Shown here one piece after another: positions 1-64,000 of a stretch of DNA of 64,000 nt (positions are counted from its first letter, which is position 1; every line of letters starts with the position of its first letter). The translations under genes were made by a program, and so were the position numbers. The notes under the pieces were generated by a model. The model was not told the DNA's origin. It did not search any database and was given only the letters and a program-made list of their open reading frames with translations. Location: contig NZ_CP048209.1 of NCBI RefSeq assembly GCF_010119935.1, forward strand, positions 3,289,001 through 3,353,000, read 5' to 3'. This DNA is from Paenibacillus lycopersici (lineage in GTDB: Bacteria > Bacillota > Bacilli > Paenibacillales > Paenibacillaceae).

Positions 1-1
1 G

Positions 2-274
2 AAAATCATGGTATTCGACGAAGTGACGTCCGCGCTTGATCCCGAACTCGTCGGCGAAGTGCTTGAGGTCATCAAGGAAATCGCGGCTGACGGTGAGATG
101 GCCATGATGCTGATCACGCACGAGATGGATTTCGCGCGCGACGTCGCGGATCGGGTCGCCTTCGGAGACGGAGGGCGCATCGTTGAGGAAGGACCGCCTG
201 CGGCGATATTCGAGAATCCGCGGAGCGAACGGCTTCAGATGTTCCTTAAGCGTTTTGGAACTTTCGCAAGATAA
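2..274 (+). CDS. ABC transporter ATP-binding protein, polar amino acid type (5' end outside window)
   Basis: Only the last ~90 residues are present and the frame is open at the window edge. Visible are the Walker B segment (MVFDEVTSALDP), the D-loop and the switch histidine (LITHEMDFAR), followed by the usual C-terminal tail with IFENP. This pattern is typical of the GlnQ/HisP polar amino acid ATPases, which energise import from the inner face of the membrane. It sits just upstream of the ectoine genes, so it could be the ATPase of an ectoine/hydroxyectoine importer of the Ehu type, but the permease and binding-protein genes would lie outside the window. The family call is firm; the substrate is inference. 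Confidence 0.85.
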   Translation, partial: KIMVFDEVTSALDPELVGEVLEVIKEIAADGEMAMMLITHEMDFARDVADRVAFGDGGRIVEEGPPAAIFENPRSERLQMFLKRFGTFAR

Positions 275-308
275 CCGAATGAAAGGACGTGGGAGGCGAT
301 TGAACCGA

Positions 309-851
309 ATGAATCCGTCGATGGTAACGTTCCGCAGGCCGCATGTTACGGATGGCACGGCCATCTGGCGGCTCGCGGCAGAGACGAAAAAGCTGGATAC
401 GAATTCCGTTTATGCCTATCTGATGATGTGCGACATGTTCGCCGAGACGTGCGCGATCGCGAGTCATGACGAGCGTGTGATCGGCTTCGCCACGGCGTTT
501 CGCAAGCCCGGCCAGCCTGACACGCTGTTCGTCTGGCAGGTCGGCGTGCGCCCGGACCTTCAAGGAGCCGGTATCGGCACGCGGTTGATCCGGCATCTTC
601 TGGAACGGAAGGAGCTGTCCGGCATCCGATATCTCGAAGGGACGGTCGGCCCGGGCAATGATTCGTCGCGCAGGTTGTTCCTTCGATTTGCCGAAGGCCG
701 CGGCACGCAATGCCGCATTGCCGAGCATTATCGAGAAGCCTTGTTTCCCGTAGAGACGGAACATGAGACGGAGCTGTTATTTCGCGTCGGGCCATTGGCA
801 GCCGCACGCCCGGCACCACGCAATCCATCCGACAAGGAGGTCGTCAATTGA
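309..851 (+). CDS. ectA: L-2,4-diaminobutyrate N-gamma-acetyltransferase
   Basis: EctA acetylates L-2,4-diaminobutyrate, the second step of ectoine synthesis. The protein is about 180 residues and has a GNAT fold: the EctA-typical opening FRRPHVTDGTAIWRL, a TNSVYAYLMMCDMF block, and the acetyl-CoA loop VRPDLQGAGIGTRL. The ATG at 309 lies 12 nt after GGGAGG; TTG at 300 is closer than usual and ATG at 279 has no ribosome binding site. Its stop overlaps the TTG start of ectB by 4 bp, so the two are translationally coupled. Confidence 0.93.
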   Translation: MNPSMVTFRRPHVTDGTAIWRLAAETKKLDTNSVYAYLMMCDMFAETCAIASHDERVIGFATAFRKPGQPDTLFVWQVGVRPDLQGAGIGTRLIRHLLERKELSGIRYLEGTVGPGNDSSRRLFLRFAEGRGTQCRIAEHYREALFPVETEHETELLFRVGPLAAARPAPRNPSDKEVVN

Positions 852-2161
852 ATCCGATCGAGAACAGACAGGCCGATATGGATGTATTCAACAGACTTGA
901 ATCCGAGGTGCGCAGTTATTGCCGAAGTTTTCAAACCGTCTTTACCATAGCAAACAACGCCAGGATCTGGGATAAATCAGGCAAAGAGTATATCGATTTC
1001 TTCGCCGGCGCGGGGGCGTTGAACTACGGGCATAACAATCGGCGCATTCGCGCCAAGCTGATTGAATACTTGCAGGCGGATGGCGTGACGCACAGCCTGG
1101 ACATGGCCACGGAAGCGAAAGAGACGTTTCTGACTCGCTTCAAGTCGTTCATTCTTGAGCCGCGCAAGCTCGACTACAAGGTCATGTTTCCCGGCCCGAC
1201 CGGCACCAACTCGGTAGAGAGCGCTTTGAAAATCGCCCGTAAAGCAACGGGCCGGACGAACGTGATCTGCTTCACGAACGCCTTTCACGGCATGTCGCTC
1301 GGGTCGCTCGCGGCAACCGGCAATGCGTTCAAGCGCAAGGGGGCCGGCGTGATGCTCGGCGGAACGACGTTCATGCCGTACGATCGCTATTTCGGCCCGC
1401 AGATCGATACGGCGGCGATGATGGAAAAAATGCTCGACGATCCGGGCAGCGGCATCGACCTGCCGGCGGCCGTTCTGCTCGAGACGCTCCAAGGCGAAGG
1501 AGGGCTGAACGAAGCGAGTACCGAATGGCTTCGCCGCGTGGAGTGCATCTGCCGCGATCGAGGCATTCTCCTCATCGTCGACGACGTGCAGATGGGATGC
1601 GGACGAACCGGAACCTTCTTCAGCTTCGAGGAGGCCGGCATTAATCCGGATGTCGTGTGTCTGTCCAAGTCGATTGGCGGTTACGGACTGCCAATGGCGC
1701 TGACGCTCATCAAGCCGGCGTTCGACGTCTGGCAGCCAGGTGAGCATAACGGTACGTTCAGAGGCAACAATCTAGGTTTCGTGGCTGCGAACGAAGCGCT
1801 CGATTATTGGCGGACGCCGGAGCTGGAGCTGGCGATCGCTTCGAATGCACGGCTCATGTTCGGATTTTTGCACCGCATGGCGTCCGCGTATCCGCAAGCG
1901 ATCGAAGAGGTACGCGGGAAAGGGATGATTCAGGGTCTTGTCTTTCGGGAGCCGGCCAATGCCGCGCGGCTCAGCAAGGCTGCTTTCAAGCAAGGCGTTA
2001 TTCTTGAGACCTCGGGGCCCAAAGACGAAGTTGCCAAGTTCATGCCGCCGCTTACGATCGAAGAGAACGTGCTCAAACTGGGATTGGCGAAAATCGAGTC
2101 GGCGCTTCGGGAGCTGTTCGATCCGGTCAAACTTGCCGGCACGGCGGAAGCAAGGTTGTAA
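848..2161 (+). CDS. ectB: diaminobutyrate-2-oxoglutarate transaminase
   Basis: EctB converts aspartate semialdehyde and glutamate into L-2,4-diaminobutyrate, using PLP. The 437-residue class III aminotransferase shows the N-terminal block FNRLESEVRSYCRSF, the PLP phosphate-binding GPTGTNSVESA, the catalytic lysine region CLSKSIGGYGLPM and the GTFRGNN motif. The TTG start at 848 is set by AAGGAGG seven bases upstream and overlaps the ectA stop. It is the central gene of the ectABCD operon. Confidence 0.95.
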   Translation: MNPIENRQADMDVFNRLESEVRSYCRSFQTVFTIANNARIWDKSGKEYIDFFAGAGALNYGHNNRRIRAKLIEYLQADGVTHSLDMATEAKETFLTRFKSFILEPRKLDYKVMFPGPTGTNSVESALKIARKATGRTNVICFTNAFHGMSLGSLAATGNAFKRKGAGVMLGGTTFMPYDRYFGPQIDTAAMMEKMLDDPGSGIDLPAAVLLETLQGEGGLNEASTEWLRRVECICRDRGILLIVDDVQMGCGRTGTFFSFEEAGINPDVVCLSKSIGGYGLPMALTLIKPAFDVWQPGEHNGTFRGNNLGFVAANEALDYWRTPELELAIASNARLMFGFLHRMASAYPQAIEEVRGKGMIQGLVFREPANAARLSKAAFKQGVILETSGPKDEVAKFMPPLTIEENVLKLGLAKIESALRELFDPVKLAGTAEARL

Positions 2162-2193
2162 CGAATTCGATTAAACATGAGGAGATGGAACCC

Positions 2194-2580
2194 GTGATCG
2201 TAAAACATTTGAATGACATGATCGGAACCAAGGACGATGTCGATACGAAAACATGGAACGCGCGTCGTATGCTGCTCAAGAAGGACGGGATGGGCTTCTC
2301 GCTCCATGACACGTTGATCAAAGCCGGGACGGAGACGTTGATTTGGTACCGTCACCATGTCGAGGCGGTATATTGCATCGAAGGCGAAGGCGAAATCGAG
2401 GTTGTCGGCGGACGCACATACCCGATTCGGCCGGGCACGCTGTACGCGCTGGACGGCCACGAGAAGCACCTGCTGCGCGCAGACAGCCAGCTGCGAATGG
2501 TATGCGTATTCAATCCGCCGTTAACCGGCGCCGAAGTGCATGACGAAGAAGGCGTATACCCGTTAGCGGCCGACAATTAA
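2194..2580 (+). CDS. ectC: ectoine synthase
   Basis: EctC closes N-gamma-acetyl-diaminobutyrate into ectoine. It is a small single-domain cupin of 128 residues with metal-site-like residues in TLIWYRHHVEAVYCIEGEGE and the second cupin block GTLYALDGHEKHLLRA. I prefer the GTG at 2194, which gives the family-typical start MIVKHLNDMIGT and sits 9 nt after AGGAG. The ATG at 2185 directly abuts that ribosome binding site. It lies 32 bp downstream of ectB. Confidence 0.93.
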   Translation: MIVKHLNDMIGTKDDVDTKTWNARRMLLKKDGMGFSLHDTLIKAGTETLIWYRHHVEAVYCIEGEGEIEVVGGRTYPIRPGTLYALDGHEKHLLRADSQLRMVCVFNPPLTGAEVHDEEGVYPLAADN

Positions 2581-2598
2581 TCCAAGGAGGCTCCTGTC

Positions 2599-3537
2599 AT
2601 GAAAACAGATCGCATGAATGATCGGTTGAAGTTCGACCGGTATCCGTCCCGCGAACGGGAAGAACCGGAGCTCATGGAACGCGCGGACCCCGTATTATAC
2701 GGCAAATGGATGCCGGATAGCCCGATTACCGAAGCGCAGGCCGATGACTATGAGCGGAACGGGTACCTATTCTTCGAGGACTTCTTCGCGCCGGACGAAT
2801 TAGCCGCCTGGAAGGCGGAGCTGGCAAGACTGCAGCGGTTGTACGGCGAACGCGGCGCCGATCACGTTATCCTGGAACCCGGCAGCGACGAGGTGCGCTC
2901 CGTATTCGCCGTTCACGACAACAATTCCGTCTTTCAAGGACTTGCCGAACATAAGCGGCTAACCGGCATCGTGCGATTCCTGCTGGGGTCGAACGCCTAC
3001 GTCCATCAATCCCGCATCAACTTCAAGCCCGGCTTTTCCGGCAAGGAATTTTACTGGCACTCCGATTTCGAGACCTGGCATGTGGAGGACGGGATGCCGG
3101 CCATGCGGGCACTGAGCGTCTCGATCGCGCTGGAAGACAATCATCCTTATAACGGACCGCTCATGGTCATGCCGGGCTCGCACAAGAAATTCGTCTCCTG
3201 CGTCGGCAGGACGCCCGAGAACCACTTCAAGCAATCGCTTCGGAGACAGGAGTACGGCGTTCCGGACCAAGACAGCCTCACTTCGCTTGCCCGTGAAGGC
3301 GGCATCGACATGCCGGTGGGCAAAGCGGGTTCGCTGCTCGTGTTCGACTGCAATCTCATGCACGGATCGGGCAGCAATATCTCGCCGTACCCGCGCAGCA
3401 ACGTCTTCATCGTCTATAACAGCGTTGAGAATCGACTGGTTCAGCCGTTCTCCGGCCAGAAGCCGAGACCCGAATACATCGCCGCGCGCGACGGCCGATT
3501 AAGCTCGCCGTCATCGCGCCGGGTATGCCGGCAGTAG
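2599..3537 (+). CDS. ectD: ectoine 5-hydroxylase (Fe(II)/2-oxoglutarate dioxygenase)
   Basis: EctD hydroxylates ectoine to 5-hydroxyectoine. The 312-residue phytanoyl-CoA-dioxygenase-like protein has the EctD signature FYWHSDFETWHVEDGMP, which carries the H-x-D iron ligands, and the distal histidine in LMHGSGSN. The ATG follows AAGGAGG at 2583-2589. The protein is family-like up to RPEYIAARD; the last 14 residues (from GRLSSP) do not look like the usual C-terminus, so the 3' end may have been replaced or shifted. As last gene of ectABCD it predicts that the strain makes hydroxyectoine under salt or heat stress. Confidence 0.93.
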   Translation: MKTDRMNDRLKFDRYPSREREEPELMERADPVLYGKWMPDSPITEAQADDYERNGYLFFEDFFAPDELAAWKAELARLQRLYGERGADHVILEPGSDEVRSVFAVHDNNSVFQGLAEHKRLTGIVRFLLGSNAYVHQSRINFKPGFSGKEFYWHSDFETWHVEDGMPAMRALSVSIALEDNHPYNGPLMVMPGSHKKFVSCVGRTPENHFKQSLRRQEYGVPDQDSLTSLAREGGIDMPVGKAGSLLVFDCNLMHGSGSNISPYPRSNVFIVYNSVENRLVQPFSGQKPRPEYIAARDGRLSSPSSRRVCRQ

Positions 3538-3623
3538 ATTCGTATTCAACGTCTATAGGCTTTACAAGGACATCTTCTATCGTGTAGGCTATAAGGAGCC
3601 AATTTCATATCGTTTCACCGGAG

Positions 3624-3649
3624 GAGCCTGTCATTGACGGGCTCTTTTT
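3624..3649 (+). terminator. Rho-independent terminator after ectABCD
   Basis: A 9-bp stem (GAGCCTGTC / GACGGGCTC, one T-G pair) with an ATT loop is followed by TTTTT and a second T-run. It closes the ectoine operon. Confidence 0.8.
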
Positions 3650-3695
3650 GTCGTTTTTCGAGCCTATCATGCAAATTCATTTCTAGGAGGAAACA

Positions 3696-4976
3696 ATGGA
3701 ACAACAAGCAATTTGGGCCGTTATCATCTTTTTGGCTTCGTACGCGCTCATTATCTCGGAGAAGATCCATCGGACAATCGTCGCGATGCTGGGCGGACTG
3801 ATCGTCGTCGTATTCGGCATCGTCGATCAGGACACGGCGCTGCATCATGTCGACTTCAATACGTTAGGCCTGCTGATCGGCATGATGATCATCGTCTCGA
3901 TTACAGCGGATACCGGATTGTTCAAATATATTGCCATCTGGTCCGCCAAGAAAGCGAAAGGGCAGCCCGTCCGCATTATGATCGTTCTTGCTCTGATTAC
4001 GGCCGTCGGCTCTGCCTTCCTGGATAACGTGACGACGGTACTCTTGATGGTACCCGTCACGTTCAGCATCACCAGGCAGCTTCGGGTCACGCCGATTCCG
4101 TTCCTCATGACGCAGATTATGGCATCCAACGTCGGCGGTACCGCGACTTTGATCGGCGATCCGCCGAATATCATGATCGGAAGCGCGGTGAAGGAGCTTA
4201 CGTTCATGGCATTCATCGGTAATTTGGGCCCCATCGTCCTTATTATCATGGCGTCTTACATGCCGTTATTCGTATTGTTGTTTCGCAGACAAATTCAAGC
4301 CTCGCCTGAACGGATAAGAGACATCATGGCGCTCGAACAATCCGGTACCATTACCGATGCCAGATTGCTGATCAAGTGCTTAACCGTACTTGGACTTACG
4401 ATCGCAGCGTTCTTCCTGCACCAGCTTCTGCACGTCGAATCCGCGGCCGTTGCGCTTGGCGGCGCGTTTATCCTGCTGTTGTTGACGGGAGAGCATCATA
4501 TGGAAGAGGCATTCAGCAGAGTGGAGTGGATGACGATTTTCTTCTTCGTCGGACTGTTCTCGCTTGTATCCGGACTTGTCGAAACCGGCGTTATCTCAGA
4601 GCTCGCGGCGCAAGCCATCGAGCTTACGGGAGGCAATGTCGCGGCGAGTTCCATGTTGATTCTTTGGCTCAGCGCCATAGCGTCCGCATTCCTGGATAAT
4701 ATCCCGTTCGTGGCGACGATGATTCCGATGATTCAAGAAATGGGCAGCATGGGGATCCGCGATTTGGAACCGCTATGGTGGAGTTTGGCGCTTGGCGCAT
4801 GCTTGGGGGGAAACGGCACCTTGATCGGTTCGAGCGCCAATCTCATTACGGCAGGGCTTTCCGCCAAAGAAGGCCATCCGATCCGCTTCATGGCTTACAT
4901 GAAAATCGCGCTGCCGCTTATGCTGTTGTCCGTCTTCATGGCGGCCGGATATATCTATCTTCGATATTTAATGTAG
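3696..4976 (+). CDS. ArsB/NhaD-family ion transporter
   Basis: A 426-residue polytopic membrane protein of the ion transporter superfamily that includes ArsB, NhaD and SLC13 carriers. The family repeat is visible twice: SAFLDNVTTVLLMVPV with TLIGDPPNIMIGS in the first half, and ASAFLDNIPFVATMIPM with GNGTLIGSSANLI in the second. These are the unwound, substrate-binding segments. Members export arsenite or exchange Na+/H+; the exact substrate cannot be read here. The ectoine genes upstream and a K+ transporter fragment downstream favour a Na+/H+ role in osmotic stress. The start is supported by TAGGAGGAAACA just upstream. Confidence 0.82.
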   Translation: MEQQAIWAVIIFLASYALIISEKIHRTIVAMLGGLIVVVFGIVDQDTALHHVDFNTLGLLIGMMIIVSITADTGLFKYIAIWSAKKAKGQPVRIMIVLALITAVGSAFLDNVTTVLLMVPVTFSITRQLRVTPIPFLMTQIMASNVGGTATLIGDPPNIMIGSAVKELTFMAFIGNLGPIVLIIMASYMPLFVLLFRRQIQASPERIRDIMALEQSGTITDARLLIKCLTVLGLTIAAFFLHQLLHVESAAVALGGAFILLLLTGEHHMEEAFSRVEWMTIFFFVGLFSLVSGLVETGVISELAAQAIELTGGNVAASSMLILWLSAIASAFLDNIPFVATMIPMIQEMGSMGIRDLEPLWWSLALGACLGGNGTLIGSSANLITAGLSAKEGHPIRFMAYMKIALPLMLLSVFMAAGYIYLRYLM

Positions 4977-4988
4977 GAAAGGCCAACC

Positions 4989-5206
4989 ATGACAAAATTG
5001 TTGAAACCCCGTATATCGACACCGCGGTTGATTATTCTCGGATTCGCCTTGCTAGTGCTGACAGGGATGATTCTGCTTGCGTTACCGGCTTCGTCCGCCT
5101 CGGGGAGGAGCATGGGACTCGTCGACGCGATGTTTATCTCCACTTCGGCGGTATGCGTGACCGGACTATCGGTTCTCGACGTTCCATCCACCTTTTCCGT
5201 ATTATG
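4989..5206 (+). pseudogene. truncated KtrB-like K+ transporter, 5' fragment
   Basis: Starting 12 bp after the ion transporter, with AGGAAAGG upstream, the frame encodes about 70 residues matching the N-terminus of Ktr/Trk K+ channel subunits: PRLIILGFALLVLTGMILLALP, then the first pore-region stretch FISTSAVCVTGLSVLDV. After STFSV the similarity ends and the frame runs into the ribosome binding site and start of the next gene. A complete KtrB has about 450 residues, so over 80 per cent is missing. If translated it would be fused in frame to the methionine-rich protein below. Confidence 0.75.
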
Positions 5207-5222
5207 TGGGAGGATGATCGCA

Positions 5223-5714
5223 ATGTTAAACATGAAAAAAACTATGGCTGTATCGGTACTCTCCGCGGCACTTCTCATTCCGGGCATCGCCCAGGCCCGG
5301 GACATGGGAGCGATGGAAGCCAAGCCGGACGCAATGATGGAACCAAGCGCGATGATGGAACCAAGCGCGATGATGGATATGAAAGGATTCGTTCCGTTAA
5401 GGATGTTTGCAGAAACGCTTGGCTATAGCATCATGTGGAATAAGGACGATCGCTCCATCACGTTAACGTACATGAATACGGGGATGAATATGTCCGTTGC
5501 GGACGCAGCTATGCAAATGTCCAGCCAGCCTGAAATGTCGATGAATGCGATGTATACGATCACATTGATGGCGGATTCCAATGTCATCATGGTCGGTACG
5601 GATAAGAAGATGCTGAAACAGAGTCCAATGCTGATGCACGGAATCGTATATATCAGCAAAGACGTCGTAACCTCGTATTTGCTTGCTCCCTTCATGATGA
5701 AATCGATGAATTGA
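5223..5714 (+). CDS. secreted methionine-rich protein with copper amine oxidase N-terminal-like (stalk) domain
   Basis: The 163-residue protein starts at ATG 5223, nine bases after GGGAGG. It has a signal peptide (KK..MAVSVLSAALLIPGIAQA) and contains 30 methionines. A short tandem repeat of PSAMME lies at residues ~37-50. The segment KGFVPLRMFAETLGYSIMWNKDDRSITLTY is the core of the copper amine oxidase N-domain/stalk family common in Paenibacillus, and YISKDVVTSYL repeats its second half. Clustered surface Met in an exported protein suggests Cu(I) or Ag(I) binding, but that is inference. The upstream ktrB fragment is in the same frame without an intervening stop. Confidence 0.75.
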   Translation: MLNMKKTMAVSVLSAALLIPGIAQARDMGAMEAKPDAMMEPSAMMEPSAMMDMKGFVPLRMFAETLGYSIMWNKDDRSITLTYMNTGMNMSVADAAMQMSSQPEMSMNAMYTITLMADSNVIMVGTDKKMLKQSPMLMHGIVYISKDVVTSYLLAPFMMKSMN

Positions 5715-5774
5715 TTTTTTCAACAAGCACGCTTCAATAGGAAAATGCCCGGATTACGAGGCAGGAGAATGCGG

Positions 5775-5803
5775 CGGGACCCTCCATCGGGTCCCGTTGT
5801 TTT
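5775..5803. terminator. bidirectional terminator
   Basis: An 8-bp stem (CGGGACCC / GGGTCCCG) with a 6-nt loop, followed by TTGTTTT on the + strand. It separates the methionine-rich protein from the convergent ytaF. Confidence 0.75.
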
Positions 5804-5821
5804 GTCGTACGCCCGGCCCGG

Positions 5822-6421
5822 TTAAAGGATCACTTCATAGCAGCCGATGGCAATCAAGAGGATGCACCCTAGCAAATCCGCATAGCTGCCAAGCCATGAT
5901 TTCGCCATTCGATTGCCGAACCGAATGCCGGCATCCACGGATAGCAGCGAGAATAGACCAACCGATATCGCCGTAAACGCGGGAGAAACGCCGCTGGCCC
6001 CTGCACCCAAGCCGGTTGCGATGCAGTTCAGCGACAGCGCGAACCCGAGCGATAGCGATTCGCCCCATGAAATAATCTGGTTGCTGTCTCTGTCGGTTTT
6101 CGCCGCCATCGCAAGCGTCTTATCCGCTGCGCCGGACGAGCTAGCCGAACTCCGGCGGCTGACGACAGCCGAACGAAGTCCCCAGGCGCCTAAAATCACA
6201 ATGATGCTTCCGCCGATGAAATTGCCCAATGAGGCCGTGATGAAATGGGATAAGTACCTGCCGGCCGTCATGGCCAGGAAGGTGGAAATAACGGAGAACA
6301 ACGCGATAAGCAGATTTGAAAGCAACGGTACTTTCGTTGAACGCGACCCGAACGATAAGCCGATTCCTAAATTATCCAAATTCGAAGCAATCCCGATGCT
6401 GGCGATCGATAACCAGTGCAT
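5822..6421 (-). CDS. ytaF: sporulation membrane protein YtaF (MntP-like DUF204 family)
   Basis: The 199-residue multi-span protein carries the two family half-repeats: IASIGIASNLDNLGIGLSFG near the N-terminus and SLSLGFALSLNCIATGLGAG in the second half, each with an acidic or Asn residue in the membrane. This matches YtaF, a sporulation-expressed relative of the manganese exporter MntP; its substrate is not established. ATG 6421 follows a G-rich ribosome binding site; an upstream in-frame GTG at 6448 is less likely. It is monocistronic and convergent with the gene at 5223. Confidence 0.82.
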   Translation of the reverse strand: MHWLSIASIGIASNLDNLGIGLSFGSRSTKVPLLSNLLIALFSVISTFLAMTAGRYLSHFITASLGNFIGGSIIVILGAWGLRSAVVSRRSSASSSGAADKTLAMAAKTDRDSNQIISWGESLSLGFALSLNCIATGLGAGASGVSPAFTAISVGLFSLLSVDAGIRFGNRMAKSWLGSYADLLGCILLIAIGCYEVIL

Positions 6422-6670
6422 GATTCCGCCCCCCGTAAGATCAGTCACTTACATTATGCTTGAAGTCGCCCAGATGAAACAGATATTATATCTATGGAGA
6501 CCGCTGAATAAATATTAGGGCAACCGGTTTATGCAGGATGAAGAACGGGTAATAGTATGGTTTAATATTTTCAAGGCAGCATGATTCGACAACGTATTTT
6601 CCAGCTAAATACTATACTGGGCAATAGGGTAATTGATGGGGTCCTTTCATTATCTAAGGGGGCGCGGTGC

Positions 6671-8293
6671 ATGTACTCAATGCTAATCGTCGATGACGAG
6701 AGATGGGTTCGGCAAGGGCTGAAGAAGACCATTGATTGGGAGGCTTACGGCATTGAAGTATGGGGCGAGGCAGTGAATGGATTGGAAGCGTTTACATGGC
6801 TTTCGAAAAGCCAGCCCGACATCGTGATCACCGATATCAAGATGCCCGGCATGGACGGCTTAACCCTGCTGGAACACATCAACAAACAAAAGATGCATAC
6901 GAAAGTGATCATCATCAGCGGCTACAGCGATTTCTCCTATGCGCAGAAGGCGGTAAGATGCGGAGCTTACGGATACGTGCTGAAGCCGATCCAGGAACGC
7001 GATCTCCTCGAGATCGTGCAGCAATGCGTGGAGGAGCTGGACAACGATCATAAACGGGCCAGCATCATCGAGGAGATGAAGGGGCAAATCCGCGAAAGCA
7101 TGCCGCTGGCAAGGCAGAGATACCTCGAACAGCTCCTGCGGGGATACAGTATTCCGCTCATCCAGGATGCGGCAACGATATGCCGTACGCTGCAGCTGCC
7201 GTTGAATCCTTACGATATGCAAGTCGCGGTCGTTCGCATACACGATTGGGGCTCTAAAGGCGATACGCGGCATAGCAGAAGCTCTCTGCTTTACGCCATC
7301 GGGAACATAGCCGAAGAGTTGTTGAAGAGTACGGGGTACCGGTCGGTTCTATGCATTCTGAGCGATGAAGACGGCGATGCTGCGCTGGTGCTTTCGCCGG
7401 AACTAGAGGCATCGCTCGACAAGAGGACGATTGTTCCTTCCGTGCTGCTCAACGTGCTGGAAGAGAGCAGCCGGTTATTGCAGGTAACCGCCAGCGTAGG
7501 TTTAAGCCGGAACATCGGATGGGACAAACTTTCAAGCGCGTATACCGAAGCCGTCTACGCGTGCAGTTATTCCTTTTTTAAGGGGAAAGGCAAGCTGTAC
7601 GAATCCGAGCACCTTCCGCCGCATCGCGCCGATATTGGCGTTCCGTCGGTGTGTCCGAGTGCGGAATGGGAAAACCGGGTCACGCATGCGATCAAAATCG
7701 GAGACAATCAATTGATCGTTCAGACGGCATTGGAGCTGCAGCAGCATATTGAAGGGATCATGCAGAAATACGATCCGCTGCATATCATTAAGGGGCTTCG
7801 AATCCTGCTGGCCAATTTGTATTTCAAGCTGAAGGGCTGCATCCATAAAGTGGATCCGGTCGAACGAAGCACGCTGCGGGAGCTGCTTCCGCATAGCTTC
7901 CAGCTGGAGGACCTGAACAATCAGCTTGTGGAGGAATTATTGAAGTGGAGCTCCAGGATTCGCGAAACGGCAAGCCGCTCCAGAGTCGTCGAGCTGGGAC
8001 TCGAATATATCGGAAATCGCTTCACCCAGCAAATTACGCTGCAGGATGTTTCCAACCACCTCTACGTCAATGCTTCGTCGTTCAGCCGATTGTTCCATGA
8101 GGAAGTAGGAGAGACGTTCATTCGCTACGTGACGGGATTGCGTATCTCCAAAGCGAAGCAGCTGTTGAAAGGCACGACGAAGAAAATTTATGAAATCTCG
8201 GATGAGGTCGGATATAACGATTTTCGCCATTTCGTCAAAACATTCAAAGAAATCGCAGGGCTGACGCCGTCTCAATATCGGGATAGCGTTTAG
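6671..8293 (+). CDS. response regulator with AraC-type DNA-binding domain (YesN family)
   Basis: The 540-residue protein has an N-terminal receiver domain (VDDE at residues ~8-11, phospho-acceptor Asp in DIVITDIKMPGMDG, Lys in VLKPI), a long linker domain and two C-terminal helix-turn-helix motifs (LQDVSNHLYVNASSFSRLFHEE and YEISDEVGYNDFRHFVKTFK). Such regulators activate adjacent sugar ABC transporter genes after phosphorylation by a YesM-type kinase, which is the next gene. ATG 6671 is chosen because of AAGGGGG eight bases upstream. Confidence 0.93.
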   Translation: MYSMLIVDDERWVRQGLKKTIDWEAYGIEVWGEAVNGLEAFTWLSKSQPDIVITDIKMPGMDGLTLLEHINKQKMHTKVIIISGYSDFSYAQKAVRCGAYGYVLKPIQERDLLEIVQQCVEELDNDHKRASIIEEMKGQIRESMPLARQRYLEQLLRGYSIPLIQDAATICRTLQLPLNPYDMQVAVVRIHDWGSKGDTRHSRSSLLYAIGNIAEELLKSTGYRSVLCILSDEDGDAALVLSPELEASLDKRTIVPSVLLNVLEESSRLLQVTASVGLSRNIGWDKLSSAYTEAVYACSYSFFKGKGKLYESEHLPPHRADIGVPSVCPSAEWENRVTHAIKIGDNQLIVQTALELQQHIEGIMQKYDPLHIIKGLRILLANLYFKLKGCIHKVDPVERSTLRELLPHSFQLEDLNNQLVEELLKWSSRIRETASRSRVVELGLEYIGNRFTQQITLQDVSNHLYVNASSFSRLFHEEVGETFIRYVTGLRISKAKQLLKGTTKKIYEISDEVGYNDFRHFVKTFKEIAGLTPSQYRDSV

Positions 8294-8321
8294 CCGCAAC
8301 AATAATTGGGGTTGAGCGAGC

Positions 8322-10115
8322 ATGAGGTTTTTGCAGCGCAAAGAGTTTTGGAATTCAATCGGCTTCAAGGTGTTCGTGCTCTACTTCGTCTCGATGTCTC
8401 TCACCGTTGCCCTGATGGGGTTTCTGTTCTTCACGAAATCGACGTTCGTCATTCAATCCAATGCGGGGTCCATTGCGCTTCAGACGATCGAACAGGCCGA
8501 GAAACGGCTGAAGACGATCATGGACGAATACGATAACCGTTCGCAGGTGATACTCGGCTATCGAGATCTGCAGCAGGGTATAATCGGGAATTTCTCCGAT
8601 TATTACGATCGGGTCAAAAATTCATCGACGATCGCCAACTTCGTAACGAACATGGTCAATTCCAAGAACGATACCGTCACCATGAATATTATCGGGATGT
8701 ATGATACTTCTTACCGTTATTCCAACATTACGTCTTCGGGGTTTACGGTATTGCCCAAAGCGGATCCGTCGTTATTGAAGCAGGCTTGGTGCCGCCAGAT
8801 TATCGAAGCTGACGGGAAAGTGGTCCGATTCGGCATCGGATACTCGTTCATGCCGATCGACAGCCCGGATTATGAGAATACCCCCGTTTACGTCTTCGGC
8901 AGGGCGCTTAAAGACCTGCAGGGGCAAGGCGAAATCATCGGCGTTCTGCTGTACGAAATCAATCCGGCGGAAATTCAGAATATCCTCAGCGAGATTGATT
9001 TCAGCACCTCCGGCAATACATTTATTATGAATCGGTCAGGCGAAATCATCGCCCAGGATCCGGGGACGATCCTGCCTGGGGAATTGTCGAGTCTGTCGAT
9101 GCCTAACGCGCCGCATGGAACGCTCAACGCCCGCATCCAAGGAAAGGAAAAGCTGATCGTTTACCGGGAGATGGAAGGTACGGACTGGCTGTTGGTTGGC
9201 ATGGTGCCGATGAAGAACTTAGTCAAAGGCGCGCAGCAGATCAAGACGTATACGCTCTATCTTGCGCTTGCTTTCGTCGTCGTTGCCGTCGTGCTGTCCG
9301 TCGTCGTCGGACGATACGTTCACAGCCCCGTCTATACGCTGATGCGTTACATGAAGAAGGCGCGGGAAGGCGATTTCGAGGCGAGGATACCCCGCAAGCG
9401 CAAGGACGAATTCGGCATCCTGTTCGATAGCTTCAACGTGATGGTGTTTCGCATCAAGCAGCTGATCGACGAATTGTACATCCAGCGTCTCTTGAAGAAA
9501 GAAACGCAATTGAAAATGCTGGCCTCGCAAATAAACGCTCATTTTATCTACAATACATTGGATTCGATCCACTGGATTTCGCGCATGTACAAGATCGATG
9601 CGATCAGTACCATGATATTCGGCTTATCGAGATATTTGCGGTTAAGCTTAAGCGACGGCAGGGAATACGTTACGGTAGAAGAGGCTGCCGAGCTGGTCGA
9701 GAGCTATCTCTCGATTCAGAAGGCGAGATACGAGGACAAGTTTGCGGTAGACGTCGTCTTGGATCCGGCGATCAAGCATAACACCGTGTTGAAGTTCCTG
9801 TTCCAACCGCTCGTCGAGAACGCGATCTATCACGGCATCGAGAACTTAACGGGCAAAGGCGAGCTTCAGATCTCTTGGACGAAGAGGGACGGCGACCTAT
9901 TGTTTACCGTGACGGATAACGGAGTAGGCATACCCGAGGATCAGCTGGAACAAATCAGAAGCACGTTGGAGCAGGCGGATATTCGCGACAACTTCGCATT
10001 GCGGAATATTAACGCGCAAATCAAACTGTCGTACGGGGGCAATTACGGACTGACGCTGGAGAGCGAATTGGGCAAGGGAACGCGCGTCAGCATGATCATT
10101 CCGCTGAAGGGTTAA
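8322..10115 (+). CDS. sensor histidine kinase, YesM family
   Basis: The 597-residue membrane kinase has one transmembrane helix near residues 12-35, an extracellular sensory domain of about 260 residues, a second helix near 310-330, a HAMP domain and the His_kinase/HATPase module. The phospho-acceptor His is in SQINAHFIYNTLDSIHW. The ATP-binding N and G boxes are PLVENAIYHGIENL and VTDNGVGIPEDQL. It starts 28 bp after the response regulator and is co-transcribed with it; together they should sense an extracellular oligosaccharide, possibly through the binding protein encoded next. Confidence 0.93.
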   Translation: MRFLQRKEFWNSIGFKVFVLYFVSMSLTVALMGFLFFTKSTFVIQSNAGSIALQTIEQAEKRLKTIMDEYDNRSQVILGYRDLQQGIIGNFSDYYDRVKNSSTIANFVTNMVNSKNDTVTMNIIGMYDTSYRYSNITSSGFTVLPKADPSLLKQAWCRQIIEADGKVVRFGIGYSFMPIDSPDYENTPVYVFGRALKDLQGQGEIIGVLLYEINPAEIQNILSEIDFSTSGNTFIMNRSGEIIAQDPGTILPGELSSLSMPNAPHGTLNARIQGKEKLIVYREMEGTDWLLVGMVPMKNLVKGAQQIKTYTLYLALAFVVVAVVLSVVVGRYVHSPVYTLMRYMKKAREGDFEARIPRKRKDEFGILFDSFNVMVFRIKQLIDELYIQRLLKKETQLKMLASQINAHFIYNTLDSIHWISRMYKIDAISTMIFGLSRYLRLSLSDGREYVTVEEAAELVESYLSIQKARYEDKFAVDVVLDPAIKHNTVLKFLFQPLVENAIYHGIENLTGKGELQISWTKRDGDLLFTVTDNGVGIPEDQLEQIRSTLEQADIRDNFALRNINAQIKLSYGGNYGLTLESELGKGTRVSMIIPLKG

Positions 10116-10205
10116 ACAAAACGAACTCAAGGATGCCGAATGCCAAAACTTCATTTTCTTAAACGCATTGGAAGCGCAACCAATAATAACAAGGGGGGTC
10201 GTAGC

Positions 10206-11567
10206 ATGGAAGTGAAGATAAGCGTTCGCTTTATTTTCGTATTCCTGCTAGCCTGGCCTATTCTTGCCGGATGCTCCGACAGATTGCTGCAGACGACCGA
10301 AGGAGGGCGTTCCGGCATAAGCGAGTACAAGACCGGAGTCCCTCCGAGCCCGGTAACGATCGACTTCTGGTTCCCTTGGGGAGGAGACTACAGGAAGGAA
10401 TTCAAAGCGAATGTCGTCGACGAATTCGAGAAGAAATTCCCTGCGATTAAAGTGAACATGACCTTCGTGGAGTCAACGGGAAATACGCAAGCATCGGATA
10501 AACTGCTTACGGCAATCGGGGCCTATAATCCGCCCGACGTCGCGCTGTTCGACCGGTTCCTGATCGATTCCTGGGCCGTCAAGGGGGCATTAACGGATTT
10601 GACGGATTATGCGGATGCCTCCGGGATTTCCCCCGGCGACTATTATGACGCGATCTGGAAAGAGGTTCTATACGACAACAAAGTATACGCCCTCCCGTGG
10701 GGGACGGATAACAGAGGAATGTTTTACAATAAAACGTTAATGAAAGCGGCGGGTCTTAATCCGGACAAACCTCCCGCGACGATCGAAGAGCTTGACGCGA
10801 TGGCGGCCAAAATGTTCAAGCGGGGACTAAACGGCAAATACGAACAAGTCGGTTTTATCCCATGGATGAACCAGGGCTTCCTGTACACGCAAGGCTGGAA
10901 CTGGGGCGGTCAATGGGAGAAGAACGGCAAGCTGGTTCCGAACGACCCGCAAATCGTGAAGGCGCTGGAATGGATGACAGGGTATGCGAAGACGTACAAC
11001 ATGGAGTCGTTGGACAGCTTCTCCAACGAAATCGGACAAACCGGCATGAATGCTTTCTTGACGGGCAAGGTCGGATTCGTATACGACGGCAATTGGCTCT
11101 TGAACGATCTAAGCAAATATCAGCCCGGGTTCCAATGGGGCGTCGCTCCGATGCCGGCTCCGAGCGGCAGGGAGCCCGTGACTTGGGCCGGCGGCTGGTC
11201 CTTCGTCATCCCGAAAGGCGCGAAGCACGAGAAGGAAGCATGGGAATTCATTAAATTCGTCACGAGCAAGGAAGGCGCGATGCTGTGGGCGAAACGCCAG
11301 ACGGCGGGCAGCGATATTACTGCGATGCCTTCGGTGAACGAGGCGCTTCACTTGGAGAGAAACCCCAATCTTAAGGTATTCCTGGATCTGATTCCCAAGG
11401 CGTACACAAGGCCGGTCACGCCGGTCGGATCCTACTTGTGGAACGAGACGTTCCGGGTGCAGGATCTCGCGATCAACGGCAGGGGTACCCCGAAGGAATT
11501 ACTCGATCAGACCAAGCGGAACGTGGATGCCCAGCTGGCCAAATTAAAACCGTTATCAGGGGGATAG
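10206..11567 (+). CDS. sugar ABC transporter substrate-binding lipoprotein, copy 1
   Basis: A 453-residue family 1 solute-binding protein with a lipoprotein signal (FLLAWPILAGCSD). Mature features are IDFWFPWGGDYRKEF, a ligand-cleft region NPPDVALFDRFLIDSW and AGGWSFVIPKGAKHEKEAWEFIKFV. It is preceded by AAGGGGGG and starts 90 bp after the kinase, ahead of a strong terminator, so it belongs to the two-component operon, not the permease operon. It is strongly similar over its whole length to the next gene. It may act as the sensory binding protein for the kinase; that is inference. Confidence 0.9.
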   Translation: MEVKISVRFIFVFLLAWPILAGCSDRLLQTTEGGRSGISEYKTGVPPSPVTIDFWFPWGGDYRKEFKANVVDEFEKKFPAIKVNMTFVESTGNTQASDKLLTAIGAYNPPDVALFDRFLIDSWAVKGALTDLTDYADASGISPGDYYDAIWKEVLYDNKVYALPWGTDNRGMFYNKTLMKAAGLNPDKPPATIEELDAMAAKMFKRGLNGKYEQVGFIPWMNQGFLYTQGWNWGGQWEKNGKLVPNDPQIVKALEWMTGYAKTYNMESLDSFSNEIGQTGMNAFLTGKVGFVYDGNWLLNDLSKYQPGFQWGVAPMPAPSGREPVTWAGGWSFVIPKGAKHEKEAWEFIKFVTSKEGAMLWAKRQTAGSDITAMPSVNEALHLERNPNLKVFLDLIPKAYTRPVTPVGSYLWNETFRVQDLAINGRGTPKELLDQTKRNVDAQLAKLKPLSGG

Positions 11568-11618
11568 CAATCATCCGTTTATAGCGTTCATGGTAACGGA
11601 GTCCGTCATATTAATAGC

Positions 11619-11660
11619 AGCGGCCTCGGTCCGAGTTCCATCGGACCGAGGCCGCTTTCG
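11619..11660 (+). terminator. strong hairpin terminator between the two binding-protein genes
   Basis: A perfect 16-bp inverted repeat (AGCGGCCTCGGTCCGA and its complement) with a 6-nt loop, followed by a short T-run. It splits the locus into two transcription units. Confidence 0.8.
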
Positions 11661-11824
11661 TCTCGCCTGCCCGATAAAGGTAGACGCATAACGATAGCTG
11701 CCCAAGCAATGGAACTGCAAAAAAAACACACTAATTGCAAAAGTAGATACGTTTTTCGGCGGAATGAAAACGCATACAATGAAGCTGTACTCGGGAGCGA
11801 GTGAAATTAAAGGGAGGGTACCAG

Positions 11825-13312
11825 ATGGATCATGCGAAGGTAGGAACAGCGAAGAGGGCGAAACGGGCTGCAGCACTGTCTATAACCGCAATTACGGCGC
11901 TGTCTTTGACGCTTGCCGGCTGCGGCAGCAGCAACACGAACAACACGGCATCCAGCGGGGACGATGCGGCGAAGACGAACAACGCGGCATCCAGCGGGAA
12001 CGACGCGGCGAAGACGGACAACGCGGCATCCGGCGGGGACGATTCGACCAAGACAGACAACGCGGCGGCCACCACGGACAGCGGCAGCAGTTCCGGCGAG
12101 AAAGTCAAAATCGATTTCTGGTTCCCGTGGGGCGGCGATTTCCAAAAAGACTTTAAAAAGACGGTCGTCGACCCGTTCGAAGCATCTCATCCGAATATTA
12201 AAGTCAACATGACTTTCGTGGAAACAACGGGACAAACGCAAGCCTCCGATAAATTGCTGACTGCCATCGCGGGGGGCAACCCGCCGGACGTTGCTTTGTT
12301 CGACCGCTTCTTGATCGGTTCTTGGGCAGCGAAAGGCTCGCTGACGAATATCAAGGATTATGTCGACACGGCGTCCGACCTTCATGCAGACGATTACTAC
12401 CCTGGACTCTGGGCCGAAGTCGTCTATAAAGACGGCGTATACGGCCTGCCGTGGGGAACGGATACCCGCGCCATGTACTATAACAAAACATTGATGAAAC
12501 AAGCCGGGCTCGATCCGGAAAGTCCGCCGAAAACGCTGCAAGAGCTGGATCAAATGGCCGAAAAAGTCTTTAAAAAGGGCAAAAACGGCAAATATGACAC
12601 GATCGGCTTCATTCCATGGATGAACCAAGGCTTCTTCTATACGCAAGCTTGGAACTGGGGCGGCAAGTGGGAAGACGGTGAACATAACCTGACTCCGAAC
12701 GATCCGCAGAACGTAAAAGCGCTTCAATGGATGGCGGACTACGCGAAGAAGTACGATATCGCCAACCTGACAAGCTTCTCCGATGCGATGGGTCAAACGG
12801 GCATGAATCCATTCTGGTCCGGTAAAGTCGGCTTCATGTTCGACGGTAACTGGACACTGAACGACTTGGCTAAATACAAGCCGAACTTCGAGTGGGGCGT
12901 AGCGCCGATGCCAGCGGCCGAAGGCTTCAATCCGGTTACGTGGGCAGGCGGCTGGTCGTACGTTATTCCTAAAGGCTCCAAGCATGAGAAAGAAGCATGG
13001 GAGTTCATTAAATACGTAGCCGGTCACGACGGTACGCTCGGCTATGCGAAACGCGCTAACGCGGGCAACGACATCACGGCCATGCCTTCCGTCAATACCG
13101 AGCTTAAACTCGCCGACAATCCTAACCTGAAAGTGTTCCTTGATTTGATGCCTACGGCCTTTACAAGACCGGTAACACCGGTAGGTTCCTTCCTCTGGAA
13201 CGAAACCATGCGCGTGCAGGATTTGGCGATCCATGGCAAAGGCGATCCGAAGGCGTTGCTGGATGAAGTGAAGAAGAACGTCGATGCTGAGCTTGCGAAG
13301 CAAGGCGGTTAA
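11825..13312 (+). CDS. sugar ABC transporter substrate-binding lipoprotein, copy 2
   Basis: A 495-residue paralogue of the gene at 10206, with lipobox LTLAGCGSS. Between the lipidated Cys and the ligand-binding domain (start KIDFWFPWGGDFQK) lies a low-complexity linker of about 55 residues built from 13-residue repeats that copy 1 lacks. The two proteins then align almost residue for residue (PPDVALFDRFLI, AGGWSYVIPKGSKHEKEAWEF, RPVTPVGSFLWNET). It starts at ATG 11825 after GGGAGG and precedes the two permease genes, so this is probably the transport-competent copy. Confidence 0.92.
   Translation: MDHAKVGTAKRAKRAAALSITAITALSLTLAGCGSSNTNNTASSGDDAAKTNNAASSGNDAAKTDNAASGGDDSTKTDNAAATTDSGSSSGEKVKIDFWFPWGGDFQKDFKKTVVDPFEASHPNIKVNMTFVETTGQTQASDKLLTAIAGGNPPDVALFDRFLIGSWAAKGSLTNIKDYVDTASDLHADDYYPGLWAEVVYKDGVYGLPWGTDTRAMYYNKTLMKQAGLDPESPPKTLQELDQMAEKVFKKGKNGKYDTIGFIPWMNQGFFYTQAWNWGGKWEDGEHNLTPNDPQNVKALQWMADYAKKYDIANLTSFSDAMGQTGMNPFWSGKVGFMFDGNWTLNDLAKYKPNFEWGVAPMPAAEGFNPVTWAGGWSYVIPKGSKHEKEAWEFIKYVAGHDGTLGYAKRANAGNDITAMPSVNTELKLADNPNLKVFLDLMPTAFTRPVTPVGSFLWNETMRVQDLAIHGKGDPKALLDEVKKNVDAELAKQGG
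11939..12070 (+). repeat. 39-bp tandem repeat encoding a binding-protein linker
   Basis: Three tandem copies of a 39-bp unit (11939-11977, 11978-12016, 12017-12055) plus a partial fourth encode variants of NNTASSGDDAAKT. The repeat forms the spacer between the lipid anchor and the folded domain, and its copy number is likely variable. Confidence 0.85.
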
Positions 13313-13344
13313 TCCGGACTTGCGTCAATAAGCAAATCGAGGTT

Positions 13345-13370
13345 GGGCGGATACATTCCGCCCCTTCTCT
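13345..13370 (+). other. intercistronic hairpin between binding protein and permeases
   Basis: A 7-bp stem (GGGCGGA / TCCGCCC) followed by a pyrimidine-rich CTTCTCTCTTT tract. Such partial terminators or mRNA-stabilising hairpins commonly let the binding protein be made in excess over the permeases. Confidence 0.55.
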
Positions 13371-13409
13371 CTTTATACAGAATCGGATCGATAGAAGGAG
13401 GTAATGGGA

Positions 13410-14366
13410 TTGGCCGAAATCGGAACGACCGCTCATAGCGATACAGCTGCCATCATGCGGACGAGCAAGAAGAAAGCGACGAAATTCGAGAGAAAGCTCG
13501 CCTTGTACGGCTTGCTCTTCGCATCGCCCTGGATTCTGGGATTACTCGCGTTTAACGTCTATCCGTTACTGGCGTCGGCTTACTACAGCTTTACGACGTA
13601 CAGCATCCTGGAACCCGGCAAGTTCGTCGGCTTCGAGAACTATTCGCTCTTGCTCAAAGACGATATCTTCTGGAAAAGCATATCCAATACATTGTACTAC
13701 ACGTTTATTTTCGTGCCCTTGAGTATCGTGCAGGGCGTGGCGCTAGCCATGCTGCTCAATTTGAGAATCAAAGGGCAGGGCATTTATCGAACGCTGTTGT
13801 TCATCCCGAGCTTGGTTCCGGAAATCGCAACCGTCATCATTTGGCTGTGGCTGCTTAACCCTCAGTTCGGCCTGGTTAACTTCTGGCTTGATAAAATCGG
13901 GATTTCCGGACCGCCCTGGATCGGAAGCGAAGCCTGGTCCAAGCCATCGTTGATTCTGATGAGCTTATGGGGGACGGGGCAGGCGGTCGTCATCTACTTG
14001 GCCGGCTTGCAGGATGTGCCGCAGGATTATTACGACGCCGCGCAAGTGGATGGCGCCAACGCATGGCAGCGGATGAAGACGATCACGCTCCCGCTGCTCA
14101 CGCCGGTTATTTTCTTCAACATGATTATGGGAACGATCGGCGCGCTGCAGAACTTCGTTCTGCCGTACACGCTGACGAACGGGCAAGGCACTCCGGCCAA
14201 TTCCATGATGTTCTACGTCATGTATCTGTACACGAACGGCTTCGCTTACTTGAAGATGGGCTATGCATCGGCGATGGCATGGATTCTGTTCATCATCGTC
14301 GTCGTTCTAACGGCGATCATATTCGCAACGCAAAAACGTTGGGTCCACTACCAAGGAAGGGAATAG
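13410..14366 (+). CDS. sugar ABC transporter permease (MalF/UgpA type)
   Basis: A six-helix inner-membrane permease of about 318 residues. The EAA loop that contacts the ATPase is DYYDAAQVDGANAWQRMKTITLPLLTP. TTG 13410 is preferred because it lies 8 nt after AAGGAGG; ATG 13404 is only 2 nt away from it. It pairs with the next permease. No ATPase gene is nearby, so a shared MsmX-type ATPase is likely to energise the transporter. Confidence 0.93.
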   Translation: MAEIGTTAHSDTAAIMRTSKKKATKFERKLALYGLLFASPWILGLLAFNVYPLLASAYYSFTTYSILEPGKFVGFENYSLLLKDDIFWKSISNTLYYTFIFVPLSIVQGVALAMLLNLRIKGQGIYRTLLFIPSLVPEIATVIIWLWLLNPQFGLVNFWLDKIGISGPPWIGSEAWSKPSLILMSLWGTGQAVVIYLAGLQDVPQDYYDAAQVDGANAWQRMKTITLPLLTPVIFFNMIMGTIGALQNFVLPYTLTNGQGTPANSMMFYVMYLYTNGFAYLKMGYASAMAWILFIIVVVLTAIIFATQKRWVHYQGRE

Positions 14367-14379
14367 GGGGTAAACCGTC

Positions 14380-15216
14380 ATGGAAACAAGCAGCAGACTT
14401 AAAGTCTATCAGAAGGCATTGGCTCATCTCGTTCTCATCGTTATCGGTTTGTTTTTCCTATCTCCTTTTCTCTGGATGGTGTCCACCTCGCTCAAGGCGA
14501 ACAGTGAATTGTTCAATTGGCCGCCGAAGTGGATTCCGAGCACATGGGTATGGAGCAACTATCCGGATGCGATCAATTATATTCCGTTTTTCAAATATTT
14601 ATCGAACTCGCTCATTATCGCCGGTCTGGCGACCGTAGCCGTACTCCTGTCCTGTCCGCTTGTCGCGTACAGCTTGGCGCGTATTCCGTGGAAAGGCTCC
14701 AAGCCGATATTCGGCGCGACGCTGATCGTGATGATGATGCCGTATCAAGTCACGATGATCCCGATCTTCATCACGTTCAAGAATATCGGTTGGGTAGGCA
14801 CGAACATTCCGTTATGGCTTCCGGCATTATTCGGCGTTCCGTTCTATATCTTCTTGCTTCGCCAGTTCTTCATGGGGCTGCCCAAGGAGCTTGAAGATGC
14901 CGCGAGGATCGACGGCGCGTCCGAGCTGCGGATCTATTCGCGCATCATGCTTCCGCTGTGCAAGCCGGCGTTGCTGACGATTGCGCTGTTCCAATTCATG
15001 GGCAGCTGGAAGGACTATCAAGGCCCGCTGATCTACTTGTCCACCGAGAGCCAATATACGCTGATGCTCGGGATGCAGGCGTTCAAGTCCCAGCACGGCG
15101 CCGAATGGCAGCTGATGATGGCTACGCTCGTCATGATTACGTTCCCGATCATGGTTCTGTATTTCTTGGTGCAGAAGGCGTTTATCCGCGGGATCACGTT
15201 CACGGGAATCAAATAA
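14380..15216 (+). CDS. sugar ABC transporter permease (MalG/UgpE type)
   Basis: The 278-residue partner permease. It begins with a membrane helix (LAHLVLIVIGLFFLSPFLWMVSTSLK) and carries the EAA loop KELEDAARIDGASELRIYSRIMLPLCKPA. It starts 13 bp after the first permease with an AGGGGG ribosome binding site. Together with the binding protein at 11825 it forms a CUT1-type oligosaccharide importer. Confidence 0.93.
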   Translation: METSSRLKVYQKALAHLVLIVIGLFFLSPFLWMVSTSLKANSELFNWPPKWIPSTWVWSNYPDAINYIPFFKYLSNSLIIAGLATVAVLLSCPLVAYSLARIPWKGSKPIFGATLIVMMMPYQVTMIPIFITFKNIGWVGTNIPLWLPALFGVPFYIFLLRQFFMGLPKELEDAARIDGASELRIYSRIMLPLCKPALLTIALFQFMGSWKDYQGPLIYLSTESQYTLMLGMQAFKSQHGAEWQLMMATLVMITFPIMVLYFLVQKAFIRGITFTGIK

Positions 15217-15239
15217 ACGCGAATGGCAAGGAAGGAACG

Positions 15240-15273
15240 GAGCTCTGTATGAACGCGGGATACAGGGCTCTTT
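15240..15273 (+). terminator. terminator after the sugar transporter operon
   Basis: An 11-bp imperfect stem (GAGCTCTGTAT / ATACAGGGCTC, one G-T pair) followed by TTT. Confidence 0.7.
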
Positions 15274-15326
15274 CCCGATGAGTCTTGCTGGCTGGAAGCG
15301 TTGCTATAGGAAGGGAGCGAAGAAGC

Positions 15327-16280
15327 ATGAGCGCGGATCGTTCCATGAATAAGGGATCGAATACCAACCACGTAGAAGGAAGTATTTCGGCCGAAATTGC
15401 CTCCGGTCACCCGACCGGAGGCAGGGACATTCCATCCGATGAAGGTAATACCGAGGTTCATGTTCGCTTGGCTTTAATGGAGCTGTGGGGAATCAACGAG
15501 GAACTGCAGCCGCTCGGCCCGGGCTCTACCGCGCGGGTGTGGCTGACGACGAACGCGATCGTCAAATTGGCGCGCGATGACATCCATCACTTCAATGCCG
15601 GTTTACGTGCCAGTCAGGCGGTAGAGGCAGCCGGTCTTCAAGCCGGCGCTCCGATTCTTAATCGGCTTGGTAATGTCAGTATCGAAATAACCGTCGGGCT
15701 TGATGCCTGGATGCTGGCCGTTCTGCGCCAAGTTAGCGGAACCGCCCGATCCATGCATGAGTTCGAGCCGGAAGCATTGGGCGAGTTGTTAGGGAAAATT
15801 CACGCGAGTTTGCGCAGTACGGATCCCGCGGGAGCCTGGGCGGTACAAGACGTGCTGGATCATATGAAGCGAGGGATATTGGATGCGCAATCGGCCCCGG
15901 CCCGTCAGATGATTGCTTCGTCCATTGAAGCCGTATCGGATTGGTACCGGCAAGCGAACCCGCGCCGGCAACTGATCCGCGGCGACGGACCGGAACTGTT
16001 GGTTCATGACGGCGTCGTGTCGGGCATGGTGGATTGGGGAGGGGTTCGGTATGGCAGCGTTGCCGATGATATCGGGTGTTGGACACTGCATGGCGCGACC
16101 CGAAGCATAGGGGATTATACGAGGGAATTCGTACGAGGCTATACGTCCGTCAGCCCGCTGTCGCCGGAGGAAGAGCTGGCAATACCGCTGTTCCAGCGGC
16201 TTCGTCTTGCATCGCGCGCCTGCTACGTCACGGATTCCGCAGCGTTAATCGCCATTGAACGATGGATGTCGAACATATAG
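15327..16280 (+). CDS. APH-fold phosphotransferase-like protein
   Basis: A 317-residue protein with the overall shape of the aminoglycoside phosphotransferase/choline kinase fold: TARVWLTTNAIVKLARDD (nucleotide-binding lobe), then RGDGPELLVHDGVVSGMVDWGGVRYGSVADDI, which covers the catalytic loop and the metal-binding Asp (VDWG). The usual H-G-D-x4-N motif is changed: His is Arg (RGD) and the Asn position is Leu. Activity is therefore uncertain. ATG 15327 follows GGAAGGGAG. The gene stands alone between two terminated or promoter-bearing regions. Confidence 0.65.
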   Translation: MSADRSMNKGSNTNHVEGSISAEIASGHPTGGRDIPSDEGNTEVHVRLALMELWGINEELQPLGPGSTARVWLTTNAIVKLARDDIHHFNAGLRASQAVEAAGLQAGAPILNRLGNVSIEITVGLDAWMLAVLRQVSGTARSMHEFEPEALGELLGKIHASLRSTDPAGAWAVQDVLDHMKRGILDAQSAPARQMIASSIEAVSDWYRQANPRRQLIRGDGPELLVHDGVVSGMVDWGGVRYGSVADDIGCWTLHGATRSIGDYTREFVRGYTSVSPLSPEEELAIPLFQRLRLASRACYVTDSAALIAIERWMSNI

Positions 16281-16387
16281 CGGAGGTTGAATTCTTGTGT
16301 CAACCGGACGAGTCTCGACTAATTGCTATGGTAATTGCCGACCATGCTTTAGGCCAACGTGAAGCCCGAATGAAAAGGAATTGAGTA

Positions 16388-16417
16388 TTGACAAGCAAAG
16401 GATTCGTTCTATATACT
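16388..16417 (+). promoter_or_regulatory. sigma-A type promoter upstream of the FecCD-type operon
   Basis: TTGACA at 16388-16393 and TATACT at 16412-16417, spaced by 18 bp. The predicted start falls inside the adjacent Zur box at 16427, the standard layout for repression. Confidence 0.7.
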
Positions 16418-16426
16418 ATCTACATT

Positions 16427-16437
16427 GTAATAATTAC
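16427..16437. promoter_or_regulatory. Zur box 1
   Basis: GTAATAATTAC, a perfect copy of the Bacillus Zur operator core, flanked by ATT and GTT. It sits 10 bp downstream of the -10 element. Confidence 0.82.
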
Positions 16438-16438
16438 G

Positions 16439-16468
16439 TTTTAATCCGGGCGGAGGTCCGGATTAAAA
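16439..16468. other. hairpin between two Zur boxes
   Basis: An 11-bp perfect inverted repeat (TTTTAATCCGG and its complement) with an 8-nt loop lies in the leader between Zur boxes 1 and 2. There is no T-run after it on the + strand, so it is not an ordinary terminator. Confidence 0.6.
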
Positions 16469-16482
16469 AATAGACCTAGATC

Positions 16483-16493
16483 GTAATAATTAC
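16483..16493. promoter_or_regulatory. Zur box 2
   Basis: A second perfect GTAATAATTAC, 56 bp after box 1 and 59 bp before the first start codon of the operon. Confidence 0.82.
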
Positions 16494-16541
16494 ATTATAA
16501 AATCATGATTATTTTGGTCAATCACTTAAGGAGGAAAAGTA

Positions 16542-16622
16542 GTGAACATGAACTCGCATGACAGCATCCTGTTGCTCGAACTCGAAGAAGATCAAATTCC
16601 GTATCGAGAGTCGATCCGATGA
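16542..16622 (+). CDS. 26-residue leader ORF, unknown
   Basis: This short frame has the strong ribosome binding site AAGGAGG (16528-16534), with GTG at 16542 or ATG at 16548. The product has an acidic stretch (LLELEEDQIPYRES). Its TGA overlaps the ATG of the permease (ATGA), and the permease has no ribosome binding site of its own, so translation of this ORF probably drives the permease. I do not recognise it; it may be a leader peptide or the scar of a deleted gene. Confidence 0.5.
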   Translation: MNMNSHDSILLLELEEDQIPYRESIR

Positions 16623-17749
16623 AAAAGCTGTTTCGGCCCAGTAATCCCCCCTTGTTCGCTGAACGTAAACAATCCGTGCATAAATTCGCTGCCATTCGCG
16701 ACCATCCATTCTTTTATAGAGCATTTCTATTGTCGTTGGCTATCGGCCTCCTCGTCACCATAACGGTCGCCGTGATGCTCGGACCCGTTCCCATTGCACC
16801 GGGAACGGTGTGGACAATCGCTTACTCTCACCTGCCGGGAGTAAACGGAGGGATGGCGGAGACGTGGAGTCAAGGACAGGGCCACATCGTTTGGGATATT
16901 CGCTTTCCGAGAGTTCTGCTCGGTGTAGCGGTAGGCGGCGGATTAGCCGTTGCAGGCGTGGCCATTCAAGCTCTGATACGCAATTCATTGGCGGATCCGT
17001 ACATACTGGGCGTTTCTTCAGGAGCCTCCGTTGCGGCGACGCTCGTGATTTTGTTTGGCGCTTTTCGCTTTTTTGGACAATATGCATTATCGTTATCTTC
17101 CTTTCTCGGATCGCTTATTGCCATGGTCATGGTTGTTGTGCTGGCACGGGTAGGAGGCAGAATGTCGACCACCAGACTTTTGTTATCGGGTATCGCCGTA
17201 TCCATGATCATGTCGGCAGCTACGAATTTCATCGTGGCCATGGCACCGCGGGAGGAAGGGATACGTTCTGCCATGTACTGGATGATGGGAGGACTCACTG
17301 CGGCAAAGTGGGATTATTTAACCATTCCAGCGTTAGTTGTCGTACTAGGAACCGTTCTATTGCTATTTCAGTACCGTGCCCTAAATGCACTGTTGATGGG
17401 TGAAGAAGCTGCCGTTACATTGGGGGTCGATATTCTTGCTTTTCGCAAATATTTGGTCATTATTGCTGCGCTCTTGACCGGGACAATCGTATCTGTAAGC
17501 GGTTCGATCGGCTTCGTCGGGCTAATGATTCCTCATATCGCAAGGCTATTGGTCGGCTCCGATCATAGACGCGTTCTCCCGGTAAGTCTATTGTTGGGCG
17601 CGATATTTATCGTTTGGTCGGACGTGTTGGCAAGGCTGTTGTTGGCGCCGGAAGAACTTCCGATCGGGATCGTCACCGCGTTATGCGGAGGTCCTTTTTT
17701 CATCTGGTTGTTGCGGCGCAGCGCTTATTCGTTCGGGGGTGCCAAATGA
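16619..17749 (+). CDS. FecCD/BtuC-type ABC permease, Zur-controlled
   Basis: A 376-residue permease of the FecCD family, which imports siderophores, haem or cobalamin. Diagnostic segments are VWDIRFPRVLLGVAVGGGLAVAGVAIQALIRNSLADPYILGVSSGAS near residues 98-145 and GSIGFVGLMIPHIARLLVGSDHRRVLP near 290-315, the loop that meets the ATPase. About nine hydrophobic helices are visible, after an unusually long cytoplasmic N-terminus of about 35 residues. It overlaps the ATPase gene by 4 bp. With two perfect Zur boxes upstream it should be induced by zinc starvation, unlike classic FecCD genes, which answer to iron. Confidence 0.88.
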   Translation: MKKLFRPSNPPLFAERKQSVHKFAAIRDHPFFYRAFLLSLAIGLLVTITVAVMLGPVPIAPGTVWTIAYSHLPGVNGGMAETWSQGQGHIVWDIRFPRVLLGVAVGGGLAVAGVAIQALIRNSLADPYILGVSSGASVAATLVILFGAFRFFGQYALSLSSFLGSLIAMVMVVVLARVGGRMSTTRLLLSGIAVSMIMSAATNFIVAMAPREEGIRSAMYWMMGGLTAAKWDYLTIPALVVVLGTVLLLFQYRALNALLMGEEAAVTLGVDILAFRKYLVIIAALLTGTIVSVSGSIGFVGLMIPHIARLLVGSDHRRVLPVSLLLGAIFIVWSDVLARLLLAPEELPIGIVTALCGGPFFIWLLRRSAYSFGGAK

Positions 17750-18525
17750 ACATAACAGTTAAGGATCTGTCTTACCGCATCCAGGATAAACCATTGATTG
17801 CATCGATTTCTTTGGACATTCAAGAAGGTGAATTGGTCGGTTTGATCGGCCCGAACGGCAGCGGGAAATCGACATTGCTCAAAAATATGTACCGCGTGCT
17901 GGCGCCTGACCAGGGCGAAGTCTTCATGAACGACAAGGATTTATCTCGGATGTCGCACAAGGAATCCGCCAGACACGTTGCGGTGGTAAGCCAGGAGACC
18001 TCAGTCGCTTTCGATTTCACCGTTCAAGAGATTGTCTTCATGGGACGCAGCCCGCATAAAAAGATGTTTGATACGGATACGAGTCAAGACCGCGAAATCG
18101 TTCATCAAGCGTTGTCGCGCGTAGGACTGCTCCATAGAGCGAGAAGCAGCTTCTCTACATTGTCCGGCGGTGAGAAACAACGCGTCCTGATTGCGCGCGC
18201 AGTGGCTCAACAAGCCAGCTGTCTGATATTGGATGAACCGACCAATCATCTCGATATTCGGTATCAGCTGCAAATCATGGATTTGGTGAAGACGCTGAAG
18301 ATCACTTCGCTTGCAGCACTGCATGATTTGAATATAGCCGCTTATTATTGCGATCGTTTGTACGTTTTGAAGGCCGGAAGGATCATCGCGTCCGGTAGCC
18401 CCGAACAAGTGCTGCGACAGGATCTATTGCAGGACGTGTTCGAGGTTGCGACGGAAATCAACAGGCACCCATTAACGGGGAAGCCGTCCATCACTTTCTT
18501 GCCGGAGATGGTTGTCCGATCATGA
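17746..18525 (+). CDS. FecE/BtuD-type ABC ATPase
   Basis: A 259-residue ATPase with Walker A GPNGSGKST (residues ~35-43), signature LSGGEKQRVLIARA, Walker B CLILDEPTNHLD and switch His in ALHDLN. The sequence type is the FecE/FhuC group. ATG 17746 overlaps the permease stop. It energises the importer formed with the permease at 16619 and the binding protein at 19656. Confidence 0.92.
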   Translation: MNITVKDLSYRIQDKPLIASISLDIQEGELVGLIGPNGSGKSTLLKNMYRVLAPDQGEVFMNDKDLSRMSHKESARHVAVVSQETSVAFDFTVQEIVFMGRSPHKKMFDTDTSQDREIVHQALSRVGLLHRARSSFSTLSGGEKQRVLIARAVAQQASCLILDEPTNHLDIRYQLQIMDLVKTLKITSLAALHDLNIAAYYCDRLYVLKAGRIIASGSPEQVLRQDLLQDVFEVATEINRHPLTGKPSITFLPEMVVRS

Positions 18526-18553
18526 AATGTCAATTGCAAAGGAGAGCATTCCG

Positions 18554-19615
18554 TTGACGCTGACAAAATGCGGCTACTGTAATTTTATGTACGACGAATG
18601 GTATGGAGATACGCGAAACGGCGTTCCCGCCGGAACGCCTATTGCCGACTTGGCCGGTACCCTTTGCTCCCGCTGCGGCATTCAGGGAAATCGGCATGAG
18701 CGGCAGCCGGGACCGAGATATGCGGGACAGGAAGCTGAATATTACGACCAATTTGCCGGGAAAGCAGGAATCGGATTCTACAAAAACTGGCTGGAGACAG
18801 CAATGGATTCGACGAACGTGCTGGAACTTGGCGTGGGTACGGGCCGCCTGGCAGTTGAACTCGCGGAGATTGCCGCAAGCTACTGCGGCGTCGATTGGAG
18901 TCCGCGCATGTTGAAAATAGCCGATGCGAAGCGGAGGCGCTTATTCAAAGAAAAAGCGGATGATCGCCTGCAGCTGGTAGAAGCGGATATCTTGTCGTTC
19001 CAAGCGGATCGCCTTTATTCTCGCGTTTTATGCCCGAATGGTATCTTACAGCACTTTACTGACATGGGGGATCAAATCGTATTATTGCGCAACATAGGAA
19101 ATTGGTTAACCGAAGGAGGCCAGCTTGCGGTGGATCTCTTATTGCCGCCTGGCGAACCCAGATGGGAGAGATTGCAGCGCAAGCGCTTGAAGTCCGATAA
19201 ATGGATCGCACAGAGGATTGAAGGGGAAACATCGCTGTCCAGGCAGCTTTTCCGTTGCAGCATCGCGTATGAAACTTACGTCGAGGGGATGATGGAATCC
19301 CGCTATAACATTGAACGCGAATATGCGCTGATGACGCCTAAAGAAATGGTATTGTTGCTCGCGTCGGAAGGATATCAAGTAACGCGGATCATTGAAAATT
19401 ACGGTTTATCTACGCCATGGCAAACGGCGATCCCGACGCAGCCGGGTGATCGGAAACCCGCGGAATCGTTAGAAGATACAATTACGGAAGGAAACAACGC
19501 GGCTTCTTATCGCCATGGGGCATGGATGGATGGGGGCTATCCGTTCGGTGACATGATGCCGGTTCATGCATTCACCCCGGTGACCATGACACTCATTGCG
19601 CAAAAGAAAACTTAG
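18554..19615 (+). CDS. rubredoxin-SAM-dependent methyltransferase fusion
   Basis: This 353-residue protein combines two domains. Residues ~6-42 form a rubredoxin-like knuckle pair: C6-x2-C9 in KCGYCNFMYDEWYGD, a central GVPAGTP, and C38-x2-C41 in LCSRCG, the four Cys that bind one iron (or zinc) in rubredoxin. Residues ~60-353 are a class I methyltransferase with SAM-binding VLELGVGTGRLAVELAE and the post-motif CGVDWSPRML. TTG 18554 is chosen for AAAGGAG nine bases upstream; earlier in-frame starts at 18512 and 18527 lack one. It sits between the ATPase and binding-protein genes of the Zur-box operon. Its substrate is unknown. A role in making or processing the imported metal ligand is speculation. 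Confidence 0.8.
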   Translation: MTLTKCGYCNFMYDEWYGDTRNGVPAGTPIADLAGTLCSRCGIQGNRHERQPGPRYAGQEAEYYDQFAGKAGIGFYKNWLETAMDSTNVLELGVGTGRLAVELAEIAASYCGVDWSPRMLKIADAKRRRLFKEKADDRLQLVEADILSFQADRLYSRVLCPNGILQHFTDMGDQIVLLRNIGNWLTEGGQLAVDLLLPPGEPRWERLQRKRLKSDKWIAQRIEGETSLSRQLFRCSIAYETYVEGMMESRYNIEREYALMTPKEMVLLLASEGYQVTRIIENYGLSTPWQTAIPTQPGDRKPAESLEDTITEGNNAASYRHGAWMDGGYPFGDMMPVHAFTPVTMTLIAQKKT

Positions 19616-19655
19616 TCGTTGCAGTTCGACAACCAATTCGAAAACGGGGAGAAAC

Positions 19656-20672
19656 ATGGCTATGAAAAAGCGTAAGCTCACCATGATGATGATACTGGGA
19701 ACGGCCCTCATTGTACTGTTAGCGGCTTGCGGAGATCATAAGCGGACGTCGTCCGCACGGCAGACGCAAGAACAGCCATTGATAACAAGCCCATCCGAAA
19801 AAGCGGCTGTCGTAATCGAAAATAGGGGCGAGAAGCTCGTTTTCCCGGAGGCGCCAAAACGGGCGATTACCCTGAATCAGCATGCGACTGAAGTGATGCT
19901 GGCACTCGGCTTGGAAGAATCGATGGTGGGAACAGCCTATCTGGATGATCGGATTTTGCCTGAATTTAAAGCGAAATACGACAAGATCCCGATTTTATCG
20001 GAGAAATATCCGTCCAAGGAAGTCTTCTTGGCGGCTTCTCCCGATTTTGCCTATGCCGGCTGGGAGAGCGCCTTCACTGAGAAATCATTGGGACTGAGAT
20101 CGGATCTTGCCAAGCAAGGCGTGCTGACTTACGTGCAAGAATCGTCCAATAAGCCTTCCCCCACGCTGGAAGACGTATTCCAAGACATTCTGAACATCGG
20201 ACGAATTTTCCGTGTCGACGGCAAAGCGAAGCAGGTCGTCAATGACATCCGCAAGAAGCTGGAAGATATTCAGGCTCGAATCGGCACTGTGAGCAAACCG
20301 CTTCAAGTATTCGTCTATGATAGCGGGGATGACAAGGCGTTCACGGCAGCTAATACCTACCTGACCAGCTTGATCAATACAGTCGGCGCGAAAAACATAT
20401 TTGACGATTTGAACAAAGGATGGACAGAAGTCAGTTGGGAAGAGGTGGTCGCACGCAACCCGGACGTGATCGTAGTTGTCGATTACGGCGATACGACTGC
20501 GGCGAAGAAGATCGAGCTGCTTCAGAACAAGGCATCGCTAGTCGATGTCGATGCGATAAAAAACAAGCGCTTTATTGTACTGCCTCTCTCGGCGGCCGCA
20601 GAAGGCATCCGTGCGCCGATCGCGTTGCAAACCCTCGCCGAAGGATTGTATCCGGATCAAATACAACCTTAA
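19656..20672 (+). CDS. FecB/BtuF-type substrate-binding lipoprotein
   Basis: A 338-residue cluster A-II binding protein with lipobox LIVLLAACGDH and the family segments FPEAPKRAITLNQHATEVMLALGLEESMVGTAY, KYPSKEVFLAASPDF and WEEVVARNPDVIVVVDYGD. These proteins deliver siderophores, haem or cobalamin to FecCD permeases. It completes the importer begun at 16619. No zinc-binding His-rich loop is seen, so a chelated rather than free metal is the likely ligand. Confidence 0.88.
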   Translation: MAMKKRKLTMMMILGTALIVLLAACGDHKRTSSARQTQEQPLITSPSEKAAVVIENRGEKLVFPEAPKRAITLNQHATEVMLALGLEESMVGTAYLDDRILPEFKAKYDKIPILSEKYPSKEVFLAASPDFAYAGWESAFTEKSLGLRSDLAKQGVLTYVQESSNKPSPTLEDVFQDILNIGRIFRVDGKAKQVVNDIRKKLEDIQARIGTVSKPLQVFVYDSGDDKAFTAANTYLTSLINTVGAKNIFDDLNKGWTEVSWEEVVARNPDVIVVVDYGDTTAAKKIELLQNKASLVDVDAIKNKRFIVLPLSAAAEGIRAPIALQTLAEGLYPDQIQP

Positions 20673-20735
20673 TTGGCCTTAATTGCTTGTGATCATTAGG
20701 TTGATTCGGCATGCGCCTACAAAAGGAGGATATCG

Positions 20736-21092
20736 ATGACAACATGGAATTTGCAGCAAACCCAATGCCATTTGCTTATTTGCAATGGCGAGAGCTGCAT
20801 GAGACGTTTGGGCGACGAGGTTACGCAAGCCATCCGGGACGAAATCAAAAAACTGGGAGTAGACGCTACGATGCATACGACGCGCACGCGCTGCAATGGG
20901 CGTTGCGCGGATGCATGCGTTGTAATCGCATATCCGGAAGGCATATGGTACAAGGATATTTCGCCTGAAGAAGGCGGAGCATTGGTCCGCAAACATAGCA
21001 AGGGAGAGCGGCTGGAGGAGAAGGCGGTCTACGCATTCGATCGGCAATTCGTGCCTACCGGCCGTTCGGCAATAGGAATAGAGAAAGAATAG
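20736..21092 (+). CDS. thioredoxin-like [2Fe-2S] ferredoxin
   Basis: A 118-residue protein with the Cys pattern of thioredoxin-fold ferredoxins: CNGESCMRRLG near the N-terminus and RCNGRCADACVV in the middle, followed by GIWYKDISPEEGGALVRKH. Relatives occur with cobalamin biosynthesis and metal-chelate genes. It starts at ATG 20736 after AAAGGAGG, 63 bp from the binding-protein gene, in the same operon. It could pass electrons to the neighbouring rubredoxin domain or reduce an imported metal complex; that is inference. Confidence 0.82.
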   Translation: MTTWNLQQTQCHLLICNGESCMRRLGDEVTQAIRDEIKKLGVDATMHTTRTRCNGRCADACVVIAYPEGIWYKDISPEEGGALVRKHSKGERLEEKAVYAFDRQFVPTGRSAIGIEKE

Positions 21093-21107
21093 AAAGGAGC
21101 CGCTTAG

Positions 21108-21367
21108 TTGAAGATGGTTCCCATTATTCTGCTTTCCGGTTTTTTGGGAAGCGGAAAAACAACGCTGCTCACGAGATTATTGGACGATGCCTTGGAGAAG
21201 GGACTGCGCCCTGCGATCGCATGATGTTCCAATACGCCTATCGGCAACTGGACCTGTTTCGCATTCAACCACAGGGGAACGTACTCGATGTTGCCGTATT
21301 CATGGGCGAGCGATTTCCGCGAAACGAGCTGGAGCTAAGATTGGAGCAGCGATTGCAGCAACGATAA
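21108..21367 (+). pseudogene. COG0523 (CobW-type) GTPase remnant with internal deletion
   Basis: TTG 21108 follows AAAGGAG and opens a frame encoding MVPIILLSGFLGSGKTTLLTRLL, the P-loop start of a CobW-type GTPase, which stops at 21222-21224. A second frame, 21224-21367, encodes a CobW C-terminal domain end (LFRIQPQGNVLDVAVFMGERFPRNELE). About 250 codons between them, including the CxCC metal motif, are missing and the frames no longer match. This is an internal deletion scar of the last gene of the importer operon. Confidence 0.78.
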
Positions 21368-21451
21368 TAAGGTTAAAGTTGACCTTCGAATGGCGTGTAG
21401 AATAGCGAATCCGGATAAGGTCTCGGAGCCGGGTCTTCCCGGTCTTGAATC

Positions 21452-21462
21452 GTAATTATTAC
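21452..21462. promoter_or_regulatory. Zur box 3
   Basis: GTAATTATTAC, perfect core with the flank AATC, located 56 bp before the methyltransferase start at 21518. Confidence 0.82.
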
Positions 21463-21517
21463 ATAAAGGATCGAAGTGGGGACATTTGCATGGATCTTGA
21501 ACATGGAGGAAGATACG

Positions 21518-22273
21518 ATGAGACAAAAGGTTCATCAATGGTTTGAAGATAGTTTCGGCGAAGATTACTTGCTTGTGTACAAACACCGAGACGGACAAGA
21601 AGCCATAAGCGAGGTCCGTAAAATCATGGAATGGCTGAAGCTCCCTAGCGAGAGCCGCATTCTCGATTTATGCTGCGGTACGGGCAGGCATGCGCTTGTG
21701 CTGGCCGACTTAGGCTTCCGCGTCACGGGCGTCGACCTTTCATCCGTGCTCTTGCGAGAAGCGAGAGCAACCGATTCCGGAGGCCGCGTCCAATGGATTA
21801 GAAGCGATATGCGAGACCTGCCGTTCGCGGAGTACGAGCTGGAAGGATTCGACGGGGTCGTTAATTTCTTCACTTCTTTCGGTTATTTCGAGGAAGATAA
21901 CGAGCAGTTGAAAGTGCTGAAGCAAATTCGGCGGGCGCTGAAACCAGAGGGACGCTTCGTGATTGACTATTTAAACGCGATAAATACCGCGGATAATCTG
22001 GTCCCGTATTCGGAACGAACGGAGCGGGGAACCGTCATTTCGGAGACGCGTTCGATCGATCGTGATTTTGTCATGAAAGAAATCATTGTCAAGGAACCGA
22101 ATAGACCGTCACGCCGCTATATGGAACGCGTTAAACTCTATTCGCTGGAAAGGATGATCAGTCTGCTTGAAAATGCGGGTCTCGTTCTGGATGCGGTGTA
22201 TGGGAGCTACGACGGGGACAGCTACGAGAAACGCCATTCAAAACGAATGATTATCGTAGGGCATCGGATCTGA
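21518..22273 (+). CDS. class I SAM-dependent methyltransferase under a Zur box
   Basis: A 251-residue methyltransferase with SAM-binding ILDLCCGTGRHALVLADLGFRVTGVDLS and the later motif FDGVVNFFTSFGYF. ATG 21518 follows GGAGG eight bases upstream. It stands as a single gene between Zur box 3 and a terminator. Its substrate cannot be read from the sequence. Its sequence differs from the methyltransferase at 18554 and it lacks the rubredoxin domain. Confidence 0.82.
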   Translation: MRQKVHQWFEDSFGEDYLLVYKHRDGQEAISEVRKIMEWLKLPSESRILDLCCGTGRHALVLADLGFRVTGVDLSSVLLREARATDSGGRVQWIRSDMRDLPFAEYELEGFDGVVNFFTSFGYFEEDNEQLKVLKQIRRALKPEGRFVIDYLNAINTADNLVPYSERTERGTVISETRSIDRDFVMKEIIVKEPNRPSRRYMERVKLYSLERMISLLENAGLVLDAVYGSYDGDSYEKRHSKRMIIVGHRI

Positions 22274-22290
22274 TCCTGTTCGGAGATCAC

Positions 22291-22340
22291 AAGACCATGC
22301 AGCCGTAGTGGGCTTTCATTCGGCTGCATGGTCTTTTCTT
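22291..22340. terminator. bidirectional terminator
   Basis: A 15-bp perfect inverted repeat (AAGACCATGCAGCCG and its complement), followed by TTTTC on + and preceded by a matching A-run for the - strand. It separates convergent genes. Confidence 0.8.
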
Positions 22341-22355
22341 GATGACAATGAGAGA

Positions 22356-23354
22356 TTACATGGCTACGCAGCCCGCAAACTCGTTACGGAACCATTCCTC
22401 GTTCAGATTGCGCCCGATGACAACGAATTCGCTGGTCGGCACTTCATCGGATTTCCATTCCCGATCGGGATGGGAGCTGAAGAGCATATGAATCCCTTGG
22501 AAAACGATGCGTTGCTTCACGCCTTTGATGTGAAGAATACCTTTGTAGCGAAACGTATCCACGCCATGATCGGTTAACCATTCCTGAAGAAATTGTTCCA
22601 CCTTGTTCAAATCGAGCGGGCGCGTCTCGCGGAAGAAGACGGAAGTCACCTGATCGTCATGTTCGTGGTCGTCTTCTTCCAAGAAACCGGGCTCGATTTC
22701 AAGTTTCTTCTGAAGGTCGAACGCATGGATTCCGAGAATCTGATGAAGCTCGATTCGGGATTGACGCGTCCGATAAATCTTGGCGGCTTGATTCATCGTA
22801 CGAAGACGCTGCTCCAACTTTCGAAGCTCGTCTTCGGCGACGAGATCGGTTTTGTTGAGCAGCAGGACATCCGCGAACGCGACTTGCTCTTGCGCTTCAT
22901 GTCCTTCGTCCAGATGCTGTTCGGCATGCTTGGCGTCCACGACAGTGACGATCGCGTCCAGATTATAGAATTGGGCCATTTCCTCGTCCACGAAAAACGT
23001 TTGCGCTACGGGCGCAGGATCGGCCAAGCCAGTCGTTTCGATCAGCACGCGGTCGAAATCAGCTTTGCGACGGCCGTTGTTGCCGAACTTTGCATCCTTT
23101 AATTCACTCAGAATCCGAATAAGGTCGCCACGCACCGTACAGCAAATGCAGCCATTGTTCATTTCAAAAATTTCCTCGTCTGCGCCTACGACAAGCTGGT
23201 TGTCGATGCCGACTTCTCCGAATTCGTTCACGATTACAGCAATCTTCTGGCCATGATCCGCTGTAAGCACATGGTTCAGCAAGGTCGTTTTACCTGCTCC
23301 TAGAAATCCGGTCAGCACGGTAACGGGGATGCGAGTATCCTCGGGGGATATCAT
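22356..23354 (-). CDS. COG0523 family GTPase (zinc metallochaperone type), copy A
   Basis: A 332-residue G3E GTPase with P-loop GFLGAGKTT, the metal motif NGCICCTVRGD (CxCC), ETTGLADP, NKTDL and a C-terminal CobW_C domain containing IKGVKQRIVFQGIHM. A His/Asp-rich stretch EEDDHEHDDQ lies before the C-terminal domain and may bind metal. ATG 23354 is preceded by AAGGAG; upstream residues in the long frame are unlikely to be translated. A near-perfect Zur box lies 23 bp upstream, so it should be induced in zinc starvation. Confidence 0.88.
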   Translation of the reverse strand: MISPEDTRIPVTVLTGFLGAGKTTLLNHVLTADHGQKIAVIVNEFGEVGIDNQLVVGADEEIFEMNNGCICCTVRGDLIRILSELKDAKFGNNGRRKADFDRVLIETTGLADPAPVAQTFFVDEEMAQFYNLDAIVTVVDAKHAEQHLDEGHEAQEQVAFADVLLLNKTDLVAEDELRKLEQRLRTMNQAAKIYRTRQSRIELHQILGIHAFDLQKKLEIEPGFLEEDDHEHDDQVTSVFFRETRPLDLNKVEQFLQEWLTDHGVDTFRYKGILHIKGVKQRIVFQGIHMLFSSHPDREWKSDEVPTSEFVVIGRNLNEEWFRNEFAGCVAM

Positions 23355-23376
23355 TGCGATCAACTCCTTCTTATAT

Positions 23377-23387
23377 GTAAATATTAC
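23377..23387. promoter_or_regulatory. Zur box 4 (one mismatch)
   Basis: GTAAATATTAC differs from the palindromic core at one position and lies immediately upstream of the COG0523 gene on the - strand. Confidence 0.65.
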
Positions 23388-23534
23388 AATTAAGAGTATA
23401 GGGTTTCTTATCTTGGTTGTCAAACACCGCAAGCTATATAGTGAAAATCAGCGCTTCGGCAATAGACTGAGCTTGATGTCGGAGCTTGATGCGCTTGACT
23501 AAGAGCACCAAGGTTGGTAAACTGTGATTAAAAC

Positions 23535-23545
23535 GTAATTATTAC
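23535..23545. promoter_or_regulatory. Zur box 5
   Basis: Perfect GTAATTATTAC preceded by AAAC, 60 bp upstream of the AAA ATPase fragment start. Confidence 0.8.
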
Positions 23546-23566
23546 ATATAAGCTTGATTCTACACC

Positions 23567-23577
23567 GTAAAAATTAC
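23567..23577. promoter_or_regulatory. Zur box 6 (one mismatch)
   Basis: GTAAAAATTAC flanked by C and G, 21 bp after box 5. A further half site (ATAATTACG) follows at about 23581-23589. Confidence 0.65.
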
Positions 23578-23604
23578 GAAATAATTACGAGGAGTACAAC
23601 TTTG

Positions 23605-24053
23605 ATGAGCAAGAATAGCAGCAGCCGGCTTCCGAGAGCGAAAGGCATCGATATGGCAGCCGTATATACGCCAAAAGAATGCGCAAATAAATCAAAACGA
23701 ATTGTCATGCACGCGAGGAATCGTCAAATTATCGGAGAGTTTATTACGATCCTGGAATTGAGAGAACAATTTGATCGATTCGATGTTCAGGTTCCCAATA
23801 AAGCGGTCATGTTCGGACCTCCGGGCACAGGCAAGACGCTTACGGCTTTCTACCTGGCAGAGCGATTAGGTCTTCCGTTAATTGTCGCAAGACTGGATTC
23901 GATCATACACAGCCATCTCGGTGAAACGGCGAGCAATCTTCGAAGGATCTTCGAGTTTGCCAGGCCAAGCGGAAAGCCATTATTAACCGGACGTGTTTAT
24001 CGTTTCATAACATCATGGAAGCTCATGACGAGTATGAGCCGCGTAAAGTTTAA
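23605..24053 (+). pseudogene. AAA+ ATPase remnant with internal deletion
   Basis: ATG 23605, after GAGGAG, opens a frame for a small AAA+ ATPase: NKAVMFGPPGTGKTLTAFYLAERLGLPLIVARLDSIIHSHLGETASNLRRIFEFA, with Walker A and the region before Walker B. Normally a FLDEFDA motif would follow within ten residues; instead the frame changes to unrelated sequence and runs through a Zur box to 24090. Another frame ends with NIMEAHDEYEPRKV and a stop at 24051-24053, just before that Zur box, and looks like the original C-terminus. I read this as an internal deletion with a frameshift in a Zur-controlled gene. Confidence 0.62.
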
Positions 24054-24055
24054 TC

Positions 24056-24066
24056 GTAATAATTAC
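24056..24066. promoter_or_regulatory. Zur box 7
   Basis: Perfect GTAATAATTAC with extended symmetry (TAATC on the left, GTTAAT on the right), 40 bp before the Fur-family gene. Confidence 0.82.
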
Positions 24067-24105
24067 GTTAATTTCAATCAAGCAACTTAGGCAGGTGAAG
24101 TAGCT

Positions 24106-24588
24106 ATGGGAACCTCCGCGGACCATGCGTACATAGCCAAGCTCGTCCACCATGGCGCACGTATTACGGAACAACGGAAAAAGTTGATTCACCTTCTGGC
24201 GAGCTGCGAACGCCCGTTAAGCGCCATGGAGATCTATCAAGAGCTGGAGCGATCGTTTCCACGCATGAGCTTCGGCACGGTGTATCAGAACATCAAGCTG
24301 CTGGCAGACTTGGAGCTCATTGAATCCTTCGTTATTTCCAATCAGCTTCGCTATCGATTGATTGACCGCGACCAGCCTCATTATCATTTCATTTGCATGG
24401 ATTGCGAGAAAGCGACTTCCATTCCGTTTAATCCTTCCGAGACACCGATTCCCCTTCCTCAACAGTTGACCTTTGTCGATTTCAAGCTTGACGTATTTGG
24501 TTACTGCGAGCTTTGTTCTGATCCCGGAACGTTAGTTTCCAATGGCAAAAAAACGAATCGAATTAAAGGAGCCGATCGACATGAGTGA
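24106..24588 (+). CDS. Fur-family metalloregulator, Zur-box controlled
   Basis: A 160-residue Fur-family repressor with the winged helix (ARITEQRKKLIHLLASCERPLSAMEIYQEL and FGTVYQNIKLL), the HYHFICMDCEK metal region and a second Cys pair, YCELCSD, forming the structural zinc site. The last ~20 residues are basic and overlap the next gene by 8 bp. Because a Zur box precedes it while a better zur candidate lies at 27987, it may be a paralogue tuning part of the response (Fur-, PerR- or Zur-like). Specificity is not readable. Confidence 0.82.
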   Translation: MGTSADHAYIAKLVHHGARITEQRKKLIHLLASCERPLSAMEIYQELERSFPRMSFGTVYQNIKLLADLELIESFVISNQLRYRLIDRDQPHYHFICMDCEKATSIPFNPSETPIPLPQQLTFVDFKLDVFGYCELCSDPGTLVSNGKKTNRIKGADRHE

Positions 24589-25777
24589 AACGATTCAGAG
24601 GCATCCGATTCCCGTAACAGTGCTTAGCGGTTATCTAGGTGCCGGTAAAACAACCGTTCTTAACCACATTCTGAATAACAGAGAAGGACTTCGGGTAGCC
24701 GTTATCGTCAACGATTTGAGCGAAGTCAATATTGATGCGGATTTAATTCGAGACGGCGGAGGGCTTAGCAGAACCGAAGAGAAACTGGTTGAAATGTCGA
24801 ACGGGTGCATCTGCTGCACGCTTCGGGATGACTTGCTGAAGGAAGTAGAACGGTTGGCGCACGAACAACGATTCGATTACATGTTGATCGAGTCTACGGG
24901 TGTCGGAGAACCTCTTCCGGTTGCGCAGACGTTTACTTATGTGGACGATAGATTGAATATCGATTTGTCCAAATTAACGAGGCTTGATTGCATGGTTACG
25001 GTTGTCGACGCTTTTCATTTCTGGAAGGACTACAATACGCGCGAAAGTTTGATGGATCGCGGCCAGGCAGCAGGTGAGGATGATACGCGCAATGTCGTGC
25101 ATTTGCTGATAAGCCAAGTGGAGTTTTGCGATGTGCTCATCCTTAACAAATGCGACATGGTATCCGAGGACGAGCTCGAGAAGTTGGAATCTGCGCTGAG
25201 AAGCCTGCAGCCAGGGGCTAAAATGCTGCGGAGCAGCTATGGGAAGATTGATCCCAAAGAAATTCTCGATACGCATTTATTCGATTTTGAAGCCGCAAGC
25301 CAATCTGCCGGCTGGATACAAGAACTGCAAAGGGATAAGCATGAACCCGAAACGGAAGAATACGGGATTCATTCGTTCGTCTATATGCGCAAAATACCGT
25401 TTCACCCTGAACGACTGCTTGCCACGTTAAGCAAATGGCCTGAGGAAGTTATCCGATCAAAAGGCATTATGTGGGTGGCAACGCGTAACAATACGGCAAT
25501 CTCGTATAGCCAAGCCGGGGTATCGAGACAATTATCGCCTGCCGGCTTATGGGTCGCATCGTTATCCGATGAGGAGTTCTTTGACTATTTTGGAAGCAAA
25601 TACGAGAAAACGTCCGATTGGGACGAGGAATATGGCGACCGGGTAACGAAGCTCGTACTTATCGGTGTGAAGATGGATCGAGGGCAGCTCACATCCAGGC
25701 TGGACACGGCGCTGCTGACGCCTCAGGAGATGGATATGGACTGGCGCAAATTCCACGACCCGCTGCCAAGATTCTAG
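24581..25777 (+). CDS. COG0523 family GTPase, ZagA/YciC-like, copy B
   Basis: A 398-residue GTPase with GYLGAGKTTVLNHIL, VIVNDLSEVNIDADLI, NGCICCTLRDDLL (CxCC), ESTGVGEP, NKCDM and a long C-terminal CobW_C domain. It closely resembles B. subtilis ZagA (YciC), a zinc-starvation metallochaperone, and the gene at 31416. ATG 24581 follows AAAGGAG and overlaps the Fur-family gene, so regulator and chaperone are coupled under Zur box 7. Confidence 0.88.
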   Translation: MSETIQRHPIPVTVLSGYLGAGKTTVLNHILNNREGLRVAVIVNDLSEVNIDADLIRDGGGLSRTEEKLVEMSNGCICCTLRDDLLKEVERLAHEQRFDYMLIESTGVGEPLPVAQTFTYVDDRLNIDLSKLTRLDCMVTVVDAFHFWKDYNTRESLMDRGQAAGEDDTRNVVHLLISQVEFCDVLILNKCDMVSEDELEKLESALRSLQPGAKMLRSSYGKIDPKEILDTHLFDFEAASQSAGWIQELQRDKHEPETEEYGIHSFVYMRKIPFHPERLLATLSKWPEEVIRSKGIMWVATRNNTAISYSQAGVSRQLSPAGLWVASLSDEEFFDYFGSKYEKTSDWDEEYGDRVTKLVLIGVKMDRGQLTSRLDTALLTPQEMDMDWRKFHDPLPRF

Positions 25778-25786
25778 GTGATCAGA

Positions 25787-26251
25787 ATGCACTCCGATGA
25801 TCTAGAAGAGCTGATTCTCACTGATCAAGGACGGGAACGATGGCAGCGAAGACAAAGGGAGCTAGAGCGATGGGTGGTCAGGCAGAAACCGCGAAGACGT
25901 CCCAAACAGACGGTCATTTTAAGAAATATCGTATTGGATGCAGAATGGCTCAAGGCGATCACGATTCTATGGCGCTCAGGGATTGATACGGAGCATTCAT
26001 GTGCGGGCGTAAGCCTGTCCGATGAGCCGGTCGACCACTCGCTTTATGCCTATTTAACAATTCCCGAATCCGAAAGGGCAACAAGGTTTGTGCGCTTTAC
26101 TATGGAACGCCTTCAACATCGGGTCCTTATTACATATGAGCCTCATGAAAAGCGTTATGATTTATCATCGTTTTTCATTCAACATAACCGTTCCTTTTGC
26201 TATTTAATGGAGCGATGCGCATTGAACTTTGCAACGCTGGACCCAGGGTAA
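25787..26251 (+). CDS. conserved-looking protein of unknown function in Zur operon
   Basis: About 154 residues, basic N-terminal half (RWQRRQRELERWVVRQKPRRRPKQ), then a compact domain with ILWRSGIDTEHSCAGV and a C-terminal part rich in aromatic residues. I do not recognise it. It begins directly after the ZagA-like gene (AGGTGA before ATG 25787; GTG at 25778 is an alternative) and ends at a terminator, so it is the third gene of the fur-like/COG0523 operon. The isolated His-x-Cys in EHSCAG and two further Cys could bind metal, but this is speculation. Confidence 0.6.
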   Translation: MHSDDLEELILTDQGRERWQRRQRELERWVVRQKPRRRPKQTVILRNIVLDAEWLKAITILWRSGIDTEHSCAGVSLSDEPVDHSLYAYLTIPESERATRFVRFTMERLQHRVLITYEPHEKRYDLSSFFIQHNRSFCYLMERCALNFATLDPG

Positions 26252-26253
26252 CA

Positions 26254-26304
26254 CAAAACAACCCGTACTTGTCAGATGCTTCTGATCAAATACGGGTTGT
26301 TTTG
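26254..26304. terminator. bidirectional terminator with nested stem
   Basis: A 14-bp perfect inverted repeat (CAAAACAACCCGTA and complement) encloses an inner TCAGA/TCTGA stem and ends in TTTTG on + (CAAAA start on the other side). Confidence 0.8.
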
Positions 26305-26705
26305 AGTCCTTGGCCTGTAATAGGAGATATCCATCGATTATCGTTCAAAGCAACAAAATGATCCCGACTTAAAAAGGTTTGGATCAAACCGGTCACAATC
26401 GCGCCTAAAATGATATACTTGCCAGTCGCAAGGAACTCGTCGTTAATATGGGCAATCGTAGCGATGGCCTTGGCAAAATAAGTCGAAGTGAATACGATAG
26501 GATTTACGATGGGGGAGGCGATCAGGATGACCACTCCCAAATGAAGCGGCAGTCCTCGTTTGATGAAGCCTCTGACTACAGGAATAATTCCGCATTCGCA
26601 AATCGGAAAAAAGATGCCAAGCAAAGCGGCGGTAATGAAGGCGAAAAAGAAATTCTTAGGAATCATTCGTTGAATCCATCGTTCCGACAATGTCGCAATT
26701 ACGAG
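26286..26705 (-). pseudogene. COG0701 (YraQ/YcgR-type) permease remnant
   Basis: Directly after the stop of the COG0523 gene, in the same frame, comes IATLSERWIQRMIPKNFFFAF with no N-terminal helices, then the conserved FPICECGIIPVVRGFIKRGLPLHLGV and ASPIVNPIVF. After YFAKA the sequence jumps to a stretch that corresponds to a point about 85 residues further along in the intact homologue at 32995 (KYIILGAIVTGLIQTFL), and it ends in unrelated residues overlapping a terminator. N-terminus, middle and C-terminus are thus all missing. Confidence 0.7.
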
Positions 26706-27737
26706 TTAGGCGTTACGTATGCCGTTTCGTTCTAAAGTCATCTCCAATTCCCGAATGACATCTGCCTCGTCCCAATCAAGGCCGATAAGAACCAAATAAG
26801 AAACGCCTTCATACTGCGGAGCGGCTTCCCAAGTGACTCTTTTGCCGGAATATTGCAGGAGGAATGGTTCTGTCTGATGGCTAAATTTGAAATATCCTTT
26901 TGCTCGCAGCAACACTTCTTTATGCAATGCGAGAAATTGCTCAATTTGTCTGGAGGTGAGTTGTCCTAAAGAAGGCAATTCAAAAGAAAGCGTAGCGACG
27001 CGCGTAAATGAAGGGTTTTCATGAGACCGATTAGAGACAGCATCCAATATTCGGCGTTTACCTGAAACACCGACACCTCGCCCCGGAAGAGGTGTCAGGC
27101 GGGCATCTGATGCCTTCATTGTTTTCTCGATTCCTTCAAGCAATAGATCCGTATCGATATTGCTTTGAATCGCCGGCCAAATCGGGGAAGTGGCATTCTG
27201 TTTGCGAAGCGCTTTCTCTACCTTGAATCGAACCGAAGCCGAAACAAGATCCAGTTTATTCAGCACCAGAACGTCAGCCGTTTCAATTTGCCTGCGTAGC
27301 GTTCGGACTAATGCTTGGTCCGATTGGAACCAACTGTTATACGCAAGCACATGTTCGGCATCCAGAACCGTTACAATGCGTTGGAGTTTAACTTGGCGAA
27401 GCAGCTGCGGGTCTGAAAGCGCGAGCGCTACCTCCTCGGGGTTCGCTACTCCCGTTAGCTCGATAACGATCAAATCAGGGCGGTCGTCAATCAGTTCGAG
27501 CAGCTTTCCTGTCATTTCTTCTTTCTTGGAGCAGCACACGCAGCCATCTAGCAGCCGCGAAATGGAAAGGTCCAGACTCTCTTGCAGAATAAGGCCGTCG
27601 ACGTCTTTTCTCCCCAGCTCGTTCATAAGAATCCCGGGTTTTAATCCTCGTTTTCCGGCTGCCGCTAGCAAACGAAGCAAGAGGGTGGTTTTGCCGCTGC
27701 CAAGGAAACCGCTTAAAATCAAGACGGGAATTCGCAT
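26706..27737 (-). CDS. COG0523 family GTPase, divergent copy C
   Basis: A 343-residue G3E GTPase with GFLGSGKTTLLLRLL, a metal motif DGCVCCSKKEE (CVCC instead of CICC), ELTGVANPEE, NKLDLV and a CobW_C domain ending in VSYLVLIGLDWDEADV. ATG 27737 follows AAAGGAG. A perfect Zur box lies 33 bp upstream. The P-loop and C-terminus resemble the remnant at 21108 more than the ZagA-like copies, so copies A, B and C belong to different subgroups. Confidence 0.87.
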   Translation of the reverse strand: MRIPVLILSGFLGSGKTTLLLRLLAAAGKRGLKPGILMNELGRKDVDGLILQESLDLSISRLLDGCVCCSKKEEMTGKLLELIDDRPDLIVIELTGVANPEEVALALSDPQLLRQVKLQRIVTVLDAEHVLAYNSWFQSDQALVRTLRRQIETADVLVLNKLDLVSASVRFKVEKALRKQNATSPIWPAIQSNIDTDLLLEGIEKTMKASDARLTPLPGRGVGVSGKRRILDAVSNRSHENPSFTRVATLSFELPSLGQLTSRQIEQFLALHKEVLLRAKGYFKFSHQTEPFLLQYSGKRVTWEAAPQYEGVSYLVLIGLDWDEADVIRELEMTLERNGIRNA

Positions 27738-27769
27738 GTGGCGCTCTCCTTTCTTCACAAAAGAATGAT

Positions 27770-27780
27770 GTAATAATTAC
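27770..27780. promoter_or_regulatory. Zur box 8
   Basis: Perfect GTAATAATTAC followed by GATT, upstream of the - strand COG0523 gene at 26706. The divergent zur-like gene at 27987 starts about 200 bp away. Confidence 0.8.
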
Positions 27781-27986
27781 GATTATATCGATCGGGTACA
27801 CGGATTACAACGGATCAATTCTCTCATTCCAGGTCAAATTCTTGACACTACGCACTAAAGGGACCTGCTATATTGCATCCGAGCGCAAAACCTGTCGCCG
27901 ATCTCACGCTCGACTTGGCTGCCTTTATTTTTTTTGTTAAAGTATATACAAACGAGAATGGCTTTACACACAAGGAGAGATGATTC

Positions 27987-28463
27987 GTGAGCGAAGAACG
28001 GCATTCTGAAACTATTCATTCCCACCACCATGAGAATACTTTGAACCCGGAAGAGAACATAAAAGAAATGCTCGAAACGCTGTCCCGAAACGGCTGGCGT
28101 ATCACGGACCAGCGCAGATCCATGGTCACGATTATCGCGGAGCATAGAGGCTATTTATCCCCGAAAGACGTTTACGACCGCCTGGTCCCGATTTATCCCA
28201 GCGTAAGTTTCGATACCGTTTATCGGAATTTGCGCATGATGAGCGAAATGGGCGTGCTGGAACAGTTTTATTTCATGGACGGCGGATTAAAATTCAGAGC
28301 CAATTGCTTATCCCATCACCATCATCATTTAATTTGCGTGAATTGCGAGAAGACGCTGTCGTTTGATTTTTGCCCGATGGAGCAGGATATGCAGCTGCCG
28401 GGCAGTTACAAAATTCTAAATCATCGGTTTGAAATTTATGGCATATGCGAAGACTGTCAGTAA
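27987..28463 (+). CDS. zur: Fur-family zinc uptake regulator (probable Zur)
   Basis: A 158-residue Fur-family protein: winged helix (WRITDQRRSMVTIIAEHRGYLSPKDVYDRL, VSFDTVYRNLRMM), the His-rich metal site LSHHHHHLICVNCEK and a second CxxC in GICEDC. A His-rich N-terminal arm (HSETIHSHHHEN) may add metal affinity. GTG 27987 follows AAGGAG. Its place next to znuACB and the many Zur boxes make it the best candidate for the regulator that reads them. The assignment rests on family and context. Confidence 0.82.
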   Translation: MSEERHSETIHSHHHENTLNPEENIKEMLETLSRNGWRITDQRRSMVTIIAEHRGYLSPKDVYDRLVPIYPSVSFDTVYRNLRMMSEMGVLEQFYFMDGGLKFRANCLSHHHHHLICVNCEKTLSFDFCPMEQDMQLPGSYKILNHRFEIYGICEDCQ

Positions 28464-28468
28464 ACCAA

Positions 28469-28508
28469 CAAAGCCGGTCCTCCTCGAAACAACGGATGAC
28501 CGGCTTTG
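28469..28508. terminator. bidirectional terminator between zur and znuB
   Basis: An 11-bp stem (CAAAGCCGGTC / GACCGGCTTTG) with an 18-nt loop lies between convergent genes. Confidence 0.75.
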
Positions 28509-28512
28509 ATCT

Positions 28513-29337
28513 TTATACCTCGCCTGGAACCGGAGTCGTCATTCGCCGGTCCTTATACCAGCGCCATGACAAAGCCCCGAAATAAAATAAGGTTTCCAAG
28601 GCTGTGATATAGAAGCTCACCGGCGCATTCGTATAATAGCTCAGGATCAAACCTCCCCAGACGCCTAGCACGCCAAACGACATGGACCATAGAATCATGC
28701 GCGACACCGAATGCGTCATATGTCGTGCCGCTGCCGCCGGAGCGGTCATTAAAGTGAACACAAGCAAAGCGCCGACAATGAGAATGGCTTCGGACACGGC
28801 TATCGCCAACAGCAGGAGAAACCCAATCGAAATCAAGCGAACCGGCAAACGAGCGGCTTGAGCGCCGGTTGGGTCGAAAGAATCGAATTTAAGCGGTTTA
28901 TAGAAGAGGACGAATGCGCCAAGCACGGCTATGGATAAGTACATGATCTCCGCGACATTATGCCAGCTGATGCCAACGACGCTTCCGAACAACAACGCAT
29001 ACATCGCAGAAGCCTTTTTCGTGGAAAGAGATAGGAATAGAAGACCAAGCCCCAGAAAGAAACTAAGAATAACGCTAATCGTAACTTCCCTCCGGAATAA
29101 TTTCACTCCGAATCCGCCGATCGCGAAAGCGCTAGCCAAGGAGAACAACAGCAGGCCGCCTATGGGATTCCATCCCGCGTATACGGAGAATGCAGCTCCC
29201 GAGAAGCCGATGTGCGAGAAGGAATGTGCGATGAACGAGAGATTGCGGGCGATGACGAAGACGCCAATGGCGCCGGCCATGATGGCGACAATCGTCCCTG
29301 CCAGGAAAGCATGCTGCATAAAATCGTATTGAAGCAC
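28513..29337 (-). CDS. znuB: zinc ABC transporter permease
   Basis: A 274-residue cluster 9 (ABC-3) permease with seven or more helices and family segments QHAFLAGTIVAIMAGAIGVFVIARNLSFIAHSFSHIGFSGAAF and GALLVFTLMTAPAAAA. GTG 29337 follows AAGGGG at the right spacing; in-frame residues further upstream overlap znuC and are unlikely to be used. It is the last gene of znuA-znuC-znuB, transcribed from the Zur-box region near 31247. Confidence 0.9.
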   Translation of the reverse strand: MLQYDFMQHAFLAGTIVAIMAGAIGVFVIARNLSFIAHSFSHIGFSGAAFSVYAGWNPIGGLLLFSLASAFAIGGFGVKLFRREVTISVILSFFLGLGLLFLSLSTKKASAMYALLFGSVVGISWHNVAEIMYLSIAVLGAFVLFYKPLKFDSFDPTGAQAARLPVRLISIGFLLLLAIAVSEAILIVGALLVFTLMTAPAAAARHMTHSVSRMILWSMSFGVLGVWGGLILSYYTNAPVSFYITALETLFYFGALSWRWYKDRRMTTPVPGEV

Positions 29338-29362
29338 ATCGATTCCCCTTCCGATTCGTGGT

Positions 29363-30199
29363 CTAATGATCGCAAATATGCACGTTCGTTTTATTGCCTG
29401 TGGTGACGAACAGTTTATCGTCCATTCTGACGACTTCCACGGCATTGCCATATAAGCGCTGCAAAACGGAGGTTTGCATGACTTCATCCACGGTCCCGAT
29501 GGCATACTGCTGCGGCGTCAAATAAAGAATCCGATCCGCGTACCGGTTGATCAGATTGACATCATGACTGATCAGCATGACGCTTATTTTCCGTTCCTTG
29601 CAGACCCTGTCGATGACCGCGGCCATCTCTTCTTGGGCGCCGGGATCCAGATTCGACGTCGGTTCGTCCAACAAGAGGAGTTTCGGATTGCGGACAAGCG
29701 CTTGGGCAAGAAATATTCGCTGACGTTCGCCTCCCGAGAGTTGGCCAATGGATGTACGGGATAATCCCGTAGCGCCTGTAAGTTCCAGCGCTTCCGCGAT
29801 GGCGCCTTTATCTGCACGGTTCAGCCAGGGTCTGATCGTATGCGGTAATCCCAAACTGACGAAATCCACTGCGAGCATGGGGAGTTCGGGGTCGATTTGC
29901 CGAAATTGAGGAACGTAACCGATGGCGGTCTCGCCTTTATCGAGGGTCACCGGAAGACGAACCGTTCCCGATTGCGGCTTCAATAATTGAAGCAATACCC
30001 GAAACAATGTTGTCTTGCCCGCTCCGTTCGGTCCTAATATGCCCAGAAATTCTCCCGATTTTACTTGGAAGGAAACATCGGCCAAAATCGGTTTCCCGGA
30101 TATCCGTACATGAATATGTTCGACTTCGATTGCGTAGGCGGATTCCGAAGTGGCGGTTACTAGGTTAGAAGGCGATGCGGCAATGGGGGCGATACTCAT
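29363..30199 (-). CDS. znuC: zinc ABC transporter ATPase
   Basis: A 278-residue ATPase with Walker A GPNGAGKTT, signature QLSGGERQRIFLAQA, Walker B LLLLDEPTSNLD and switch His in LISHDVN. An N-terminal extension of about 25 residues precedes the fold. ATG 30199 follows AAAGGA. It is the second gene of znuACB. Confidence 0.9.
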   Translation of the reverse strand: MSIAPIAASPSNLVTATSESAYAIEVEHIHVRISGKPILADVSFQVKSGEFLGILGPNGAGKTTLFRVLLQLLKPQSGTVRLPVTLDKGETAIGYVPQFRQIDPELPMLAVDFVSLGLPHTIRPWLNRADKGAIAEALELTGATGLSRTSIGQLSGGERQRIFLAQALVRNPKLLLLDEPTSNLDPGAQEEMAAVIDRVCKERKISVMLISHDVNLINRYADRILYLTPQQYAIGTVDEVMQTSVLQRLYGNAVEVVRMDDKLFVTTGNKTNVHICDH

Positions 30200-30224
30200 A
30201 TGATCCATCCTTTCAGGTGAACTC

Positions 30225-30262
30225 GGAAAAAACTTTGCCCGGTAACGGACAAAGTTTTTTCC
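30225..30262 (-). other. znuA-znuC intercistronic hairpin
   Basis: A perfect 13-bp inverted repeat (GGAAAAAACTTTG / CAAAGTTTTTTCC) with a 12-nt loop. The T-run lies inside the stem, so it may act as a leaky terminator or stability element favouring znuA expression. Confidence 0.6.
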
Positions 30263-30285
30263 GGAATGCTTGGTTACGTGCCGGT

Positions 30286-31218
30286 TTATTTGAGGACCTC
30301 TTCGATTTGGTTCAGTTGTTCCGTCATCCACTCGACATAGCTTTTGCCGGCAGGCTGAGTTTCGGTGACCTCTATGACGGGGACGTCGTTTTCCTTTGCA
30401 AGATTTACGAGGTTTTGCACGGTTTGACTGGACGCTTGTATGTTGTTTACGAAAAATTTGATTTTCTTTCCTTTAATATCTTCTTGCAGCTTTGCCACGT
30501 CCTGAGGCGAAGGATCCGTTTCCTCTTCGGCGGCCATTTCGAATTTCTCATCCGTAATTTGAAGATTCAAGGCCTGAGCCATATAGTCAAACACGGGTTC
30601 GGAAACGGCGACCGGAAGAGGGGATGTTTGCTTCAAGGAAGCAACGGCATCGGATAATGGCGCTAAGGATTGCTTGTAATCCTGCGCTTGTTCCATAAAA
30701 TCCTTCTTGTGCTCGGGAACGAGCTTGCCAAGCTGATCGGCCAAGTAATCGGCGTATTTGCCCATTGTCTGCGGATTATACCAGACATGCTCATTGTCGC
30801 CTTCTTGATGACCCATGACGTCGCTGGCAACGCGAATGACCGTTTTATCGGACGCTTTGCCCGAGGCATCGATTAACTTTTGCGCCCATTCGTCATAGCC
30901 GATGCCGTTGAAAATAACGACGGATGCTTGATCGATGGCTTTTGAAGCATCGGGCGTAGGCTCGTAATCATGCGGGTCGGCATCCGGACTTGTCAAAAGC
31001 GAGGTTACCGAAACGTAACTTCCGCCGACTTTTTCCGCAACCTCGCCGTAGAAATTTTCTGCGGCCACGATGCTGATCGTTGAGGAGGCGGCAGGAGCCG
31101 TTTCGCCGGCATCATCCTTGTTAGATCCGCATGCAGCCGAGACTAAGGCTAAGCCGCCAAGCAGGAATGCAGCCGATCCTTTCTTGATGAATGGATTGGT
31201 TAATGAAAACTTCTTCAT
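30286..31218 (-). CDS. znuA: zinc ABC transporter substrate-binding lipoprotein
   Basis: A 310-residue cluster 9 binding protein with lipobox GGLALVSAACGS, the metal loop SPDADPHDYEPTPDASK, a second histidine in NEHVWYNPQTM and PVAVSEPVFDYMAQALNL. It has no long His-rich loop. It is the first gene of znuACB, 28 bp from a perfect Zur box, and delivers Zn2+ to ZnuB. The family covers Zn and Mn; zinc is inferred from the Zur boxes. Confidence 0.88.
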   Translation of the reverse strand: MKKFSLTNPFIKKGSAAFLLGGLALVSAACGSNKDDAGETAPAASSTISIVAAENFYGEVAEKVGGSYVSVTSLLTSPDADPHDYEPTPDASKAIDQASVVIFNGIGYDEWAQKLIDASGKASDKTVIRVASDVMGHQEGDNEHVWYNPQTMGKYADYLADQLGKLVPEHKKDFMEQAQDYKQSLAPLSDAVASLKQTSPLPVAVSEPVFDYMAQALNLQITDEKFEMAAEEETDPSPQDVAKLQEDIKGKKIKFFVNNIQASSQTVQNLVNLAKENDVPVIEVTETQPAGKSYVEWMTEQLNQIEEVLK

Positions 31219-31246
31219 GTTAAGTATCTCTCCCTAATTCTTTATA

Positions 31247-31257
31247 GTAATAATTAC
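31247..31257. promoter_or_regulatory. Zur box 9 (znuA side)
   Basis: Perfect GTAATAATTAC in the znuA promoter region, closest of three boxes in the znuA-zagA divergent region. Confidence 0.83.
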
Positions 31258-31314
31258 ACTTTAGTGCACTGCTGATATTATAGGCCCGCGGAAAACGAGC
31301 TGTCAACGTTTTTC

Positions 31315-31325
31315 GTAAAAATTAC
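31315..31325. promoter_or_regulatory. Zur box 10 (one mismatch)
   Basis: GTAAAAATTAC in the centre of the divergent region. Confidence 0.6.
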
Positions 31326-31352
31326 AAAAAAGATCTATCTCGGCTTTACTTC

Positions 31353-31363
31353 GTAATAATTAC
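31353..31363. promoter_or_regulatory. Zur box 11 (zagA side)
   Basis: Perfect GTAATAATTAC, 52 bp before the zagA start. Confidence 0.83.
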
Positions 31364-31415
31364 AATATATGATGAGAGAATAACGAACATACCGATAGAT
31401 GTTGGAGGACTGTAC

Positions 31416-32639
31416 ATGAATGAGTTCATTGCAAAAGCAAAGATCCCAGTCGCCGTATTAAGCGGCTATCTGGGCGCAGGCAAAACCACGATATTGAATC
31501 ATGTTCTCAATAACCGGGAGGGACTGCGGGTTGCGGTTATCGTGAATGACTTGAGCGAGGTCAATGTAGATGCCGACTTGATTCGGGAAGGCAATGGGTT
31601 ATCCCATACCAACGAGAAACTCGTGGAAATGTCGAACGGCTGCATCTGTTGTACGCTGCGCGAGGATTTGCTGCGGGAGGTCGAGAAATTGGCGAAGGAG
31701 AATCGGTTCGATTACATTCTGATCGAATCAACCGGAATCGGGGAACCCGTGCCCGTCGCGCAAACATTTACGTATCTAGATGAGGATGCCGGTATTAACT
31801 TGTCTGAACTTTGTCGTCTCGATTGCATGGTAACGGTTGTGGATGCTTATCGCTTCTGGCATGATTTCGCGTCCGGCGAGACGCTTCTCGAGCGCAATCA
31901 AGCTACGGACGAGCAGGATACGCGCGATGTCGTCGATTTATTGATTTCACAGATCGAATTCTGCGACGTGCTTGTTCTTAATAAATGCGATATGGTTGCG
32001 GATCAAGATCTCAACCGACTGGAAGCGATTCTTCGGAAGCTGCAGCCGCGAGCAAAATTCATTCGTTCGGTCAAAGGAAATGTATCGCCGGCCGAGATTC
32101 TGAATACGAATTTGTTTGACTTCGACGCGGCAAGCGAATCCCCGGGGTGGCTGCAAGAATTGTCCAATCCGGTCCATGTTCCGGAAACCGAGGAATACGG
32201 CATCTCTTCGTTCGTATTCGAAGGCAAGCGTCCCTTTCATCCTGAACGACTGATGGCTTGGATGACAGAATGGCCGGAAGAAGTCGTTCGCGCGAAGGGA
32301 ATTGTCTGGTTGGCTTCAAGAAACGACTTCGGTCAAAACTTCAGTCAAGCAGGTCCTTCGATCCAATTCGGCGATGCAGGCTATTGGGTGGCCGCGCTTC
32401 CGGATGAAGAGCGCGAACAAGCCTTTATGGAGGATTGCGACTTGATGACGAATTGGGATCCGCAATTCGGAGACCGTGCAAGCAGAATCGTCCTCATCGG
32501 AATTGACATGGACCGCTGCCGGATTGAAGAGGACTTGAATCATTGTTTGTTGACCGACAAGGAGATGGAACTGGACTGGAGCTCGTTCACGGATCCGTTT
32601 CCGCGACAGGCAGAGGCTTTTACGGAAGCATTGGCGTAG
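31416..32639 (+). CDS. zagA: COG0523 zinc metallochaperone ZagA (YciC)
   Basis: A 407-residue GTPase that matches B. subtilis ZagA/YciC through its length: GYLGAGKTTILNHVLNNREGLRVAVIVNDLSEVNVDADL, NGCICCTLREDLLREVEKLAKENRFDYILIESTGIGEP, HDFASGETLLERNQA, TETEEYGISSFVFEGKRPFHPERL. In Bacillus this Zur-regulated chaperone supplies zinc to folate synthesis under starvation. ATG follows GGAGG. It is the fourth intact COG0523 gene and the most canonical; the L33 gene follows 29 bp later. Confidence 0.92.
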   Translation: MNEFIAKAKIPVAVLSGYLGAGKTTILNHVLNNREGLRVAVIVNDLSEVNVDADLIREGNGLSHTNEKLVEMSNGCICCTLREDLLREVEKLAKENRFDYILIESTGIGEPVPVAQTFTYLDEDAGINLSELCRLDCMVTVVDAYRFWHDFASGETLLERNQATDEQDTRDVVDLLISQIEFCDVLVLNKCDMVADQDLNRLEAILRKLQPRAKFIRSVKGNVSPAEILNTNLFDFDAASESPGWLQELSNPVHVPETEEYGISSFVFEGKRPFHPERLMAWMTEWPEEVVRAKGIVWLASRNDFGQNFSQAGPSIQFGDAGYWVAALPDEEREQAFMEDCDLMTNWDPQFGDRASRIVLIGIDMDRCRIEEDLNHCLLTDKEMELDWSSFTDPFPRQAEAFTEALA

Positions 32640-32668
32640 CGATTAACGATGAATGAGGAGCGCTGAAA

Positions 32669-32818
32669 ATGAGGGTAACGGTTACTTTGGCATGCACGGA
32701 GTGCGGAGACCGCAACTATACCACCTCAAAGAACAAACGCAACCATCCTGAGAGGCTGGAAGTCCGAAAGTACTGTCCGCGACTGAAAAAGGTTACGATT
32801 CATCGCGAAACGCGTTAA
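32669..32818 (+). CDS. rpmG: 50S ribosomal protein L33, zinc-poor variant
   Basis: A 49-residue L33: [48 protein letters not shown] split by family landmarks. Zinc-binding (C+) L33 has two CxxC pairs; here the first (CTEC) is kept but the second is reduced to a single Cys (YCPRL), so a four-Cys zinc site cannot form. ATG follows GAGGAG. Co-transcription with zagA behind Zur boxes fits the known scheme in which a zinc-free L33 replaces the zinc form so its zinc can be recycled. Confidence 0.92.
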
Positions 32819-32845
32819 GTCGAGTTGAACGGAAGTGCATCGCTT

Positions 32846-32878
32846 AAGCCAAGCCTTCGCTTGGCTTATTTGCTTTTC
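32846..32878 (+). terminator. terminator after zagA-rpmG
   Basis: A 9-bp stem (AAGCCAAGC / GCTTGGCTT) with a CTTC tetraloop, followed by ATTTGCTTTT. Confidence 0.8.
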
Positions 32879-32928
32879 ATCAACCGTTTGACGAGCAGAA
32901 TAGAGCCTGCTATAGTAAAAATACTTTC

Positions 32929-32939
32929 GTAATATTTAC
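32929..32939. promoter_or_regulatory. Zur box 12 (one mismatch)
   Basis: GTAATATTTAC, 56 bp before the permease gene at 32995. Confidence 0.6.
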
Positions 32940-32994
32940 TATTTAATGGCATGAGGCAGCGGTTTGCATTTGCATATGAGACGGAGGGAGAGGG

Positions 32995-34044
32995 ATGGAA
33001 ATTGACGATCGGCGGCGTTCGACTTGGAAGATAAATCTTGTGTTCGGCTTTATATTCGGATTTATAGTTATTTTGTTTCTCAAACCAACGTTTATCGTAC
33101 ATCCTTCTCTGCCTGATTTATCCGGATTGAACACGTTCAAAACGATGTTTGTGAGCATCGTGCTAGAAGCAATGCCATTCATACTAATAAGCGTATTCGT
33201 GTCGTCGCTCATGCAAGTTCTTCTTCCGGAAGGCTGGATCGGGAAGGTTATCCCGCGGAATCCCTTGCTCGGCGTTCTGATTGCCTGTTTACTCGGGATC
33301 GTGTTTCCGGTATGCGAATGCGGATTGATACCTATCGTCCGCAGGCTCATAGCGAAAGGCTTGCCTCTTTATGCAGGGGTCGTATTCATTTTAGTAGGGC
33401 CTATCGTAAATCCGATCGTTTATTCCGCGACCTTCAATGCGTTTCGAACCCGCCCTGAAATGCTGTACGGACGAATCGGGGTAGCGATGACAGTCGGCAT
33501 TGCGACAGGGCTGTTTGTCCATTTTGTCGTGAAAGGCAATCAACTTAAGATTCGTCCAGAAAGTCTGTACGCGGATATGGCGAAACAAAATCGGACAACC
33601 GCGGACACGTCCTTTCATATCCATAAACGAGGCAGGATGTTTGCCGTATTAAATCACGCAGGCGGAGAATTATTCGATATGGGCGGTTACTTAATATTCG
33701 GTGCCGTTGTCACAGCTGCTATCCAATCGCTGCTGCCGAGAGCGGAGTTGGTCGGCATTGCACAAACCGATGTAGGATCACATTTGTTTATGATGGGTTT
33801 TGCATTCGTCTTGTCGCTTTGTTCCACATCCGACGCATTCGTAGCTTCCTCATTTGCAGGTACGTTTTCGGCCGGTTCCTTGATTGCCTTTCTCGTTTTC
33901 GGACCGATGATGAATGTGAAGGGCATTCTTATGTTGCTTACGACCTTCAAGACGAGATTCGTCATGTTGCTTATCGTGCTAGTAGCGGCAATCGTGTTAG
34001 CAGGCTCAATGGTAGCGGAACATCTCATCGCCGCGTATAACTGA
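32995..34044 (+). CDS. COG0701 permease (YcgR/YraQ type)
   Basis: A 349-residue membrane protein with eight or more helices and the family motif FPVCECGLIPIVRRLIAKGLPLYAGVVF ... VGPIVNPIV, repeated in altered form as SLCSTSDAFVASSFAG in the second half. The CECG motif could bind metal. It forms a conserved pair with the next gene and is often linked to CobW/Zur loci. An intact counterpart of the remnant at 26286. Transport substrate is not established. Confidence 0.85.
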   Translation: MEIDDRRRSTWKINLVFGFIFGFIVILFLKPTFIVHPSLPDLSGLNTFKTMFVSIVLEAMPFILISVFVSSLMQVLLPEGWIGKVIPRNPLLGVLIACLLGIVFPVCECGLIPIVRRLIAKGLPLYAGVVFILVGPIVNPIVYSATFNAFRTRPEMLYGRIGVAMTVGIATGLFVHFVVKGNQLKIRPESLYADMAKQNRTTADTSFHIHKRGRMFAVLNHAGGELFDMGGYLIFGAVVTAAIQSLLPRAELVGIAQTDVGSHLFMMGFAFVLSLCSTSDAFVASSFAGTFSAGSLIAFLVFGPMMNVKGILMLLTTFKTRFVMLLIVLVAAIVLAGSMVAEHLIAAYN

Positions 34045-34058
34045 GGACGGGAGAATTA

Positions 34059-35087
34059 ATGATGCCGATAACGGAGGATAAACGGTTGGCCAACCATTAT
34101 TTTTTGCGGGGGCTGCTGTTAGGCGGGTTTACCATATACATCGTATACCTCGTGAAGAGCGATCATTTGCAATATTATATTGCTCCTAGAATGATGATCT
34201 ACGTCAAATTCGCAGCGTTAGCCTTATTCCTATTGGCTGTCTACTTTATTTACGAAGCGCTGCAGCATCGATTCGGATGGCGAGAAGCCGAAGAGGAGTG
34301 CGAATGCGGACACGAGCCTTCCCGCTCTCGTTGGCGGAATATCATATTGTACGGGTTATTTGCGGCACCGTTGCTTTTCGGTTTCGTCTTGCCGGATAAG
34401 ATTATGGGAAGCGATATCGTAGCTGTGAAAGGGATTAACCTGAGCGGAAGCGCAAACGCAATGAAGAAATCACCGGTTGCGGTTACGACGGCTACAGACC
34501 GGCAGCCCGTATCTTCTTCCAACTCAGCGTCTGTTATTAACACGCAACCAACGACAGATACTGCGGCTATGCCTCCGACGAATTCCAAGTCGCAGCCAAG
34601 CGCAGAGGAAAGTGAGACGGCCAAGCTGAAGAAGCTCTTCCCGTACGATGAATATACGGAGGACTTCGCAAGACTCGGCATTGCGATGTATCCAAGCGAA
34701 CTCATTCACGTGAGGCCCGAAGGCTTTCTCGAGGTGTCCACGATGTTAAGCATGTACATGGATAATTTTCTGGGGAAGAAGATCGATATCAGCGGTTTCG
34801 TGTACCGCGAGCCTGACATGAAATCCGATCAATTCAGCATCTCTCGTCTTGTTATGAATTGCTGTTCCGCGGATGCGTCGCCTTACGGAATTCTGGTCAA
34901 ATCACCGCAAACCAATTATAAGAAAGATACGTGGATTCATTTGGTGGGGGTGATCGGAAAAACGAATTACGGCGGAAATACGATCCTGGAGATTACTGCA
35001 AAACAAGCGACTGTCATCGAAGCGCCCAAGGATCCGTATGTTTATCCGTATCCGTTTGATAAAGATATTGTGCAATTGGCTGAATAA
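34059..35087 (+). CDS. TIGR03943/YcgQ family protein
   Basis: A 342-residue protein with two N-terminal transmembrane segments, a CECGHEP motif, a third helix (IILYGLFAAPLLFGFVLPDKIMG), a low-complexity Ser/Thr-rich linker, and a C-terminal DUF1980-type domain (KKIDISGFVYREPDM ... RLVMNCCSADASPYGILV). It is the fixed partner of the COG0701 permease, 14 bp downstream. In Bacillus the YcgR/YcgQ pair is of unknown function; Zur-linked context here suggests metal transport. Confidence 0.85.
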   Translation: MMPITEDKRLANHYFLRGLLLGGFTIYIVYLVKSDHLQYYIAPRMMIYVKFAALALFLLAVYFIYEALQHRFGWREAEEECECGHEPSRSRWRNIILYGLFAAPLLFGFVLPDKIMGSDIVAVKGINLSGSANAMKKSPVAVTTATDRQPVSSSNSASVINTQPTTDTAAMPPTNSKSQPSAEESETAKLKKLFPYDEYTEDFARLGIAMYPSELIHVRPEGFLEVSTMLSMYMDNFLGKKIDISGFVYREPDMKSDQFSISRLVMNCCSADASPYGILVKSPQTNYKKDTWIHLVGVIGKTNYGGNTILEITAKQATVIEAPKDPYVYPYPFDKDIVQLAE

Positions 35088-35135
35088 ACGAATCGAGGTC
35101 GCCCAGGAATATTCCGGCGACCTCGATTCGTTTAT
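35083..35135. terminator. long inverted-repeat terminator
   Basis: A near-perfect 19-bp inverted repeat around AAACGAATCGAGGTCGC and its complement starts at the ycgQ-like stop. Confidence 0.72.
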
Positions 35136-35304
35136 GCGTTGTTAGAAAGTCCGGTAAACGTACGGGTCCTTTGGAGCGGCTATGCTAGCTTCTATCACCA
35201 TACTGATGGAAATAGTGTTTAATTGAAAAAAGTTTTCACGCAATCCTCTCCGTTTTTGACCAAAGGCTCATTCAAGACATGGATACAAACTGCCATGGAA
35301 TAAG

Positions 35305-35336
35305 CAAGAAGACCATCAAAGTTGATGGTCTTCTTG
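35305..35336 (-). terminator. terminator of the Psa/Mts-like operon
   Basis: A 15-bp perfect inverted repeat (CAAGAAGACCATCAA and complement) with a 2-nt gap, just after the - strand gene ending at 35347. The 35137-35304 stretch holds no gene. Confidence 0.72.
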
Positions 35337-35346
35337 AAATCAGATT

Positions 35347-36285
35347 TTATTGCGACAGGCCATCATGGATCATATCCAAATCCCATTTCATCATTTTGAT
35401 GTAGCTATCTCCCGCCTGACCAGGCTTACCCGTGGAATCCGTGAATATTTTACCTTTGATGGGGACGCGGGTTTCTTCGGACAGATTTTCCATGCTTCTG
35501 GGATCAACGCTGGTTTCGACAAACAAGGCAGGTACTTTTTTCGTTTTGACGATATCGACGATTCGCTTCATTTGTTCGGGCGTACCTTGATTTTCCGTAT
35601 TGATTTCCCAAATGTATTGGGCTTCCAGCCCGTAAGCAGCGGAAAAATATTTAAAGGCGCCTTCGCTCGTGACTAATATGCGTCGTTCTTTGGGAATATC
35701 GGCAAAACGGTTGACAGCGTCATCGTGTAGCTTCTGCAATTCGTCGATATACGCTTTCGCATTCGCCTCGTAATATTCTTTATTGTCCGGGTCCTTTTCA
35801 ATCAAGACAGCAAGAGCATTTTGAGCGTATTTGATGCCATTTTCTATGTTCAACCAGGCATGGGGATCTTGCTCGGACTCTTTGCCCGCCGTAGTCAAAT
35901 ATTTTGGCTCTACCCCTTTGCTTAACGGATAGACAGCCGCATTCTCGCCTGACTTTCCAATCGTTGCGAGCATTTTGGTGAACCAACCGTTTCCGGTTTC
36001 GAGGTTCAGTCCATTATAGAAAATAATATCCGCGTCGCTTGCATGCTGTACGTCCTCGGGAAGAGGATCGTATTCATGAGGATCGGTGCCTACCGGTACG
36101 ATCGAATACAGGTTGACGCGATCGCCCGCGACGTTGTGGACGATGTCGTACAGAATTGAGTAAGTGGTCAATATCGTCAGCTTCCCGTCTTCATTTTTGG
36201 AATTGGTTTTCGAAGAACAGCCTGTGGCAGCAAGCAGCAGAACGAAGACGACTAATCCTATAAACCATTTGTTTTGACGCTTCAT
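35347..36285 (-). CDS. cluster 9 metal-binding lipoprotein, PsaA/MtsA type
   Basis: A 312-residue metal-binding protein with lipobox LLAATGCSS. The likely ligands are His in [10 protein letters not shown], His in DPHAWLN, Glu in [11 protein letters not shown] and Asp in [11 protein letters not shown], the H-H-E-D set of the Mn/Fe/Zn-binding PsaA/MtsA group. This differs from ZnuA at 30286. GGAGGAA precedes the ATG. It is the last gene of an ATPase-permease-binding protein operon, the order used by streptococcal psa. Mn2+ is the likelier substrate, but Zur boxes lie upstream. Confidence 0.87.
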
Positions 36286-36323
36286 TTGTCATTCCTCCGA
36301 ATAAATAATGGATACCTATAGAG

Positions 36324-37184
36324 TTAAGCGCGAAGCGAAGCTCTTTTTCTCCTTGCCAGCAGTGCTCGCCACACGACCCCTTGCTTGGGCGAGAAGGAAA
36401 ACGCGAGCGCGAATAAACAGACGGATGCGAGCACAATGGCAGCCCCGGAAGCCAGATTGAACTGAAAGCTGAAAAATAAACCGATTACTGCTGAAACGGC
36501 ACCGAAGGTGGCTGACAAAAAAATCATTTTCCAGAGTTTGTTGGTTAACAGATAGGCGGTTGAAGCTGGTGTAATCAGCATCGCGACGACTAAAATAATG
36601 CCGACCGTCTGTAGGGAGGCCACGGTGACCAACGTCAATAGGGTCATCAGGAAGTAATGAATCAGCCGGTTGGGCAATCCGTAGGCGGCGGACATGACCG
36701 GGTCGAACGAGCTGACCAAAAGCTCCTTGTAGAATACGTAAATGGCGGTCAAGATGAAGAAGCCAATGGCAAAGGTGATCCACATATCGGACAAACGCAC
36801 GGCCAGTACATTACCGAACAAAATGTGATACAGATCGGTCGAGCTTCTGGCGAACGTGATCAGTATGATGCCGGCCGCAAAAAAGGCGGTAAAGATAATC
36901 CCGATTGCTGAATCATTTTTGATTCGGCTGTTTTGGCTGACGTATCCGATCCCCATTGCGGTGAGCACCCCTGTGACTACCGCACCGAAGAAGAAGTTGA
37001 CACCGATCATGTAGGACAGAGCGACCCCTGGCAGCACGGCGTGCGAAATCGCGTCCCCCATGAGCGCCATACCGCGCAAGACGATGAAGCAGCCGATGAC
37101 ACCGCAGATGATGCCAACCATGACCGATGTGACCAGCGCCTTTTGCAAAAAGGCATAATCCATTAAACCATACACGAATTTCAT
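36324..37184 (-). CDS. cluster 9 metal ABC permease
   Basis: A 286-residue ABC-3 permease with eight or so helices; family segments are GCFIVLRGMALMGDAISHAVLPGVALSY and VGIILVVAMLITPASTAYLLT. It overlaps the ATPase gene by 4 bp and has a basic C-terminal tail. It is the middle gene of the operon 37933-35347. Confidence 0.9.
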   Translation of the reverse strand: MKFVYGLMDYAFLQKALVTSVMVGIICGVIGCFIVLRGMALMGDAISHAVLPGVALSYMIGVNFFFGAVVTGVLTAMGIGYVSQNSRIKNDSAIGIIFTAFFAAGIILITFARSSTDLYHILFGNVLAVRLSDMWITFAIGFFILTAIYVFYKELLVSSFDPVMSAAYGLPNRLIHYFLMTLLTLVTVASLQTVGIILVVAMLITPASTAYLLTNKLWKMIFLSATFGAVSAVIGLFFSFQFNLASGAAIVLASVCLFALAFSFSPKQGVVWRALLARRKRASLRA

Positions 37185-37933
37185 GAGGACACCGCCCCTA
37201 TATTCCAGTCTGAAAATGGAAGCTGTGCGGCGTAAGCTTCTTTCAAGCTGCCGGGTTGGAATACTTTCTCCACCGCCCCCGAATCTACTAGGCGAACGTT
37301 CAACAACAGCAGTTCGTCAAAGTAAGCGTGCGCTTTGCTCAGATCATGATGAACGACCAGCACTGTCTTGTTATGATCTCTCAGTTCCTTCAGTAAAGTA
37401 ATAATGGTTTCTTCGCTTGTCACGTCTATGCCGACGAACGGTTCATCCAGACAAAACAACTGCGCTTCCTGAGCCAGCGCCCGGGCTAGAAACACCCGCT
37501 GCTGCTGCCCGCCAGACAATTCTCCGATTTGACGCTTCCCGAAATCCGCCATACCTACTTTTTCAAGACAGTGACAGGACCATTCTTTGTGCCGCTTCTT
37601 CGGGCGGTGAAACAGTCCCAGCTTTGGATAAGTGCCGAGCAGAACCACATCGGAAACCGTGATCGGGAACGTTAAATCGATTTCGCTTCTTTGCGGCACG
37701 TATGCGATCTGTCGGCGCATGTCTTTGAGCGGTTTTCCGAGTATCGCGATCTCACCTTTGTCACGGGGAATCAACTCAAGCAGAGACTTAAACAAGGTGG
37801 ATTTACCCGCTCCGTTCGGACCGACGATACCGATCATGCGGCCTTGTTCCAACGTAAAGCTAATATCCGCAAGAGCATCCTTCCCATGGTAGGAGACAAA
37901 TAAACGATTGACGGAGACAGCCGGCGGCTTCAT
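37181..37933 (-). CDS. cluster 9 metal ABC ATPase
   Basis: A 250-residue ATPase with Walker A GPNGAGKST, signature ELSGGQQQRVFLARA, Walker B LFCLDEPFVGID and switch His in VVHHDLS. ATG 37933 is set by GAGGTG; a GTG at 37942 is possible. It leads the Psa/Mts-like operon. Confidence 0.9.
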   Translation of the reverse strand: MKPPAVSVNRLFVSYHGKDALADISFTLEQGRMIGIVGPNGAGKSTLFKSLLELIPRDKGEIAILGKPLKDMRRQIAYVPQRSEIDLTFPITVSDVVLLGTYPKLGLFHRPKKRHKEWSCHCLEKVGMADFGKRQIGELSGGQQQRVFLARALAQEAQLFCLDEPFVGIDVTSEETIITLLKELRDHNKTVLVVHHDLSKAHAYFDELLLLNVRLVDSGAVEKVFQPGSLKEAYAAQLPFSDWNIGAVSS

Positions 37934-37990
37934 TACCCGCACCTCACTTTATTAGATTATTGACATAGGGCAGCATCTCTTTTTCCCTTG

Positions 37991-38026
37991 GGACAAACAT
38001 TTGTCCAGATGAAAATATGTTTCATC
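37991..38026. promoter_or_regulatory. two adjacent palindromes upstream of the metal transporter operon
   Basis: GGACAAA-CA-TTTGTCC (37991-38006) and GATGAAA-ATATG-TTTCATC (38008-38026) stand back to back, 58-93 bp upstream of the ATPase start on the - strand. Neither is a Zur box. They could be operators for a DtxR/MntR-type or other regulator, but no consensus match is claimed. Confidence 0.45.
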
Positions 38027-38155
38027 AGGGAAACTTATTTGCCTATAAGCATAAAACAGTTTTGAAACGCTGTAAAGTGTTTTGGTAAATTTTCACAGCC
38101 CATGTTTACTCAGGGAATGATTGACGAACCATCTATATGCTGATAAACTTTTGTT

Positions 38156-38166
38156 GTAATAATTAC
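38156..38166. promoter_or_regulatory. Zur box 13
   Basis: Perfect GTAATAATTAC, 223 bp upstream of the - strand ATPase gene. Which promoter it serves is unclear. Confidence 0.75.
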
Positions 38167-38247
38167 AGTTAAACGCAGGGGAAGAGATATCTATTCATCA
38201 GGACGACGTAAGAGGAGGCTTATAATAATCAATTGCTGACTCAAATC

Positions 38248-38258
38248 GTAATAATTAC
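38248..38258. promoter_or_regulatory. Zur box 14
   Basis: Perfect GTAATAATTAC preceded by AAATC. The next feature downstream on + is only a tiny ORF and a terminator. Confidence 0.78.
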
Positions 38259-38269
38259 ATGCATCAGAG

Positions 38270-38326
38270 ATGGCTTTCTTAATGAAGAAGAATCCGAATA
38301 GCATAGCAGCAAACGCAACTTCCTGA
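38270..38326 (+). other. 18-codon ORF between a Zur box and a terminator, possible deletion scar
   Basis: ATG 38270 to TGA 38326 encodes MAFLMKKNPNSIAANATS. There is no clear ribosome binding site and the end overlaps the terminator stem, so it may be what is left of a Zur-controlled gene. It could also be the body of a short RNA. Confidence 0.3.
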
Positions 38327-38350
38327 ATAAGGAGGTTGCTTTTGTTTTTA
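38315..38350 (+). terminator. terminator 57 bp after a Zur box
   Basis: A 10-bp stem (GCAACTTCCT / AGGAGGTTGC, one G-T pair) with loop GAATA, followed by TTTTGTTTTT. Confidence 0.75.
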
Positions 38351-38437
38351 CGGGAATGTTAGCAGGAGGAAAGTTCCGTTAGTTATAGAAGTTAATAATT
38401 GATAACCTAAACTAACGATAGAAAAGGGGCATGAACC

Positions 38438-39289
38438 ATGACCGGAAGGATCAAACCCGCGTTTCAGATCTTCATGGCGGCCGTGATGACGGCCGTGCTG
38501 CTGGTTGGCTGCGACAACTCCGCCAAGGCCAAGTATCTAGGACCGAGTCTTGCCGACTATGCGCTCTACAAGGATTACTCGTTCGGCACCTCGCGCAGCG
38601 TGAACAGCCTGGACGCGCTCTCGAAAGATTTTAACGCTTACGGCATCGCCGGTACGATTGTCATTAACCATGAATGGCAGCGCTATCAACCGATCAATGC
38701 GACGAACCATGTGCTGACCGATAAATCCTTGGATTTGACAGCGGTCGCGAATCTTGGCGGCGTCCAGGACGGCGGCATCAGCAGCGGACAAATCACGACG
38801 AAGGAAACGTTCTACCCCTCGGATGGCAAGACGTATATCTTCCAGCTGCGGGCCAAAATTCCGAACGGCGTCGCTACTTGGCCGGCCTTCTGGATGTATT
38901 CGCCGGGCGGATCGGATTCGACCGATTCCGAGATCGATATTTTCGAATTTTTCAATTCGGAGAAGCAAAACCAATACGACTGGACCGGCTATGACCATGG
39001 CGCCGGAGCGAGCGTCGATACCTACAAAATCACGGACCAAGGCGTATGGCATCCGGGCACCGATTTCTCGGCGGATTACCATACGTACACGCTCATCTGG
39101 AAAGAAGGCCTCATCGAGAAATGGGTGGACGACACGAAGGTGAAAACGACCAAGTTCATCTGGTACGGCCCGCCGCCGCAGGTGATCATCAACTTGGCGA
39201 TCGGCGGCGGCCCGAACGCCGAACCGACCGCGGACACCTTCCCGGCGAAGTTCAGCCTGGATTATTTCCGCGTCTATGTGAAGAAGTAA
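38438..39289 (+). CDS. glycoside hydrolase family 16 lipoprotein (beta-glucanase type)
   Basis: A 283-residue lipoprotein (lipobox VLLVGCDNS) with a GH16 jelly-roll domain. The catalytic ExDxxE motif is SEIDIFEFF, preceded by ATWPAFWMYSPGG. GH16 enzymes cleave beta-1,3/1,4-glucans or galactans by a retaining mechanism; the substrate is not readable. ATG 38438 follows AAAAGGGG. It is convergent with the AraC regulator, 6 bp apart. Confidence 0.88.
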   Translation: MTGRIKPAFQIFMAAVMTAVLLVGCDNSAKAKYLGPSLADYALYKDYSFGTSRSVNSLDALSKDFNAYGIAGTIVINHEWQRYQPINATNHVLTDKSLDLTAVANLGGVQDGGISSGQITTKETFYPSDGKTYIFQLRAKIPNGVATWPAFWMYSPGGSDSTDSEIDIFEFFNSEKQNQYDWTGYDHGAGASVDTYKITDQGVWHPGTDFSADYHTYTLIWKEGLIEKWVDDTKVKTTKFIWYGPPPQVIINLAIGGGPNAEPTADTFPAKFSLDYFRVYVKK

Positions 39290-39295
39290 AGGGCG

Positions 39296-40138
39296 TCAAT
39301 CGCTGAACTGCAGCCTGAACTGTACCGGCGTCATCCCCGACAGCCTGCGGAACGTATGCACGAAATGACTGTCGTCCTGGAACCCGACGGCTATCGCGAC
39401 TTCTCTCACCGTCAGCCTTCGGTTGGCGCGCAGCAGCTCCTTCGACTTCTGGATCCGGAACTGCAGCAAGTATTGATAGGGGCTTAACCCCCAGCTTTTG
39501 CGAAATAGCGTATTGAGGTGCTGGGGGCTTATCGCAAGCGTAGCGGCCATCTGCTCGAGACCGAGCGCGGAGTTGCCGTATTCCTCCTCGATGAGCAGGT
39601 AGATCGGAGTCAGCCGCTCGTGGCCGGCCGACAAGGAGCTTTGACCGCTTAGCTGCCCATACTGCTTTAATAGCGTAAGGAAGGCGTAGACCTCAAGGGA
39701 GCCGTTGACGCCGGCGAGATCGAAGCTGTATTTGCACTTCTCTTCCGCCGTTTCGTGGATATGCGCCATCGGACATTCCGGCTCCCATCCGATCGGCTGC
39801 GCCTGCGGAAGCTCCAGCGAGGCGGTGATCGGGTTGGCCAGCGCGCCGTCGAACGTCATATACCAGATTTCCCATTTGTCGGTTACCGCTTGGTAATGGT
39901 GGGGAACGTTCGGCTTCACCAGGATCCCTTGGTTCGCTTGAAGGCGGTAAGTGCTGCCGCCGACCGTGAAATCTCCGCATCCCTTGATCGTGTGCAGCCA
40001 GTGGAACGAAGGGAAGCCATGCTCTCTATGGATGGGGTGCTGTTCATTGTCATGCCCCATGCCCGTCAGATGCAGGGGCAAGCTGCGGTCCCATGCCGTC
40101 GTCACGAAATAAGTGCCGTAGTTTGGTTTCAGGCTCAT
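39296..40138 (-). CDS. AraC-family regulator with N-terminal cupin
   Basis: A 280-residue regulator. The N-terminal half has a cupin-like sugar-sensing domain (GCGDFTVGGSTYRLQANQGILVKPNVPHHYQ); the C-terminal ~100 residues carry two helix-turn-helix motifs (LEQMAATLAISPQHLNTLFRKSWGLSPYQYL and VREVAIAVGFQDDSHFVHTFRRLSGMTP). It is divergent from the oxidoreductase at 40267, with 128 bp between them, and probably controls that operon. Confidence 0.9.
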   Translation of the reverse strand: MSLKPNYGTYFVTTAWDRSLPLHLTGMGHDNEQHPIHREHGFPSFHWLHTIKGCGDFTVGGSTYRLQANQGILVKPNVPHHYQAVTDKWEIWYMTFDGALANPITASLELPQAQPIGWEPECPMAHIHETAEEKCKYSFDLAGVNGSLEVYAFLTLLKQYGQLSGQSSLSAGHERLTPIYLLIEEEYGNSALGLEQMAATLAISPQHLNTLFRKSWGLSPYQYLLQFRIQKSKELLRANRRLTVREVAIAVGFQDDSHFVHTFRRLSGMTPVQFRLQFSD

Positions 40139-40266
40139 TACCCGCTTTCATTTTTTTATACCAATAATGAGATATATTATATATTAAACGCGTATCTATT
40201 GAATTAAAATAATTTTGAGAGTTGCGTTTTATTATACTAATCGCTGAATTGGAGTGAATTTGTGCC

Positions 40267-41235
40267 ATGTCCGTGAAGCTTGGTGTTATTGGTACCGGAG
40301 GAATCGCGAATCACCATTTGAAGAACCTCGTGAAGATGGACGGGGTCGAAATGACGGCATTTTTCGACGTTGACGCATCGCGTGCCGAGAAGGCGGCTTC
40401 GGAATTCGCCGGAGCGAAAGCGTTTACGAACCTTGACGACATGCTGGACGATCGCAAGCTGGACGGCGTGTACGTCTGCATTCCTCCAATGGCGCATGGC
40501 GATGCGGAGCTGAAGCTCGTCGAACGCGGCATTCCGTTCCTCGTCGAGAAGCCTCTCGGCATCAACAATGAACTGCCTGCACGCATCGCCGAGCAGGTGA
40601 ATGGCAAGAAGCTGCTCACCTCCGTCGGCTACCATTGGAGATACGAAGAGGCTACGGCTCAGGCGAAGAAGCTTCTCGAAGGCGCGCAGCAGGGGATGGC
40701 GCTCGGCTACTGGATGGGCGGCATGCCGATGGTTCCATGGTGGAGAGTGATGAACGGCTCCGGCGGCCAATTCGTCGAGCAGACGACGCATATCGTGGAC
40801 TTGCTCCGTTATTTGTGCGGCGAGGTCAAGGAAGTCTATGCGGCTTACGCGCTTCAAATCATGGATAAGCAAGTTCCGGGCACGGACGTTCCCGACGTAG
40901 GCTCTGTAACGATGAAGCTGGCGAACGGTACGATTGCGACGATTTCCAATACCTGCGCCATTCCTGTCGGACACCATGTCGGACTTGACCTGTACACGAA
41001 CCGCGGCGTGCTGGAGATCCGCGGCGGCACGCTTCGCGAGATCACGCCGGAAGGCGTCAATAATTTCAACGGCAGCACGAACGCGTACAACACCGAGGAC
41101 GAAGCTTTTATTTATGCGCTGCGCACCGGCGACGCTTCCAGAATCCTGTCGAATTACGATGATGCGCTCCGTACGCACGCCGTGACGATCGCTGCGAACG
41201 AATCCGCTGCATCGGGCAAACCCATTACGCTCTAA
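40267..41235 (+). CDS. Gfo/Idh/MocA family oxidoreductase
   Basis: A 322-residue NAD(P)-dependent dehydrogenase with Rossmann start KLGVIGTGGIANHHL, the family signature VEKPLGINNELPARI and GYHWRYEEATAQAKKLL. Such enzymes oxidise or epimerise sugars and inositols. It lies 23 bp before a TIM-barrel isomerase, a common partnership in sugar or inositol breakdown. Confidence 0.9.
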   Translation: MSVKLGVIGTGGIANHHLKNLVKMDGVEMTAFFDVDASRAEKAASEFAGAKAFTNLDDMLDDRKLDGVYVCIPPMAHGDAELKLVERGIPFLVEKPLGINNELPARIAEQVNGKKLLTSVGYHWRYEEATAQAKKLLEGAQQGMALGYWMGGMPMVPWWRVMNGSGGQFVEQTTHIVDLLRYLCGEVKEVYAAYALQIMDKQVPGTDVPDVGSVTMKLANGTIATISNTCAIPVGHHVGLDLYTNRGVLEIRGGTLREITPEGVNNFNGSTNAYNTEDEAFIYALRTGDASRILSNYDDALRTHAVTIAANESAASGKPITL

Positions 41236-41258
41236 TATTAGCAAAGGCGGTAGTAACC

Positions 41259-42029
41259 ATGAAATTTTCACTCTGTATCGGCGCTTATTCCGGTAAAGAC
41301 GAAATCTATCATCTGGAGAAAATCAAAGAACACGGCTTGCACGGTCTGGAGTATTACGCCTGGTGGGATCTGAAGGACATCCGCCGTACGGCGAAGGAGC
41401 AGGAGCGCATCGGCGTCGGCATCAACGCGACCTGCACGAAGTTCATCAGCCTGGTGAACGAATCGCTTCGCGACGCGTATATCGAAGGCGTGCGCCAATC
41501 GATCGAAGCTTGCAAAATCCTTAACGTTCGTTCGATGATTTCCCAGACGGGCAACGTTCTCGACGGCATCCCGCGTTACATTCAACGCGCGACCATGATC
41601 GAGACGCTGAAGCGCTGCGCCCCGATGCTGGAAGAAGCGGGCGTCGTTCTCGAGATCGAGCCGCTGAACGGTCTGGTCGACCATGCCGGACATTTCTCCC
41701 AGCGTTCCGACGAGTCCGTCTACATCGTCGACCAAATCGGCAGCCCGAACGTGAAGCTCGTATTCGACGTGTACCACCAGCAGATCACGGAAGGCAACGT
41801 CACTCGCAATGCGGTGAATTACATCGACCGGATCAACCACTTCCATATCGCGGACAACCCGGGACGCAAGCAGCCGGGGACCGGCGAGCTCAACTACGTG
41901 AACATCCTCAAGGCGATTCAAGGAACCGGATTCGACGGGTTTGTCGGTCTGGAGTGCGGCTATACCGTTGACACGGACATCGCGGTAGAACAATTCAAAC
42001 GCGACATCGTAGCCCCGGCATTAGGATAA
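41259..42029 (+). CDS. xylose isomerase-like TIM-barrel sugar epimerase/isomerase
   Basis: A 256-residue AP-endonuclease-2/xylose isomerase-like barrel. Metal-ligand positions are seen in LEIEPLNGLVDHAGHF (Glu), VKLVFDVYHQQITEG (Asp and His), INHFHIADNPGRKQPGTGELNY (His) and GFVGLECGY (Glu). It resembles hydroxypyruvate isomerase and sugar 3-epimerase relatives. It shares the operon with the oxidoreductase. Confidence 0.87.
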   Translation: MKFSLCIGAYSGKDEIYHLEKIKEHGLHGLEYYAWWDLKDIRRTAKEQERIGVGINATCTKFISLVNESLRDAYIEGVRQSIEACKILNVRSMISQTGNVLDGIPRYIQRATMIETLKRCAPMLEEAGVVLEIEPLNGLVDHAGHFSQRSDESVYIVDQIGSPNVKLVFDVYHQQITEGNVTRNAVNYIDRINHFHIADNPGRKQPGTGELNYVNILKAIQGTGFDGFVGLECGYTVDTDIAVEQFKRDIVAPALG

Positions 42030-42044
42030 TAGGCGAATGCGCAT

Positions 42045-42081
42045 ATAGCGGCGTGAGGGACGGTTGTTCCTTCGCCGCTAT
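42045..42081 (+). terminator. probable terminator after the isomerase
   Basis: A 9-bp stem (ATAGCGGCG / CGCCGCTAT) with a 19-nt loop, followed by TTTCTCGTT. Confidence 0.55.
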
Positions 42082-42242
42082 TTCTCGTTGTAGGACGCGA
42101 TTAGCCGGTCTGGGTTCTCAACGAAGCGATGGAGCGATGAAGCAATGAATCAATAGGCCGGCATATGACCGAATTTGAATTTAGCCAAAAAATAAGCGCT
42201 CATTTGAGTAATGAGATGGTATAGTAGGATTAGCTATTAATC

Positions 42243-42256
42243 TGGAATCGATTCCA
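42243..42256. promoter_or_regulatory. LacI-type/cre-like operator
   Basis: The perfect 14-bp palindrome TGGAATCGATTCCA has the central CG typical of LacI/GalR family operators and matches the cre pattern except at two symmetric positions. It lies 54 bp upstream of the next start codon. Confidence 0.55.
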
Positions 42257-42309
42257 TATCGATAGTACAGCACTTCTCTTCAAGACATATCACGCCAATG
42301 GAGGATCGT

Positions 42310-43881
42310 ATGACCCTGACTAACTTTAACGGAACGATTAGTCGCGATGCGCTGGAACGCTACCTTTCGCGAGCGGTAACGGCCGCGGATCTGGTCAACA
42401 GCGCGACGCTCGACGACGATTTGAGAATGATCGGCAGCATCGGCGCCAAGTTTCTCGGCCGCGCCTCCGGGGTGTGGCTGCTGGAACCGGATGATGACTC
42501 GCATTTCCGGAACTCGCAAGCGCTTGCGGAACGCGTGCATGAGGTCGATCCGGACATAATGCTGCAGACATGCATTTTTGAAGCCGTATTCACCGGCGTG
42601 GGGAACATTGAAATTCCGGTCTGGGTATTCGAGGCGTTTCAATTGCCGGTCGAACGGCGCACGTTCCGCTATGCGGACATGCTGTTCGATTCGAAGCCGC
42701 AGGGATTCGTGTGGGATGGGGACGGCGGCATTCCGAACATGAATAAGCTGGAGACGCAGCTATGGTTCTTCTACAGGGCGGCGCGATACATCGATGCCGG
42801 GTATGAAGCGATCCATATGGGCCAAGTCCATTTATATACCGCCGAAGACGACGGGTTTAAGAGAACGATCGCGTTGTTCCGGAAGATTCGGGACTATGCC
42901 GGAGAGCGCGCAAGACGAGGCATCGTGCTGCTGGATGCGCATACGCACGGAGTGAATATTAACGGCACGCTATTGTTTGACTTCCATTCCATGCCCTATT
43001 CACGAATGCCGATACTGGACCTGACGGGAGACAAGCTAGCGCTGGTGCAAGAGGGGTTCAGCGAAGGCGGCGTAACGCCAAGCGGCTGGATCTGCGATGC
43101 CTTGCCCATGCTGATGGAGCTCGATAATTGGGGAGGGAAGTTCTTCTGCGAAAGCGATAACATTCCGTATGAACGCCGAGCCTGGATGGAGTGGTGGGGC
43201 TATGATCAGATTGCATGGTTTGCCTCGCAGGATGCCGAGAGCCGCGATCGATTCCTGGCCTATGCGTTCAAATGGACGGCCGTGAACAATGTCCGCGCGT
43301 ACATGCAAATGCCGATCCGCAGAACATTGGGCAGCTGCCGCATCGCCATGCCGGCAAGCGGCGAAGGGGAAGAGGCGGTATCCGACTGCTATCAGGCCAA
43401 TCGGGCAAGCGCCGGCTGTCCGCTCGGCTTCGGTCAGGAAGAGACGATCAAGCGGTTATGGCAATCGGAACGCAATCTCCGCGGCCGGGCAAGCAATCCG
43501 ATACCGAATGCATCCTATGGCGCAACGAATGACTTCGATCCGGTGACCGGCGTCAAGCTTCCGGCCCGCGTCATCCTGTACGGCAGCTTCCAGCATCAGG
43601 TCGGGGCGATCAATTACGATTCCAACAGCGAGACAACCCGTATGTATTATATCGGGAACGGTCTCTATCGGCGCACGTTCGTATTCCCGTTCCGAGGCAG
43701 CTTCGATTATGCGTGCGCTCCATACGGCACGTTGTCACAGACCTATTCGATCGACGGCTACCCTCGAAGCGGGTCATCGACGAAATCGGCGTTGGTCGTA
43801 GAACGGGATAACGAAGTCGTTGAATTCGTCTTCGATTTCGCCAGCCGGCTGCTTACCGCGCGCGTAGTCGAAGGGGCGTAA
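42310..43881 (+). CDS. unrecognised 523-residue protein, possibly a sugar-active TIM barrel
   Basis: I do not recognise the family. The protein lacks a signal peptide and has segments suggesting a barrel with acidic active-site residues (GVWLLEPDDDSHF, GFVWDGDGGIPNMNK, AIHMGQVHLYTAEDDG, IVLLDAHTHGV, FFCESDNIPYERR, MEWWGYDQIAWFA), then a C-terminal beta-rich part from residue ~430. Repeated Asp/Glu/Trp near loop ends is usual in glycoside hydrolases. ATG 42310 follows GGAGG; ATG 42298 precedes it in frame. It is monocistronic, with its own operator and terminator. Confidence 0.6.
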   Translation: MTLTNFNGTISRDALERYLSRAVTAADLVNSATLDDDLRMIGSIGAKFLGRASGVWLLEPDDDSHFRNSQALAERVHEVDPDIMLQTCIFEAVFTGVGNIEIPVWVFEAFQLPVERRTFRYADMLFDSKPQGFVWDGDGGIPNMNKLETQLWFFYRAARYIDAGYEAIHMGQVHLYTAEDDGFKRTIALFRKIRDYAGERARRGIVLLDAHTHGVNINGTLLFDFHSMPYSRMPILDLTGDKLALVQEGFSEGGVTPSGWICDALPMLMELDNWGGKFFCESDNIPYERRAWMEWWGYDQIAWFASQDAESRDRFLAYAFKWTAVNNVRAYMQMPIRRTLGSCRIAMPASGEGEEAVSDCYQANRASAGCPLGFGQEETIKRLWQSERNLRGRASNPIPNASYGATNDFDPVTGVKLPARVILYGSFQHQVGAINYDSNSETTRMYYIGNGLYRRTFVFPFRGSFDYACAPYGTLSQTYSIDGYPRSGSSTKSALVVERDNEVVEFVFDFASRLLTARVVEGA

Positions 43882-43916
43882 TCCGTTTGTCCCAACGAAA
43901 AAGATAGCGACGACTG

Positions 43917-43957
43917 CAGCTTCTTGTCCACTCCCACGGACAAGAAGCTGTTTTTTT
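43917..43957 (+). terminator. strong terminator
   Basis: A 13-bp perfect stem (CAGCTTCTTGTCC and complement) followed by seven T. Confidence 0.88.
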
Positions 43958-44058
43958 GCCGGCTAATCCTATCCAGGATAGCGGTGCAATCCCAAGTATA
44001 TACATATTTCGATGAAGAGGCGGCACACTAGGGGGAAAGAAACCGGGAGGCGCCGCAA

Positions 44059-45672
44059 GTGTCCAGAACCCACTGGTTCCGCAGACCGATGAAACTGAAA
44101 ATTCCGAGTCCGCTTCATCATACGCACGCGAATGCCGAGGCTGGCGAAGACGACAATGCCCCGGCCCGCGAAGACGCGGATTCCGCCGCCGTCACCGGCC
44201 TGGCTTCCCGGATCGCCTATTTGCAGCGCCGCTTCTCGGACAGCTCGGATATCGTCTATCATACCTTCGCCGCGCCGACCGGCCTTGCTTGCGCGCTGAT
44301 CTACATCAAAGGCATGATCGATACGTCCATGCTGGAAGAGCTCGTGCTTCGCACGCTGACGGATATCGATCCCGGCACGACAAGCGGCGAGCTCTGCGCG
44401 ATGCTGTTCGACCGCAAGGAACTGCCGATCGCGATGCAGACGATCAGTCTGTCGCTGCCCGAAGTCGAACGAGGCTTGCTGGACGGAAGGCCCGCGCTCA
44501 TGGTCGAAGGCGAGCGGCGGATGCTGCAGCTCTCGCTGTACGATGCGAATCAGAGAGCCATCAGCGAGCCGCCGAACGAATCGGTCATCCGCGGTCCGCG
44601 CGAAGCGTTCATCGAGGGACTGGAAACGAATCTGACGCTCATGCGCAAACGGTTGAAAACGTATCGTTTCACGGTCGAATCGATGCATTTCGGCAGGGAG
44701 ACGCATACCGCCGTCGCGCTCGTGTACCTGTCCGGCGTGTGCAAGCCGGAGCTGCTCGCCGAAGCGAGGCGGCGTCTCTCCGCCATCGACATCGACGGGG
44801 TGCTCGGCTCCAGCTATCTCGAGGAGTTTATCGAGGATAATCCGAATTCGCCGTTCCCGCAGATGCAATATACCGAACGGCCGGACGTTGCGTGCGCCGC
44901 GCTGCTGGAAGGCCGATTCGTGCTGGTCGTCGACGGCACGCCGATCGTGATTCTCGCGCCGGTCACGCTGTTCATGCTCATGCAGTCGGCTGAAGATTAC
45001 TATCAGCGCTATATCGCGGCGACCTGGATTCGGATTATCCGTTACGTGTTTCTGTTGATTTCCATCCTGCTGCCGTCGTTCTACATCGCCATCACGACGT
45101 TTCATCCCGACATTATACCGGAACGGCTGCTCGTCACCGTGGCCGCTGCGCGGGAGAACGTGCCGTTCCCGGCGCTGCTCGAAGCGTTCTTGATGGAGCT
45201 CTCGTTCGAAGCGCTGCGGGAAGCGTCGCTGCGCATTCCGAAGGTGATCGGCCAAGCCGTCTCGATCATCGGCGCGCTGATCATCGGAACCGCCGCCGTG
45301 CAGGCCGGCATCGTGTCCGCAAGCATGGTCATCATTGTATCTATGACCGGCATCGCCTCATTCATTATCCCCCACTACGATCTGGGGCTGGCGTTTCGCC
45401 TCATCCGATTTCCGATCATGATCCTGGCGGGTATGTTCGGCTTGTTCGGCATCGCTTGCGGCATGATTCTGCTGTACTTTCATCTCATCGAGCTGCGTTC
45501 GTTCGGGATGGCCTATCTGGAGCCGCTTACGCCGCGCAACAAGAACGACTTGAAGGACGTGTTCGTGCGCACGCCATGGTGGGCAATGAAGTCGAATCCG
45601 TCGTTCTCCGACGCGTCCCGCCGGCGCTCCAACGGCAGGCAATGGGCAACGCACCAGGATGAGGAGGAATAG
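44059..45672 (+). CDS. spore germinant receptor subunit A (GerA family)
   Basis: A 537-residue GerA-family protein: a soluble N-terminal region, the conserved VDGTPIVILAPVTLFMLMQSAEDYY segment near residue 295, and four or five C-terminal helices including PSFYIAITTFHPDIIPERLL and LLEAFLMELSFEALREASLRIP. GTG 44059 follows GGGAGG. It is the first gene of a GerA-GerC-small-GerB operon that senses nutrient germinants in the spore inner membrane. Confidence 0.93.
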   Translation: MSRTHWFRRPMKLKIPSPLHHTHANAEAGEDDNAPAREDADSAAVTGLASRIAYLQRRFSDSSDIVYHTFAAPTGLACALIYIKGMIDTSMLEELVLRTLTDIDPGTTSGELCAMLFDRKELPIAMQTISLSLPEVERGLLDGRPALMVEGERRMLQLSLYDANQRAISEPPNESVIRGPREAFIEGLETNLTLMRKRLKTYRFTVESMHFGRETHTAVALVYLSGVCKPELLAEARRRLSAIDIDGVLGSSYLEEFIEDNPNSPFPQMQYTERPDVACAALLEGRFVLVVDGTPIVILAPVTLFMLMQSAEDYYQRYIAATWIRIIRYVFLLISILLPSFYIAITTFHPDIIPERLLVTVAAARENVPFPALLEAFLMELSFEALREASLRIPKVIGQAVSIIGALIIGTAAVQAGIVSASMVIIVSMTGIASFIIPHYDLGLAFRLIRFPIMILAGMFGLFGIACGMILLYFHLIELRSFGMAYLEPLTPRNKNDLKDVFVRTPWWAMKSNPSFSDASRRRSNGRQWATHQDEEE

Positions 45673-45674
45673 TG

Positions 45675-46880
45675 ATGATGACAACGGCTGTCCGCGCGCT
45701 CGGCATCGGACTGCTGCTGGCCGCCTTGGCATGCTCGGCGTGCGGCTGCTGGTCGAGCGTCGAATTGAACGAACGGGCATTCGCCAGAGTCATGATGCTG
45801 GACAAGTCGCCGAAGGGCATCGAACTGACGCTCGGCTTCCCGCTGCCTAACCGCTTGTCCGGGGGCAGTAACGGCGGAATGTCTTCCACGACGATGGGCC
45901 CGCCGTTCGCATTCGTCACGAAGAGCGCCCATGACATCGGCGAGGCGTACCGGCTCATACAAGCCGATTTGTCGCGGAGCATCACGTTCGGCCAGCTTCG
46001 TAATATCGTGATCAGCAAGGCATTCGCGCAGGAAGGCATCTATCCGCTCGCTGATTTCATGATGCGTGACACGGGCGTGCATATCAATGCCAATTTCTTC
46101 GTAACCGACGGTCCCGCGAAGACGATCGGAACCATTCCGCTTACGTTCGAACGGTTTCTGACGGACATTCTGACTTCCTATTCGAAGCAGAAAACGACGC
46201 TGATCGTATCTGCCAAAGACATGCTGATGAATACCGCGGCGGGCAGCGACTTCATGCTGCCGATGCTGGTGTTCGGCGAAGCCGGAGCCGAAGCGGAGAA
46301 GAACGGGCAGCATTGGATGGGAACGGACGGAGCGGGGATCTTCCGGCAGGGGAAGCTCGTGGCCAGACTGTCGCCGCTCGAGACGCGGGCGGCCATGTGG
46401 GTTCAGGAAGAGCTGGGCAAGCACGTCATACAGCTGCGATCGCCTTCGGACGGCAAGTTCATCACGTTCGTGCTGTTCGGCAACGAGTCGGATATCAAGC
46501 CGATGTTGAGCGGAGGCCGCATCCGGTTCCGCATCTCCTGCTCGGGTTCGGCGCAGATCATCGCCAGCGAATCGACGCTCGACGTCACGGACAAAGCGAA
46601 CATAGCGCTCCTGGAGAAGGGCTTGGACCAAGAATTGAAGAAACGCATTCACACGACGGTTTCGTATACGCAGCGGCAGCGCGCCGACGTGTTCGGCTTC
46701 GGGGAGCTGGTTCGGTGGCGGCAGCCGAGAACGTGGAACAAGGTCAAGGATAACTGGCGGGACGTCTATCAGAAGCAAGTCGGCATCGACGTGAACACGG
46801 CCATCCGGATCAAGTGGTTCGGCGGCGCGGATAAGCCGATCTGGAATCGGAAACTTTCGGAGAACGAGGTGGAGAAATGA
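45675..46880 (+). CDS. spore germinant receptor lipoprotein subunit C (Ger(x)C family)
   Basis: A 401-residue lipoprotein (ALACSACGCWSSVELNERAF) with the Ger(x)C domains, including DLSRSITFGQLRNIVISKAFAQEGI and the C-terminal DVYQKQVGIDVNTAIRIKWFG. It starts right at the gerA-like stop after GAGGAGGAAT. Unlike the most common A-B-C order, the C subunit here precedes the B subunit. Confidence 0.9.
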   Translation: MMTTAVRALGIGLLLAALACSACGCWSSVELNERAFARVMMLDKSPKGIELTLGFPLPNRLSGGSNGGMSSTTMGPPFAFVTKSAHDIGEAYRLIQADLSRSITFGQLRNIVISKAFAQEGIYPLADFMMRDTGVHINANFFVTDGPAKTIGTIPLTFERFLTDILTSYSKQKTTLIVSAKDMLMNTAAGSDFMLPMLVFGEAGAEAEKNGQHWMGTDGAGIFRQGKLVARLSPLETRAAMWVQEELGKHVIQLRSPSDGKFITFVLFGNESDIKPMLSGGRIRFRISCSGSAQIIASESTLDVTDKANIALLEKGLDQELKKRIHTTVSYTQRQRADVFGFGELVRWRQPRTWNKVKDNWRDVYQKQVGIDVNTAIRIKWFGGADKPIWNRKLSENEVEK

Positions 46881-47098
46881 TAGCGGCTACGGTCGTGTTC
46901 GGCTGCGTCGTATATTACGAGTGGCACTATCTTCGAAAGCGCAACCGGAGCAAGCGCGCCTTCCGCATCGTACTTGGATTATTGACGCTGCTCTGGGGAA
47001 TCGTCGTCGCGGTCGCCCTGTTGAAACAGCGATTCTCGCTGGGCATTGCGTTCGCGAGCCTGTTCGATCCGCTACAGCGTTTGTTGAACTTGAGGTGA
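46877..47098 (+). CDS. small membrane protein in ger operon
   Basis: A 73-residue protein with two hydrophobic helices separated by a basic loop (YLRKRNRSKRAFR). It overlaps the GerC stop by 4 bp (ATGA). Small two-helix proteins of this kind occur in some germinant receptor operons as accessory (D-type) subunits; the match is by position and shape. Confidence 0.7.
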   Translation: MIAATVVFGCVVYYEWHYLRKRNRSKRAFRIVLGLLTLLWGIVVAVALLKQRFSLGIAFASLFDPLQRLLNLR

Positions 47099-47114
47099 CG
47101 AAGGAGAGGGCGAT

Positions 47115-48221
47115 GTGAAAGGAATCACGCAAGTTCAACTGTATGTGATGCTTACGCAATTTCTCTTCTCGACGGCCATTGGCTTCTACATCGGTCCGCT
47201 CGTCGAAATGGCCGGCTTCATGTCATGGATGAGCACGGTGCTCGGATGGGGATTCGGTCTGCTGTTGTCGTATTTCTCGTACCGGCTGTACCGGAAGCGG
47301 CCCGATTCGTTCCTGGGGGAATACGGCAAAGAGATCCTGGGGCGGTGGCCGCACTACATTCTCTTCGCCGTTGCCGTAGTTATCCATCTGTACATGGCGG
47401 CGTTCATTCTCCGCGAATTGACCGACTTCATCATTCAAATCTATTTGCCGGGAACGCCGAGCTGGGCGGTCACGACCTTATTCGGCCTATGCATCGCAAG
47501 GGGCACGCGTTCGGGCCCCGTCGGTTTCTTTCGCGGCGCGCAGGGTTTGTTCCTGTTCAGCGTCATCTCCGTCTTGACGTTCCCGCTGTTCACCGTTAAC
47601 CCGGTCGACAACGATAGGCTCGTCGCGCTCTTGACGGATTTCCACCCGCGCGGCATCTGGGAAGGAGGAATATTGTCGACGGCCTTCTTCGCCGAAATGT
47701 CGTTCATCATCTACCTGTTCCCGTACTTCAATCATAACCGGAAGACATTCCGGACGCTCGTATGGGCGAGCCTGTCCGCCCTCGTCGTCGTCGTCGTCAA
47801 CATGATCGCCGTGCTGCTCCTGTTCGGCTCCGATCTGACGGCGAACATCACCTATCCGACGCTGGAATTGATCCGATACATGCGCGCGGGCTCGTTCCTG
47901 GAGAATCTCGATCCGCTGCTGATCGTGTTCTGGCTGTTCAGCATGCTGCTGAAAATCGGCTTGTTCCTGATCGTCGGCACGATTCTGGCCACGCACCTGT
48001 TCGGGCTGAAGGACCATAAGCCGCTGTCGTACGGGATGTCCGCCGCCATGATCTTCCTATCCATGTATTTGTTCGATTCCATGGCCGATATCGAGAAGAT
48101 TACGGACAGCGGCGGCTCCGCCATGCTGATCCTTAAGGCGGCGATGCCGTCGCTCTACTTATTCGTCGATTGGCTGCGGAACGGAAGACGGAAGAACGCC
48201 AATGCGGTGTCTGCGGAATGA
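47115..48221 (+). CDS. spore germinant receptor permease subunit B (GerB family)
   Basis: A 368-residue GerB/APC-superfamily protein with about ten helices, beginning ITQVQLYVMLTQFLFSTAIGFYIG. GTG 47115 follows AAGGAGAGG. GerB subunits bind the germinant amino acid or nucleoside. It completes the receptor operon started at 44059. Confidence 0.9.
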   Translation: MKGITQVQLYVMLTQFLFSTAIGFYIGPLVEMAGFMSWMSTVLGWGFGLLLSYFSYRLYRKRPDSFLGEYGKEILGRWPHYILFAVAVVIHLYMAAFILRELTDFIIQIYLPGTPSWAVTTLFGLCIARGTRSGPVGFFRGAQGLFLFSVISVLTFPLFTVNPVDNDRLVALLTDFHPRGIWEGGILSTAFFAEMSFIIYLFPYFNHNRKTFRTLVWASLSALVVVVVNMIAVLLLFGSDLTANITYPTLELIRYMRAGSFLENLDPLLIVFWLFSMLLKIGLFLIVGTILATHLFGLKDHKPLSYGMSAAMIFLSMYLFDSMADIEKITDSGGSAMLILKAAMPSLYLFVDWLRNGRRKNANAVSAE

Positions 48222-48397
48222 ACGGCCGCCGTCATAGGACGCATATCAAGACGCACGCGAGTCTGGCGGCCTCGCAAGCCGGCGCGCGCACACTGTCGAA
48301 GGAGGATGGGGATTGGGCAACGGCCATTGCCGAAGCATCGATTGTATTTTGGATGCAATTGCATTATAATGCTTCTTACATTTGAACATTTGAATAT

Positions 48398-48997
48398 ATG
48401 ATTTCATTGAAGATGGTGGTGAGAGAAGTAGCCTCTACAAGGATGAAGATGAGCAGGCAGACGGTCATCGAGATCGGTTCCGATGCTTTGCGTGAAATCG
48501 GATCCGATTTGATTTGCGAGGTGTGCATCGCTAACGGGGGCTCCTGCTGCTATGGTTGTCGCCATCTTGCAGATGGAATCGGATGCACCAGACGCAACAC
48601 GAGCTGCACGGCCTGGTTATGCGGCTATCTGAAGTACCTGTTGTATGCAACGGGGCAGCTGAAGGAATGGGACGAATTTTGGCGGCAGGTGCCGGGTCAA
48701 GACTTTCGCGAAGATTTCACGCCGGCGGTTTTCGACGTAGAGAAGGGGTTACTAATACGGAGCATTCGCCCGCTAAGCGAAGCCTTGGCGGCCGACCTGC
48801 AGGAATTAGTCCGACAGCATATCGCGATCGGGTTCATCCTGACGTTGCGGGAGAAAATAGACAAAAACATTGACCGGTTGAACCAGTGCGAGCAGGATCC
48901 GAAGAAGCGGAAGAAAATCGAAAGAAACATAAAGGTGTTGGCGAGTCCGTTCCACCGGTTACGGAGAGCGCTGCAGCAATATGAACCGAATAACTAG
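48398..48997 (+). CDS. cysteine-rich protein of unknown function
   Basis: Up to 199 residues; the start is unsure (ATG 48398, or later at 48443). A cluster of nine Cys in residues ~39-75 (CEVCIANGGSCCYGC, GCTRRNTSCTAWLCGYL) suggests a metal or Fe-S site, followed by KYLLYATGQLKEWDEFW and a basic helical C-terminus (CEQDPKKRKKIERNIKV). I do not recognise the family. The downstream yjdM-like gene is 18 bp away and may be co-transcribed. Confidence 0.55.
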   Translation: MISLKMVVREVASTRMKMSRQTVIEIGSDALREIGSDLICEVCIANGGSCCYGCRHLADGIGCTRRNTSCTAWLCGYLKYLLYATGQLKEWDEFWRQVPGQDFREDFTPAVFDVEKGLLIRSIRPLSEALAADLQELVRQHIAIGFILTLREKIDKNIDRLNQCEQDPKKRKKIERNIKVLASPFHRLRRALQQYEPNN

Positions 48998-49015
48998 TCG
49001 GAGAAGGAGAGAACG

Positions 49016-49354
49016 ATGGCAGCCTTACCCAATTGTCCGCAATGCGGCTATGAATACACTTACGAAGACGGAGGGTTATTCATTTGCCCGGCATGCAGTC
49101 ATGAGTGGACGCCAACAGCGGCTACCGGGACGAATGAACGGAAGCTCGTCAAAGATGCGAATGGAAATCAATTAAGCGACGGCGATACGGTGACGATCAT
49201 CAAGGATCTGAAAGTGAAAGGAAGCTCATCCGTTCTGAAAATCGGCACCAAAGCGAAGAACATTCGGCTCGTTGACGGAGATCATGATATCGATTGCAAG
49301 ATCGAAGGCTTCGGCGCCATGAAATTAAAATCCGAATTCGTAAAAAAAGGATAG
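49016..49354 (+). CDS. yjdM: YjdM/PhnA family zinc-ribbon protein
   Basis: A 112-residue protein with an N-terminal zinc ribbon (CPQCGYEY ... CPACSHEW) and the C-terminal PhnA domain ([27 protein letters not shown] ... [17 protein letters not shown]). Once called an alkylphosphonate protein, its function is unproven. AAGGAGAG precedes the ATG. Confidence 0.92.
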
Positions 49355-49442
49355 GTGTGCGCATCCATACAATGGGGTAATGCGTGCCGATGCATGTTAT
49401 CCAAAGTAACTGAATAGATCAATGAACTTTGATAATAAAGAC

Positions 49443-49470
49443 AAGGCTGCCTTTCGGCAGCCTTTTTTAC
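49443..49470 (+). terminator. terminator after yjdM
   Basis: AAGGCTGCC-TTTC-GGCAGCCTT followed by TTTT. Confidence 0.88.
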
Positions 49471-49502
49471 GTTAAGGACAGATCATTACAGTAATGTGGC
49501 TA

Positions 49503-50447
49503 TTAAGACGGGGTATAAGACAGGCTGGCGCTAAATGAAAGTTGGGTGATATCAGCAGCAGAGGGATCCGTAGACTCAAGCGTCCTTACGCGAATCCCTA
49601 TGCGATCACCCGCGGCAACTACTAATGATCCCAGATTTATATTCGTTGCGGTTCGGAACGTACCTGCCGTAATGATATTATTCGGAAATCCGAATCTTAG
49701 GGAGCTGGTTAATGGAGTGGTCACGTAAGGTGAAGAACTATGATCAATCCCGCTATTAGGAACAGACGATGCGAGGAATACGGTAAAATCATATTGAAGA
49801 CCGAGCGTATTTATAGAAACCACGGATGCAACCAGTAGATCAGCGCTAATTTGTAAATTTTGAATCGTACCTGCAAAGGGAATCGGGAAAGCAAAACCGC
49901 CTGCTTCGGGGGGCATAGTCGATTCTCCGGAACCGTCGATAACTTCAACCGTGTGATTACCGAAACCCATTAAAATCGGAGCTGCTGAGACTACTGTAGC
50001 GCCGCTAATAATGATCCCGGTTGAAAATGGAATTAACCCCCCAAGCCCAGCTGGTCCGGTTGCTCCTACTGGTCCTGCTGGTCCGGTTGCTCCTACCGGT
50101 CCCGCCGGTCCTGCTGGACCGGTTGCTCCTACCGGTCCCGCTGGTCCCGCTGGTCCGGTTGCTCCTGCCAATCCAGCTGCTCCAAGTGCGCCAGCAAGTC
50201 CTGCAAGCCCTGTGGGGCCAGCCTCGCCGATTGCTCCAGCGAGTCCTGCTAATCCAGCAGGTCCAAGCGCTCCTGCAAGCCCGGCAGGTCCAGCTTCTCC
50301 GATTGCTCCAGCAATTCCTTGAAGTAATTGGGCTCCTTCTGCTGGAGGACCAACTGGTCCTCGAGGTCCTCGAGGTCCCGCTGGTCCTCGGGGGCCTTGT
50401 GGTCCTTCAGGTCCCGGAGGTCCTGGAGGACATTTAAATCTGCCCAT
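49503..50447 (-). CDS. collagen-like repeat protein, BclB/exosporium type
   Basis: A 314-residue protein with a short N-terminus (MGRFKC), about 45 Gly-X-Y triplets to residue ~135 ([11 protein letters not shown], then GPAGPVGAT-type repeats; one interruption near [10 protein letters not shown]), and a C-terminal beta domain starting GLIPFSTG, as in BclB-like spore surface glycoproteins. Collagen-like stalks of this kind coat spores. The DNA of the triplet region is highly repetitive and prone to length change. Confidence 0.85.
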
Positions 50448-50643
50448 TGTTTCATCTCCCTATTTATGATGTGCTTCATCATATTCAAAATACACGACGG
50501 TATCTGGCGATACATGCCTATAACACTTGAGAAATGGGTGGCGGTTCTTACCCAATTTTCCTTCCTTTTATGTGATTGTCCCTTTCAAAATATCTATTCC
50601 CGGATTAGATTGTTATAGATTTGAAGACCAGGGAGTGGAGCGA

Positions 50644-51714
50644 ATGGAGAATCGGCCATTGATAGGGATATTAGTATCCAATAAGAATAATAGGAAGCGT
50701 GTTTTGGAGCTTTATCAGCGTTATGACCGTTTGAACCTTCGCCTCGTCGCCTTTACTCCGGCAGATATTAATTGGGAGAATCAGCGTATTAACGGAACCA
50801 GCTTGATTAAGGGCATATGGAAACAAAGCTCCTTCGCTTTTCCTGACGTCGTCTATAATCGGTCATTCAACAAAAAAACAATCACGATTCAACGTCTTGA
50901 GAGCGCGATCGGCCCAAACAAATGCTTCAACAAGATTAACTTTTTCAACAAATGGGATCTCTACAACCTATTAAAACAGTCAGAGCTTAACCCGTATATT
51001 CCAGAAACTTTTTTATACGATCAAGCGAGTGTATCGGAGCTATTAGAGAAATATCATGTCGTATATGTAAAGCCTATTTATGGATTCAAGGGAAAGTCTG
51101 TATACCGGGTTGATAAAACTATTCATGGGGATGTCCGCATTTCTTTGCACTCTTTGGCTCCGAGGTTTATTTGCAGACAACATGAAAGCTATCAAAAGAA
51201 ATTAGATGAGCTTCTCGTTACAGAGAACTATATGGTTCAGCAAGGGATATTTATCCGGCAGCTCAATCGCCGATATTTTGACATTCGTGTCCTTGTTCAA
51301 AAAGATATTTCGGGAGAGTGGACGGTTTCCACGCTTGCATGCCGTGTGGCATATGAACATTATTTCAACACGAGTATGTGTGAATTCATCTACGATGCCG
51401 CAGAAATTATTCCTATCCTATTAAGTCAGGATAAAACCGATGAGTTTGTCCAATCTCTACATCAGGTAAGCATTGCGGCTGCGCAAGTAGCGGAGACTCA
51501 AATAGGTTCATTGGGAGAATTGAGCGTGGATTTCGCTATAGACGAACAAGGTAAGCTGTGGATCATCGAACTGAACGGAAAACCTCAAAAAAGTATATAC
51601 AAAGACATAAAGAGTGTAAAACAGAAAAATCTAGTATATAGCAGACCGTTGGAATATGCTTATTATCTCTCTCATACTTCCGCTTCCACACGCGACTCTA
51701 GTCAGGCGGAATAG
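50644..51714 (+). CDS. YheC/YheD-like ATP-grasp protein
   Basis: A 356-residue protein of the endospore coat-associated YheC/D family: N-terminal RPLIGILVSNKNN, CFNKINFFNKWDLYNLL, VVYVKPIYGFKGKSVYRV (ATP-grasp lysine region), MVQQGIFIRQLNRRYFDIRVLVQK and IDEQGKLWIIELNGKPQKSIY (metal-binding Glu/Asn). ATG 50644 follows GGGAG/GGAG. AT-rich codon use contrasts with its neighbours. It is divergent from the collagen-like gene. Confidence 0.85.
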   Translation: MENRPLIGILVSNKNNRKRVLELYQRYDRLNLRLVAFTPADINWENQRINGTSLIKGIWKQSSFAFPDVVYNRSFNKKTITIQRLESAIGPNKCFNKINFFNKWDLYNLLKQSELNPYIPETFLYDQASVSELLEKYHVVYVKPIYGFKGKSVYRVDKTIHGDVRISLHSLAPRFICRQHESYQKKLDELLVTENYMVQQGIFIRQLNRRYFDIRVLVQKDISGEWTVSTLACRVAYEHYFNTSMCEFIYDAAEIIPILLSQDKTDEFVQSLHQVSIAAAQVAETQIGSLGELSVDFAIDEQGKLWIIELNGKPQKSIYKDIKSVKQKNLVYSRPLEYAYYLSHTSASTRDSSQAE

Positions 51715-51783
51715 GCCGATTGCCATTATTTCGATAAAGCTGCACTTAGGCGGCTGATGAAGAGAGTCGTTATGCCAACGGGC

Positions 51784-51828
51784 GGGACTGTCTCGGCCAT
51801 GAATCACGACTGCCAGGACAGTCCCTTT
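51784..51828. terminator. hairpin terminator
   Basis: A 9-bp stem (GGGACTGTC / GACAGTCCC) with a 24-nt loop lies between the convergent YheC/D gene and the znuB remnant. Confidence 0.6.
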
Positions 51829-51831
51829 GCA

Positions 51832-52115
51832 TTACCCCTCGCTTGGAACCGCTGTCGCTGCTCGTCGATCCCTCATCCGGCGCCATAAGTACTGGCCGAA
51901 GCTTTTTTCGAGGATAGGGACAGGAAGAGAAGACCGAGCCCCAGGAAGAAGCTAGAGATGACGCTTACCGTCACTTCGAGAACCCGACATGCGAGAACGA
52001 GTGCGCAACGAACGAGAGATTGCGGGCTATGACGAATACGCCGTTTCGCGCCCGCCATGATGGCGACGATCGTCCCGGCAAGAAAGGCGTGCTGCACGAA
52101 ATCGTATTGAACCGG
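51832..52115 (-). pseudogene. znuB-like permease remnant (three fused fragments)
   Basis: Three pieces of a ZnuB permease, all recognisable against the intact gene at 28513: the N-terminus (QYDFVQHAFLAGTIVAIMAGA), then, after a one-base insertion, GVFVIARNLSFVAHSFSHVGF in another frame, then EVTVSVISSFFLGLGLLFLSLSSKKAS, and finally the C-terminus (RRMRDRRAATAVPSEG) with stop at 51832. Two long internal stretches are lost and the start codon position reads CCG. AAAGGAG is still present upstream. The intact protein would be ~274 residues. Confidence 0.8.
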
Positions 52116-52162
52116 AACGATTCTCCTTTCCAATTCTTAATGACTGCATATACATCATACGA

Positions 52163-52728
52163 CTACCCCATCAAGCCTTGAATAATGATTCCAATGCCCC
52201 CCGTCAGAACGATAAGAAGGATGGGGTTCATTCTCCATTTTCTCAAAACAAACAACGAGCATAAAATATACATACAGCAATCCAATTTACATCGGCTGCC
52301 ATGCTTAATATAGGCGTTCCAAGCAACGTCAGTAACACTATCGTTGCGGCAGCGGAAATAATAAGCCCTAGGGAAGCCGATTTCAAGCCGTTCATAGCTT
52401 CAATCACATAGACTGATTTACTTCCGCCGTGGAATAAGCGATACAGCAAAATCGAGATGCAGACCCCGGAAATTATGCAGCCGAAAGTTGCGACGAACGC
52501 ACCGGGAATCCCGGCAATTTGCCAGCCAACAAAAGTGGAGGCATTCACCGCTAACGGTCCGGGCGTCATTTGCGATATGGCAATAATGTCGCTAAAAGTA
52601 CGTTGCGTTACCCATTCGTATTTTTCAACTACCAGTTCTTGAATGAACGGGATGATTGCGTATCCGCCTCCGATACCGAACAAACCGATCTGAAAAAAGA
52701 CCGACAACAGTTTCAATAGCTGCTCCAA
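52163..52728 (-). pseudogene. chromate transporter (CHR family), second half, frameshifted at 3' end
   Basis: Short-chain CHR protein: FFQIGLFGIGGGYAIIPFIQ and ISQMTPGPLAVNASTFVGWQIAG are family hallmarks. The TTG start abuts the stop of the preceding chr gene (TGATTG). The open frame ends early at 52243. A one-base shift near 52262-52270 restores a normal C-terminus (NPILLIVLTGGIGIIIQGLMG) ending at 52163. Either a true frameshift or a base error in a T-run. Confidence 0.75.
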
Positions 52729-53294
52729 TCAACGCTGCCTCCTTCCGTTCCGCCACACCTTCGCCATGCATATCACACAGCACACGACGAGGATAATTGC
52801 CACATTGACGCCGAAGAAAAAATTAGCAGCAAATGCCGCGGGAATCATCAGAGTAAGAAGGAGGGATTGCTCCTTGACCGCCATCCTGCACATATCAACA
52901 ACGTAATCAACCATAAGAGCCGCCACGCCAGCCTGCATTCCTTGTAATACCGCAGAGATCAAAGAATTCGACGCAAAAGCATGATAGAACGCAGAGATGA
53001 TGATCAATATGACGAACGACGGAGCGATGGCAGCAATACAACTGATTACAGCCCCCGTCATCCCAGCTGCCCGAAGCCCTGCGAGAGTCGACAAGTTATT
53101 GCAATTGCTCCCGGCAACGACTGTGCGATAGCAGCCATACTGACGAGATCGTCTTCAGCAAACAGTTTTTTTCGGGATACAAAATACTTCCGAATCATTG
53201 GAACAACAACATACCCGCCGCCAAACGTAAATGTGCTGATAAACACATTTATCCCCAGCAGCCAGATATATCGTCTGGTTTTTGGACTCATCAT
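52729..53294 (-). pseudogene. chromate transporter (CHR family), first half, frameshifted
   Basis: The N-terminal part (FISTFTFGGGYVVVPMIRKYFV, MAAIAQSLPGAIAI) reads from ATG 53294 after AAGGAGG. A missing base near 53095-53099 shifts the frame; the rest (STLAGLRAAGMTGAVISCIAAIAPSFVIL) continues to 52729. Short-chain CHR proteins act as heterodimers, so both halves of this transporter are damaged by single-base losses in short homopolymers. Divergent from a LysR gene that probably controlled it. Confidence 0.75.
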
Positions 53295-53403
53295 CCGATC
53301 GCCTCCTTGCACCCTATCATTATGGAGGTTGTTAAGCCATCCGTAAAATGATATGATTTTGCAATCACGATTAGTTAAATTCATGAAAGGGAGCGTATCA
53401 GTC

Positions 53404-54282
53404 ATGACGCTTCGTCATTTTGAAATATTACGTGCGGTAGCTGAAACGGGAAACTTTACAAGGGCTGCGGAAAAGCTGTTCATAACGCAATCGGCTGTTT
53501 CCCATGCGATACGAGAACTCGAAATCAAGGCGGGAACGGCTTTATTTGACCGATTATCCAAAAGCGTCCAGCTTACAAAAAGCGGCGGGCTGTTGCTGGA
53601 AGAAATTTTGCCGATATTATCATCGTGCGAAGCGTTAGATGCACGTATTGGCTGTTTGGAACAACGGGCCCCCCTGCACATCGTTTCAAGTATTACAATT
53701 GCGGCGTTCTGGTTACCGGAAATAGTGAAATCTTTTCAAGGAGATTGGCCTGATATACCGATCAAGGTAGAAGTGGTCAGCGCGGCGAATGCCATTGAAA
53801 TATTGAGGAAGGGCAAAGCGGATATCGCTTTGATTGAAGGCGCGTCTCCGCAAGGGCCGTATATATGTACTGCTTTTGCTTCTTATCCGTTACATATTGT
53901 GTGCGCTCCTGACTATCCCGTCGTTCACAAGGAATTGACGCTGCAACAATTTTGTTCCGAAAAGCTGTTGTTGCGTGAGAAGGGCAGTGCGATCCGCGAC
54001 ACGTTGGACAGCGTTCTTTATTTGTCCGGATTTACCGCGCAGCCCGTATGGACAAGCGTAAATTCCCTGGCATTGATTGAAGCTGCCAAGGCCGGATTGG
54101 GCATCACAATTTTGCCGGATGTTCTTGTCGGCGAATCGCTCTCTCAGGGGAAATTGATTCCGCTGTCCGTTCAAGGTCTAGTATTGGAAAACGAAATCAT
54201 TGCCGTTCGCCATCGAGATAAATATTTGACGACTCCGTTAAAATCCCTTTTTATGCGCATTACGGGCAGCAATTTGGATTGA
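53404..54282 (+). CDS. LysR-family transcriptional regulator
   Basis: A 292-residue LysR regulator: helix-turn-helix in TLRHFEILRAVAETGNFTRAAEKLFITQSAVSHAIRELE, effector-binding domain from residue ~90. ATG 53404 follows AAAGGGAG. It is divergent from the chr pair with ~110 bp between them. Confidence 0.9.
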   Translation: MTLRHFEILRAVAETGNFTRAAEKLFITQSAVSHAIRELEIKAGTALFDRLSKSVQLTKSGGLLLEEILPILSSCEALDARIGCLEQRAPLHIVSSITIAAFWLPEIVKSFQGDWPDIPIKVEVVSAANAIEILRKGKADIALIEGASPQGPYICTAFASYPLHIVCAPDYPVVHKELTLQQFCSEKLLLREKGSAIRDTLDSVLYLSGFTAQPVWTSVNSLALIEAAKAGLGITILPDVLVGESLSQGKLIPLSVQGLVLENEIIAVRHRDKYLTTPLKSLFMRITGSNLD

Positions 54283-54357
54283 GATATTTTAAGCCGCGTT
54301 AATATAGAATAAGGCTTGATGACGGCTGGTTCACGATGCGCCCGTTGATGCAAGGAA

Positions 54358-54539
54358 GCGGACAGGAGATCCGTTAATCGCTTCTTGATCACGTGTTTTC
54401 GTGTGCTGGCGGACAAGATATCCGCTATATCAGCTGATTCACATGTTCTCGGTACCATCCGGGCATATTAACGGATCCTATGTCCGTTCGATACCCCAAA
54501 TAGCCTGATTTCGCCCCAATAACGGAACCTCTGTCCGGC
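54358..54539. repeat. four 20-bp elements in mirror-image pairs, 51-bp spacing
   Basis: Copies of the motif GCGGACA-n4-ATCCGTTA lie at 54358-54376 and 54409-54429 in one orientation and at 54469-54488 and 54520-54539 in the other. Starts within each pair are 51 bp apart. Each element has CGGA...TCCG ends. The 54283-54817 stretch otherwise holds no gene. Confidence 0.7.
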
Positions 54540-54610
54540 GGTCGTGGAGCGGAGAACTTTCCCTTTCAATAGATGCGGCATATGCGGCGTCGAACTTGCT
54601 CAACAGCCTG

Positions 54611-54632
54611 AGCCGCGTCATCGCGGCTTTTT
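54611..54632. terminator. terminator-like hairpin
   Basis: AGCCGCG-TCAT-CGCGGCT followed by TTTT, with no clear gene immediately upstream. Confidence 0.6.
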
Positions 54633-54691
54633 GTGCTGCGCCCGGATACACATCTCTGCCGGCCGCGCCATGTATATGAAAAGTTTTAGGA

Positions 54692-54710
54692 TCGTATATG
54701 TTTTTCATAT
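54692..54710. promoter_or_regulatory. LysR-type box in MFS promoter
   Basis: TCGTATATGTTTTTCATAT contains the dyad ATATG-N5-CATAT (T-N11-A type). The same 19 bases occur in inverse orientation at 56955. A CATGCTAACATA element with a possible -10 (TAACAT) follows at 54729-54740. Confidence 0.65.
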
Positions 54711-54817
54711 TTTTCATAGAGATAGCCGCATGCTAACATATACAGAGGAAAATAGAGAGGATCGCTATTCGGTTTCCGATTTCATGGTTTCTGTCTAGTC
54801 GGCATAGGTGATCATTA

Positions 54818-56005
54818 ATGCTCAAGAAGTCAGCCTTCCCCTTACTGTTATTGAACATGTTTCTCGCCAATCTGAGCATGGGGCTCGTCATTCCGATCGT
54901 GCCCGAGCTTCTGAAGGCGTTCTCGGCAAGCGGACAGGCGGCAGGCTATTTGGTCTCTTGTTTCGGATTGACGCAGTTCCTGTTCTCGCCCCTCGCAGGC
55001 ACGTTGTCGGATCGGTACGGTCGTAAACCGCTGATTATTACAGGGTTGATCCTGTTCGCAATCTCCAACCTGCTCGCAGCGTTCGCCAACGATCTGACCT
55101 TGCTATTCGTATCGCGATTGATTGGCGGAGTGGGCTCAGCCGCCCTGGTCCCGCCCATTATCGCGTATATTGCCGACATTACGGCGGACGATCGGCGCAG
55201 CAAGGCCATGTCGTGGCTAGGCGCTTCGATGACGTCGGGCTTTATTATCGGCCCGGGCGTCGGAGGGCTGCTCGCGGAATGGGGCATCAAGGCGCCATTC
55301 TATGTATCCGCATGCGTTGGGCTATTGGCGACGTTGTGCAGTCTATGGGGCTTGCCTGAATCGCTGTCGGCGGACATTCGCCGGCTGGGCCGGCATGCGA
55401 AGGAGAAGAAGGACCATGTATTCCGGCAAATCGCGCTGTCCGTTCGGTCGCGTTATTTTGTCTTGCTGCTCGTCGTTTTCGCAATGACCTTCGGTTTAAC
55501 GCATTTCGAAGCGATTTTCCCGCTTTTTGTCGTACAGGTATACGGGTTCACGACGCGTCAAATCGCGATGCTGCTTACCGTATGCTCGTTCGTCGGCACG
55601 TTGAACCAGCTGCTGCTGACGGACCGGATCACGCAGCGATTCGGGGAAACGCGGATTATCGTGGCCATGCTGCTGTTATCGGCGGTATCGCTCGTATGCT
55701 TGTTATTCTCGGGCCGCTACTATTACGTCATGGCAGTCACCATGTTGTTCTTCACGTTCAATAATATCCTGCGTCCCGCGATCAATACGCTGATGTCCAA
55801 AGCGGCCGGGACCGAACAGGGCTTCGTGGCCGGAATGAATAATGCCTACACGAGTCTCGGCACGATATTCGGACCGATGCTGGCGGGGATATTGTTCGAA
55901 GTCCATTTCGACCTGCCTTATCTGTTCGGCGGGTTCGTATTGCTCGTGTGCGGCATCTTCTCGGGAAGCCGATTGAGGCAAGTGCTCTTACCGAGGGAAG
56001 CATAA
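54818..56005 (+). CDS. MFS drug-type exporter
   Basis: A 395-residue, 12-helix MFS protein of the DHA1 type: FLANLSMGLVIPIVPELL in helix 1, LAGTLSDRYGRKPLII (motif A) and GPGVGGLLAEWG (motif C, antiporter signature). ATG 54818 follows AGGTGAT. It probably exports a toxic compound sensed by the convergent LysR regulator at 56017. Confidence 0.88.
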   Translation: MLKKSAFPLLLLNMFLANLSMGLVIPIVPELLKAFSASGQAAGYLVSCFGLTQFLFSPLAGTLSDRYGRKPLIITGLILFAISNLLAAFANDLTLLFVSRLIGGVGSAALVPPIIAYIADITADDRRSKAMSWLGASMTSGFIIGPGVGGLLAEWGIKAPFYVSACVGLLATLCSLWGLPESLSADIRRLGRHAKEKKDHVFRQIALSVRSRYFVLLLVVFAMTFGLTHFEAIFPLFVVQVYGFTTRQIAMLLTVCSFVGTLNQLLLTDRITQRFGETRIIVAMLLLSAVSLVCLLFSGRYYYVMAVTMLFFTFNNILRPAINTLMSKAAGTEQGFVAGMNNAYTSLGTIFGPMLAGILFEVHFDLPYLFGGFVLLVCGIFSGSRLRQVLLPREA

Positions 56006-56016
56006 CGCCATCGCTG

Positions 56017-56931
56017 TTATTCCGGTTCCTTATGCGCATGGTGCTGCAGATGCTTTCCTTCTTGTCGGAACACGTCGATAAAGTTCCGGGCCGTGTTGGA
56101 CAAGCGATGATTTTTCAGCCAAATTAACCCGAGCGGAGAAGACATCCCGGCCGCAGGGGAGATCTTGTACGCATGAATCGCAAATCCTTGATACCGTTGA
56201 AGCAGCGTTTCCGGAACGATCGATGAACAAAAGCCGGTCGAAACCAAATCCATCAACAGCAAAATGTCGGAGCATTCGCCGATCACGGCGGGATGCAGGC
56301 GGTGGTGGGAGAAGGCCTCCAAGATCAGATAATGCACGCCCAATCCCTGCGTGCTTGGCAATAAGAGCCGTTCGTCCGCCATGTCCGCGAGCGATACTTC
56401 CTGTTCGAACCTCTTATGGTTCCGGGAGGTAATCAAGTAAAATGGTTCGGTGTACAGGTGAAGGACGGTAAAATCGTCCAATTCAAGCGGCAATCGGATG
56501 AATGCCAATTCGATTGCCCGGTCCCGGACGAGCTGGCAGAGATGCGCGGACTCATTTTGCTGAATTTTATAGGTCACCTTCGGATAGCGCTTCCGGAATC
56601 GATGCAGAATGCCCGGCAAATCGGCAACCGAGAACGTATTCACGCCAATCGCCAGTCTGCCATTCACCCCGTTTCCAACTTCCTTAACCTCCATCTGGGC
56701 CTCTTGCATTAATTGATCCATTTGCAGCGCATAGGCATATAACGTCTTTCCCGCATCCGTCACTTCCATGTATTTACCGTTTCGCTCCAGCAGCGCTGCG
56801 CCGAGTTCCTCTTCCATGGCCTTCAGCTGCTGGCTCAAGGGCGGCTGAGACAGATGAAGTTTTCTCGCCGCGGCCGATATGCTCCGTTCTTCCACGATCG
56901 CAATGAAATAGCGAAGCTGTCTGATATCCAT
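56017..56931 (-). CDS. LysR-family transcriptional regulator
   Basis: A 304-residue LysR regulator: DIRQLRYFIAIVEERSISAAARKLHLSQPPLSQQLKAMEEEL forms the DNA-binding helix pair. ATG 56931 is preferred; ATG 56943 has its ribosome binding site directly abutting. Upstream lies the box shared with the MFS promoter, so autoregulation and control of both flanking genes is likely. Confidence 0.9.
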   Translation of the reverse strand: MDIRQLRYFIAIVEERSISAAARKLHLSQPPLSQQLKAMEEELGAALLERNGKYMEVTDAGKTLYAYALQMDQLMQEAQMEVKEVGNGVNGRLAIGVNTFSVADLPGILHRFRKRYPKVTYKIQQNESAHLCQLVRDRAIELAFIRLPLELDDFTVLHLYTEPFYLITSRNHKRFEQEVSLADMADERLLLPSTQGLGVHYLILEAFSHHRLHPAVIGECSDILLLMDLVSTGFCSSIVPETLLQRYQGFAIHAYKISPAAGMSSPLGLIWLKNHRLSNTARNFIDVFRQEGKHLQHHAHKEPE

Positions 56932-56954
56932 CCTTGCGCACATCCTTTTCGGCT

Positions 56955-56973
56955 ATATGAAAAACATATACGA
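56955..56973. promoter_or_regulatory. LysR-type box between lysR and the SLH gene
   Basis: ATATGAAAAACATATACGA is the exact inverse of the box at 54692. A second shared element, CATGCTAACATA, follows at 57010-57021 before the SLH gene, as before the MFS gene. Confidence 0.65.
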
Positions 56974-57052
56974 AATCAATTTAATATATATTTTTCCTTT
57001 GGATAACCCCATGCTAACATAGTTATGGAGAACGATAAAGGAGGAATCGGAA

Positions 57053-58131
57053 ATGATGAAATATTCCACTAAGCTGGCTTCGCTCATGCTGGCGGCTTCG
57101 TTAGGACTTACAGCTCTTCCAGTCGGTGCGCTGCATGCGAATGCCGCTTCCGTCAAACTCACGGATGAAGCCATCCAGCAGGCCATAGACGCGCTTGCCG
57201 ATTATCATGTCCTGCAGGGCTATGAAGACGGATCGACGGCCGTTCGCAATCCGGTCAGCCGCGCGGAATTGGCGAAAATGGTCGTCATGACGTTCAACCG
57301 GCAAGACAAAGTTCAGTCGCCTGCCGGCTTCACGGATATCAAGCCCGGCGCATGGTACTATCCTTATGCTGCGGAATTGGTCGAAGCAGGCATTATGCAG
57401 GCGGTCGACGGAACCTTCAATCCGAAGGGCAGCGTGTCCGACCCGGGAGCTATGAATTCTTCGATGCGGCTACGGGCGCAAGCCGCGGCGACAGCGGAAC
57501 CTTCTTCATTACAAACGACGGCGCGAAGAGGATCTTGATCTTGGAATCGATGAACTATCAAGCGGTTGTAGATATAACGGAACTGAATGCGGATGTCTTC
57601 ACGTACCGAAGAATGGGGAAGGATGCGCAGGGCAACGATGTAGAAGTATTCGTCGAGCATGTTCCGTATACGGGCAGCAAGCTTGCTTTCACGGATCCGG
57701 ACAAGCCCCTGAATACGACGACCGGCGAAATTGCTAAGGACGCGGATGGCGCTCGAATCTTGGGCAGCACGCTTTGGCACGGAACGCAGGTGTTGGACGA
57801 ACAAGGAAATGACGTCACGGCGTTCAACGCCAACTTTATCAGTCTGGCCAAATTCGACGACAAGACGAACCGATATGAATTCTTCGATGCGACTACGGGC
57901 GAAAGCAGGGGCGACTACGGCTACTTTGCTATCGTGCACGACAATAAAGTCAGAGCCCATGTATCCATTGGTACGAGCAAGTATGGGATCGCCGTAGAAA
58001 TAACGGAATTGAACAGTCATACGTTTACGTATAAACGAACGGGCAAAGACAAAGACGGCAAAGCGATCACTGTATTCGTCGAACATGAGCCCTATAAAGG
58101 CGAGCTTAACCCGATCTTTACGATGAAGTGA
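57053..58131 (+). pseudogene. SLH-DUF4822 surface protein, disrupted by deletion
   Basis: ATG 57053 after AAAGGAGG opens a secreted protein with signal peptide (LMLAASLGLTALPVGALHANA), one SLH repeat (ALADYHVLQGYEDGSTAVRNPVSRAELAKMVVMTF) and most of a second up to FNPKGSVSD. Near 57440 the sequence jumps into another frame, where it encodes the second part of one DUF4822 domain (YEFFDAATGASRGDSGTFF) and a complete second one (TLWHGTQVLDEQGNDVTAFNANFI) to the stop at 58131. The first frame dies at 57538. A deletion of the rest of SLH and ~40 residues of DUF4822 with frameshift explains this. Confidence 0.75.
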
Positions 58132-58168
58132 TTGCGAAACTCAGTCGGACCTTATACGAAGGAAACAA

Positions 58169-58206
58169 GCTTGCCGGAATTTCGAATTCCGGCAAGCCTT
58201 TTTTAT
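58169..58206 (+). terminator. strong terminator
   Basis: GCTTGCCGGAATT-TCG-AATTCCGGCAAGC, followed by CTTTTTT. Confidence 0.9.
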
Positions 58207-58297
58207 GTCGTCGTCATCATTGAAACGCATGCAGGCCAGCAGCGGCTAGAATGTGGTGAACGCCATTGACAGAGCACCCATTCTGAATCATAATTGA

Positions 58298-58311
58298 ACT
58301 GACTAGTCAGT
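58298..58311. promoter_or_regulatory. TetR-type operator upstream of P450
   Basis: The perfect 14-bp palindrome ACTGACTAGTCAGT lies 21 bp before the P450 start and resembles TetR-family operators with a TGACTAGTCA core. Confidence 0.7.
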
Positions 58312-58331
58312 ACAATAATGGAGGGTTGTTT

Positions 58332-59468
58332 ATGATGAAGTGGGTAAGCCGATATGATTTGCTTCCTCTTGAACGGTACCGGCAGCAGCGTGCGGCAGGA
58401 GCGGCGCTGTACGATCCGGATAGCGATTCATGGTCGGTCTATACGCATGACAGCGTCAAACGCATTCTAGCCGATTACGAGCATTTTTCTTCTCAGATGC
58501 AGGAGCATCCATCCGAGGAGGAGCCGATCGAGGGCAGCATTTTGCGGCGAGATCCGCCGAAGCATAAGCAGATGAGATCCCTCGTCGCGAAAGCATTTAC
58601 CGCGAAGGTGATTGAAGCGATGGAACCCCGAATACGGATTATCGCAGAGGAGCTGCTTGACCGGGCCGCCGGCGCGGGGTACCTTGAAGTGGTCGGCGAT
58701 TTGGCAAGTCCGCTGCCGGTCATCGTCATCGCGGAGCTGCTGGGCATTCCTTCGGAAGATCGGGCGTTGTTCAAGGGATGGTCCGATGATCTCGTGGGGA
58801 AGGATTATACGCGCTATTTGCAATGCCAGAAGGAAATGACGGATTATTTTCGCATCCGGATCGAAGAGCGGAGAGTGCGGCCTCAGGATGACTTGATCAC
58901 GGCGCTCATGCAGTCCTGCATGGCGGACGATAACGGGCTGAGCGAGCTGGAAGTGATCGGCATGTGTATCCTGCTGCTCGTCGCCGGGAACGAGACGACG
59001 ACCAATCTTATTGCCTCGATGATCATGTGCCTCGAGAGCAGTCCGGAATTATACAAGGAGCTTCGCCTGGATCATTCGCTGATCCCCGGAACGGTCGAGG
59101 AGACGCTCCGCTTCTGCTCGCCGGTGCAAATCATGGAGCGCAGGGTGAAGGCCGATATGAATTGGAACGGGCATTCGATGAAAGAGGGGCAGCGGGTTTA
59201 CACTTATATCGGCGCGTCCGGCCATGACGAGCATGTATTCGTCGACCCGGGGAAGTTCGACGTTAGACGAAGCCCGAACCCGCATTTGGCATTCGGGCAA
59301 GGGATTCATTTCTGCCTGGGAGCGATGCTGGCGCGGCTTGAAGCGAAGGTGGCGCTAAGCGCCATCGTCGATCGAATCGACAGTCTGCAGCGTACCGGCG
59401 ACGAACCGCTCGAGAGGCTGGAGAGCGATATGATGTTCGGCATTAAGCAGCTGCGGCTAAAGTTGTGA
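58332..59468 (+). CDS. cytochrome P450
   Basis: A 378-residue bacterial class P450: I-helix LLLVAGNETTTNL, K-helix ExxR in EETLRFCSP, and haem-binding loop FGQGIHFCLGAMLARLEA with the Cys ligand. ATG 58332 follows GGAGGG. It oxidises an unknown small molecule with electrons from a ferredoxin or flavodoxin not encoded nearby. The TetR gene follows, 16 bp later. Confidence 0.93.
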   Translation: MMKWVSRYDLLPLERYRQQRAAGAALYDPDSDSWSVYTHDSVKRILADYEHFSSQMQEHPSEEEPIEGSILRRDPPKHKQMRSLVAKAFTAKVIEAMEPRIRIIAEELLDRAAGAGYLEVVGDLASPLPVIVIAELLGIPSEDRALFKGWSDDLVGKDYTRYLQCQKEMTDYFRIRIEERRVRPQDDLITALMQSCMADDNGLSELEVIGMCILLLVAGNETTTNLIASMIMCLESSPELYKELRLDHSLIPGTVEETLRFCSPVQIMERRVKADMNWNGHSMKEGQRVYTYIGASGHDEHVFVDPGKFDVRRSPNPHLAFGQGIHFCLGAMLARLEAKVALSAIVDRIDSLQRTGDEPLERLESDMMFGIKQLRLKL

Positions 59469-59484
59469 ATGGAGGCTATCGCTT

Positions 59485-60048
59485 ATGAGCAGAGACAAAA
59501 TATTGGACGCGGCGGTCCGAGTGTTCTCGCGCAGCGGCTATCACCGTTCGAGCATGGACGAGATCGCGCTGGAAGCGGGCGTTGCCAAGGGAACGCTGTA
59601 TTATCATTTTCCGAGCAAGGCGCTTATGTTCCAGGCGCTGATTACGGAAGGGATGCGAATGATTACCGGCCGGATCAAGTCGGCAATCAACCAGGATCGT
59701 ACGCTTCAAGAGCAGATCGAGCTGGTCATTCGGTTAAACGTCGATCTGTTCCTGGAGTACAGCGAGCTGGCGCATATTTTCTTCAACGAGATCTCGAACG
59801 GAATCGAGGAAGACGTGCTGCTCGTCGTACGGAATGAACGCGACGCGTATATGCAATTTATTGCGGATATCCTGATCGAAGCCGGAATGGCGCAGGAAGA
59901 CGGGCGGATGGCGGCGTCCGGCGTGCTCACAATGCTGAACGGCTTGTGCGGCTATTATTTGCGCCATCCGGGCGAAGCGAAGCGCGAGCAGATCAACCGG
60001 CTGCTGTATGCCGCGGTCACGACCGGATTATTGCAAGGGCAGGCATAG
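59485..60048 (+). CDS. TetR-family transcriptional regulator
   Basis: A 187-residue TetR repressor with N-terminal helix-turn-helix (ILDAAVRVFSRSGYHRSSMDEIALEAGVAKGTLYYHFPSKALMF) and a ligand-binding C-terminal domain. GGAGG precedes ATG 59485. It probably represses its own operon through the palindrome at 58298 and releases it when the P450 substrate or an analogue is bound. Confidence 0.92.
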   Translation: MSRDKILDAAVRVFSRSGYHRSSMDEIALEAGVAKGTLYYHFPSKALMFQALITEGMRMITGRIKSAINQDRTLQEQIELVIRLNVDLFLEYSELAHIFFNEISNGIEEDVLLVVRNERDAYMQFIADILIEAGMAQEDGRMAASGVLTMLNGLCGYYLRHPGEAKREQINRLLYAAVTTGLLQGQA

Positions 60049-60085
60049 CACGAGACACGAGAGGCGGTTGCAAGGACGTCTTATT

Positions 60086-60112
60086 AAAGTCGCGTAATTG
60101 CGGCTTTTTTGT
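60086..60112 (+). terminator. terminator after the P450-tetR operon
   Basis: A 7-bp stem (AAGTCGC / GCGGCTT with one G-T pair) followed by TTTTT. The following 60113-60346 shows nothing I can identify. Confidence 0.75.
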
Positions 60113-60346
60113 ATTATCGTTACCTCTCGACCATGTTCATCATAGGATTACCGCCTATACAACCCGGAGCGACTCGTCCATAATGAATAGGTATGATTCG
60201 CATCGCTTAGCGACCAAGTAACCTATACCCATACATCCCAGAGGTCACTTCTGTTCACGCATTGGAGGTGGAGCCATCGGACGATTATGATTCGGTGAAT
60301 GCGGGCAAGTCTTGATCGAGAATAGAGGAGGAGGCTTACAGGCATA

Positions 60347-63300
60347 ATGAAATTTCATACGAATAATTTGAAAGCGCTTGCAACCAGCTTGATGATTGTG
60401 ACGATGTTGTTCGGCTCCGCGACGGGCGTCTTTGCCGACGGCAATGGCATGACCGGCAGTCCGGCGACGACGACTACCGCGGACGAAGGCGGGACGGTAC
60501 TGGCCGGGCCGACGGATTATAACGTGAACGCATGGGATTCGCATACTTATGGCGGCTCCGGCTGGACGGACTATAAGGTCGCGTTCGATATTTCGAATCT
60601 TGCCGATACTTCCGGGGATTGGCATGATTTCAAGCTGCAGTTCAGAAACAACGCCGATAATTACTATTGGGCCTATATCGCCGACTGGGGGATGAATCTG
60701 TATGGGAACGGTTCTGTCAGCTACAATAACGGCAGCCCCATCGCCAGCGTCAGCCCTCAGCCGGTCTACACGGATGCCCCGATCCACTATGAGTTCGACG
60801 TGCACGGCAACACGATCACCGGTTATGCGGACGGCACCCGGATTTTCGCCTATACCGACGACAATGCAGGCGCGCTGTTATCCGGCGGCGTGAGTTGGAC
60901 GGCGGAGAATATCACGCTAACGCTTCATGATTTCACCATCACCAGCTTGGATCCCGGCGGCGTAACGGCAGTCGGCCCAACCGATTATTCGGTGACCAAT
61001 GGACAGTCGGCCTCTTACGGCGATTCCACCTGGATGGATTACAAGGTCGCGTTCGATATCTCCGACTTCGACTTGATGCCTGCGGGCTGGAATGATTTCA
61101 AATTGCAATTCAGGAACAGCAGCCCGGATGCGAATAACAATCCGAAAGATTATTACTGGGCATACATCGCCAACTGGGGCATGAATCTATACGGCAACGG
61201 TTCCGTTAGATATGACGGCGGCACGTTAACCGGCGTTAACCCACAGCCGGCGTACACGGATACCCCGATTCACTATGAATTCGACGTGATCGGCAATACC
61301 ATCACCGGCTATGCGGACGGTGCTCAGATCTTCTCTTATACCGATACCAACGATAGCAAGCTGTTATCCGGCGGCGTGAAGTGGTCCGCGGAGAATCTCA
61401 ACGTCAAGCTGGAGCATTTCACCATCACGCTCTTGAAGACGGGCGATGGCGGCGGCGACGGCGGCAGCGGCGGGAAGCAGACGATCGCCGATCCGGTTAC
61501 GATCGGAGCGATTAACGTTCCCCAAGCCGGCGTCTTCCCGACCAGCCGTTATCACTACCTCTATAACAACGGCGTCTCGGATGCATGGGCCTATAGAGAC
61601 GGCGGCCAAGGCGTAGCTGCAGAGACCATTACTTGGGATCCGTTGATAGCAACTACCTTCAAGACGAATACGGTGTATACGGCGACCGTTACCTTGGAGC
61701 CCATCCAGCCGAATACGACCTTCGACGGCTTCGATACGGCTAATCTTGCAGGTCTGCCTACAGAAGGCGTGACCAATACCGATATCGGCACGGATGGCGA
61801 CAACCTGGTGGTCAAGATCACCTATGCGCCTACAGGCAGCACCGCGGCGGCCTTTCACGAAGATCAGGGGTTATTGTTCGACGATGAGTTCAACGGTACT
61901 TCGCTGGATGCAGCCAAGTGGGTGCCGAGCGTCGAAGAAGTACGCGCAGGGGGAAGCGCTTGGGATCATAGCCTGATTAAAGTGGAAGACGGCCATCTGG
62001 CATTAGGCATGGAGCGCGATCCGCAGCAAGGCACGGAATACGGCTTAGCCGCGGACCCTAACTTTATCTTGGCCGGTGCGGTGCAGACCGCTCTGGATGA
62101 CCGAAGCGTCGTCAACTTCGAGAACGCCTACGGGTACTACGAGTCCAGTGTCAAATTTCCGCATGTCGCCAACACCTGGGGCGCGTTCTGGCTGTATGAA
62201 CCGTCGGTACTGATCGAACAGAACGATGGCCTGGACGGTACGGAAATCGATATTCTTGAAACGATCGGCAACGGCGAAGGCGGATCCGACAGCTCCTTGC
62301 ACTGGAACGGCTATGCAGGCGCGCACGCAGCGGCCGGCACGAACTATTCGTATAACGATTATGCGTCCAATATCTACGACGGCAATTACCATAAACTCGG
62401 CTTGCAGTGGACCCCCTCGGGCTATACCTTCTACATTGACGGGAAAGCGATGTGGAAAGTAGACGGCGGCATACTCGACCAAGGTTACGGGACAGGCAGC
62501 TTCAGCGGCATCGATCAGAACCCGCTTCATATCTTGCTCTCGATCGAGAAAGCCGGCGGCGCACTGCCTGCCGATTTCACGCATGACGAAATGCGAGTGG
62601 ATTATGTCCGCGTATACGATCGTCCGAAGTACACGGCGGACCTGAGCCTTGCTCCGGTATACGATGCCGTTAACAGCCAATGGCAAATTCAAGCCACGCT
62701 GACGAATACGGCCTCCTCCGGAGACCCTCAGACCGGTACCGTTACTTTCGAAGGGGCGACCGATCATTACTCCGTTGCCCCGGGCGGCCAACAGGTATTC
62801 AACTTTGCAGTAGATCCGGCTAAAGTCGCAGGCATCGGCTCCACGTTCACGGCCGATTTCACGACCGATAACGGCGGATCGGGATCGGCCAGCGTCAAAT
62901 TCGGCGCGCTGACCGCCGCTCAGGCGGCAGCGCCGGTCAATATCGACGGCAATCTGACGGACGATGCTGTCTGGGGAACCGCGCAACCGATCCATTTCGA
63001 CGACGGTACTTCCAGCGGCTTGAGGCCAGCGGTTACCGCCGCAGGCAAACTGGCTTGGGACGAAGACAATCTCTATCTTGCCGTAACGGCCAACACGCCT
63101 GACTTGAATCAGAGCCAAACCGGCGGCAACATCTGGCAAGGGGACGGTCTTCAGCTTGCAGTCAGAGGTTCGGCGGGGTATCGCGAGATGGGCTTCGCCC
63201 TTAATCCGGTCCAAGGCGTCCAGCAATGGAACTGGGGGGCCGACGGCACGCTGACCGGCAACAGCGCCATCCCTGCGGATATGGCCACAACGCAGATCGT

Positions 63301-63856
63301 GCGGGATGACAGCAGCGGAACCACCACGTATGAAATCGCCATGAAGTGGGCGTATCTCGGACTGGACGGCAGCGATATCCATGCAGGCAGCCTATACGAT
63401 ATCGCCTTGGTGCTCAACGACTCGGACGGCAGCAACAGGGGCTATCTCGCCTTCTACGACGGCATCGCCACGGGCGCCAAAGGCGTGGGCATGGGCAAGC
63501 TGGTATTGGCGGCAGCTCCGCCGGTCACGCCGCAGGACACGGTGAACATTAGCGGCGTTCCGGTACGCTTCACAGTGAACAACGGCACGGTCGCCGTCGA
63601 TTTGCGGGACAAGCCGCTTGTGCAGTCCATTCTGAATGCCTCGGGGAAAGACATTATCATCGATCTCTCCGGTACTGGCGCTGCTTCGGTCAGCGTGACG
63701 ATCGACGTCAGTCAGTTCAAGAGCATCAACAAGACGATTACGATCGTCACCCGGAACGGTTCTTACGCCGTCACGACTCAAAAGCTATGGAACAACTCCG
63801 GCAAGCCGAGAATCATTACAGTCAAGAACGGCAAGCTTGACTTCAAGAATGGCTGA
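60347..63856 (+). CDS. large secreted GH16 glucanase with duplicated N-terminal and C-terminal carbohydrate-binding domains
   Basis: A 1169-residue exported enzyme (signal peptide ends VFADG). Residues ~53-205 and ~208-365 are two copies of one jelly-roll-like domain (GPTDYNVNAWDSHTYGGSGWTDYKVAFDIS against GPTDYSVTNGQSASYGDSTWMDYKVAFDIS). A Gly/Asp-rich linker and a ~130-residue domain follow, then GH16 at ~505-760 with catalytic ExDxxE in GTEIDILETIG. After a short beta domain comes a CBM9-like domain at ~863-1054 (NIDGNLTDDAVWGTAQPIHFDDG) and a ~110-residue C-terminal domain. It would degrade beta-glucan or a related polysaccharide outside the cell. AGGAGGAGG precedes the ATG. Confidence 0.9.
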   Translation: MKFHTNNLKALATSLMIVTMLFGSATGVFADGNGMTGSPATTTTADEGGTVLAGPTDYNVNAWDSHTYGGSGWTDYKVAFDISNLADTSGDWHDFKLQFRNNADNYYWAYIADWGMNLYGNGSVSYNNGSPIASVSPQPVYTDAPIHYEFDVHGNTITGYADGTRIFAYTDDNAGALLSGGVSWTAENITLTLHDFTITSLDPGGVTAVGPTDYSVTNGQSASYGDSTWMDYKVAFDISDFDLMPAGWNDFKLQFRNSSPDANNNPKDYYWAYIANWGMNLYGNGSVRYDGGTLTGVNPQPAYTDTPIHYEFDVIGNTITGYADGAQIFSYTDTNDSKLLSGGVKWSAENLNVKLEHFTITLLKTGDGGGDGGSGGKQTIADPVTIGAINVPQAGVFPTSRYHYLYNNGVSDAWAYRDGGQGVAAETITWDPLIATTFKTNTVYTATVTLEPIQPNTTFDGFDTANLAGLPTEGVTNTDIGTDGDNLVVKITYAPTGSTAAAFHEDQGLLFDDEFNGTSLDAAKWVPSVEEVRAGGSAWDHSLIKVEDGHLALGMERDPQQGTEYGLAADPNFILAGAVQTALDDRSVVNFENAYGYYESSVKFPHVANTWGAFWLYEPSVLIEQNDGLDGTEIDILETIGNGEGGSDSSLHWNGYAGAHAAAGTNYSYNDYASNIYDGNYHKLGLQWTPSGYTFYIDGKAMWKVDGGILDQGYGTGSFSGIDQNPLHILLSIEKAGGALPADFTHDEMRVDYVRVYDRPKYTADLSLAPVYDAVNSQWQIQATLTNTASSGDPQTGTVTFEGATDHYSVAPGGQQVFNFAVDPAKVAGIGSTFTADFTTDNGGSGSASVKFGALTAAQAAAPVNIDGNLTDDAVWGTAQPIHFDDGTSSGLRPAVTAAGKLAWDEDNLYLAVTANTPDLNQSQTGGNIWQGDGLQLAVRGSAGYREMGFALNPVQGVQQWNWGADGTLTGNSAIPADMATTQIVRDDSSGTTTYEIAMKWAYLGLDGSDIHAGSLYDIALVLNDSDGSNRGYLAFYDGIATGAKGVGMGKLVLAAAPPVTPQDTVNISGVPVRFTVNNGTVAVDLRDKPLVQSILNASGKDIIIDLSGTGAASVSVTIDVSQFKSINKTITIVTRNGSYAVTTQKLWNNSGKPRIITVKNGKLDFKNG

Positions 63857-63940
63857 CTCATTCATGTGATCGTGCCGGGCTCCGCTAGGAGCGGGCCGCA
63901 GCAGCGTTTAGCTGTTCGCATCTATCCTATATAAGACCTG

Positions 63941-63985
63941 TCGAAAGAATCCGTGAATCTTAATTTACGGATTCTTTCGTTTGTT
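63941..63985 (+). terminator. terminator after the GH16 gene
   Basis: A 13-bp perfect stem (CGAAAGAATCCGT and complement) with a 12-nt loop, followed by TTTG. Confidence 0.75.
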
Positions 63986-64000
63986 GCGGCATCCGAATAG

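Follow-up and report, generated by a model that had tools for sequence, protein, structure and literature searches.

A Zur-boxed FecBCD-type importer operon with a rubredoxin-methyltransferase in Paenibacillus lycopersici, a candidate importer of a cobalt source for zinc-starved cells

Introduction

In Pseudomonas aeruginosa the Zur-controlled system PA2911-2914 is reported to import pyochelin-cobalt (PMC11481552), and cobalt is described as lowering the zinc demand of this organism (PMC11481552; PMC13083405), while Cupriavidus is reported to substitute cobalt when zinc-starved (PMC11340326). The BtuF-like Co(II) importer CbtJKL of Sinorhizobium meliloti is described as being under the control of an adenosylcobalamin riboswitch (PMC7689651). 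Here we analyse an operon encoding a FecBCD-type importer and a rubredoxin-methyltransferase fusion (RdMT) in a 64,000-nucleotide stretch of Paenibacillus lycopersici DNA, the whole of which is referred to below as the window.

Compared by description, PA2911-PA2914 resembles the window operon in its Zur control, its siderophore/B12-like ABC importer and its proposed role in supplying cobalt to zinc-starved cells, but differs in its Gram-negative host, TonB receptor and self-made ligand, pyochelin, and the word 'methyltransferase' is absent from the main text of that paper (PMC11481552). CbtJKL, likewise compared by description, is similar in its BtuF-like binding protein and shares its cobalamin-riboswitch control with most relatives of the operon, whereas the available text of PMC7689651 mentions neither Zur control nor RdMT. 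A riboswitch of the CbtJKL type is missing in the window although it is present in most relatives. BtuFCD belongs to the same superfamily and shares its riboswitch control with the operon's relatives, yet the window genome possesses a separate riboswitch-controlled btuFCD-like set (G000 2927164), followed by ORFs which by eye read as cobT, cobU and cobS. The Cnt/Zrm opine metallophore systems have Zur control of chelate import in common with the window operon, but employ another importer class and a nicotianamine-like synthase; no such synthase, and no opine dehydrogenase, was found among the operon and zinc-island genes scanned. The preliminary description of this DNA had stated that no described zinc system with such parts was known to it, and our search of the open-access literature showed none with RdMT or with Zur acting on a B12-riboswitch importer; the statement holds less well for function, as the similar Zur-controlled cobalt importer published for P. 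aeruginosa illustrates (PMC11481552).

Results

The gene set originally read from the letters, comprising a permease, an ATPase, RdMT, a FecB-type protein and a ferredoxin, was borne out by domain matches (Table 1), and all genes lie on the plus strand, in agreement with the single direction, overlaps and short gaps described for them. Profile searches also confirmed that no metallophore synthase is encoded among the operon genes scanned. The ferredoxin matched NF041612 with an E value of 4.4e-9 and 36.8 bits (cut-off 150). The start of RdMT was taken as the TTG at 18554, while the longer ORF from 18512 was used for the Pfam matches. The CobW gene had been called broken, and indeed its match to an intact relative in locus L039 (345 aa) is confined to residues 1-37 and 299-343 of the latter, in two frames; L039 is also the one locus among 40 relatives in which a CobW gene stands in line with the operon. 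Downstream of this remnant lies a second methyltransferase gene, MT2; according to the neighbourhood comparison, the operon opens with this gene in L036, L038 and L039, three of the relatives. The third Zur-like box, in front of MT2, was absent from the preliminary description.

Table 1. Coordinates of the operon, its putative control sites and the adjoining MT2 gene in the window
Feature	Position	Strand	Basis
Putative sigma-A promoter, TTGACA-N18-TATACT	16388..16417	+	Spotted by eye in the sequence
Zur-like box 1, TTGTAATAATTACGT	16425..16439	+	2 mismatches in 14 to TCGTAATNATTACGA
Zur-like box 2, TCGTAATAATTACAT	16481..16495	+	2 mismatches in 14 to TCGTAATNATTACGA
fecC-type (FecCD) permease, 376 aa	16619..17749	+	PF01032, E 9.9e-95
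fecD-type ATPase, 259 aa	17746..18525	+	PF00005, E 3e-36
RdMT, rubredoxin domain and class I SAM methyltransferase, 353 aa	18554..19615	+	PF00301, E 7.9e-7; PF13649, E 7e-12
FecB-type lipoprotein-like binding protein, 338 aa	19656..20672	+	PF01497, E 1e-24
Thioredoxin-like [2Fe-2S] ferredoxin, 118 aa	20736..21092	+	PF01257, 23.3 bits, just under the cut-off of 24.8
Broken CobW/COG0523 GTPase gene, end remnants only	21109..21367	+	Comparison with intact L039 protein
Zur-like box 3, TCGTAATTATTACAT	21450..21464	+	2 mismatches
MT2, second class I methyltransferase	21494..22273	+	PF13649, E 1.5e-19

The N-terminal part of RdMT carries the two CxxC pairs of a rubredoxin (PF00301, 29.5 bits against a cut-off of 23), and cysteines C6, C9, C38 and C41 of this domain are invariant in all 28 aligned sequences. 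The RdMT model (pLDDT 78.7) resembles small-molecule methyltransferases, among them CcbJ, CypM, TylM1 and glycine N-methyltransferase; neither this fold comparison nor that of FecB was decisive. In a cobalt pathway the methyltransferase has no clear job.

Zur-like sites were scored against TCGTAATNATTACGA, a Bacillus consensus forming a 7-1-7 inverted repeat with 14 scored positions. Twelve sites with at most 2 mismatches were found in the window as compared to 0.32 expected, a number reached in none of 100 shuffles; eleven of them lie between 16425 and 38260, and the remaining one (15128) is situated within a permease gene. None of 200 upstream regions resampled by a first-order Markov draw contained a site as good as box 1. 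The operon thus has a 7-1-7 inverted-repeat box close to its promoter, as is characteristic of the Zur regulon of Bacilli, and Zur control as originally proposed is supported by sequence evidence, as is the import of a metal-related ligand. The two upstream boxes, which had been called perfect, are real and far above chance, but each departs from the consensus at 2 of 14 positions. When a degenerate pattern was run over the whole genome, the boxes obtained with up to 2 mismatches were near noise (103/94 matches versus 78/79 in the control) and were set aside; allowing that pattern no more than a single mismatch gave 21 distinct sites, 10 of these in the window. The region at 16-39 kb constitutes a zinc island with four intact COG0523 GTPase genes, two ZnuABC-type importers and two Fur-family regulators.

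Relatives were gathered through RdMT at order, class and phylum level and in named genomes; these wider levels were used because relatives from the same genus matched only weakly, mostly in the methyltransferase part. At phylum level, three of the matches (E 4.7e-29 to 2.1e-21) were dropped, since their start at query residues 48, 68 and 71 leaves little or nothing of the rubredoxin domain (19-58). A search of viral contigs with RdMT gave no match. The RdMT-marked operon is a rare importer family of Bacilli. It is led by a cobalamin riboswitch in 25 of 27 riboswitch-class operons, including L082 to L084, where the scan confirmed it; the other two, L043 and L081, for which the scan gave no riboswitch and the contig stops before the operon start, are assigned to the class by kinship. 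Five loci from the genus Brevibacillus are under apparent dual control, with a Zur box downstream of the riboswitch, which is present in 5/5. Nine loci have Zur boxes without a riboswitch at the operon. In two of them, those of P. apiarius and Alkalihalobacillus bogoriensis, a corrin-synthesis (cbi) cluster led by a riboswitch stands immediately upstream, and a Zur box lies between this cluster and the operon. The window itself gave no Rfam match, and thus no cobalamin riboswitch was found there. In L075, L141 and L142 a second promoter-like sequence was seen by eye past the terminator of the riboswitch, and the box follows closely on the -10 element of this sequence.

Between -450 and +150 of the first gene, the best Zur-like site had 0-3 mismatches in 14/14 Zur or dual loci (at most 2 in 13 of them) as compared to 4-7 mismatches in the riboswitch class, a contrast to be read as a gap rather than as an independent test because the classes were defined by the boxes. 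This comparison covered 26 of the 27 riboswitch-class loci, L081 being left out as the importer genes are absent from its contig stretch, and L043 contributing only 192 bases. It had been suggested beforehand that homologous operons under Fur or a cobalamin riboswitch and devoid of Zur boxes would refute the proposal. Such riboswitch-led relatives do form the majority, so that Zur control is not general to this operon type, and yet Zur boxes recur in separate Paenibacillus, Brevibacillus and Alkalihalobacillus branches, in Brevibacillus together with the riboswitch, which argues against their being a chance promoter feature. The tree requires at least four regime changes, leaving a single change unsupported, and places riboswitch-only loci nearest to the Paenibacillus Zur clade; L043 and L081 were labelled riboswitch-class, L086 (short RdMT) was omitted and L139 lies on a long branch.

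Only 2 of the 338 positions of FecB, K199R and A243V, are class-specific in the alignment, meaning invariant in the 8 Zur-only rows and differently conserved in at least 90% of the 26 riboswitch-class rows. With so little difference between regimes, the ligand is probably common to both. The solved structures closest to the FecB model (pLDDT 86.5) are 4n01 and 4mlz, for neither of which we know of a ligand. The FecB profile matched BtuF chains at approximately 1e-9, while the BtuC, BtuD and BtuF equivalog models stayed below their cut-offs (NF003001, 248.5 of 334 bits; NF002981, 140.4 of 281; NF002894, 54.9 of 234).

CbiC was present in 29/29 riboswitch-class or dual genomes as compared to 0/5 Zur-only Paenibacillus genomes searched, a contrast confounded by relatedness, as the five genomes all belong to a single clade and a CbiC match is obtained in 155 of 392 genomes across the order in any case. 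CbiC was sought in seven Zur-boxed species that lack a riboswitch at the operon, all those found other than P. profundus and Paenibacillus sp. 2.1, and two of the seven, P. apiarius and A. bogoriensis, do possess it. A riboswitch was found at 18 of 20 canonical btuF loci scanned (30 were fetched), including 5/5 from the CbiC-less Zur-only genomes, and taken together with the CbiC pattern this suggests a need tied to the making of corrin rather than to its uptake. A strong match (at least 228 bits) to the canonical BtuF of the window genome was obtained in 31/34 genomes. CbiM accompanies the operon in 28 of 29 CbiC-positive genomes as compared to 30 of 46 picked CbiC-positive genomes without it, and is found in 0/5 Zur-only genomes. 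The importer as a replacement for CbiM was tested and failed, CbiM being nearly always present alongside the operon in CbiC-positive genomes.

Discussion

The apparent Zur switch on an importer whose relatives are mostly switched by B12 suggests that a cobalt source is brought in when zinc runs out. Our best explanation, held tentatively and with not quite an even chance of being correct, is that this Fec/Btu-type importer, with its accessory redox and methyl-transfer proteins, serves a cobalt source and came under Zur control on several occasions, allowing cobalt to take the place of zinc; the most likely ligand would be a small, externally scavenged cobalt complex. The co-occurrence with CbiM counts against a simple cobalt-importer reading, which predicts that the operon fills in for CbiM, and the methyltransferase and the scarcity of in-line CobW genes among the relatives likewise speak against the explanation. 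As zinc falls, Zur would leave the boxes and the importer would be made; the cobalt complex would enter via FecB-FecC-FecD, its metal may be set free through reduction of Co(III) to Co(II) by the rubredoxin domain together with the ferredoxin, and the methyltransferase may alter the spent ligand or a carrier. The COG0523 GTPases of the zinc island, of which one apparently was formerly an operon member and is now broken in the window, would pass the metal to zinc enzymes able to use cobalt. Regulation may have proceeded from the riboswitch to riboswitch plus Zur box, as in Brevibacillus, and to Zur boxes alone in the CbiC-less clade of the window. A more elaborate version of this scheme, which we regard as rather improbable, would have a Co(III) complex or corrinoid imported and its cobalt stripped by RdMT as a new type of enzyme coupling rubredoxin reduction to methyl transfer, with COG0523 GTPases loading zinc enzymes and control having moved from the B12 riboswitch to Zur.

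Originally, either a zinc chelate or a corrinoid was proposed as the ligand. With the latter, the operon would encode a second corrinoid importer, for intact cobamides, cobinamide or other incomplete corrinoids, with RdMT handling cobalamin, for instance by reductive methylation or removal of the upper ligand; we judge this unlikely, though by no means negligible. Zur control would in that case spare zinc because B12 lets the fast, B12-dependent MetH stand in for MetE, a slow and abundant zinc enzyme, and the window genome has both a MetH domain match and an ORF that by eye reads as MetE, while in P. campinasensis metE lies behind a Zur-like box close to the operon. The cobalamin riboswitch over most relatives, the cobalamin synthesis genes adjoining the operon in P. 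apiarius and A. bogoriensis and the match of the FecB profile to BtuF chains point in the same direction, but nearly all genomes also have a canonical BtuF, mostly under a riboswitch where scanned, the five searched genomes without corrin synthesis, which would be neediest for import, have no riboswitch at the operon, and MetH itself contains zinc.

Import of a zinc chelate, that is of a scavenged zincophore, is less likely than that of a cobalt source and appears distinctly unlikely to us; it would explain Zur control as for any zinc importer and accords with the Zur-like boxes and with the zinc-island setting described above, but it has to assume a different ligand for the riboswitch-controlled relatives despite the mere two class-specific FecB positions, and leaves riboswitch control and the cbi neighbourhood unexplained. 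Import of deazaflavin F420-0, after the names of the NCBIfam models TIGR03868, TIGR03869 and TIGR03873, which score high against FecB, FecC and FecD (221.3, 297.3 and 273.7 bits; best NCBIfam matches for FecB and FecC, second best for FecD), is highly improbable, since all three scores fall far under the curated cut-offs (392.4, 437.35 and 372.4 bits), the riboswitch and cbi context indicates cobalt or a corrinoid, and the F420-0 assignment is based on actinobacterial gene context.

If the cobalt-source explanation is true, cobalt import against zinc starvation, as reported in Pseudomonas, would extend to Gram-positive soil bacteria, and an importer controlled by a B12 riboswitch could be re-wired to Zur, with dual operons still visible in Brevibacillus. 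RdMT, a protein scattered and yet conserved in Bacilli, thereby gains a testable context.

Results

Organization of the operon and its Zur-like boxes

The gene names given in the preliminary description to the operon (16619-21367), a broken CobW gene included, were borne out, and all four rubredoxin cysteines of its rubredoxin-methyltransferase fusion (RdMT) are invariant in the 28 aligned sequences. The two Zur boxes had been called perfect; each has 2 mismatches of 14 to TCGTAATNATTACGA, which we take to be the Zur box consensus. By sequence statistics the boxes are real rather than chance occurrences, as the window holds 12 Zur-like sites with at most two mismatches against 0.32 expected, a number reached in none of 100 shuffles. 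A promoter-like TTGACA-N18-TATACT was seen by eye ahead of box 1, and the second methyltransferase gene, which a third box precedes, is the operon's opening gene in three loci with RdMT relatives (L036, L038 and L039). CobW is in line with the operon in just one of 40 relative loci (L039). Zinc-type genes at 16 to 39 kb comprise four intact COG0523 genes, two ZnuABC-type importers and two Fur-family genes.

Features of the operon and its surroundings (positions in the window)
Feature	Position	Remark
Inverted repeat TTTTAATCCGG / CCGGATTAAAA	16439-16468	by eye; between the two Zur boxes; no T run after it
Small ORF	16543-16621	by eye; about 26 codons; ribosome-binding-like site; overlaps fecC start
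FecCD permease	16619-17749	
ATPase	17746-18525	
RdMT	18554-19615	
FecB-type binding protein	19656-20672	
Thioredoxin-like [2Fe-2S] ferredoxin	20736-21092	
CobW gene, remnants	21109-21367	
Second methyltransferase	21494-22273	behind third Zur-like box at 21450
Short AAA ATPase ORF	23554-24090	looks truncated; residues 22-137 align to anti-phage ATPase IteA model (E 1.3e-28, far under cut-off)
Second ZnuABC-type system	35347-37942	binding protein nearest Mn/Fe proteins EfaA and SloC, under their cut-offs
Zur-like box and glycosyl hydrolase family 16 gene	38246-39289	box (2 mismatches) ahead of gene; odd zinc-island member

Distribution and control of the importer family

The importer family is rare in Bacilli and mostly under B12 riboswitches. 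At E <=1e-20 RdMT was found in 15/392 genomes of the order, 20/398 of the class and 5/398 of the phylum, where each count includes the window's own genome, one genome (G447) enters both the class and the phylum samples, and three of the five phylum matches have little or none of the rubredoxin part. A class-sample genome (G425) has a short copy, its ORF being just 92 codons (L086 2043-2321), and none of 21 further congeneric genomes gave an RdMT match better than 7e-10. A scan of named genomes yielded 30 loci in Paenibacillus, Brevibacillus, Caldalkalibacillus, Bacillus and Alkalihalobacillus, 23 of which coincide with contigs already in the set; the comparison set is 41 distinct loci, the window counted.

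Zur-like boxes, the sign of the Zur control proposed in the preliminary description, occur at 14 loci of this operon type. The other 27 are of the riboswitch class, at 25 of which a cobalamin riboswitch was detected, the remaining two (L043, L081), whose contigs stop before its position, being placed by kinship. Nine loci have a Zur-like box and no riboswitch at the operon (the window, L035, L036, L038, L039, L119, L120, L121 and L139), and five of the genus Brevibacillus (L073, L074, L075, L142 and L145) have both. By eye, these dual loci run riboswitch, terminator, second promoter, the last being TTGCCA-N17-TATAGT with a Zur-like box just downstream in L075, L142 and L141 (the same contig as L074). 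Within -450 to +150 relative to the first gene, the best Zur-like site has 0-3 mismatches in all 14 Zur or dual loci (at most 2 in 13, 3 in L119) and 4-7 in 26 tested of the 27 riboswitch-class loci, which describes a gap between the classes and not an independent test, because the boxes themselves set the classes. In L139 (Alkalihalobacillus bogoriensis), 23 bases, TAAATCGTAATAATTACGATTTA, fully match the long consensus.

Several further arrangements were observed. Bacillus sp. FJAT-42315 has tandem cobalamin riboswitches upstream of the operon (L137 6239-6949; 120.5 and 47.9 bits, the second weaker), and elsewhere in the window genome (C1 91934-92139) one precedes, by eye, a LysR-type-like regulator gene convergent with a metE-like ORF (L117). 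In P. campinasensis (L039 2460-5011), a Zur-like box, TCGTAATTATTACTA, precedes metE (TIGR01371, above cut-off), which is closely followed by a Fur-family gene and the operon. Class I methyltransferase genes also occur directly after the A. bogoriensis operon (L139 11040-11885) and in L036 (5214-5903, where a Zur-like box at 5159 precedes the gene).

Evolution of control

The RdMT tree of 40 rows requires at least four changes of regime. The Paenibacillus loci with Zur boxes only form one well supported clade, whose closest relatives (L037, L068 and L069) are all riboswitch-only; the Brevibacillus dual loci and L139 are placed elsewhere, the position of L139 being unsure because of its long branch. 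The operons of P. apiarius (L120) and A. bogoriensis each lie directly 3' of a riboswitch-led cobalamin-synthesis cluster, with a Zur box between, and these two loci are more aptly regarded as intermediates. The layout in P. profundus (L119) resembles that of L120, with a corrin-type methylase gene ahead of the box.

Discussion

The ligand is probably common to riboswitch-class and Zur-only operons, since just two of 338 binding-protein positions, K199R and A243V, are class-specific (one residue in all eight Zur-only Paenibacillus rows, a different one conserved in 90% or more of the 26 riboswitch-class rows). Of 34 operon-bearing genomes searched, 29 have CbiC, a corrin-synthesis marker, and it is missing only from the five Zur-only Paenibacillus among them, the window's included; Zur boxes do not strictly go with its absence, because Zur-boxed P. 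apiarius and A. bogoriensis have it. Across the order CbiC matches 155/392 genomes, and among its 15 RdMT genomes 10/10 of the riboswitch class (one, G122, with sequence cut before its riboswitch) and 0/5 Zur-only, a contrast confounded by relatedness. The cobalt importer CbiM occurs in 28/29 CbiC-positive genomes with the operon, as compared to 30/46 picked CbiC-positive genomes without it, and in none of five Zur-only genomes; the operon is thus not a plain replacement for CbiM, which those 28 genomes already have. For the window genome's canonical BtuF, its separate B12 binding protein, 31/34 genomes have a strong match (at least 228 bits), and 18 of the 20 such loci scanned (30 fetched) carry a riboswitch, including 5/5 from the Zur-only genomes. 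With an intact corrinoid as ligand, riboswitch control of the importer operon, too, would be expected to survive where corrin synthesis is lacking. A need for cobalt fits the pattern better, since a B12-linked need lapses without corrin synthesis and a need for a zinc substitute can persist. The presence of CbiM speaks against it, but a cobalt complex, not the free ion, would fit both the CbiC pattern and the presence of CbiM.

Both modes of control have counterparts in published work. As with the Zur-like boxes of the window operon, PA2911-2914 of Pseudomonas aeruginosa, which import pyochelin-cobalt, are Zur-controlled, and cobalt can lower zinc demand there (PMC11481552, extended by PMC13083405); as in most relatives, CbtJKL, a BtuF-like Co(II) importer, is under a cobalamin-type (adenosylcobalamin) riboswitch (PMC7689651). 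Other papers report that in Cupriavidus cobalt substitutes for zinc and cobalamin genes are unregulated under metal starvation (PMC11340326), treat COG0523 genes and zinc (PMC2770081, PMC6103462, PMC5387054), and note a modest rise of iron/B12-type importers on zinc loss, with Zur-Fur crosstalk suggested (PMC5387054). Among the open-access papers that our searches listed, we recognised no account of RdMT or of Zur control on a B12-riboswitch importer.

On zinc loss Zur would leave the promoter, FecB would take up a cobalt complex for import through FecC-FecD, rubredoxin and ferredoxin might reduce Co(III), the methyltransferase may work on the ligand or a carrier, and COG0523 GTPases could hand the metal on. 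The RdMT step is the weakest part of this scheme; the predicted fold of the methyltransferase is closest to small-molecule methyltransferases. The ligand of the operon is probably a cobalt source.
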